Assembly: GCA_011525905.1 (NCBI GenBank)
Contig: WYBK01000053.1
Span: 1-32,459 of the forward strand
Reading direction: 5' to 3'
Source of the DNA: Acidobacteriota bacterium
GTDB taxonomy: Bacteria > Acidobacteriota > Thermoanaerobaculia > Multivoradales > JAGPDF01
DNA length: 32,459 nt
Within the stretch, counting starts at the first letter, position 1, and the number at the start of each line of letters is the position of its first letter. Below, piece after piece: positions 1 to 32,459 of the stretch. The notes under the pieces are model-generated. The model was not told the DNA's origin. It saw nothing but the letters and a program-made list of their open reading frames with translations, and did not search any database. The position numbers and the translations under genes were made by a program.

Positions 1-22
1 CTGTCCGCGCCTCGCGACGCGC

Positions 23-46
23 CCCGGAGGGCTTCGGGGCTCCGGG
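23..46 (-). terminator. GC-rich hairpin after DUF4388 gene
   Basis: A 7-bp perfect inverted repeat (CCCGGAG / CTCCGGG) with a 10-nt loop abuts the stop codon of the minus-strand gene that ends at 47. There is no T-tract, so an intrinsic terminator is only a possibility. The remaining bases 1-22 show nothing I can call. Confidence 0.3.
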
Positions 47-1396
47 TCAGTCGAGCAGGACGAGCGGAACGTCGACCTCTTCGCGCAGGTCGGCGAAGAA
101 GGCCGGATCGAGCAGGAAGTCGCCGGCCACGCCCTCCGTCTGCACTCGCTCGGGCTCCTGCTCCCCCGCGAGGGCCTCGAGGCGATAGGTCTGCTCCTCG
201 GGCACCAGTCGGAGCTCGCGCCCCTCGGCGTCGCTCGCCATCCGCCCGGGCAGGAGGCCGCGCTGGATCAGGTCCTCCAGGGAGGGCGGATAGCTCCCCT
301 CCACCTGGTAGACGGTGCGGGCCGCCCGGTCGATCGCCTCGAGGCGGGCCAGCCGCCGCTGCCGCGCGAAGGCTTCGCGCGCCTCGTGCTGACCCGGGAA
401 GGGGAGGACCGTGGCGACCGGCCGCATCGTGGCGAACAGAGGCAGGAGCAGGGCGGCCGCGAGCGCGACGATCGAGCCCAGACGGGCCCCCCGCGCCGCG
501 GCGAACGGGTCCGAAACGACCGCCGGACGCACGATCGTGGCGGTCGCTGCGGGCTCGAACGCCGGCGCGGGGTGCGCTCCCGAGGCCGTCGACTCGAGCT
601 CGACCCGGCGCTCGGGCTCGGGGGGCGGGGCGGCCGGCGGCGGCTCCCCCACGGGCCGCACCAGCCCGGCCTTGAGCAGGCGGTAGAGCGCGTAGAGGGT
701 CTTGTAGTCGCCGAGACCCGTCTCCTCGGCGAGGGCCTGGGCGACCGTGCGGCCGTCCAGCCGGTCGAGCACCACCTGCTCGTCCGGCGTGATCCAGACG
801 ATCGAGGGATCGCTCGCCTCGGCCTCCTCCTGCCAGCCGCCGACGCGGACCCGGCGCCCCCAGTCGGCGCGCTCGTAGGCGACGAAGCCGTGCGGCAGGG
901 TCCCCGACATCGTGCCTTCGCCCATCAGGTCGCCGATCGAGCGCAGCAGCACCTCTTCGACGGAGATCGGCAGGACACCCGCCTCGTAGGAGACCTCCTC
1001 GCCGCTGTAGAACTTGAAGTCCCCCTCCCGCCAGCGCAGCACCTGGAGGAGCAGCCGGTAGGTCTGCAGCCGCAGCGCTTCGAGCAGCTGCTCGCGGCTG
1101 AGCACCCCGCGGCGCACCAGGAGCTCCGAGAGCCGCTCGCCGCTCGTCCGGTGCTCTTCGAGCAGCCGGGCGAACTCCTGCGGTGCGATGACTCCCTGGC
1201 TGGCCAGGACCTCGCCCAGGGCGTCCTCGAAGTTCTGGTTCAGGGCGTCGGCGGCGACGATCTCGCCGCGCAGGAAGGAGACCGCCAGGATGTCCTGCTC
1301 CCCCTGGACGGTGAGAATGCCGGTCTTCTGCTGCTGCGAGACGACCTGCAGGATGTCGGGCAGCGCGAAGAGCCGGAGATCCCCCTCGAGCGCCAC
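47..1396 (-). CDS. DUF4388 (PATAN) protein with membrane segment and pseudopilin-like C-terminus
   Basis: This 449-aa protein opens with a DUF4388/PATAN-type domain (about residues 2-155, beginning ALEGDLRLFALPDILQ). Such domains occur in bacterial signalling proteins, often linked to gliding or c-di-GMP responses. Residues 195-250 look like a winged-helix segment. A Pro/Ala-rich linker follows, then one membrane helix at about 306-325. The tail at about 340-410 (RTVYQVEGSYPPSLEDLIQRG) resembles the C-terminal part of type II secretion/pilin-like proteins. I chose the GTG start at 1396 because it lies 10 nt after the stop of the upstream gene and begins exactly at the conserved domain; reading further upstream is only a shadow of that gene. 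It is the last gene of a three-gene operon. Its precise role is unknown. Confidence 0.85.
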   Translation of the reverse strand: MALEGDLRLFALPDILQVVSQQQKTGILTVQGEQDILAVSFLRGEIVAADALNQNFEDALGEVLASQGVIAPQEFARLLEEHRTSGERLSELLVRRGVLSREQLLEALRLQTYRLLLQVLRWREGDFKFYSGEEVSYEAGVLPISVEEVLLRSIGDLMGEGTMSGTLPHGFVAYERADWGRRVRVGGWQEEAEASDPSIVWITPDEQVVLDRLDGRTVAQALAEETGLGDYKTLYALYRLLKAGLVRPVGEPPPAAPPPEPERRVELESTASGAHPAPAFEPAATATIVRPAVVSDPFAAARGARLGSIVALAAALLLPLFATMRPVATVLPFPGQHEAREAFARQRRLARLEAIDRAARTVYQVEGSYPPSLEDLIQRGLLPGRMASDAEGRELRLVPEEQTYRLEALAGEQEPERVQTEGVAGDFLLDPAFFADLREEVDVPLVLLD

Positions 1397-1406
1397 GGCC
1401 GCGACC

Positions 1407-3164
1407 CTACTCCGCCTCTCCGGCGAGCTCGGCGCGCACGCGCGCCGCGACGTAGAGGAGCAGGCCCGCGACGGCGACCCAGACGGGCAGCGTGCGGCCG
1501 GGCAACGGTCCGACGGGCACTTCGACGCCGAAGCCGCCGATCGCCGGCAGGAGAGCCAACGTGGCCAGCAGCAAAAGCGTGCCGAAGGCGGCGAACCCCT
1601 GTCCGAGCTCGAGCCGCGACAGCGGCGGGAGCAGTGCGCGCAACCAGCGCGATGCCGCCGACGCGCTCCAGGGGAGCCAGTCGGCGGGCTCGCCGTAGCC
1701 GCGGCGCCGCCGCACGAGGTGGAGCGCGACCGCCGCCAGGGCCGCACCGAGCGCCGCGGCGAGCGAGCCCCAGCGGCGGACGGCGCCCGCACCGGCGCGG
1801 TCGGGTTCCTGCCCGGCCCAGAGCTGCGCCAGGCGCGCGCGGATCTCGGGCTCGCGCGCCAGCGAGCCGTTGAAGGTCAACACCCGGTTCGGGTTCGGGG
1901 TCTTGACCCACTCGTCCACCCGGTCGGCGTCGATCTCCTTGGCGCGCGCCAACGCCGCGGTCGAGTCGTCGAACAGGTAGGACTCCGAGTAGCCGAGGCT
2001 GAGATTGAAGTAGGCGGCCGCCGAGGGGGGCGAGAGAAGGGTGGCCGCCTGGAACGACTCGTTGGCCCGCGCGTAGTCGCCCTTGCGGAAGGAGTAGGCG
2101 CCGAGATTGAGCAGCGCCGCCGCGTTCTCCGGCTCGGCGGCGAGCACGGCCGCGTAGAGGCCGCGGGCGATCTCCCACTGCCCGAGGGTGCGGTGGCAGT
2201 CGGCCAGCAGCTCGAGGGCCGCCGGTTCGTCGGGCAGCGCCGACTTGACCACGGCGAGGTCGGAAAAGATCCCGCCGTAGAGACGCCCTTCGCGCAGCGC
2301 GGAGATCGCCCGCACCGGAGGGGATTGCGCGATGGCGAGGCGCTCGACCTCGCGGTCGGCGACCATCGGCGCGACGCCGACGACCAGCCAGGCGAGCGCC
2401 GTCACGATGCGCTCGCTGCGTCCGAGATAACCCCAGAGTAGGATCGACCAGAGCAGCAGGAGCAGCAGGGGCCCCGACGGCAGGAAGAGCGGTCCGACCA
2501 GCAGCGCGAGGGTGAGGCCGCGCGCGACGCCCCGGCCGAGGCGCGCCGCGAGCCACCCCTCGAGGTCGCGGAACAGCGCGCTGCCGCGAATCGCGATCGC
2601 GAAGAGCACGAAGAGACCGCAGGCGACCAGCAGCACGGCGAGCCCCCAGAGGCGCAGCCCGGCGAGCAGCGCCTCGCGGTGGGGCGAGGCGAGCAGCCGG
2701 CGATAGCCTTCGAAGGCGGCGCTCACCGCTTCGCCGCCGCGCCCCTCGGCGCGCGCCACGCGGGCCCGCGCGAAGGCGATCTCCGGCCGGCCCGGGTCGA
2801 ACTGCTCGGCCGCCGCCAGCACCCAGCGGGCGCGTTCGACCTCCCCGGCGCGCGCCGACTCGAGCGCGCGCGCCATGGCGGCGAGCGAGAAGTCGGAGAC
2901 CCGAACGAAGCCGACCTGCCGCACGGTCGAGGCGATCTGCCGCTGCTCTTCGGCGGCGCGCTCCTGGCTCCCCTGCAGGTAGGCGCCAGTCCACTGCAGC
3001 CACTCCTCCTGGAGCCGCTTGAGCGACTGCTGGACGCTGCGGGTCAGCTCGATTCCGGCGGCCGAGACACCGCTCGCCTGCGCGCCCGCCGGACCGGCGG
3101 CCGCGAGAGCGAGCATCAGCGCGAGCGCGAGCGCTCGGCCCCGATCACCCCCGCTTCTGCACAT
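1407..3164 (-). CDS. Secreted/membrane TPR-repeat protein
   Basis: This protein of about 585 aa has an N-terminal signal peptide (hydrophobic run ending GPAGAQA), a coiled or helical N-terminal region, and two hydrophobic segments around the middle (LLVACGLFVLFAIAI and a long leucine-rich run). Several tetratricopeptide repeats follow (for example the LLNLGAYSFRKGDYARANES unit), then a C-terminal membrane region with three predicted helices. TPR proteins scaffold protein complexes; no catalytic motif is visible. The ATG at 3164 sits inside the end of the preceding DUF1844 gene (20-nt overlap) and leaves a full-length signal peptide. An in-frame start at 3206 is possible but adds a Cys-rich stretch that is unlikely to be real. 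The gene is in an operon with the DUF1844 gene and the DUF4388 gene. Confidence 0.8.
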   Translation of the reverse strand: MCRSGGDRGRALALALMLALAAAGPAGAQASGVSAAGIELTRSVQQSLKRLQEEWLQWTGAYLQGSQERAAEEQRQIASTVRQVGFVRVSDFSLAAMARALESARAGEVERARWVLAAAEQFDPGRPEIAFARARVARAEGRGGEAVSAAFEGYRRLLASPHREALLAGLRLWGLAVLLVACGLFVLFAIAIRGSALFRDLEGWLAARLGRGVARGLTLALLVGPLFLPSGPLLLLLLWSILLWGYLGRSERIVTALAWLVVGVAPMVADREVERLAIAQSPPVRAISALREGRLYGGIFSDLAVVKSALPDEPAALELLADCHRTLGQWEIARGLYAAVLAAEPENAAALLNLGAYSFRKGDYARANESFQAATLLSPPSAAAYFNLSLGYSESYLFDDSTAALARAKEIDADRVDEWVKTPNPNRVLTFNGSLAREPEIRARLAQLWAGQEPDRAGAGAVRRWGSLAAALGAALAAVALHLVRRRRGYGEPADWLPWSASAASRWLRALLPPLSRLELGQGFAAFGTLLLLATLALLPAIGGFGVEVPVGPLPGRTLPVWVAVAGLLLYVAARVRAELAGEAE

Positions 3165-3594
3165 AGCGCAGGCGCAGCCGGTAGAGCACGTCCTCGAGGA
3201 CGGCATGCTCCTGAGCCGATAGGTTGCCGGCCGTCCGCTTGCGAAGCAGGTCGAGCAGGTCGATGTGGAAGCGCGCCGCCTCCAGGTTCTCGGCGCTCGA
3301 GCCGTCGGGCAGCGCGACGTCGCCCAGGTAGATCGACGCCGGTTCCGCCAACGCGCCGACCAGATCGAAGAAGCTCGGTCCGCCGAGCTCTGGCGGCGTG
3401 CCGGGCAGCTCGAGGCCGGGCGAGCGCTCCGCGGCCGGGGGCGGCTCGGAGGGCGCCGGCTCGGGCCGCGGCGCTTCGACGGCGGCCCCGGTGGCCGCCT
3501 CGGACACGCCGACTTCGATCTCCTGCTCGAACTCCTCCCGCAACCGCCCGTCGGGAGTGAACATCCGCTTGTCGGTGACCTTGATCTCGCTCAA
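3145..3594 (-). CDS. DUF1844 domain protein
   Basis: This 149-aa soluble protein starts MSEIKVTDKRMFTPDGRLR. A Pro/Ala/Glu-rich disordered linker (about 30-70) follows, then a helical DUF1844 domain (about 72-145) with the typical stretch FFDLVGALAEPASIYLGD and a conserved ENLEAARFHIDLLDLL helix. DUF1844 proteins are widespread in Acidobacteriota and Deltaproteobacteria-like lineages and their function is not established. It is the first gene of a minus-strand operon; its 3' end overlaps the next gene. It is divergent from mazG across a 112-nt gap. Confidence 0.88.
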   Translation of the reverse strand: MSEIKVTDKRMFTPDGRLREEFEQEIEVGVSEAATGAAVEAPRPEPAPSEPPPAAERSPGLELPGTPPELGGPSFFDLVGALAEPASIYLGDVALPDGSSAENLEAARFHIDLLDLLRKRTAGNLSAQEHAVLEDVLYRLRLRYVQKRG

Positions 3595-3648
3595 CCGGTG
3601 GGTTCCCTTCCGGCTCTCGTCGGCCTGCTCGCGCGGAGTCGATTGCAG

Positions 3649-3654
3649 ATTATG
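3649..3654 (-). promoter_or_regulatory. Candidate -10 element for DUF1844 operon
   Basis: CATAAT on the minus strand matches the sigma-70 -10 consensus at 5 of 6 positions and lies 54 nt upstream of the DUF1844 start. It sits in the only AT-rich patch of the divergent gap shared with mazG. No convincing -35 hexamer is seen at 16-18 nt spacing. Confidence 0.35.
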
Positions 3655-3706
3655 CTAACAAGCGCACTTCCACAGCGGCAAGCGCGCCCGCGCCGGACCC
3701 GAAGCC

Positions 3707-4531
3707 TTGGACGACCCTTCCGATCTCGCCGCCACCGATCTCGCCCGCCTCACCCGGCTGGTCGCGCGGCTGCGCGCTCCCGACGGCTGCCCCTGGGACC
3801 GCGAGCAGACGCTCTCCAGCGTGCGCGCCTACCTGCTCGAGGAGGCGCACGAGGCGGCGGCGGCGATCGACCGCGGGGAGCCGGAGGCGCTCTGCGCCGA
3901 GCTCGGCGACCTGCTCTTCCAGGCTGCGTTCGTCGGCCGGCTGGCCGAGGAGGGAGGCGCCTTCGGCCTGGCCGACGCGATCGAGAGGGCGCGCGCGAAG
4001 ATGATCGCTCGCCACCCGCACGTCTTCGGCGGCGAGGAGCTGGCGACCGCCGAGCAGGTGCGCGCCGCCTGGGAGCGCCGCAAGCTGCGCGAGGAGGGGA
4101 ACGGCCGCGCCTCGCTGCTCGACGGCGCGGTCGCCGCGACCCTGCCCGCGCTGCTCGCCGCCTACCGGGTCACCCAGAAGGCGGCGGGTGTCGGCTTCGA
4201 CTGGCCCGACGCCGCGGCGGTGCTCGACAAGCTCGACGAGGAGGTCGCCGAGCTGCGCGCGGAGCTCGCCGGCGGACCGCCCGAGGGCGAGCGCCTCGAG
4301 CGGATCGGAGCCGAGCTCGGCGACCTCCTGTTCACCGTCGCCAACCTGGCGCGCAAGCTCGAGATCGACCCGGAGGCCGCGCTCGCCGGCACGCTGCTGA
4401 AGTTCCGCCGACGCTTCGCCCACGTCGAACGGGAGCTCGCCGCCCGCGGCCGCCCGCTCGGCGAGGCCACCCTCGCCGAGATGGACGCGCTCTGGGGCGA
4501 GGCGAAGGCGCGCGAAGCGCCGCCAGAGTAG
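3707..4531 (+). CDS. mazG: MazG nucleoside triphosphate pyrophosphohydrolase
   Basis: This 274-aa protein of normal MazG length carries two tandem all-alpha MazG domains. The first has the PDGCPWDREQT motif followed by LLEEAHEAAAAI and ELGDLLFQ (the EExxE...ExxD metal-binding pattern). The second has LDEEVAELRAEL and ELGDLLFTVANLARK. The family hydrolyses NTPs and dNTPs to monophosphates plus pyrophosphate, cleaning nucleotide pools or lowering ppGpp-linked stress. I take the TTG at 3707 as the start; no in-frame ATG or GTG fits better and the family's conserved region begins about 20 residues later. It is a single gene, convergent with the next one. Confidence 0.93.
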   Translation: MDDPSDLAATDLARLTRLVARLRAPDGCPWDREQTLSSVRAYLLEEAHEAAAAIDRGEPEALCAELGDLLFQAAFVGRLAEEGGAFGLADAIERARAKMIARHPHVFGGEELATAEQVRAAWERRKLREEGNGRASLLDGAVAATLPALLAAYRVTQKAAGVGFDWPDAAAVLDKLDEEVAELRAELAGGPPEGERLERIGAELGDLLFTVANLARKLEIDPEAALAGTLLKFRRRFAHVERELAARGRPLGEATLAEMDALWGEAKAREAPPE

Positions 4532-4563
4532 CCGGGTCGGACCCCGCGGGCCGGGTCGGCGAA

Positions 4564-5550
4564 TCAGGGCTCGGCCTCGGCGCGCGCCCGCGCGCCGCTC
4601 CAGGCGCGCTGCAGGATCGGGTTGAGGCGGCGCAGCCGATTGCCGTCGTACTCGGCGATCCAGATCGACTCGCCGTCCCAAGCGACGCCCGAGAGGTACT
4701 CGATCTCGAGGCGGTCTCCTCCCGACCAGCGCGGGGCGCCCGTGGCGAGATCGAGGACGGTCAGCGAGTCGTCGAAAACGTCGGCGAACCAGAGGCGCCG
4801 TCCGTCCCAGGCGAGCCCCTGGCAGCCGACGCCCGGCGAGTCGTGGCGTTCCAGTTCGGCGAGCCGCGCGTCGAAGCGATAGAGATGGGCGGGGCGCGCT
4901 TCGTCCGCGGTGTTGCGCCGCGTGGCGCCCCAGTAGCCTCGCCCGTCCCAGACGAGGCACCCGAGCTGGTCCGGCGCGGTGCGCACTCTGCCGATGCGAT
5001 ACGAGACCGGGTCGAGGGTGACGAAGACCTGACCCTCGCGGCCGAACCAGGCGCCGTCGGCGACGGCCACCAGCTCGCGGCCGTTCCAGGCGAGCGCGTC
5101 GAGACTCATCCGCTGGTGGTAGGTCGGCTCGAGCACCGGCTGCTTGCTCACTCGCCAGCGCTCCCTGGGCCCGCGCTCGACCAGCATCAGCCCCCAGGGA
5201 TCGACGCGATTGCCGAGGACGAAGCGCTCGCCCGTCCAGACCGCGTTGAGCGGGTTGCCCGGCAGCTCGACGGCGACGTCGAAGAGCGCGCCCGGATCGA
5301 CCGGGCCGACCTGCGCGACGGCCTCGACCGGCTCGGCGTCGATCCAGGGGTCGAGGATGCGCGCGACGCGCGGCCGGATCTCGAGCCACCAGTAGACCGC
5401 GACCACCGCGAGCCCGAGAAGAACGCCGACCAGGACGGCGCAGCCGAGCCGCGGACGGGCGCGGCGGCCGGCCGCCACCGGTCTGCCGCAGGCGCGGCAG
5501 GCGAGCGCGCCCGCCCCGATCTCGGCGCCACAGGCTCGACAACGCAGCAT
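4564..5550 (-). CDS. Zinc-ribbon, single-pass membrane beta-propeller-like protein
   Basis: This 328-aa protein has a zinc ribbon at its very N-terminus (two CxxC knuckles: CRAC and CRAC, residues 4-22). One membrane helix (about 34-55, LGCAVLVGVLLGLAVVAVYW) follows, then a long extracytoplasmic part with repeated W-D/N-G blades (AVWTGERF, LAWNGRELVA, LVWDGRGYW, LAWDGRRLWF, VAWDGESIWI). These look like a glutamine-cyclotransferase or NHL-type beta-propeller. The ATG at 5550 places the first CxxC at residue 4; an upstream in-frame ATG at 5601 would only add a non-conserved extension. A GGCTAGAGT element lies 20 nt upstream. The gene is convergent with mazG and divergent from the next gene. The ligand or partner is unknown. 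Confidence 0.8.
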   Translation of the reverse strand: MLRCRACGAEIGAGALACRACGRPVAAGRRARPRLGCAVLVGVLLGLAVVAVYWWLEIRPRVARILDPWIDAEPVEAVAQVGPVDPGALFDVAVELPGNPLNAVWTGERFVLGNRVDPWGLMLVERGPRERWRVSKQPVLEPTYHQRMSLDALAWNGRELVAVADGAWFGREGQVFVTLDPVSYRIGRVRTAPDQLGCLVWDGRGYWGATRRNTADEARPAHLYRFDARLAELERHDSPGVGCQGLAWDGRRLWFADVFDDSLTVLDLATGAPRWSGGDRLEIEYLSGVAWDGESIWIAEYDGNRLRRLNPILQRAWSGARARAEAEP

Positions 5551-5570
5551 CGTCGCTCGAACTCGGAGGA

Positions 5571-5579
5571 ACTCTAGCC
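5571..5579 (-). promoter_or_regulatory. GGCTAGAGT, variant of the recurrent TGCTAGNNT motif
   Basis: The minus strand reads GGCTAGAGT ending 20 nt before the start codon at 5550. The spacing is nearly identical to that of the TGCTAG elements before the genes starting at 25072 and 29136, so it may be a -10 region. Confidence 0.35.
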
Positions 5580-5654
5580 CATCCCACTTTTCGGCCGGCA
5601 ACCGGCCGCGCCGCCGGAACCCCGACCGCGGCCGCCGCGTATCTCCCCGCGACC

Positions 5655-5660
5655 GGAGGT
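5655..5660 (+). promoter_or_regulatory. Strong ribosome binding site (GGAGGT)
   Basis: GGAGGT lies 6 nt before the ATG at 5667 and decides that start for the secreted propeller protein. Confidence 0.75.
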
Positions 5661-5666
5661 GACCGC

Positions 5667-7289
5667 ATGCCGAGTCTCGAGGCCCCGCGCGCCGCGCCGA
5701 AGCTCTTGCTCACGCTGCTCCTCTTCACCGGCCTCGTCGCGGCCGGCGAGCCGCGGCCGGAGCCCGCGCGCCAGCTCGCGGGCCGGGTGCTCGACGCCGA
5801 GGGCGCGCCGGTCGCCGGCGCGCTCGTCGTCGCTGCGCCGGTCGTCGCCGCGCCGCGGGGAGCCCCGCTGCGCCACGCCACTGCGACGGACGCGGAGGGC
5901 CGCTTCCGGCTCGAGCTCGCCTCGAGCGGCCCACACGCGGTCGCGCTCGCCGACCCCGACCATGCGAGCGCCGAGGTGACCGCAGCGCCCGGCGGCGGCG
6001 AGGTCCGGCTGCGCGCCGAGCCGCGGCCGCCCGCCGAGCGCGGCGCGCGCTCGGCCGAGTGGCTGGCGCTGCTCCCCGCGGGAGAGCGCAAGCGCTGGTT
6101 CCTGCTCGATTGCACCGGCTGCCACCAGTTCAACGAGACGCGCGCGCTCGCCCAGGGCGAGCCGCGCAGCGCCGCGCAGTGGGAGGCGGACGCCGCCCGC
6201 ATGCACGCGCAGTTCGGTCCCGGCTCCGGCTTTCCGATCCTCTCCGGACACCTCGTCGGCGCCGGGCTCGGCGAGTGGCTGCACGCCGCGGCGACCCGAC
6301 CGCGGACGCCGCTCGCGCTGCCCGAGATCGCCTCGGGCTTCACGCTGACCGAGTACGACCTGCCCGGGCCCGACCTGCCGCACGATCTCGCGGTCGACGC
6401 GCGCGGGCGGGTGCTGATCACCGGCATGTTCAGCGCGCGGATCCTGGTGCTCGATCCGGCGAGCGGCGCCGTCGAGAGCGTGCCGATCCCGGTCGCGCAG
6501 GCCAACCCGCGCGCTCTCGAGATCGACGGCGACGGCCGCTGGTGGGTGCTGCTGGGCGCCGCCCGGCGCGTCGCGCGCTACGATCCGGCGAGCGCCTCGT
6601 GGGCGAGCGCGCCGATCGGCATGTACGCCCACAGCCTGGCGCTCGACCGCGCCGGCGGCGTCTGGGCGAACGACCACTTCGCCCGCGCGGGCCTGCGGTT
6701 GGCGCGGGTCGCTCCGGGCGAGCCGCTCGCGGTCGCCGAACGGACCGGGCCGCCCTTCGCCACCGCCACCAAGGGGCCCTCGCCGATCCCCTACGAGCTG
6801 CGCGTGGCGCCCGACGGCCGCATCTGGACCTCGCTGCTCCACGGCAACGCGCTGATCGCGCACGACCCGGCAAGCGGCACCTTCGAACAGGTGACGCTCC
6901 CCGATCCCGATTCCGGCCCGCGGCGCTTCGACGTCGACGCGCGCGGCGACCTCTGGATCCCCGGCTACGCCTCCTCGACGCTCTACCGCTACTCGCCGGC
7001 GACGCGCGCCTTCGACCGTCACCCGCTGCCGATCGGCGACGCGCTCCCCTACGTCGCGCGGGTCGACCGGCGCGACGGCTCCGTCTGGGTCGGCACCGGC
7101 GCCGCCGACGCCCTCTTCCGTTTCGACCCGGCGACCGGCCGCTTCGCCGCCTATCCGGTGCCGACGCGCGGCGCCACGATGCGCCACCTGGCGATCGACC
7201 CGGCCCGCGGCGACGTCTGGATCGCCTACGGCGCCTCGCCGGCGATCCACCCGACGCGCATCGCGCGCCTGCGGCTCGCCGAGCCGTAG
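5667..7289 (+). CDS. Secreted CXXCH plus Vgb-like beta-propeller protein
   Basis: This 540-aa exported protein has a signal peptide (residues 1-26, LLLTLLLFTGLVAAGE). A carboxypeptidase-regulatory-like beta-sandwich follows (about 35-118, LAGRVLDAEGAPVAGALV). A short helical segment carries a single haem-c type motif CTGCH (C149, C152, H153). The C-terminal 330 residues form a propeller similar to virginiamycin B lyase/streptogramin lyase, with repeated LAVDARGRV, ALDRAGGVWAN, RVAPDGRIWTS and VDARGDLWIPGY blades. Vgb-type propellers are usually sensors or carbohydrate-binding domains in environmental bacteria; true antibiotic lyase activity should not be assumed. The CXXCH implies covalent haem if a cytochrome c maturation system exists. 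The start is fixed by a strong Shine-Dalgarno. The gene is convergent with tesA. Confidence 0.87.
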   Translation: MPSLEAPRAAPKLLLTLLLFTGLVAAGEPRPEPARQLAGRVLDAEGAPVAGALVVAAPVVAAPRGAPLRHATATDAEGRFRLELASSGPHAVALADPDHASAEVTAAPGGGEVRLRAEPRPPAERGARSAEWLALLPAGERKRWFLLDCTGCHQFNETRALAQGEPRSAAQWEADAARMHAQFGPGSGFPILSGHLVGAGLGEWLHAAATRPRTPLALPEIASGFTLTEYDLPGPDLPHDLAVDARGRVLITGMFSARILVLDPASGAVESVPIPVAQANPRALEIDGDGRWWVLLGAARRVARYDPASASWASAPIGMYAHSLALDRAGGVWANDHFARAGLRLARVAPGEPLAVAERTGPPFATATKGPSPIPYELRVAPDGRIWTSLLHGNALIAHDPASGTFEQVTLPDPDSGPRRFDVDARGDLWIPGYASSTLYRYSPATRAFDRHPLPIGDALPYVARVDRRDGSVWVGTGAADALFRFDPATGRFAAYPVPTRGATMRHLAIDPARGDVWIAYGASPAIHPTRIARLRLAEP

Positions 7290-7304
7290 CGCCCCGCCGG
7301 CGCT
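7288..7304. terminator. Short hairpin between convergent genes
   Basis: AGCGCC / GGCGCT form a 6-bp perfect stem with a 5-nt loop spanning the 14-nt gap between two convergent stop codons, so one hairpin could serve both strands. There is no T-tract on either side. Confidence 0.3.
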
Positions 7305-8086
7305 CAGCCGCCCGCGTCGATTCGCGGCTCGAGCAGCGGCGCGAGCGCCGCGGCGACCTGCGCGGCGACGCGGCGCTGCCCCTCGGGGTTCGGGTGGATG
7401 CCGTCGGGCAGGTTGAGCTCGGGGACCATCGCGACCCCCTCGAGCAGGAAGGGGAGCAGCGTCGCCCCCTCCTCGCGCGCGACGCGCGGATAGAGCTCGC
7501 GGAAAGCGCCGGCGTACTCGGGGCCGTAGTTGGTCGGTATCTGCTGTCCGGTCAGCAGAACCCGGGCGCCCGCCGCGCGCGCGCGCCTCACGATGGCGCG
7601 CAGGTTCGCCTCGAGCGCTTCGACCGGCAGGCCGCGCAGCCCGTCGTTGCCGCCGATCGAGACGACCACGACGTCGGGCTCCTGGGTGAGCAGCCAGTCG
7701 AGCCGCGCGAGCGCCCCGGCGCTCGTGTCTCCGGACACTCCGCCGTTGACCACCCGCACCGGCAGGTCGCGCGCCGCGAGCAGCTCGCCGACGACCGCCG
7801 GAAACGCCTGCTCCTCCGCCAGCCCGAATCCGGCGGTCAGACTGTCGCCGAGGAAGACGACGGCCGGGGCGTCCCCAGGCGCTGCCTGCAGCGGCGAGAG
7901 CCTCGCCGACTCTTCGACTCCCGCGGTCGTCTCGGAGGGGAGCGGCCCTGCGATCGACCGCGCCCCGGCCGCCGGTGCCGGGCGCTCCTCGCCGCCGCAA
8001 GCAGAGAGCGCGCCTCCGACGAGCGCCACCAGGAGGAGGCGGTTGGGCCAGGAGCGCGCCGAGCGGCGTCGAAACGGGACCTTCAT
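7304..8086 (-). CDS. tesA: GDSL-family arylesterase / acyl-CoA thioesterase I, lipoprotein form
   Basis: This 260-aa SGNH hydrolase is of the TesA type. Block I is GDSLTAGFGL (nucleophile about S82), block II NGGVSGDTSAG, block III SIGGNDGLRG, and block V DGIHPN supplies Asp and His. TesA-like enzymes hydrolyse acyl esters and thioesters. The N-terminus carries a lipoprotein signal with the lipobox LSAC (Cys30) followed by a Pro/Ala-rich linker, so the enzyme is probably membrane-tethered outside the cytoplasm, unlike the soluble periplasmic E. coli TesA. The ATG at 8086 gives a well-formed lipoprotein signal. It is divergent from ybbA-ybbP with an 81-nt gap, matching the gammaproteobacterial order. 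Confidence 0.9.
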   Translation of the reverse strand: MKVPFRRRSARSWPNRLLLVALVGGALSACGGEERPAPAAGARSIAGPLPSETTAGVEESARLSPLQAAPGDAPAVVFLGDSLTAGFGLAEEQAFPAVVGELLAARDLPVRVVNGGVSGDTSAGALARLDWLLTQEPDVVVVSIGGNDGLRGLPVEALEANLRAIVRRARAAGARVLLTGQQIPTNYGPEYAGAFRELYPRVAREEGATLLPFLLEGVAMVPELNLPDGIHPNPEGQRRVAAQVAAALAPLLEPRIDAGG

Positions 8087-8155
8087 CGGGCCGGAGCCTA
8101 GCCCATGCCAGAGACTCCGCTCGTTGCCGGGACAACCGGACGGGCGGCGGTCGCG

Positions 8156-8161
8156 TAGGAT
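8156..8161 (+). promoter_or_regulatory. TAGGAT: ribosome site or leaderless -10 before ybbA
   Basis: TAGGAT lies 6 nt before the ATG at 8168. It contains AGGA, a fair Shine-Dalgarno, and is also a 4/6 match to TATAAT. An identical TAGGAT sits 6 nt before the GTG at 26258. The two readings cannot be separated by eye. Confidence 0.3.
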
Positions 8162-8167
8162 CCTGCG

Positions 8168-8887
8168 ATGGACGCCCCCGCGCTCGAGCTCCGTGGCCTG
8201 ACCAAGCGGCTCCCCTCCGGCGAGCGGCTGCTGACGATCCTCGACCGGGTCGACCTCGCCGTCGCCGCCGGCGAGTTCGTCGCGATCCTCGGGCCGTCGG
8301 GCAGCGGCAAGTCGACGCTGCTCGGCCTGGCCGCCGGGCTCGACCGGCCGAGCGAGGGGGAGGTCCGGATCGACGGTCGGCCGATCCAGGATCTCTCGGA
8401 GGACGAGCTCGCCCGGCTGCGGCGCGGCCGGATCGGCTTCGTCTTCCAGTCCTTCCAGCTGCTGCCCAACTTGACCGCGCTCGAGAACGTGCTGCTGCCG
8501 CTCGAGCTCGCCGGGCGGGCCGGGCCGCTCGAGCGCGCGCGCCGCCTGCTCGGCCAGGTCGGCCTCGGCGAACGGGAGCACCACTACCCGGTCCAGCTCT
8601 CCGGCGGCGAGCAGCAGCGCGTCGCGCTCGCCCGCGCCTTCGCGCCCGCTCCGGCGCTGCTGTTCGCCGACGAGCCGACCGGCAACCTCGACGGCGCGAC
8701 CGGCGCCCGCGTGCTCGAGACTCTCGCCGCGCTGCGCGGTGAGACGGCGGCGACGCTCGTGCTGGTCACCCACGATCCGGCGGTCGCCTCGCTCGCCGAT
8801 CGCCGGATCCACCTGCGCGACGGCCGCATCGAGCGGATCGAGTCGCGCTCCGGCGCGCCCGCTCCGGCCGTCGTCGGCGCCGGCTGA
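8168..8887 (+). CDS. ybbA: ABC transporter ATP-binding protein, YbbA/LolD family
   Basis: This 239-aa ATPase has all motifs intact: Walker A GPSGSGKST (42-50), Q-loop FVFQSFQLLPNLT, signature LSGGEQQR, Walker B ALLFADEPTGNLD and H-loop THD. The FQLLPNLTALENV and DEPTGNLD sequences are typical of the MacB/LolD/YbbA class that energises mechanotransmission-type transporters rather than importers. The ATG at 8168 is preceded by AGGA at 7 nt. It is followed after 19 nt by the large permease gene, with which it forms one complex at the inner membrane. The divergent tesA neighbour matches E. coli tesA-ybbAP and supports the YbbA assignment. Confidence 0.93.
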   Translation: MDAPALELRGLTKRLPSGERLLTILDRVDLAVAAGEFVAILGPSGSGKSTLLGLAAGLDRPSEGEVRIDGRPIQDLSEDELARLRRGRIGFVFQSFQLLPNLTALENVLLPLELAGRAGPLERARRLLGQVGLGEREHHYPVQLSGGEQQRVALARAFAPAPALLFADEPTGNLDGATGARVLETLAALRGETAATLVLVTHDPAVASLADRRIHLRDGRIERIESRSGAPAPAVVGAG

Positions 8888-8906
8888 TCGACGGGAGACC
8901 TCGCCG

Positions 8907-11462
8907 ATGACGCTCCGGCACTTCCTCGTCCAGCTCCGTCGCGAAGCGCGCGGCGCGCGTGGGCGGCTCGTCTTCTTCGCGCTCTGCTTGGCGGTCGGCG
9001 TCGCCGCGGTGGTGGCGGTCGCCGGCTTCTCGTCGAGCCTCCGGTCGGGACTGCGCAGCGAGGCGAAGCGGCTGCTCGCCGCCGACCTGCGCGTCGAGGG
9101 GCGGCGCGCGATCCCGGCGCCGGTCGACGAGCTGCTGGCCGCCGAGCCGGGCGTCGAGACCACGCGCGTCGCCGAGCTGGTGACCGTGGTCGCCGCGCCC
9201 TCGGGCCGCAGCCAGCTCGTCGAGTTGCGCGGCGTCGACGGCCGCTTCCCCTTCTACGGCGCCCTCGCGCTCGAGCCCGACCGGCCCCTCGCCGAGCTGC
9301 TGGCTGGCGGCGGCGCCGTCGCGGCGCCCGAGCTCTTCGATCGGCTCGGCCTTTCGGTCGGCGACACGCTCTCGGTCGGCGGCCACCCCTTCCGGCTCGC
9401 CGGCAAGGTGCTCTCCGAGCCCGACCGGCTGGGCAGCGCCTTCGCGCTCGGCCCCCGGCTCTACCTCTCGGGCGCCGGCCTCGCGGCCACCCGGCTCGCC
9501 GAGACCGGCTCGCGCGTCGAGTGGCGGACGCTCGTCGCCCTGCCCTCCGGCAGCGACGACGCCCGCGTCGAGGCCCTCGCCGCCCGGCTGCGGACGGCGC
9601 TGCCCGATCCGGCCTACTACCGGATCGAGACCTCGGTGCAGGGGCAGCCGGAGTTGCGCCGCGGCGTCGACCGCACCGAGCGCTTCCTCGGCGTCGTCGC
9701 GCTGCTGTCGCTGATCGTCGGCGGCGTCGGCGTGGCGCAGACCGTCCGCACCTGGCTCGTGAGCCGCCTCGACGCCATTGCGGTCTGGAAGGCGCTCGGC
9801 GGCACGCCACGCGAGCTCGCGCTCCTCTTCCTCGGCCAGACCCTGCTGCTCGCGCTCGCCGGCAGCCTGCTCGGGGCCGCCGCCGGGCTCGCGGTCGAGC
9901 GCGCGCTGCCCGGCCTGGTCGCCGGCCTCGTCCCCGACCTGCCGCGCGCCGGAATCTCCTGGGGCGCGGTCGCGCGCGGCGTCGCCCTCGGCGTCGCCAT
10001 CGCGCTGCTCTTCGCGCTCGCGCCGCTGGTGGCGGCCTTGCGCGTGCCGGCGGCGCGCGTGCTGCGGCGCGACGTCGAGCCGCTACCGGCCGGCCGCGCG
10101 CTCTTCGCCCTGCTCACCGTCGCGCTCGCCGGCGGCGTCACCCTGGTGGCGTCGCTCCAGGCGCAGTCGCTGCGCTACGGCGCGCTCTTCGCCGCCGGGC
10201 TCGCGGCGACCGCCGCGCTGCTGGCGCTCGGCGCGCGACTGCTGGTCGCCGCCGCCCGCCGGGCGCCGCGCCTGCGCCTGCCCCTGCCGCTGCGCCACGG
10301 CCTCGCCGCGCTCGGCCGCCCCGGCTCGGCCTCGGTCGCCTCGATCGTGGCGCTCGGGCTCGGCACGATGGTCGTCGTCGGCATGCGGACGATCGAGAGC
10401 GGCCTCTCCGAGCGGCTGCGCGCCGACCTGCCGACCGACGCGCCGACGGCGTTCCTGATCGACATCCAGCCGTCCCAGTGGGAGGACGTGCGAGCGGAGA
10501 TCGAGCGGGCGGGCGCCACCCGGCTCGATTCCGTTCCGGTCGTCATGGCGCGGCTCGCGGCGATCGACGGCCGGCCGGTTGCCGAGCTCGTCCCGCCGGC
10601 CGGCGCGACCGAGAGCCCCGAAGCGGAGGGCGAGCCGAGGCGCGGACCGCGCCGCTGGGCGCTCACCCGCGAGCAGAGGCTGACCTACCTCGAGCGGCTC
10701 CCCGCCGACAACGAGATCGTCGAGGGCGCGCTCTGGAGCGACCCCGGGCGCGCCGAGCTCTCGGTCGAGGCCGAGTACGCGCGCGATCTCGGCATCGGCC
10801 TCGGCAGCGTGCTGCGCTTCGACGTCCAGGGCGTGCCGGTCGAGCTCACCGTCACCTCGGTGCGCACCGTGCGCTGGGAGACCTTCGGCATCAACTTCTT
10901 CTGGGTGGTGGAACCGGGCGTGCTCGAGCGGGCGCCGCAGATGCGCATCGCCGCTGTGCGCCTGCCGCCGGGCGCCGAGCGCGGCCTGCAAGACCGGCTG
11001 GCGGCGGACCACCCGAACGTCACCCTCTTCGCGATCCGCGACGTGCTCGAGAAAGTCGCTTCGGTGCTCGAGCGCATCGGCGTCGGCGTCCGATTCCTCG
11101 GCGGCTTCACCGCGCTCGCCGGCCTCGCGATCCTGGCCGGGGCGATCGCCGCCGGTGCCGCGCTGCGCGGCCGCGAGGTGGCTCTGGTCAAGTCGCTCGG
11201 CATGACCCGCGGCGGGGTGGCGGCGCTCTTCGCCACCGAGTACGCCCTCGCCGGCCTGCTCGCAGGCGCCATCGGCGCCGTCTCGGGCACGGCCCTCGCC
11301 GCCGTGGTGCTCGAGCGCGGGATGGAGATCCCCTGGCGCCTCGCCTCCGCGCTTCCCGCGGCGGCGGTCGCCGGCGCGGCGCTGCTCGCCGTCGCCGCCG
11401 GCCTCGCCGCGAGCGCCCGCGCCCTCGCCCGCCGTCCGCTCGAGGCGCTGCGCTCGGAGTGA
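8907..11462 (+). CDS. ybbP: YbbP-type ABC transporter permease (FtsX superfamily)
   Basis: This 851-aa integral membrane protein has one N-terminal helix (about 20-43, LVFFALCLAVGVAAVVAVAG) and a first large periplasmic domain. Two blocks of FtsX/MacB-type helices follow (one beginning FLGVVALLSLIVGGVGVAQT, the other FLGGFTALAGLAILAGAIAA), with a second periplasmic domain between them. This is the YbbP/LolC-like layout with duplicated FtsX domains. The sequences AVWKALGGTPREL and ALVKSLGMTRGGV are the coupling-helix motifs that contact the ATPase. The ATG at 8907 follows GGGAGA and starts the membrane leader MTLRHFLVQLRREARG. It presumably forms a complex with the YbbA-like ATPase and may move lipids or hydrophobic compounds; the substrate is unknown. 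Confidence 0.92.
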   Translation: MTLRHFLVQLRREARGARGRLVFFALCLAVGVAAVVAVAGFSSSLRSGLRSEAKRLLAADLRVEGRRAIPAPVDELLAAEPGVETTRVAELVTVVAAPSGRSQLVELRGVDGRFPFYGALALEPDRPLAELLAGGGAVAAPELFDRLGLSVGDTLSVGGHPFRLAGKVLSEPDRLGSAFALGPRLYLSGAGLAATRLAETGSRVEWRTLVALPSGSDDARVEALAARLRTALPDPAYYRIETSVQGQPELRRGVDRTERFLGVVALLSLIVGGVGVAQTVRTWLVSRLDAIAVWKALGGTPRELALLFLGQTLLLALAGSLLGAAAGLAVERALPGLVAGLVPDLPRAGISWGAVARGVALGVAIALLFALAPLVAALRVPAARVLRRDVEPLPAGRALFALLTVALAGGVTLVASLQAQSLRYGALFAAGLAATAALLALGARLLVAAARRAPRLRLPLPLRHGLAALGRPGSASVASIVALGLGTMVVVGMRTIESGLSERLRADLPTDAPTAFLIDIQPSQWEDVRAEIERAGATRLDSVPVVMARLAAIDGRPVAELVPPAGATESPEAEGEPRRGPRRWALTREQRLTYLERLPADNEIVEGALWSDPGRAELSVEAEYARDLGIGLGSVLRFDVQGVPVELTVTSVRTVRWETFGINFFWVVEPGVLERAPQMRIAAVRLPPGAERGLQDRLAADHPNVTLFAIRDVLEKVASVLERIGVGVRFLGGFTALAGLAILAGAIAAGAALRGREVALVKSLGMTRGGVAALFATEYALAGLLAGAIGAVSGTALAAVVLERGMEIPWRLASALPAAAVAGAALLAVAAGLAASARALARRPLEALRSE

Positions 11463-11483
11463 TCGAAAGGGAGCGGAGGGAAG

Positions 11484-11515
11484 GAAGCGGCGGCGGGTCT
11501 CCCCGCCGCCGCTTC
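11484..11515. terminator. 14-bp perfect GC hairpin between convergent genes
   Basis: GAAGCGGCGGCGGG and its exact reverse complement flank a 4-nt TCTC loop in the 70-nt gap between ybbP and the receptor gene, which converge here. The stem is very stable. There is no clear T-tract on either side, but the position and strength favour a bidirectional terminator. Confidence 0.7.
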
Positions 11516-11532
11516 GCCCGGTCAGCAACCGC

Positions 11533-14433
11533 TCAGAAGCGGAGGCCGACCGACAGCAGGTACTGCCGCGGATCCTGGTAGTCGTCCTGGTTGCGGATGC
11601 GGCCGAAGCTCGAGCAGGTGGTCGACGGCTCGTCGCCCAGGCCGCAGGTGCCGCTCGGGATCCAGGCGGAGGGCGCCGAGGGGTCGTCCGCCCGTCCGGT
11701 CGTCTGGAAGGCGATCACCGCGTCGTTGTTCAGCACGTTGGTGACGCCGAGCTTGATCCAGGGCTCGAGCTTCCAGACCGCCGGGAAGTCGTAGCGCACG
11801 GCGAGGTCGAGCCCCCACCAGTCGTCGAAGCGCTCGCTCCCCCGCTCGCCGAAGTAGTAGCGGTAGGTGGGGGGCTGTCCGAGGTAGCCCTCGACCCGCT
11901 GGCTGAAGACCGTGGCGATCTTGCTCCAGGCCGCTCCGGACCGGTAGTAGAGGTAGCCGCCCAGGTTGAGTCCCCCCGCGCGGCCGAGCGGCAGGTCGTA
12001 AGTCGAATAGACGTTCAACCGATGGCGGACGTCGTCGTCGGCGTAGCCCCCCGGGGCCATGCGGGAGACGTCGACGCCGGCCTCGTAGTCGCCGATCGGC
12101 GAGCCGCTCGCCGGCTGGTTCCTGGCTTCGCCTTCGTAGTTGGCGCGGGTCCGGCTGTAGGTGTAGTTACCGCCGACCAGCAGCTCCGGCACCGGCCGCC
12201 AGTCGACGCTCGCGGTGACCCCGTCGTACTTGCGGAAGGCGCGGTCGGAGTTGGCCCAGACGATCGTGTCGGTCGCCCCGAGCACCTCGCCGTCGGCGAC
12301 GATCGGGGTGGTGTTCCCCGCCGGGCAGGGGCGCCCGAACGAGAACCCGAAGTCGCAGACCCGGCCGGCGAAGTCGTCGAGCAGCTCCTCGTAGTCGCGG
12401 TGGACGTAAGCGAGCGTGAAGCTGCCCCGATTGCCCGGCAGGCCGCCGCGCAGCGAGAGGGTGGTCTCCTCGGTATAGGGCACCTTCGTGCCATCGTCGA
12501 GCACGGTGATCGGCAGGGTCGGATCGGTGTAGCCGGTGATCTGACCCCAGTTCTCCTCCTCCTCGAGCAGTGCCGCCAATGCCGAGCCGGGCACGCCGAA
12601 GAGCGCGGGCCCGATGTAGACCTGCTCGACCAGCGGTCCCGAGCCGACGCCGGTGACCGCGCCCGAGAGGTTGTCGTTGAAGCGGCTGATGTACTTGCCG
12701 TAAGTCGCCTGGACCTGGAGCTCGGGACGGACGCTGAAGGTCAGGCCCAGCCGCGGGGCGAGGTCGTCGGCATCGAGGTTGAACTGGGGCACCGGCCCCT
12801 CCCCCTCGTAGCGCTCCCAGCGCAGACCGGCGTCGATCCGCCAGCGGCTGGCGAGCTCCCAGGCATCCTGGAGGTAGAGGGCGAGGTTCTTCGTCTCGGT
12901 CCTGCCCTGCGCCGAGAGCGCCTTCCAGCGCGCGTCGACGCCCGGCGTGGCGTTGAACAGCACCTGGCCGCCTTCGACTCCCGCGACGAACAGCGACGGG
13001 TCGTAGCCGATGTAGTTGAGCCCGGTCACCGACTGCCGGTTCTCGCCGCCGATCTCGGAGACGACGTACTGCACGCCCCCCTCGACCAGGTGGCTCGTTC
13101 GGTCGCCCGAGAAGGCCGTCGAGTAGCTCACCGCCGCGGTCTCGTTGTTGCGCAGGTCCTTGTCGCGCGCGTCCCACCAGTGGTTGTTGTAGACGGTCAG
13201 GTTGAAGTAGTCGATGAGAGGCGAGCGGGTCGGGTCGGTGGCGCCCGAGACGATGGCGACGTCCTTCTTGGTGTACTGCGCCTCGAGGAACGAGGAGCCC
13301 GAGAGCACCCCCTGGTAGGCGAGCGCCCAGGTCTCGCGCGGATCGGAACGCTGGCCGGTCGCCGCCGCCAGCTCGCCTGCGCCGAGCCCGTCGTAGTTCG
13401 AAGCCTCCGCCTCGTACTCGAACCAGCTGAGCTCGGCGACGTGGCTCGAGTTGAGCGCGCCGCGCAGCTTGAGCTGGTACCGGTGGGTGTCGAGCGTGGT
13501 CTCGAAGCCTTCGCCGGTGGTCAGCGTCGTCAGCGCGATGCCGGTCTCGGGGACCAGGCGGGCGCCGGTGAAGAACCAGAGGCGGTCCTTGACCAGGTAG
13601 CCGCCCAGCGTCCCCTGGTAGATCTTCTGCAGGTCGTCGCTCTGGCTCTCGCCGTACGGGGTCTGCGAGTTCCAGCTCTCTCTCGACAGCTCGGCGCGCA
13701 GGGAGCCCTCGAACTCGTTGCCCCCCGACTTGGTGATGGCGTTGATCACGCCCCCCTGGAAGCGGCCGTAGCGGGCGCTGATGCCGGAGGTCATCACCTG
13801 CACCTCTTCCAGCGCGTCCTCGAGCCAGAGGTCGGGCGCCGAGCCGAAGTAAGGGTCGGAGACCTCGGCGCCGTCGACCAGCACGCTGGTGTCGAAGGCG
13901 GGCGCGCCGGCGATCACCAGCTGGCCGGCGTTGGGGCCCGGGTTGACGCTGCCCGACAGCAGGCCGGCGACCACCTGCGGATCGCGGTCGAAGATCGGCA
14001 GCTTCTCGACCTGGCTGTCGTAGGTGACGTTCTGGCCCAGGGTGGTGGTCTCGAGCACCGCCGCCTCGCCCAGCACCTCGATGGTCTCGGCGACCGCTTC
14101 GCCGGGCGCCAGCTCGAAGTTGACCGGCACCGAGCGGCCGACGCCGACGCGCAGCTCGGCGACGCGCGGCTGGAACCCTTCCAGCACGGCGGAGACGGTG
14201 TAGTCGCCGACCGGCAGCAGCGGCAGCGCGAACTGCCCCTGCGCGTCGGTGGTCGTCTGGCGCTCGAGGTCGAGCGCGATCGCCGTCGCCGTCACCTCGA
14301 CCCCGGCGAGCGGCGTGCCGGCCTGGTCGCGGACCTCGCCGACGATGCGCCCGGTCGTCTGCGCCTGGGCCAAGAGCCCCGCCGGCGCCAGCGCGAGCGC
14401 GGCGAGCGCCCAGCTCGTGATTCTCCTGCTCAT
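11533..14433 (-). CDS. TonB-dependent (Oar-like) outer-membrane receptor
   Basis: This 966-aa outer-membrane protein has a signal peptide (residues 1-26, ending LAQAQ). A carboxypeptidase-regulatory-like domain follows (about 30-110, GRIVGEVRDQAGTPLAGVEV), then a plug domain (about 115-240; LVDGAEVSDPYFG, ARYGRFQGGVINAITKSGGN). The beta-barrel ends in the outer-membrane signature QYLLSVGLRF with a terminal Phe. This is the Oar/SusC-distant family abundant in Acidobacteriota, thought to import oligosaccharides, peptides or other large substrates with TonB energy. No TonB box is obvious. The ATG at 14433 follows a purine-rich GAGGAAGAGGA tract; an ATG five codons upstream is less likely. It lies downstream of a LytTR regulator on the same strand, separated by 237 nt that hold no gene and no motif I can name. 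Confidence 0.92.
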   Translation of the reverse strand: MSRRITSWALAALALAPAGLLAQAQTTGRIVGEVRDQAGTPLAGVEVTATAIALDLERQTTTDAQGQFALPLLPVGDYTVSAVLEGFQPRVAELRVGVGRSVPVNFELAPGEAVAETIEVLGEAAVLETTTLGQNVTYDSQVEKLPIFDRDPQVVAGLLSGSVNPGPNAGQLVIAGAPAFDTSVLVDGAEVSDPYFGSAPDLWLEDALEEVQVMTSGISARYGRFQGGVINAITKSGGNEFEGSLRAELSRESWNSQTPYGESQSDDLQKIYQGTLGGYLVKDRLWFFTGARLVPETGIALTTLTTGEGFETTLDTHRYQLKLRGALNSSHVAELSWFEYEAEASNYDGLGAGELAAATGQRSDPRETWALAYQGVLSGSSFLEAQYTKKDVAIVSGATDPTRSPLIDYFNLTVYNNHWWDARDKDLRNNETAAVSYSTAFSGDRTSHLVEGGVQYVVSEIGGENRQSVTGLNYIGYDPSLFVAGVEGGQVLFNATPGVDARWKALSAQGRTETKNLALYLQDAWELASRWRIDAGLRWERYEGEGPVPQFNLDADDLAPRLGLTFSVRPELQVQATYGKYISRFNDNLSGAVTGVGSGPLVEQVYIGPALFGVPGSALAALLEEEENWGQITGYTDPTLPITVLDDGTKVPYTEETTLSLRGGLPGNRGSFTLAYVHRDYEELLDDFAGRVCDFGFSFGRPCPAGNTTPIVADGEVLGATDTIVWANSDRAFRKYDGVTASVDWRPVPELLVGGNYTYSRTRANYEGEARNQPASGSPIGDYEAGVDVSRMAPGGYADDDVRHRLNVYSTYDLPLGRAGGLNLGGYLYYRSGAAWSKIATVFSQRVEGYLGQPPTYRYYFGERGSERFDDWWGLDLAVRYDFPAVWKLEPWIKLGVTNVLNNDAVIAFQTTGRADDPSAPSAWIPSGTCGLGDEPSTTCSSFGRIRNQDDYQDPRQYLLSVGLRF

Positions 14434-14670
14434 GTCCTCTTCCTCCACGGATGTCGGCCGCGACCGTCGCGGCGGACGGGGCGCGGGGACTGCGCGGCGC
14501 GTGCCCGGAGCGGACCCTCTCGGGCGGCCGGGGCGCCGGTGGCGCCGCCGGGTCGATTCGCCCCCTGCCGCCGCGCGCTCGCGCCGCTCGCTCCCGGTCG
14601 CCGGACGCCGCGGACCGTTCCGGGGCTCCGCTCCGCCGGATCGCCCGTCCCTCGACGCCTCGCCTTCACC

Positions 14671-15540
14671 TCACTCGCTCCGGCGGCGCGAGCGCGGCCT
14701 CTCGGCCGGCACCGCGCCGCCCAGGGCGGCGACCAGCCGCTCCCGGTAGCGCTCGCTGACCACGACGCGCGTGCCGTCCTCGAGCCGCGCCAGGTAACCG
14801 CCGCGCGGCCGCGTGGCGAGCCCGGCGATCCGCCGGACCGGCACGATCCAGCTCCGATGGATGCGCACGAAGCGCGCGGGGTCCAGGCGCGTCTCGAGGT
14901 CGGCCAGCGTCGAGCGCAAGGGCAGCTCGCCGCCGGGCCAACGCAGTGTCGCGTAGTTGCCGGCACCGCGGATCCAGAGGAGGTCGGCCACCGGCACCGG
15001 CACCATCCGGTTGCGCTCCCGCACCAGCAGCCACTTCGGCCGCTCGTCGTCGAGCCGGCGCCGCGCCAGACGCCGCTCGACCAGCCGCCGCGTCACTTCG
15101 CGCACCGCCGCACCCGGGACGACCGACGCGGCCAGCCCGGCGAGCTCGATCGCTAGCTGGCCGGGCGACCGCGGCAACGGCAGGAAGGCGCTCGCCCCCA
15201 GCTCGAACGCCGCGGCGGCCTGCTCCGGTCCTCGGCCGGCGACCACCAGTCCCGCGCGCCAGGGGGCGAGCAGCCGCCCGAGCTCGGTCGGGCGGGCCTC
15301 GCCCAGCAGCTCGCCGTCGATCAACACCAGATCGGGCCAGCTCGCCTCGAGGCGGCGTCGCGCCCTCTCCGGGCGGCGCGCCTGTCCCACCAGCGCGAGC
15401 GCCGGGCTCCGGCGCGCGGCGTCGAGAAGCGCGTCACGGGCCGCCGGGCTGGATGCGAGCACGAAGGCTCGGCGTCGTTCGGGGCTCGGGGTATCCGGCG
15501 TCTCGGGCGCCGGGGCTGCGGGTCGTCGGAGACTCTCCAT
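14671..15540 (-). CDS. LytTR-family DNA-binding regulator with degenerate receiver
   Basis: This 289-aa two-domain regulator has an N-terminal receiver-like fold (about 22-140) and a C-terminal LytTR DNA-binding domain (about 168-275: LLWIRGAGNYATLRW, LDPARFVRIHRSWIVPV, VVVSERYRERL). The receiver keeps the beta-3 Asp (D75 in DLVLIDG). It lacks the acidic pair after beta-1 (SS at 30-31), the Thr/Ser of beta-4 (AG at 101-102) and the Lys of beta-5 (L122 before P123). Ordinary phosphotransfer is therefore doubtful. The ATG at 15540 has a strong AGGAGG 8 nt upstream. No histidine kinase is adjacent. It lies between a membrane AraC regulator and the TonB-type receptor, all on the minus strand, which suggests control of the receptor. 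Confidence 0.88.
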   Translation of the reverse strand: MESLRRPAAPAPETPDTPSPERRRAFVLASSPAARDALLDAARRSPALALVGQARRPERARRRLEASWPDLVLIDGELLGEARPTELGRLLAPWRAGLVVAGRGPEQAAAAFELGASAFLPLPRSPGQLAIELAGLAASVVPGAAVREVTRRLVERRLARRRLDDERPKWLLVRERNRMVPVPVADLLWIRGAGNYATLRWPGGELPLRSTLADLETRLDPARFVRIHRSWIVPVRRIAGLATRPRGGYLARLEDGTRVVVSERYRERLVAALGGAVPAERPRSRRRSE

Positions 15541-15658
15541 CGCGGTTCCTCCTCGCGCGACAGCGCGGCTGCGCGCGGAGGCTCGGCGATGTGGCGGGCG
15601 CCCGTCGACCGGTTGCGTGTTTCCGGACGCGGGCGGCGGGAGCGGGCGGTCGTCGCGG

Positions 15659-15680
15659 GTGCGGAATCCTGATTCCGCAC
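15659..15680. repeat. Perfect 22-bp dyad (GTGCGGAATC-CT-GATTCCGCAC)
   Basis: Two 10-bp arms are exact reverse complements with only a 2-nt centre. It lies 26 nt downstream of the AraC gene and 119 nt upstream of the LytTR gene. The tiny centre is more like a dimeric protein-binding site than a terminator loop, but a terminator for the AraC gene is possible. Confidence 0.5.
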
Positions 15681-15705
15681 GCGGGGAGGGACTCGAGAGG
15701 CGCGA

Positions 15706-16764
15706 TCAGGCGTGGCTCGTGCGGCGGAACTCGCTCGGCGTGATCCCTTTCAGGCGCTTGAAGGCGGCGTTGAAGCTCGACTTCGAGTTGAAGCCGGAGG
15801 CGTAGAGCACGTCGAGCACGTTCTCGCCGGCCGCCGCGGGGTCGGCGAGCCGTCGCGCCGCCTCCTCGATCCGGTAGCCGTTGATCCAGTCGGAGAAGTT
15901 GCGGCCGTGCCCTCGATTGACCAGCGAAGAGAGGCGCCGCGCCGGCACGCCGAGCCGCTCGGCGAGCTCGGGCAGGGTCAGGTCGGGCTCGAGGTAGAGC
16001 CGGCGCGCCGTGACCGCGGCCTCGATCCGCTCGAGCTCGGCGCGGTCCGCCGGCTCGAGCGGCTGGGGCGCGGGCGGCGCCTCGGCGGCCGCCTGCTCGA
16101 CAGCCGAGACGCCGACGAGCGAACCGGGGCACTCGAGCGCCAGATAGACGAAGCCCGCGATGTAGGCGAGCAGCGCGACGAAGAAGAGCGTGCGCACCGC
16201 GACCGGATCGGTCCAGCGCACCCAGTGCGCGGTGATCACCGTGCCGGTGTCGAGCAGGTTGAGCGCGAGGAAGCCGAAGGCCGCGAAGTCGACCCAGATC
16301 GTCCGCTCCCCGGCCGGGCCCGACCGGGTCGAGCGCAGCGTCCGCCGGTAGCGCCACCAGAGCGCCAGCGTGGCCCCTGCGTAGGTCCAGAGGCTGGCTG
16401 CGGTCAGGCGAAGCCGCAGGCCGTCCGGGAGGTGGCCGCTCGCGAAGGCGAGCAGCGCGAAGGCGAAGGGCGCGAGGTGGAGCAGGTCGCGCCGACGCCA
16501 GCCCCGCTCCGGGAAGGCGAGGCTGCGCACGAAGGCCCAGACCGCCGGTCCGAAGAGCACACCGAACAGCGTGGTCGCGTTGACCGCGAGGGTGCCGGTC
16601 AGACGCTGCACCCCGCCGACGGCGCTCGAGCTGCCGAACATCAGCAGCAGCGCGATCAGGATCCGGTTCGCCGGCTGCCGCCAGCGCCCCTTGCGCGCCA
16701 GGAAGAGAGGCAGCACCAGGCACTGCGAGGCGATCAGGAGCTGAAAGAGGGCGAAATGGAACAT
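15706..16764 (-). CDS. Membrane-bound AraC-family regulator (seven-helix N-terminus)
   Basis: This protein of about 352 aa has roughly seven membrane helices in residues 1-235 (for example ALFQLLIASQCLVLPLFLA, FGVLFGPAVWAFVRSLAF, FFVALLAYIAGFVYLAL). A short linker and an AraC/XylS DNA-binding domain with two helix-turn-helix motifs follow (about 255-350: LTLPELAERLGVPARRLSS and NVLDVLYASGFNSKSSFNAA, then LKGITPSEFR). One-component membrane AraC regulators of this form are common in Bacteroidota and Acidobacteriota and are presumed to bind DNA while anchored in the membrane. I chose the ATG at 16764 because the first helix begins right there; the longer in-frame extension is Arg-rich and unlike protein. 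No strong ribosome site is seen, so the start is moderately sure. Confidence 0.87.
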   Translation of the reverse strand: MFHFALFQLLIASQCLVLPLFLARKGRWRQPANRILIALLLMFGSSSAVGGVQRLTGTLAVNATTLFGVLFGPAVWAFVRSLAFPERGWRRRDLLHLAPFAFALLAFASGHLPDGLRLRLTAASLWTYAGATLALWWRYRRTLRSTRSGPAGERTIWVDFAAFGFLALNLLDTGTVITAHWVRWTDPVAVRTLFFVALLAYIAGFVYLALECPGSLVGVSAVEQAAAEAPPAPQPLEPADRAELERIEAAVTARRLYLEPDLTLPELAERLGVPARRLSSLVNRGHGRNFSDWINGYRIEEAARRLADPAAAGENVLDVLYASGFNSKSSFNAAFKRLKGITPSEFRRTSHA

Positions 16765-16917
16765 CGGCGCGTCGAGGCGTCCCGCGCTCCTCAATACGCC
16801 GGTCGCCCGCGCCGGGTAGCGCCGGCGGGACGGACCGACCCGGCGCCGACACGGACCGCTCCGCACCGCGTGCCAGCGGGCGGGAGGGGCCTAGGAGGGG
16901 CCAGATCGGACCTCGTC

Positions 16918-17841
16918 CTACTCCGGCAGCGTTTCGCGGCGTTCGAGCAGGTAGGAGACGGGCACGAACTCGAAGCCCTCGGCGAGGGCGCGCGGGATCT
17001 CCTCGGCGAGCACGGCGAGGGTGGCGCGCCGGGGGTGGGCGATGGCGATCGCCGCGCCCCGCTCGCGCGCCAGCTCGAGCAGCCGCGCCATCTCGCCGCG
17101 GATCGCCTCCGGCTCGTCGACCGCGTCGAGGAAGACGTCGCGCCGCGCGGCCGGCACGCCGAGGTCGAGCGCGAGCTCGTAGGCGACGCTCTCGGGCGTC
17201 GTGCGCGAGTCGAGGAAGAAGAGGCCGCGCTCGCCGAGCAGGGGCAGGACGGTGCGCATCGCCCGCTCGTCGGCCGTCAGCCGCGAGCCCATGTGGTTGT
17301 TGACGCCGGCGGCGCCCGGCACCCGCTCGAGCGCGCGCTCGACCGCCGCCGCGAGCCGGCGGCCGGACATCCCCTCGACGAGCGCCCCGGGACCCGGGTC
17401 CTCCTCGCCGGTCGCTTCCATCGGCAGGTGACAGAGCACCTCGGCGCCGCGCGCGGTCAACGCCTGCGCGACCTCGGCGCTCCAGGGCTCGAAGGGCAGC
17501 ACGGCGAAGCTGAGCGGCACGCCGAGCTCGAAGAGGCGGTCGAGCTGGCCGACGTCCCGCCCGAGGTCGTCGAAGATCAGGGCGACCCGCCCGGGGGGTG
17601 GCGCCGGCGACGGCTCGGCCGCGGGCGGAACCGGCGTCGCCGTCGGCGTCGGGACCGGTTGCCGCCTCGGGCGCTCCGGCCGGGGCGCCTTCTCGTCGGC
17701 GGGGAGCCGCGGGCGCTCGACGCGCGGCGCGCCGCCGGGGCCGCGGCCGAGCCAGAGGCCGACGGCGAAGAGCGCCAGGGCGCCGAGGGCGACCAGCGTC
17801 CAGCGCAGCGCGGGGCGGGACTTGCGGCGACGGCGCGGCAT
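16918..17841 (-). CDS. yibQ: Divergent polysaccharide deacetylase (YibQ/DUF610-like)
   Basis: This 307-aa protein has a positively charged N-terminus, one membrane anchor (about 12-32) and a Pro-rich linker (about 38-84). The divergent polysaccharide deacetylase domain follows (VALIFDDLGRD with DD at 91-92, AVLPFEPWSAEVAQ, EVLCHLPMEA, GVNNHMGSRLTAD, FFLDSRTT, AIAIAHPRRAT). The family is related to NodB-type carbohydrate esterases, but its activity is not firmly known. In proteobacteria it neighbours envC and a carboxy-terminal protease, exactly as here. The ATG at 17841 lies 21 nt after the upstream S41 gene, so the three genes are almost certainly one operon. It probably acts in the periplasm on peptidoglycan or envelope polysaccharide. 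Confidence 0.9.
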   Translation of the reverse strand: MPRRRRKSRPALRWTLVALGALALFAVGLWLGRGPGGAPRVERPRLPADEKAPRPERPRRQPVPTPTATPVPPAAEPSPAPPPGRVALIFDDLGRDVGQLDRLFELGVPLSFAVLPFEPWSAEVAQALTARGAEVLCHLPMEATGEEDPGPGALVEGMSGRRLAAAVERALERVPGAAGVNNHMGSRLTADERAMRTVLPLLGERGLFFLDSRTTPESVAYELALDLGVPAARRDVFLDAVDEPEAIRGEMARLLELARERGAAIAIAHPRRATLAVLAEEIPRALAEGFEFVPVSYLLERRETLPE

Positions 17842-17862
17842 CGCGGGCGCGGCGCCGTCCGC

Positions 17863-19047
17863 TCAGGCGGCGAGCGGCTCGGCGCTCTCCGCCTCGCCGC
17901 GCAGCAGGCGGATGCCGCGATCGAGGATCAGGTCGCGCAGCTTGCGCTCGCGCTCGCCGAAACGGATGCTGAGCTCGTCGACCAGCAGGTCGGGGGCGAG
18001 CGCCTCGTCGATCGGCGCGCCCTCCGGCCCCCGGTAGAAGGCCGTGGTCAGCAGCAGGCGACCGCCGCCCTCGAGGTCGACCGGCGAGCGCACGCCGGCC
18101 CAGCCGAAGGTCGGCACGCCGACCAGCTTGGCGCCGGCGCGCTCGCGCAGGATCGTCGCGAGCACCTCGGCGGCGCCGAGCGTGCTGCCGTCGACCAGGA
18201 CCGCGATCTCCCCCCGCCAGAGCGGCTCTTCGGTCCCTTCGAAGGTCGCCAGCGCGCGGTCGCGCTCGCGCAGCTCGCCGAGCGGCCCGCGCGCGAAGAG
18301 GGCGCCGACCGCGTAGGCCGCGTCGACGGAGCCGCCGGCCACGCCCCGCAGGTCGACCAGCAGCTTCGCCGCGCCGCTCTCCGCGAGGCGCGCCACCAGG
18401 GGCCGCGCCGATGCCGCGCTCGACTCGGCGAGGCGCGGCAGGCGCAGCATCGGGAACTCCTCGGCCTGCTCGAGCCGCGGCCCGGCGGGCTCGAATCGGG
18501 CGAGCTCGAGCGTCTTGCGCTCGGCCTCGCCGCGGCGCAGGACTTCGCACTCGAGCCGCGCCCCGGGCTCGCCCGCGAAGAGCGTGTCGATTTCCCAGCC
18601 GGCCATCTCCCGGGTCGACCGGCCGCCGACCTCGGCGAGCACGTCCCCCGGCTCGAAGCCGGCGCGCTCCCCCGGCGAGCCCTCCTCGACCGAGACGACG
18701 TAGGCGATGCCGCGGCTGCGCAGGACGATCAGGCCGGAGAGGGCGGAGCCGACCTCGGCGGCGCGCGCGTGCGGGGCCACCGCAGCGGCGGGCAGGTAGA
18801 GCGAAAAGGGGTCCAGCGCTTCGGTCGAGCCGTCCATCGCGCCGACGACGAGGTGCGCCAGGTCGGTCTCGTCGACGTAGCTCGAGCGCACCAGACCGAG
18901 CACCTCCGAGAAGATCGCCAAGTACTTGTAGAGCGAATCCTCGTCGCCGGAGGCGCCGGTCCGGGACGCGCTCCAGAGCACTCCGGAGACCAGCGGCACC
19001 AGCACGGCCAGCGAGAGGAGGAGGAAGAGGGCGCGGCCTCGGTTCAT
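17863..19047 (-). CDS. S41 (CtpA-like) PDZ protein, probably catalytically inactive
   Basis: This 394-aa protein is built like a C-terminal processing protease: signal anchor (6-26), helical N-terminal part, PDZ domain (about 95-180; VVSVEEGSPGERAGFEPGDV) and S41 core (about 195-365; LLVDLRGVAGG, IAVLVDGSTLGAAEVLA, LVGVPTFGWAGV). Active CtpA enzymes have Ser three residues before the conserved Glu of SASASE and Lys 25 residues later in GxPTFGKG. Here these positions are Gly291 and Trp316, with Glu294 and the 25-residue spacing preserved. It is therefore probably a pseudoenzyme that binds rather than cleaves its targets. It overlaps the EnvC-like gene by ATGA, indicating translational coupling. 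Confidence 0.9.
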   Translation of the reverse strand: MNRGRALFLLLSLAVLVPLVSGVLWSASRTGASGDEDSLYKYLAIFSEVLGLVRSSYVDETDLAHLVVGAMDGSTEALDPFSLYLPAAAVAPHARAAEVGSALSGLIVLRSRGIAYVVSVEEGSPGERAGFEPGDVLAEVGGRSTREMAGWEIDTLFAGEPGARLECEVLRRGEAERKTLELARFEPAGPRLEQAEEFPMLRLPRLAESSAASARPLVARLAESGAAKLLVDLRGVAGGSVDAAYAVGALFARGPLGELRERDRALATFEGTEEPLWRGEIAVLVDGSTLGAAEVLATILRERAGAKLVGVPTFGWAGVRSPVDLEGGGRLLLTTAFYRGPEGAPIDEALAPDLLVDELSIRFGERERKLRDLILDRGIRLLRGEAESAEPLAA

Positions 19048-20234
19048 TTCGGAGCTCGTCGGGAGGGGTCGCTCGTGCGCATCCAGTTGCGGGGGTTCTC
19101 GGGCCGGTTCTCGACGCGGATCTCGAAGTAGAGCTCGCTGCCCGCGCGGCCGAGCGGCTGCTGCAACGATACCATGTCACCGCGGCCGACCGAGACCTCC
19201 GCGAGCCCGGCGTAGAGCGTGAACGCGCGTCCCGCGTGCTGCACGACGACCGTCGGACCGTAGCCCTCGAACGGCGCCGCGAAGACCACGCGCCCCGGGT
19301 AGACCGCGACGACGGGGGCACCGGAAGCCGTCGCGAGGTCGACGCCGTTGTGCGGCACGCGCGTGCCGTAGCGCGGGTCGAGCCGCGGGCCGAAGTCGAT
19401 CGCCACCCGGCCGGCCGCCGGCCAATCGAGCAGACCGCGGAAGTCGCCGATCGGCAGGCCGGCGAGCCCTTCGCCGTCGCGGCCGTAGAGCGAGTCGAGC
19501 AGCGCCGAGAGCTTGCGCGCGCGGTCGCCGAGCTCGAGCGCCCGGCCGGCGAGCCGCTCGCCTTCACGGCGGGTCCCCTCGAGCAGGCGGGCGCGGCTCG
19601 CCTCGAGGCGCACCAGCTCGTCGCGCCGACGGCTCTCCTGTGCGAGCCAGCCGGCCACCTCCGTCTGGCGCTCGGCCAGCTCGGCGCGCTCCACGGCGAG
19701 CCGGGCCCGCAGCTCCTCGAAGCGGGCGACCAGGTCGGCGTCGCGCCGGACCAGGTAACGGATCCAGCGCAGGGCGGGCAGCAGCCCTTCGCCCGGCTCG
19801 AGCGCCAGCAGGAGGCGGATCGACCCGTGGCGCCCGAAGCGGTAGAGCCCCGCGAGCCGCGTCTCCAGACGCCGCCGCTCGGCCGCGAGCTGCGTTTCGA
19901 GCTCGGCGATCGCGCGCTCGCTCGCCGCCACCTGCTGGTCGGCGAGCGCCTTGGCCGCCGCCGCCTCGGCCAGCCGGCGCTCCTGCAGCTCGAGCTCGAG
20001 GCCGATCCGCTCGAGCTCGCCTTCGAGCCCGCTCGCCCGGCGGCGCGCCTGTTCGACCGCCGCCTGCAGCCGAGCGATCTCGCCGCGGATCGCCTCGAGC
20101 TCGGCTTCGCGCTCGGCCAGATCGGCTCGCGGCGGCGCCGGCGCCCCGTCGCGCGCGAGCGCGCGGCCGCCGGCCGCCAGGCCGAGCACCAGGCCGGCGA
20201 CGAGAGCGATCCCGGCTGCGGACGGGCGCGCCAT
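19044..20234 (-). CDS. envC: EnvC-like coiled-coil LytM (degenerate M23) protein
   Basis: This 396-aa exported protein has a signal peptide (1-28), long coiled coils (about 38-130 and 165-250) and a C-terminal LytM/M23 domain (about 275-385). HNGVD (H295, D299) keeps part of the zinc site. The essential HxH near the end is replaced by ELY (367-369, in ELYFEIR), and the usual YxHL is YAGL. E. coli EnvC has the same kind of LYFEIR and is a non-enzymatic activator of cell-division amidases. I infer a similar role in septal peptidoglycan splitting; no amidase gene lies in this window. It is the first gene of the envC / S41 / yibQ operon. A TAAGCT sits 9 nt before the ATG and no good Shine-Dalgarno is seen. 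Confidence 0.9.
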   Translation of the reverse strand: MARPSAAGIALVAGLVLGLAAGGRALARDGAPAPPRADLAEREAELEAIRGEIARLQAAVEQARRRASGLEGELERIGLELELQERRLAEAAAAKALADQQVAASERAIAELETQLAAERRRLETRLAGLYRFGRHGSIRLLLALEPGEGLLPALRWIRYLVRRDADLVARFEELRARLAVERAELAERQTEVAGWLAQESRRRDELVRLEASRARLLEGTRREGERLAGRALELGDRARKLSALLDSLYGRDGEGLAGLPIGDFRGLLDWPAAGRVAIDFGPRLDPRYGTRVPHNGVDLATASGAPVVAVYPGRVVFAAPFEGYGPTVVVQHAGRAFTLYAGLAEVSVGRGDMVSLQQPLGRAGSELYFEIRVENRPENPRNWMRTSDPSRRAPK

Positions 20235-20270
20235 CGGGAACGCAGCTTACCGCCACCGCGCCCGGCGCGC

Positions 20271-20294
20271 CGCGGGCGGCCGCGGCCGCCCGCG
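20271..20294. terminator. 24-nt all-GC perfect palindrome after phosphodiesterase gene
   Basis: The 24 bases form a perfect self-complementary sequence containing only G and C, 3 nt beyond the stop codon of the minus-strand phosphodiesterase gene and 36 nt before the EnvC-like start. It likely marks the end of the first transcription unit, although no T-tract follows. Confidence 0.5.
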
Positions 20295-20297
20295 CGC

Positions 20298-22457
20298 CTA
20301 CTTCAGCGACAGGGCGCGGCCGTCGAGCTCGACCGGCGCGGCGATGCCGTAGAGGTCGAGCAGCGTCGGCACCAGGTCGGCCATGTAGGGCTTGTCGGCG
20401 AGCTCGAGCGGCCGGTTCGCGAACAGGATGCCGTCGACCAGCGGCGGGTAGACCGAGCAGTGGTCGCCGCTCCAGACGTCGAGGTTGGGCTCGAGGAACT
20501 GCTTGGCGACGATGCCCAGCGTGTCCTGCCAGCCGACGCGGTAGCCGGCGTTGTTCGCCGGGAAGAGGTCGGGGATCAACGCCGGATCGTAGACGCCGTA
20601 GGCCTCGTCGCGGGTGAAGACGTAGGCGACCGGGTGCTCGCCGGTCTCCGGGTCGACGACCTCGGGCAGGCGCCGCTTGATCTCGGCCACGAGCTCGTCG
20701 TACTCGGCGCCCGGCTCGACGATCCCCTGTCCTTCGCGACCCTTCAGGTTGACGTAGATGTTGCCGAGGCCCATGGCGTAGGCGCGCGTCTTCGACCAGT
20801 CGACGTCCTGGAAGAACTGCCCCCGGGCGAAGAGGTCCTCGAGGTTGGTGCGCTGCTCGGACTCTCCCTCGAGCACCAGGTACCCCTCCTGGGCCAGCCA
20901 GGTGTTGTAGTTGGTGGTCCGGCGCCAGGGGGCGAAGCCGTGGTCCGAGACGACGAAGAGCAGCGCCTCCTCGGGCATCGCCGACATCACGAGGCCGACC
21001 AGACGGTCCATCTCCTGGTACGACTCGAAGATCTCGTTGCCGTACCGGGCCGCTCCCTCGGCGGTGTGCAGCGGGTGGAGCGGGTCGATGTGGCGCCACA
21101 TCACGTGCTGCACCCGGTCGGTGAACTCGAAGTAGTGGAAGTAGACGTCCCACTCGTCGGCGAGCAGCCCTTCGAGGATCTTCTGGTCGGCGCCGACGGT
21201 GAAGTCGACGTCCTCGTGGAAGACCGCGTCGTCGATCGTTCCCGCCTTGATCGACCAGGTGTCGATCATCCACCCGATGGTCTTGAACAGACCGAAGCGC
21301 TCGACCAGCTCGCCGGCAAAGTCGCTCGGGTAGGTGACGTCGAGCGCCGCCGGCAGGCTCGACGGGTCGAACTGGATCGGCGACAGGTAGATCCGCACCT
21401 CGGGCTGGACCGAGAGCACGCGGAAGCGGCCGATGCCGTGGACCTTGACCAGCGGATTGAACGGGAAGACGAAGCGCACCCAGGGGCTCCACTCCCCGGC
21501 GGCCAACGTCAGCCGGGCGCCCGAGACTTCGATGTCGACCTGGTCGCGGTCCTCCGAGACGACGATGCGCATCGGGATGCGGATGTCGTCCGACTGCTCG
21601 GGGAAGAGCTTGTTCGGCGGGCCCTGGATCTCGGTGTCGATCGTCCCCTTGTTGTCGACCAGCTCGACGATGTCGATCGAGACCTCGTTGTCGCCGCGCG
21701 GCCGGAAGAAGAGCTCCGAGGTGTAGTAGTAAGGCTTGCCGATGCGCCCCGAAAGGTCGGGCGTGCCGAGGCCGGAGAGCATCTCGCCGTGCTCGAAGGG
21801 CTCGGGCGGAAAGGTCACCGGCATGCGCATCACCCGCACCCGCTTGCCGGCCTGGCCGAGCAGCTTCCAGAAGGTGTCGCCCTGCCGGCGGTTGACCACC
21901 GTCGGCACCTCGACGGGCAGCCAGTTCGCGGCGACCCAGCCGACCGCGCCGCCGGCCGCGGCGGCGACGACCAGCGCCGCGATCCCGGCCTTGGCCGTGC
22001 CGGCACGGAAGAGCTTGAACAGCAGGAAGAGGACGACGAAGACCGCCCCCCCGGCGCCCAGGCCGAAGACCCAGCCGTTGCGCTCACCGTAGAGGAAGGG
22101 GCGCTGGCCCTCGTCGAACGCGGCGAAGCTCGGCCGGTAGGTCGCCGTGTCGCGTTTCAGGAAGTCGAAGATCGCGTGGCGGCCCGGGTTCAGCCCGGTC
22201 GACAAGGTCGACCAGGAGACCGGCGTCTGCGACGGGAGCGTCGAACGCAGCGGCGCGAAGGTCCCCTGCTCGCGCAGCTTCGCGAGGTTGGGCAGCCTGC
22301 CCTCGTTCATCCACTGCTCGGTCATCCGGGCGTCGGCGCCATCGAAGCCCAGGATCACCACGCGGGGCGAGTCGGCCGCGGCGACGGGCCGGGCGACGGC
22401 GAGGGCGAAGAGCGCGGCGACCAGAGCGCGCCCGGTGCTGCGTCGTTCGATCGTCAC
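20298..22457 (-). CDS. Membrane-anchored alkaline phosphatase superfamily / type I phosphodiesterase
   Basis: This 719-aa protein begins with a signal peptide (about 1-28, ending VAAADS). The phosphodiesterase/nucleotide-pyrophosphatase core is recognisable from the metal-ligand Asp in VVILGFDGAD (D39), the nucleophile region PSQTPVSWSTL (probable T78), HYFEFTDRVQHVMW, VVSDHGFAPW and a late GDHC His. Two membrane helices (about 129-150 and 157-178) are inserted between the first catalytic block and the rest, so both parts can face the periplasm. The substrate is unknown; the family includes phospholipid, nucleotide and phosphoglycan hydrolases. I chose the GTG at 22457 because GAGGAG lies 9 nt upstream and it opens directly into the signal peptide. 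It is divergent from the sigma-like gene. Confidence 0.88.
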   Translation of the reverse strand: MTIERRSTGRALVAALFALAVARPVAAADSPRVVILGFDGADARMTEQWMNEGRLPNLAKLREQGTFAPLRSTLPSQTPVSWSTLSTGLNPGRHAIFDFLKRDTATYRPSFAAFDEGQRPFLYGERNGWVFGLGAGGAVFVVLFLLFKLFRAGTAKAGIAALVVAAAAGGAVGWVAANWLPVEVPTVVNRRQGDTFWKLLGQAGKRVRVMRMPVTFPPEPFEHGEMLSGLGTPDLSGRIGKPYYYTSELFFRPRGDNEVSIDIVELVDNKGTIDTEIQGPPNKLFPEQSDDIRIPMRIVVSEDRDQVDIEVSGARLTLAAGEWSPWVRFVFPFNPLVKVHGIGRFRVLSVQPEVRIYLSPIQFDPSSLPAALDVTYPSDFAGELVERFGLFKTIGWMIDTWSIKAGTIDDAVFHEDVDFTVGADQKILEGLLADEWDVYFHYFEFTDRVQHVMWRHIDPLHPLHTAEGAARYGNEIFESYQEMDRLVGLVMSAMPEEALLFVVSDHGFAPWRRTTNYNTWLAQEGYLVLEGESEQRTNLEDLFARGQFFQDVDWSKTRAYAMGLGNIYVNLKGREGQGIVEPGAEYDELVAEIKRRLPEVVDPETGEHPVAYVFTRDEAYGVYDPALIPDLFPANNAGYRVGWQDTLGIVAKQFLEPNLDVWSGDHCSVYPPLVDGILFANRPLELADKPYMADLVPTLLDLYGIAAPVELDGRALSLK

Positions 22458-22513
22458 GTCGTCGGGCTCCTCGGAGTGAGGGATCGGCCGGAGGCGGCCG
22501 GCGCGCGGCCGCG

Positions 22514-22522
22514 TGCTAGCCT
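22514..22522 (+). promoter_or_regulatory. TGCTAGCCT, recurrent extended -10-like motif
   Basis: It lies in the gap between the phosphodiesterase and sigma-like genes, about 100 nt before the sigma-like start, and fits the TGCTAGNNT pattern seen before several other genes in this window. Confidence 0.35.
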
Positions 22523-22621
22523 GCCTCCGGTGCTCGGCACGGCGCGGTGGATCGTAGCAAACCGGCTGCCAGCCGCTGGCGGCGCCCTCGCCCTTCCGCC
22601 GGCGGCCAGGTGAGTGGCGCC

Positions 22622-23653
22622 GTGGGAGACGCGACCTCGTTCGATCGGATCCTCTCGCCCTTCCTCGCGGCGCCGAGCGAGGAGGAGGCCGACTGCGAGC
22701 TCTCTCACCTACTCGGCGAGCTGTCGGCGCCGCTCGTCCAGCGGCTGGTGCGCGCCCAGCTCGCCGGCCTGCCCGCCGCCGACCTAGAGGACGTCGCGGC
22801 CGAGACCCAGCTCCGGCTCGCCGAGCGGCTGCGGGCACTGCGCCGTACCGGCGGCGGCGAGCCGATCGCGAGCTTCGAGGCGTACGTCGTGGCGACCGCG
22901 CGCAATGCCTGTCGCGCCCACCTGCGCGCCCGCCGGCCCGCCTGGACGCGGCTGTCCAACCAGGTCCGCTATCTGCTCGGCCACGACCCGGCGCTCGCCA
23001 CTTGGCGGGGCGCCGACGGCAGGCCGTTGGCCGGCCTCGCGGCCTGGCGCGACCGCGCGGTCGCGGCGCCGGCCGCCGAGGCGGCGACGCTCGCCCTGCC
23101 GGCCGCGGCCGCCGAGCTCGAGCTCGCGGCCCTGCTGCGGCAGCTGCTGCTCGCCCGCGGTGGCCCCTGGCCCCTGTCCGAGCTGGTCGCCCGTCTCGCC
23201 GAGCTGCGCGGGATCGAGGAGCGGCGGGAGGTGCCGCTCGCCGCCGAGCCGCACGAAGGCGAGCCGGCGCTCGATCCTCCCGACCCGGGCCCCGGGCCCG
23301 AGCGGAGCCTCGGCGATCGCCGATTCGTCGCCGCGGTCTGGGAGGAAGTCGCCCTGCTGCCGCTCGGCCAGCGCCGGGCGCTCCTGCTCAACCTGCGCGA
23401 CGGTCGGGGCGCCGACCTGCTCTCCCTCCTGCCGGCGGCCGGGCTCGCGCCCCTTCCAGAAATCGCCCGGGCGCTCGAGCTCGGCGGCGGCGAGCTCGCG
23501 GCCCTCTGGCCGCGGCTGCCGCTCGAGGACCGCGAGATCGGCGAGCGCTTCGGCCTGACCCAGCGTCAGGTCATCAACCTGCGCAAGAGCGCCCGGGAGC
23601 GGCTCGCGCGCCGGATGCTGCGGCGCGAAGCCCCTTCCGGGCGGGAGCGGTAA
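22622..23653 (+). CDS. Oversized sigma-70-like factor with split region 4
   Basis: This protein of about 343 aa has an ECF-like region 2 (about 35-105: DLEDVAAETQLRLAERLRAL, SFEAYVVATARNACRAHLRA). A long Ala/Pro-rich linker (about 106-230) follows, then a region-4-like part. LPLGQRRALLLNLRDGRG (246-263) corresponds to the first region-4 helices. About 38 extra residues intervene before the recognition helix-turn-helix LEDREIGERFGLTQRQVINL (301-320) and RKSARERLARRM. Typical ECF factors are near 190 aa, so this is a distinct large form. The GTG at 22622 is preceded by AGGTGAG at a good distance; a GTG at 22610 is the alternative. The gene is followed after 41 nt by a probable anti-sigma gene. 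Regulator rather than enzyme is inferred from these motifs. Confidence 0.78.
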   Translation: MGDATSFDRILSPFLAAPSEEEADCELSHLLGELSAPLVQRLVRAQLAGLPAADLEDVAAETQLRLAERLRALRRTGGGEPIASFEAYVVATARNACRAHLRARRPAWTRLSNQVRYLLGHDPALATWRGADGRPLAGLAAWRDRAVAAPAAEAATLALPAAAAELELAALLRQLLLARGGPWPLSELVARLAELRGIEERREVPLAAEPHEGEPALDPPDPGPGPERSLGDRRFVAAVWEEVALLPLGQRRALLLNLRDGRGADLLSLLPAAGLAPLPEIARALELGGGELAALWPRLPLEDREIGERFGLTQRQVINLRKSARERLARRMLRREAPSGRER

Positions 23654-23694
23654 CTTCGCGGCGATCTCCGCATCTGCCTCCCCGGAGAGCAACG

Positions 23695-24162
23695 ATGCGA
23701 CCCGAATCCCGCCTGCGACTCGTCTCCCCCCCGGCCGATCCGGCCGCGGCCGCCGCCCTGGGTGAGCTGGCCGCGCGCCTGCGCGCCGACCTCGGGGCAG
23801 CGCTCGCGGACGAGGCGGCGCCGAGCTACGAGGAGCTCGAGGCGTACGTCGACGGGCGGATGGGCGCGGACGAGGCAGCGGCCTTCGCGGCGCGGGTGGC
23901 GGACGACCCGCTGCTCGCGGCGGAGGTCGAGGACCTCGTTCGGTTGCGCGATCGCCTCTCCCGGGCGCGGCGGCCGGCCGGGACCCGTTGGGTCTGGGCC
24001 GCCGCCGCCGCGCTCGCGCTAGCGGTGGCCGGCACTCTGAGCGACGGCTCCGGCTGGCGCCGGCCAGAGGTCGCCGGCGGCGGCGAGCCGCCGGTCGAGG
24101 CGCGGCAGGCGATCTTCGTCGACAGCTTCGAGTCCGGCGACCTCGCCGCCTGGCGCGACTGA
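23695..24162 (+). CDS. Probable membrane anti-sigma factor
   Basis: This 155-aa protein has a cytoplasmic N-terminus containing an anti-sigma-like helical segment (SYEELEAYVDGRMGADEAAA, then VADDPLLAAEVEDLVRLRDR). One membrane helix (about 98-114) follows, then a short extracytoplasmic tail ending IFVDSFESGDLAAWRD. No HxxxCxxC zinc motif is present. Position right after a sigma-like gene and the YVDGxM motif support an anti-sigma role; direct similarity is modest. GGAGAG lies 7 nt before the ATG at 23695. The tail motif DSFESGDLxxW resembles a segment common near the start of secreted proteins in related bacteria, which is unusual for this position. The gene is convergent with the STAS gene, 100 nt away. 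Confidence 0.72.
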   Translation: MRPESRLRLVSPPADPAAAAALGELAARLRADLGAALADEAAPSYEELEAYVDGRMGADEAAAFAARVADDPLLAAEVEDLVRLRDRLSRARRPAGTRWVWAAAAALALAVAGTLSDGSGWRRPEVAGGGEPPVEARQAIFVDSFESGDLAAWRD

Positions 24163-24262
24163 CCCAGCGTCACCGACTCCGATCCGGGACGGCCGAGCGA
24201 AGAGGGGACGCCGCGGGTCCTGGCTCGCGCGGGTCCTTGCGCTGGTGGCTTCGGAGGCTCGG

Positions 24263-24598
24263 TCAGAAGGAGGCGAGCGCCTCGTTCTCGTTGTCGTAGA
24301 CCTCGAAGACGGTGATCAGCTGCGTGATCTGGAGGATGTCGTTGACCTTCGGCGGCAGGTTGAGCAGCTTGAGCTTGCCGCCCCGGTTGGTCACGGTGGT
24401 GAAGGCGGAGACCAGCTCTCCGACGCCTGAGGAGTCGATCGTCGAGACGTCCGCCAGCCGGATCACCAGCTTGCGCGCCCCCTCGTCGAGCGCCTTGTGC
24501 ACCGCCTCGCGCAGGGCGATGTCGCCCTTGCCGATGGTGATCTTGCCCTCGACGTCGAGGATGGTGACGCCGTCGCGCTCGCGCTTGTCGATCTTCAT
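24263..24598 (-). CDS. STAS-domain anti-sigma factor antagonist (SpoIIAA/RsbV-like)
   Basis: This 111-aa single STAS domain has the hallmark loop VSTIDSSGVGELVSAF, in which the first or second Ser of DSSG is the usual phosphorylation site. The start sequence MKIDKRERDGVTILDVEGKI is typical. Phosphorylation by the RsbW-like kinase encoded just upstream would switch it between free and kinase-bound states. GAGGAG is 6 nt before the ATG at 24598. The preceding gene ends 21 nt away, so they are one operon. No PP2C phosphatase is encoded in this window. Confidence 0.93.
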   Translation of the reverse strand: MKIDKRERDGVTILDVEGKITIGKGDIALREAVHKALDEGARKLVIRLADVSTIDSSGVGELVSAFTTVTNRGGKLKLLNLPPKVNDILQITQLITVFEVYDNENEALASF

Positions 24599-24619
24599 CC
24601 GCTGCTCCTCTCTCTTTCT

Positions 24620-25072
24620 CTAGCCTGCGGCCTCGTCCCCGTCGCTCTCGGCGAGACGGCGGCGCATCGTGACGATCGTGCCGCCGTCTGGCCGGAAGCT
24701 GTAGTGGACGTCGTCCATGAACTTCCTCATGTAGAAGATGCCCCGTCCGTCGCTGCGGAAACGATTCTCCGGCGCGAGCGGATCGGGCACCGCCTCGGGA
24801 TCGAACCCTTCCCCCCGGTCGGCGACCCGGATCTCCACCCGATCCGCGACCGCCTCCAGCTCGACTTCGACCGGCCGCTCCGGGTCCTGGCGGTTGCCGT
24901 GCTTGATCGCGTTGGCCACCGCCTCGCGCAGCGCGAGCCCGATCCAGTGGCGGATCTCTTCCGCCGCTCCCTGCTCCCGCAGGATCTCGTCGACGGCCAT
25001 CTGCACCAGCTCGATGTTCTCGAACCTGCTGCCGATGGTCAGGTAGAGCTGCCGTTCCGTGATCGGATCCAT
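24620..25072 (-). CDS. RsbW-like anti-sigma serine kinase (HATPase_c)
   Basis: This 150-aa GHKL-fold kinase has the N-box EAVANAIKHGN, the G1 box ADRGEGFDPEAV and the G2 region RSDGRGIFYMRKFMDDVHY. These are characteristic of the RsbW/SpoIIAB class that binds a sigma or partner protein and phosphorylates the STAS antagonist on Ser. I chose the ATG at 25072 because the conserved domain starts about 10 residues in; the longer in-frame reading is a shadow of the upstream gene. A TGCTAGACT element lies 20 nt upstream. Together with the STAS gene it makes a partner-switching module whose target (sigma factor or other) is not proven. Confidence 0.92.
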   Translation of the reverse strand: MDPITERQLYLTIGSRFENIELVQMAVDEILREQGAAEEIRHWIGLALREAVANAIKHGNRQDPERPVEVELEAVADRVEIRVADRGEGFDPEAVPDPLAPENRFRSDGRGIFYMRKFMDDVHYSFRPDGGTIVTMRRRLAESDGDEAAG

Positions 25073-25092
25073 GGTCGGCCGGGGCGGCGCGC

Positions 25093-25101
25093 AGTCTAGC
25101 A
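25093..25101 (-). promoter_or_regulatory. TGCTAGACT, candidate extended -10 for kinase/STAS operon
   Basis: It lies on the minus strand and ends 20 nt before the ATG at 25072. It is one of four exact TGCTAGNNT occurrences noted at gene fronts. Confidence 0.45.
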
Positions 25102-25143
25102 GAAGGCGCCGCGCCGGCGAGCCGCTGCGAGCGGGACCGGCGC

Positions 25144-25968
25144 TCAGCCCGTTTCGCCCGGCGGCGCCCAGACCTCGAGGACGGCCGGGATGACCACCAG
25201 CAGTTGCACCGCGTCGAACAGCGCGTGCGCCGCGACCGCGGCCCAGATCGACTGCCGCCAGCGGACCAGCCCCGCGTAGAGCAGCGAGAGCAGGGTGACG
25301 CCGACCAGCATGAAGGGCTGGTCGTAGGAGAGGTGCGCCGCGACGAAGAGCAGGGTCGACAGCCCGATCCCCACGCGGGGCTGCAGGAAACCGCGGAAGA
25401 AGGTCTCCTCGAAGAAGCCGGCCGACAGCGCGACCGCCAGGCGGAGGGCCCAGGGGCGAGAGGCGATCCACGGGATCATCTCGGGCGGGCTCTGCGGCAC
25501 CAGTTCCTCGCCGCCCAGCGCCGTGAGCGCCAGCGCGAAGGCGACGACGCCGGCCAGCACCAGCAGCCAGGCGCCGACGCCGAAGACCAGGCCGAGGCCG
25601 ATCTCGCGCAGCGGCCGCGCCGCCGTCAGACCGAGCTGCGTGGCGAGCGACGCGCCCTCGGCCGTGACGCCACCGTAGCCGAGCGCGTACCAGCCGAGCA
25701 GCGTCGCCACCATCAGCGCGTGCAGCGCGAACAGCTGCCAGCCCTCGACCGCTTCGAGGTCGAGCTCGGCCGGCTGCCCCACCGCGCCCAGTGCCGCGAA
25801 CACGGCGATCCAGAAGCAGGAGGCGAGCAGCACGAGCGCGCCCCAGCGGCGCAGCGGCGAGGCGAAGCCGGGCGGATCGAGGCCGGCCCGCCGAGTGCGC
25901 AGGTCGACCAGGGCGGCGACCGCCCCGGCGAGCAGGACCGGCGCGACGGCCGCCCAGGCGCCGATCAA
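25144..25968 (-). CDS. CPBP-family intramembrane metalloprotease (Abi/Rce1-like)
   Basis: This 274-aa polytopic membrane protein has about seven to eight hydrophobic helices and the three CPBP motifs in order: FFEETFFRGFL (EExxxR), FVAAHLSYD (FxxxH) and VAAHALFDAVQ (HxxxD-like). The family contains Rce1-type prenyl-protein proteases and many bacterial members of uncertain substrate, some in bacteriocin self-immunity. It overlaps the end of the upstream small gene by 4 nt (ATGA), so the two are co-translated. No bacteriocin gene is visible nearby. Confidence 0.9.
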   Translation of the reverse strand: MIGAWAAVAPVLLAGAVAALVDLRTRRAGLDPPGFASPLRRWGALVLLASCFWIAVFAALGAVGQPAELDLEAVEGWQLFALHALMVATLLGWYALGYGGVTAEGASLATQLGLTAARPLREIGLGLVFGVGAWLLVLAGVVAFALALTALGGEELVPQSPPEMIPWIASRPWALRLAVALSAGFFEETFFRGFLQPRVGIGLSTLLFVAAHLSYDQPFMLVGVTLLSLLYAGLVRWRQSIWAAVAAHALFDAVQLLVVIPAVLEVWAPPGETG

Positions 25969-26258
25969 GCGCCCCCGCCGCCCGCGCGCCCGCGCCGCGA
26001 GCGCAGCCGATAGCCGCGCAGCATGGAGAGCGCGGCGGTCAGCCTCTGGATCTTGCGGTTGCGCTGCTGGATCGCGGCCAGGTCCTCGAGCGCCGGTTGC
26101 GCTCCGCGGACGTCGCGCAGCGCGCGATCGATCTCGAAGCCGAGCTGATCCAGCTCGGCCACCGCCAAGCGGACGAAAGTGCGCTCGGTCACCAACAGAT
26201 AGCCCTCCGCGATGTCCTTGGCCATCGCGTAAGCGCTGCCGCCCGGGAAGTTGCCCAC
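25965..26258 (-). CDS. Small helical protein of unknown function
   Basis: This 97-aa, mostly helical protein (MGNFPGGSAYAMAKDIAEGY at the N-terminus; RLAVAELDQLGFEIDRAL in the middle; basic, Gly-rich end). I do not recognise the family with certainty. The DIAEG...ELxxLxxEI pattern is faintly like four-helix-bundle 23S rRNA-intervening-sequence proteins. It overlaps the CPBP gene by ATGA and so is likely expressed with it. The GTG at 26258 has AGGA, or a TAGGAT -10-like element, just upstream. It is divergent from the acyl-CoA dehydrogenase gene. Confidence 0.7.
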   Translation of the reverse strand: MGNFPGGSAYAMAKDIAEGYLLVTERTFVRLAVAELDQLGFEIDRALRDVRGAQPALEDLAAIQQRNRKIQRLTAALSMLRGYRLRSRRGRAGGGGA

Positions 26259-26281
26259 GCCGAGATCCTACCGGATCCCTG

Positions 26282-26290
26282 TGCTAGCAT
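26282..26290 (+). promoter_or_regulatory. TGCTAGCAT, candidate extended -10 for gcdH operon
   Basis: It lies 68 nt before the gcdH start in the divergent gap and is followed by a short T-run. It matches the recurring TGCTAGNNT pattern. Confidence 0.45.
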
Positions 26291-26358
26291 TTTTCGGCGA
26301 TTTCGCACGCGGCGGCCCTCCCGGCCGCTCGGCCCGCCCGCACTCGAGGAGGACCTCC

Positions 26359-27579
26359 GTGAACCGCTTCCCCGGCGTCGACTTCATCGACTTCGATTCC
26401 CTGCTGACCGAGGAGCAGCGCCTGGTGCGCGACACCGTGCGCTCCTGGGTCGACGAGAAGATCAAGCCGATCATCGAGGAGTGCCACCGCGAGGGGCGCT
26501 TCCCGATGCACCTGGTCCCCGAGATGGGCGAGATGAACCTGTTCGGCTCGACGCTCTCCGAGTACGGCCTGCCCGGTCTCGACAACATCGCCTACGGCCT
26601 CATCATGCAGGAGCTCGAGCGGGGCGACTCGGGCCTGCGCAGCTTCGTCTCGGTGCAGTCCTCGCTGGTCATGTACCCGATCCACGCTTTCGGCTCGCAG
26701 GAGCAGAAAGACCGCTGGCTGCCCCGGCTCGCCTCCGGTGAGGCGATCGGCTGCTTCGGCCTGACCGAGCCCGACTTCGGCTCGAATCCGGGTGGCATGC
26801 GCACCACGGCGAAGCGGACGGCCGACGGCTGGGTCCTGAACGGCGCCAAGCAGTGGATCACCAACGGCACGATCGCCGACGTCGCCGTGGTCTGGGCGCA
26901 GACCGACGAGGGCGTGCGCGGCTTCCTGGTCGAGCAGGGGACGCCCGGCTACACCGCGCCCGAGCAGCACGGCAAGTTCTCGCTGCGCGCCTCGGTGACC
27001 TCCGAGCTCGGCTTCCAGGACTGCCGCATCCCGGCCGATGCGATCCTGCCCGGCGTCACCGGCCTCAAGGGTCCGCTCTCCTGCCTGTCGCAGGCGCGCT
27101 ACGGCATCGCCTGGGGGGGCCTCGGCGCGGCGATGGAATGCTACTGGACCGCGCTCGAGTACGCCAAGCAGCGCGTCCAGTTCATGGGCCAGCCGATCGC
27201 CGCGCATCAGCTCGTGCAGGAGAAGCTCGCCTGGATGATCTCGGAGATCACCAAGGGGCAGCTGCTCGTGCTCCAGCTCGGCAGGATGAAGGACGCCGGC
27301 AAGATCAAGCCGCACCACATCTCGCTCGGCAAACGCAACAACGTCTGGGTGGCGCGCGAATGCGCGCGGCTGGCGCGCGAGATCCTCGGCGCCAACGGCA
27401 TCGTCGACGACTACCCGGTGATCCGCCACATGATGAACATCGAGTCGGTCTTCACCTACGAGGGCACCCACGACATCCACGGCCTGATCATCGGCGAGGC
27501 GGTGACCGGCATCCCCTCCTACAACCCGCCGATGGTCGCCGAGAAGAAGGCGAAAGCGCCGGTGGGGACGGCGCGCTGA
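26359..27579 (+). CDS. gcdH: Glutaryl-CoA dehydrogenase-type acyl-CoA dehydrogenase
   Basis: This 406-aa flavoprotein is of the GCDH subgroup. It contains [20 protein letters not shown], whose Glu87, Arg94 and Ser95 match residues that bind the glutaryl carboxylate in characterised enzymes. It also has the FAD-site motif [15 protein letters not shown] and the catalytic-base region [14 protein letters not shown] (Glu368). The reaction is oxidative decarboxylation of glutaryl-CoA to crotonyl-CoA in lysine/tryptophan/benzoate degradation, passing electrons to ETF. The GTG at 26359 has GAGGAGG 6 nt upstream, which decides the start. It overlaps glpX by the TGATG arrangement. Substrate specificity beyond the signature is inferred. 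Confidence 0.92.
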
Positions 27580-28565
27580 TGGCGATCGACCACGTCCTCG
27601 AGAACGGCTTCATCCGGGTCACCGAGCAGGCGGCGGTGGCCGCGGCGCACACCATGGGCCAGGGCGACCGCAAGCGCTCCGACCAGGTCTCGGTCGAAGC
27701 CATGCGGCGCGAGCTCGACGCGCTCGCCATCGCCGGCCGCATCGTCATCGGCGAGGGGGAGCGGGACGAGGCGCCGATGCTCTACGTCGGCGAGGAGGTC
27801 GGGGCGCGCAAGGGGAGCGTGGACGGCGTCGCCGTCGACATCGCCGTCGATCCGCTCGAGGGGACCAACCTGTGCGCGACCGGCGCGCCGGACGCCACCG
27901 CGGTGCTCGCCGCCGCCGAGCGCGGCGGCCTGCTGCACGCGCCCGACACCTACATGCAGAAGCTGATCGTCGGCCCGCAGGCGGCCGGCCGGCTCCACCT
28001 CGACGCGCCGGTTTCGGAGAACTTGCGCGCCCTGGCGCGCGCCTTCGACCGGGACGTCGAGGACCTGACCATCGTCGTCCTCGATCGGCCGCGCCACGAA
28101 CAGTTGATCGCCGACATCCGGGCGGCGGGCGCGCGCATCCGCCTGATCGGGGATGGCGACCTGTCGGCCGGCATCGCGGTGGCCGTGCGCGGCACCGGCG
28201 TGCACGCCGTCATGGGCGTCGGCGGCGCGCCGGAAGGGGTGATCACGGCGGCGGCGATGCGCTGCCTGGGCGGCGAGATCCAGGCGCGCCTGGTGGCGAC
28301 CGACGAGGGGCAGCGCCAGCGCCTCGCCAAGCTCGGTTTCCACGACCTCTCCCGCATCTACGCCACTTCGGATCTGGCGCCCGGCGAGGAGATCCTGGTC
28401 TCGTGCACCGGCGTCACCGACGGCGAGCTGCTGCGCGGCGTCGGCTTCTTCGGCGGCGGCTACCGCACGCAGACCCTGTTCATGTCGCTCACCCGCCGGA
28501 TACTGCGCTTCGTCGACACCATCTACCGCGAAGACCTGTCGACCTCGGTCTACTTCGGCTCTTGA
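27579..28565 (+). CDS. glpX: GlpX-type class II fructose-1,6-bisphosphatase
   Basis: This 328-aa lithium-sensitive-phosphatase-fold enzyme has [19 protein letters not shown], the metal-binding [24 protein letters not shown] and [19 protein letters not shown]. It hydrolyses fructose-1,6-bisphosphate to fructose-6-phosphate in gluconeogenesis. The ATG at 27579 overlaps the gcdH stop (TGATG) and the stop overlaps the TTG of dcd, so translation is coupled in both directions. Length and motifs are normal for the family. Confidence 0.95.
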
Positions 28566-29050
28566 TCAAGCCCGATCGCTGGATCCGCGCCTGGGCCGAG
28601 GCGGGCGGCGTGGAGCCCTACGAGCCGACCCAGGTCAACGCCGCCTCCTACGACGTCCGGCTCTCCGACCACTGGATCTGCCCGACGCGCGACCCGGAGG
28701 AGTTCACCGCCGGCCACATGAAGCTCTTCCCCGGCGAGGTGGTGCTCGCCTCGACGCTCGAGTACGTGCGCATCCCGCGCACGGTCGCCTGCGACCTCAA
28801 GCTGAAGTCGACGCTCGGGCGGCTCTGGATCAACCACTCGCTGGCCGGCTGGTGCGATCCCGGCTTCGAGGGCAACATCACGCTCGAGCTGCAGAACCTG
28901 GGGCCGACGCCATTCGTGCTCGACTCGGGCCGTCGCATCGCCCAGCTGATCTTCGTGGCGATGGAATCCGAGCCCGAGGTCGCCTACGGCGAGCCCGGCG
29001 CCTCCTCCCACTACCAGGGCCAGCGCGGCACCACCAAGGCTCGGGACTGA
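28562..29050 (+). CDS. dcd: dCTP deaminase
   Basis: This 162-aa trimer-forming nucleotide deaminase of the Dcd/DUT fold has [29 protein letters not shown] (Ser83, Arg87), [15 protein letters not shown] with probable catalytic Glu109, and GRRIAQLIF. It converts dCTP to dUTP for dTMP synthesis. A bifunctional dUTP-forming or dUMP-forming variant cannot be told apart here. The TTG at 28562 (TTGA overlap with glpX stop) aligns with the family's N-terminus (MIxxDRxIRAW); no other start fits. Confidence 0.93.
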
Positions 29051-29107
29051 GGACTCGCGCGGCGCTCGCGCGGCCTCCCGCGCGCGGCCGGTCGGCCCTA
29101 TCCCCGC

Positions 29108-29116
29108 TGCTAGAAT
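29108..29116 (+). promoter_or_regulatory. TGCTAGAAT, candidate extended -10 for DUF4388 gene
   Basis: It is the best match of the TGCTAGNNT group (TAGAAT is 5/6 to TATAAT) and ends 19 nt before the ATG at 29136. No good -35 hexamer is seen; extended -10 promoters can work without one. Confidence 0.5.
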
Positions 29117-29135
29117 CGCGAGCCCGGCGCCGGTC

Positions 29136-30287
29136 ATGGGAATCACGGGCAATCTCAAGACGATGGAGCTCGCCGAGCTCCTCCAGTGGCTCTCCGGAGC
29201 CATGAAGACCGGCACGCTGGTCGTCGAGAACGGCAGGATCCAGAAGCAGATCTACTTCAAGGACGGGCGCATCGTCTCCTCCGCGTCCACCGATCCGCGC
29301 GAGTACCTGGGCGCGTTCCTGGTCAGCCACGGCTTCATCAGCGAGATGGAGCTGCGCCAGGCGGTGAAGATGCAGGAGAGCAACAAGATGCTGCTCGGCA
29401 AGATCCTCACCACCATCGGCGCCATCTCGGAGCAGGATCTGCACCGGATGCTGCGCCTCAAAGCCGAGGAGGGGATCTACGACGTCTTCACCTGGACCGA
29501 GGGCGCCTTCCGCTTCCTCGACGACCAACTGCCGACCAGCACCATGGTGCCGATCTCGATCGACGTCGCCGCGCTGGTCCTCGAGGGGATGCAGCGCCTC
29601 GACGAGTGGCGGCGGATCCGCGAGCGCATCCCGAACACGGGCTGCGTGCCGGTCGCCGTCGGCCCCTGGGACGACGCGGTCCTGCCCGAAGGGGGGCGGC
29701 AGGTTCTCGCCCAAGTCGACGACGACCGGACGATCGAGGAGATCTGCCGGGCCCTTCACGCCAGCGAGTTCTACGTCAGCCGGATCCTCTTCCGCCAGGC
29801 CGAGGCCGGCCGGCTCAAGGTGGTCCGGCCGCGCGCCCTCGCGACCGCCGCGGCGGAGAGCGCGGCGGCGCCGGCCGCACAGGGGCCCGGACCGGCGCTG
29901 GCCCCCGAGCACTTGCTCGACGCCGCGCGCGGCCTCGCCGACGAGGGGGACCTCGAAGGGGCGCTGCGCCACGTCCGTGCCGCGCGGGCGCTCGACCCCG
30001 AGGGACGCAAGATCGAGACCGAGGGGGTGCGGCTCGAGACCCGGATCCGGCAGGAGGTCGAAAGCGCCGGCATCCGGCTCGACGCCGTGCCGGTGCTGTC
30101 GCGCAAGATGGAGGAGCTCACCCAGGTCAAGCTGTCGGCGCAGGAGGGCTTCCTGCTGACGCGCATCGACGGCACTTCGGACCTCAAGTCGATCCTGCGC
30201 CTGACGCCGCTCTCCTCGCTCGAGGCCCAGGTCCTCTTCTGGAAGCTCCACCGCGCCGGGCACGTCGTCCTGCAGAAGAAGCGCTGA
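29136..30287 (+). CDS. DUF4388 (PATAN) signalling protein
   Basis: This 383-aa soluble protein begins with a clear DUF4388/PATAN domain (MGITGNLKTMELAELLQWLS, TGTLVVENGRIQKQIYFKDG; residues 1-150). A winged-helix-like segment follows (about 180-230), then an Ala/Pro linker, a short TPR-like helical pair (about 245-290) and another helical segment. It resembles the start of the first gene of this window but has no membrane helix. Related proteins act as scaffolds or effectors in phospho-signalling and motility control. It is preceded by a TGCTAGAAT element and has no obvious Shine-Dalgarno. It is convergent with the DNA glycosylase gene and their ends overlap by 104 nt. Confidence 0.87.
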   Translation: MGITGNLKTMELAELLQWLSGAMKTGTLVVENGRIQKQIYFKDGRIVSSASTDPREYLGAFLVSHGFISEMELRQAVKMQESNKMLLGKILTTIGAISEQDLHRMLRLKAEEGIYDVFTWTEGAFRFLDDQLPTSTMVPISIDVAALVLEGMQRLDEWRRIRERIPNTGCVPVAVGPWDDAVLPEGGRQVLAQVDDDRTIEEICRALHASEFYVSRILFRQAEAGRLKVVRPRALATAAAESAAAPAAQGPGPALAPEHLLDAARGLADEGDLEGALRHVRAARALDPEGRKIETEGVRLETRIRQEVESAGIRLDAVPVLSRKMEELTQVKLSAQEGFLLTRIDGTSDLKSILRLTPLSSLEAQVLFWKLHRAGHVVLQKKR

Positions 30288-30909
30288 GCGGGGCTGCCGG
30301 ACGGGGCCGCGAGACCTCGGCCGAGCGGCCATCGGCGAAGCGCAGCGGCCAGGCCGCCGCGGCGCCGGCGTAGTCGATGCCGACGCGCGGCCCGACGGCG
30401 ATCGCCGCGGCCGCCGCCGGCTCGCCGCGCGCCACCAGCAGGTCGCCGCCGCGCAGCAGGTGGCCGTCGAAGTCGCGATCGACCGCGAGCGCGCGGCAGA
30501 GCCGCCCCGGCCCGCCCGCCAGCTCCCCGGGCCGCGGCGGGCGAGCGAGCCCGCGCAGCTCGGCCATGCGCTCGGCGCCGGCCACCGCCTCGCCCGCGCG
30601 CAGCAGCACCGCCTGCGGAACGTCCGGCTCGCCGGTCACCACGTTGAGGCAGAAGTGCATGCCGTAGACGAAGAAGACATAGGCGTGTCCGCCGCCCAGG
30701 TACATCGCCCGGTTGCGCGCCGTCCGGCGCCCGCGGAAGGCGTGGCTGGCGGCGTCCGCGGCGCCCAGGTAGGCCTCGGTCTCGACGATGCGCAGCACCA
30801 GCCGCTCGCCGTCGAGACGCCGGACGAGGTAGCGCCCGATCAGGTCGCGCGCCACGGACTCGGCGTCGCGGCGGTAGAAGGCGGCGGGCAGCGGGGCGAG
30901 GCGGCGCAT
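30184..30909 (-). CDS. mpg: 3-methyladenine DNA glycosylase (AAG/MPG family)
   Basis: This 241-aa base-excision glycosylase has RIVETEAYLGAADAASH (catalytic Glu in VETEAY), RNRAMYLGGGHAYVFFVYG, CLNVVTGEP, AVLLRAGEAV, and GPGRLCRALAVDRDFDG. It removes alkylated purines such as 3-methyladenine. The normal fold ends at about residue 205 (GPRVGIDYAGAA... EVSR). The last ~35 residues are a basic Arg/Ala/Ser-rich tail overlapping the 3' end of the convergent DUF4388 gene by 104 nt, possibly a natural extension or the result of a lost stop. The ATG at 30909 lies 8 nt from an AT-rich core shared with the divergent epimerase; no Shine-Dalgarno is seen. Confidence 0.9.
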   Translation of the reverse strand: MRRLAPLPAAFYRRDAESVARDLIGRYLVRRLDGERLVLRIVETEAYLGAADAASHAFRGRRTARNRAMYLGGGHAYVFFVYGMHFCLNVVTGEPDVPQAVLLRAGEAVAGAERMAELRGLARPPRPGELAGGPGRLCRALAVDRDFDGHLLRGGDLLVARGEPAAAAAIAVGPRVGIDYAGAAAAWPLRFADGRSAEVSRPRPAAPLSASSAGRRARRGGASRRGPGPRARRAASGAGST

Positions 30910-30935
30910 CGGCGGCCAATATAATGCCGCCGATG
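30907..30935. promoter_or_regulatory. Palindromic divergent promoter with leaderless starts
   Basis: Ten-base arms CATCGGCGGC (30907-30916) and GCCGCCGATG (30926-30935) are exact reverse complements flanking a 9-nt centre (CAATATAAT). The left arm holds the ATG of the glycosylase (minus) and the right arm the ATG of the epimerase (plus). The centre gives TATAAT on the plus strand (30920-30925), 7 nt before that ATG, and TATATT on the minus strand (30918-30923), 8 nt before the other. Neither gene has a Shine-Dalgarno. Transcripts starting at or within a base or two of the start codons are therefore likely. Confidence 0.6.
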
Positions 30936-31880
30936 GCGTACACGATCCTCGTCACCGGCGGCGCCGGCTTCATCGGCAGTCACCTCGCCGACGATGCCCT
31001 GGCACACGGCCACCGCGTCGTGGTGCTCGACGACCTCTCTACCGGCCGCCGCGAGAACGTGCCGGCCGGTGCCCTCTTCCACCGGCGCGACCTGCTCGAC
31101 CCCGGGCTCGCCGAGCTGCTCGCCGCGGAGCGGGTCGACGTCGTCCTCCATCATGCCGCGCAGGCCAACGTCCGCGTCTCGCTCGAGGACCCGGCCGCCG
31201 ACGCGCGAGTCAACGTGCTCGGCACCCTCGAGCTGATCGCCGCCTGCAGGCGGACCGGCGTGCGCCGGCTGCTGTTCGCCTCGAGCGGCGGCACGGTCTA
31301 CGGCGAGCAGCGGCGCTACCCGTGCGACGAGGAGCACCCGAAGCGGCCGACCAGCCCCTACGGCTGTGCCAAGCTCGCCGCCGAGCTCTACCTCGACGCC
31401 TTCCGCGCGACGGGCGACCTGGAGCCGATCGTGCTGCGCTACGCCAACGTCTACGGGCCCCGCCAGGAGCCGAAGGGCGAGGCCGGGATCGTCGCGATCC
31501 TGGCCGAGAAGCTGCTCGCCGGCGAGACGCCGCGCATCTTCGACGACGGCGAGCAGACCCGCGACTACGTGCACGTCGACGACGTCGTCGCCGCCAACCG
31601 CGCCGCGATCGAGCGCTGGACGCCGGGCGTCTACAACGTCGGCACCGGCGTCGAGACCACGGTCAACGCGCTCTACCGGATGGTCGCCGACGCCCTCGGC
31701 TCGACGATCCGCCCCCGCCACGTCCCGGCGATCAACGCCGAGCTGCGCCGCAACAGCCTCGACGCCGCGCGCCTCGAGCGGGCGCTCGGCGCCGCGCCCA
31801 AGATCCCGCTCGCCGAGGGCCTCGCCCGCACGCTCCCCTACTACCGCGAGCGCGCGGCGCGGCTGGCCGCCGCCCCTTGA
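30933..31880 (+). CDS. NAD-dependent sugar-nucleotide epimerase (GalE-like SDR)
   Basis: This 315-aa extended short-chain dehydrogenase has the Rossmann motif TGGAGFIGSHLAD, LDDLSTGRR, HHAAQANVRVSLEDP, the catalytic Ser/Thr region FASSGGTVYGE and YxxxK in YGCAKLAAEL, with RDYVHVDDVV. It probably interconverts UDP-glucose/UDP-galactose or a related sugar nucleotide such as UDP-glucuronate. I chose the ATG at 30933; an ATG at 30924 overlaps the -10 core. The stop overlaps the TTG of the next gene, so a sugar-modification role coupled with the acyltransferase is likely. Confidence 0.9.
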   Translation: MAYTILVTGGAGFIGSHLADDALAHGHRVVVLDDLSTGRRENVPAGALFHRRDLLDPGLAELLAAERVDVVLHHAAQANVRVSLEDPAADARVNVLGTLELIAACRRTGVRRLLFASSGGTVYGEQRRYPCDEEHPKRPTSPYGCAKLAAELYLDAFRATGDLEPIVLRYANVYGPRQEPKGEAGIVAILAEKLLAGETPRIFDDGEQTRDYVHVDDVVAANRAAIERWTPGVYNVGTGVETTVNALYRMVADALGSTIRPRHVPAINAELRRNSLDAARLERALGAAPKIPLAEGLARTLPYYRERAARLAAAP

Positions 31881-32459
31881 GACCCCTGCCCCCGCTCTGG
31901 GCGGAGCCGCTCGCGCCCTTCGCGGCGAGACTCGACCGGGCGCGCCCCTGGGCGCTGCTCGAGGCCGCGCTCGACGAGGCGCTGGCGGCGCTGCCGTCGA
32001 GCGCGCTCGACGGCTGGATCGACCGCCGCGCGGTGCTGCTCGGCGACCGCATCGTGGTCGAGAAGGGGGCGCGGGTCGGCGCCGGCGCGATCCTCGAGGG
32101 GCCGATCCGCGTCGGCCCCGACTGCGAGATCCGCCCGGGCGCCTACCTGCGCGGCGGCTGCTGGCTGGGCGCCGGCTGCGTGGTCGGCGCCTCGACCGAG
32201 GTCAAGCGAGCGATCTTCTTCGACGGCGCCCGGGCGCCCCACCTCGCCTACGTCGGCGATTCGATCCTCGGCCGCGAGGTCAACCTGGGTGCCGGCACGA
32301 TCCTGTCGAACTTCCGCCACGACGGCGGCGAGATCGTGATTCCGCACGGCGACGACCGGCTGCGCACCGGCCGCCGGAAGCTCGGCGCGCTGCTCGGCGA
32401 TGGCGTCGCCACCGGCTGCAACTCGGTCCTCAACCCCGGCACGATCGTCGGCGCCGGCA
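31877..32459 (+). CDS. GlmU-like left-handed beta-helix acyltransferase (partial, 3' cut)
   Basis: At least 194 residues are visible before the window ends, with no stop. A helical N-terminal piece (about 1-50) leads to hexapeptide-repeat beta-helix strands (RVGAGAILEGPIRVGPDCEI). A block very close to the GlmU acetyltransferase active site follows: STEVKRAIFFDGARAPHLAY, VGDSILGREVNLGAG, ILSNFRHDGG. His122, Tyr125 and Asn145 sit where GlmU has its catalytic His, Tyr and Asn. No N-terminal uridylyltransferase domain is present, so it is a stand-alone sugar-nucleotide acyltransferase or a GlmU C-terminal paralogue. The TTG start overlaps the epimerase stop (TTGA). Confidence 0.85.
   Translation, partial: MRPLPPLWAEPLAPFAARLDRARPWALLEAALDEALAALPSSALDGWIDRRAVLLGDRIVVEKGARVGAGAILEGPIRVGPDCEIRPGAYLRGGCWLGAGCVVGASTEVKRAIFFDGARAPHLAYVGDSILGREVNLGAGTILSNFRHDGGEIVIPHGDDRLRTGRRKLGALLGDGVATGCNSVLNPGTIVGAG

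Follow-up and report, generated by a model that had tools for sequence, protein, structure and literature searches.

The window, by which we mean the whole 32,459-nucleotide stretch of DNA analysed here, carries on its minus strand a gene for a 394-residue S41/PDZ protein with a replaced catalytic dyad (17863..19047, exact ORF coordinates), hereafter referred to as pseudo-CtpA. Its N-terminus consists of a hydrophobic helix followed by a helical region that matches the N-terminal domain of CtpB, while the PDZ domain spans residues 112–179 (18511..18714, minus strand; Pfam PDZ_6/PDZ_2; pLDDT of about 96–98) and the S41 core residues 201–354 (17986..18447, minus strand; Pfam PF03572, E 2.9e-20). 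The PF03572 score of 73 bits (cut-off 24) places the protein in the S41/CtpA family by fold and descent, and the NCBI subfamily model TIGR00225 ('prc') matched it at 92.2 bits, under the curated cut-off of 218.6. An AlphaFold model computed from an 85-row alignment reached a mean pLDDT of 92.9 and a pTM of 0.87 and contained helices at both the N- and C-terminus. When this model was searched with Foldseek, the top matches were all CTPs (TM of about 0.7), the best among solved structures being H. pylori CtpA, P. aeruginosa CtpA, B. subtilis CtpB, and the D1 protease. The protein is a full-length CtpA-type S41 protein with N-terminal helices, a PDZ domain, and an S41 core, and the initial annotation, which had described its fold and PDZ domain as intact, is borne out by both the Pfam matches and the model.

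Directly upstream lies a gene for an EnvC-like coiled-coil/LytM activator with a degenerate zinc site (YFEIR; 19044..20234, minus strand), which shares a 4-bp ATGA overlap (19044–19047) with pseudo-ctpA, and 21 bp downstream begins a gene for a YibQ/SddA-like divergent polysaccharide deacetylase (16918..17841, minus strand; PF04748, E 9.6e-73). The proposed envC/yibQ setting is thereby confirmed, and the overlap and the short gap suggest that the three genes would form one translation-coupled operon. The best NCBIfam model for the upstream protein was EnvC, at a score under that model's cut-off. The protein combines a coiled coil with a LytM domain whose zinc ligands are lost: a Tyr (YFEIR) replaces the His of the HxH motif in 130 of 135 EnvC rows, as in E. 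coli, and the window protein retains the HxxxD pair. The Asp/Asp/His/His metal ligands of SddA (D91, D92, H138, and H183) are intact in the window protein and invariant in the same loci (108–110 of 111 rows, the remainder being gaps). Since the SddA ligands are kept while the EnvC and CtpA sites are lost, selection in this operon maintains a catalytic deacetylase next to two dead peptidases. The source genome also encodes FtsX and three Amidase_3 proteins. No FtsEX was found beside envC when the flanks were searched with a single query, which is weak evidence. Two further minus-strand genes lie outside this group: upstream of envC, 20298–22838 encodes a PF01663 protein (type I phosphodiesterase/nucleotide pyrophosphatase family), and immediately after yibQ, 15706–16866 encodes an AraC-type regulator whose N-terminal part includes a hydrophobic region.

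The order envC – pseudo-ctpA – yibQ (sddA) characterizes the class. EnvC was found directly upstream in 27/33 loci of the order (family f4 left out) and 42/42 loci of the class, and YibQ directly downstream in 30/35 and 36/43 loci, respectively. The linkage is lost in family f4 of the order (0/28); outside the class, EnvC adjoins in 22/54 loci, and about 60% of the other-class loci have neither envC nor yibQ as a neighbor. EnvC is therefore not an obligatory neighbor. Some of the unlinked loci lie near other wall genes, namely those for a class A PBP (L107), UppS (L144), and Ddl (L155). Among the f4 loci outside the envC/yibQ operon (e.g. L055, 5731–7152; L174; L177), the L055 copy is located between HATPase_c and MazG-type genes. 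At two further order-level loci, L053 (2167–5925 on the minus strand beside 4093–7137 on the plus strand) and L173, a canonical Ser-Lys CtpA gene is divergent from and adjoins pseudo-ctpA; the genome behind L173 (G017) carries a second pseudo-CtpA copy (G017:C146:43023-44165).

The catalytic positions of pseudo-CtpA

The nearest solved relatives of pseudo-CtpA, the CtpA proteins of P. aeruginosa (PDB 7rpq/8sxe) and H. pylori (9jr1), share its architecture and are both active, whereas its own dyad is replaced. Alignment to 7rpq gave an unambiguous register, in which Gly291 (codon GGC, 18175..18177, minus strand) occupies the nucleophile position of Ser302, and Trp316 (codon TGG, 18100..18102, minus strand) that of the catalytic Lys327. 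The two helper residues of the P. aeruginosa enzyme differ as well: Arg320 stands at K+4 in place of Gln331, and Phe81 (18805..18807, minus strand) replaces the DPHS His, His84, a match obtained by counting chain positions in the same alignment. Glu294 is retained, with Gly291 at E-3 and a spacing of 25 residues from Gly291 to Trp316. The replacement of both catalytic residues, as first annotated, thus holds. In P. aeruginosa CtpA, the S302A and K327A mutations abolish activity, and H84A and Q331A reduce it (PMC11021448).

The same state was observed throughout the order. Across 54 distinct order-level rows, Gly291 and Glu294 were each present in 54/54, while position 316 was occupied by Tyr (20), His (19), Trp (9), Leu (5), or Phe (1), so that a Ser nucleophile and a Lys base 25 residues apart did not occur (Ser or Lys at these positions in 0/54). 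Of the two residues whose sharing among orthologues the initial annotation wished to see checked, Gly is shared in the order and Trp is not; a family with Ser-Lys members in the same operon is described below. No Lys of the S41 core was conserved at ≥90% in the 54 rows, the sole such Lys being Lys41 in the N-terminal region outside the core, and no His was conserved within the core even inside the order. Because no core Lys is kept, and since the 7rpq register is clear, we rejected a misalignment and excluded any conserved shifted Ser-Lys dyad; the outcomes that would have contradicted the annotation, an orthologue with an intact dyad or a conserved core Lys, were both looked for in the order and not found. 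Glu294, Asp232, Arg234, and Ser/Thr289 were invariant in the order, the first three being invariant in active enzymes as well, and position 316 varies freely across the phylum, with at least 16 different residues.

For 14 close pairs, dN/dS was 0.10–0.53 by a simple, rough Nei-Gojobori count. Values well below 1 indicate purifying selection and hence that the protein is used. Residue loss conserved among orthologues is thus combined with purifying selection, as expected of a pseudoprotease. As far as sequence comparison can tell, pseudoenzyme status is well supported, and the loss of the dyad remains compatible with an unrelated activity of the protein.

Distribution in Acidobacteriota and the Ser-Lys family f10

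Named relatives assign the window to Thermoanaerobaculia in the Acidobacteriota, which agrees with the phylum guessed in the initial annotation. The genomes sampled were mostly MAGs, and the family codes (f4, f10) are those of the tool. In the order-level sample, a match was present in 58/59 genomes, a few of which had only the canonical paralogue or fragments. Over the phylum and class samples and the fetched loci, most genomes encode one short S41 protein of about 390–450 aa, and most sampled genomes encode an additional, separate long (500–600 aa) canonical Ser-Lys CtpA. The source genome also carries such an active-type long gene (L001), and a mistaken paralogue was rejected on this ground. 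Pseudo-CtpA is about 26–28% identical to the long paralogue and 38–65% identical across the order. In a tree built without the dyad columns, the 128 short rows sampled over Acidobacteriota formed one clade (SH-aLRT 100) apart from the canonical and proteobacterial rows, and a careful 63-row tree agreed (short family as one clade, 100/100). Position 291 was Gly in 102 of the 128 rows, Ser in 12, and another residue in 14, and the Ser-Lys dyad was present in only nine, all of family f10. The pseudoenzyme part of the binding pseudoenzyme initially proposed is hence substantiated, with the Gly state extending phylum-wide, and decay in a single MAG was rejected because the Gly/non-Lys state spans order and phylum. 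Outside Acidobacteriota, the comparison comprised seven plasmid-collection records, six from Proteobacteria and one from Gemmatimonadota; they were not all envC-linked, and all seven, including the envC-linked proteobacterial CtpAs, were Ser-Lys. In family f11 (L111, L112, L208–L211, L227), tens of residues are inserted into the S41 core, after the nucleophile helix and before the Lys strand. We found no published description of a CtpA pseudoprotease in the literature. Whatever the history of f10, the sampled rows indicate that pseudo-CtpA persists without a catalytic site over most of the phylum.

Family f10 (L104, L105, L188, L189, L191–L193, L195, L196, L198–L200, L203–L205) belongs to the same class, Thermoanaerobaculia, and has the same envC operon. 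Besides the nine Ser-Lys rows, it includes Ala-Lys (L188, L196), Gly-Lys (L192), Ser-Arg (L200), and Gly-Arg (L204, L205) rows, a polymorphism of the dyad that may mean either that the protease is still being lost or that it has been regained. A horizontally acquired outside CtpA was not supported, as f10 nests in the short family and has the same operon. A single loss with f10 branching before all dead forms was also rejected: f10 falls within the Gly clade, and grouping all other short rows together was rejected by the AU test (p-AU 2.2e-6). The sister of f10, L103, is Gly/Lys and the basal f10 rows are Gly/Arg, and parsimony favors a dead ancestor, with five changes for Ser against 19 losses (at least seven when weak branches are collapsed). 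On the other hand, f10 retains Asn236 in 15/15, Gln320 in 15/15, and Thr340 in 13/15 rows, residues that are rare or partial outside it (12, 52, and 28 of 113 rows), which favors a retained dyad and many losses in parallel. Arguing against such retention, f10 lacks the canonical helper His, having the class-typical Phe81 in 15/15 rows, and also lacks several residues invariant in active enzymes. Between repeated loss and regain, we lean toward repeated loss. The joint proposal that a dead S41 protein is a core envelope/division scaffold of Acidobacteriota and that f10 re-evolved a Ser-Lys protease from a dead ancestor would be possible but is, in our view, doubtful. The occurrence of Ser-Lys f10 proteins in the same operon implies that the gene does not encode a pseudoenzyme in every lineage, and that the role would not preclude catalysis.

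Proposed role and alternative explanations

Active CtpA/Prc proteases degrade cell-wall hydrolases, and this is the job of the active CtpA in P. aeruginosa. The EnvC-type LytM pseudo-peptidase of E. coli has FtsX and AmiA/B as partners and works by binding. Because the relatives of pseudo-CtpA across Acidobacteriota almost all lack the cutting residues, binding or scaffolding, and not proteolysis, is probably what the protein is retained for, and a scaffold/regulator role is suggested by the position of its gene between envC and sddA and by EnvC itself being a dead peptidase that works by binding. Pseudo-CtpA would accordingly be a conserved non-proteolytic CtpA homologue that kept the architecture while its nucleophile, base, and helper residues were replaced. 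Its N-terminal helix would export or anchor it, the retained N- and C-terminal helices may drive oligomerisation, and the PDZ domain and S41 cleft would bind envelope proteins at their C-terminal tails or along extended segments without cutting them. Most likely, the protein would be a scaffold or a regulator in septal splitting by the EnvC (FtsEX)–amidase pathway, and the long Ser-Lys CtpA encoded separately in the same genome would probably be the protease for wall hydrolases. A role physically between EnvC and the wall-splitting enzymes is one that we infer from operon conservation and the identity of the neighbors. In E. coli, SddA modulates the septal amidases together with EnvC, a functional link (PMC12440217).

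It is rather unlikely that pseudo-CtpA would instead join the long Ser-Lys CtpA in a mixed assembly, as a subunit that regulates the activity of that protease, and would not act with EnvC. The presence of the long paralogue in the source genome and in most sampled genomes, the helices kept at both ends of the pseudo-CtpA model, the divergent long CtpA genes at L053 and L173, and the P. aeruginosa CtpA hexamer, where only one subunit per dimer is activated (PMC11021448), are all in line with such a subunit. However, the two proteins show low identity, and their genes are usually unlinked, whereas the class conserves linkage to envC/yibQ. A cryptic enzyme, one that relies on some other chemistry or on a dyad at shifted positions, seems highly improbable: although the cleft is well kept, including the four invariant residues, Asp232, Arg234, and Glu294 are equally invariant in active enzymes, position 316 is free to vary, and even the order shows no conserved Lys or His in the core. 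Loss of catalysis, possibly repeated, might also befit a non-functional relic on its way out, yet this is scarcely credible given ORFs intact in nearly every searched genome, the low dN/dS and the identity maintained over the order, the high-confidence fold, and a gene kept over a phylum. We consider it probable, though by no means certain, that pseudo-CtpA takes part in EnvC-linked splitting of the septal cell wall as a PDZ/oligomer scaffold without proteolytic activity, with a partner and mechanism that we infer.

Comparison with known systems

E. coli EnvC is a dead peptidase that is kept in the septal splitting pathway for its binding, as pseudo-CtpA probably is, and an EnvC-type protein is encoded in the pseudo-CtpA operon; the fold of EnvC is M23 and not S41. 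The gene order envC – ctpA – yibQ orthologue (PA5135) recurs in P. aeruginosa with an active CtpA (PMC12569750); orthology between the proteobacterial CtpAs and the Acidobacteriota short family, as judged from gene position, is putative. In Agrobacterium, the SddA homologue ATU2773 is reported to have lost the zinc ligands while its gene is kept in place in the envC operon (PMC12440217), so that there the dead member is the deacetylase, whereas in the Acidobacteriota operon it is CtpA, next to an intact deacetylase. Another non-proteolytic comparison comes from eukaryotes. RBP3/IRBP is a vertebrate retinoid-binding, non-proteolytic protein with S41-like modules. It was weakly matched (9frx) by the pseudo-CtpA family profile and, being eukaryotic and without an envelope role, is not a close relative.

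Cell division in Acidobacteriota is little studied. The automated label 'S41 family peptidase' would be misleading for pseudo-CtpA proteins. With them, the pathway that one pseudo-peptidase, EnvC, already runs would gain a second. The Ser-Lys, Ala-Lys, Gly-Lys, Ser-Arg, and Gly-Trp forms provide a natural separation-of-function series within the same gene and operon. A CtpA that is dead phylum-wide and fixed in the class between an amidase activator and a denuded-glycan deacetylase suggests an important function of CtpA other than proteolysis, which may exist in active CtpAs too.
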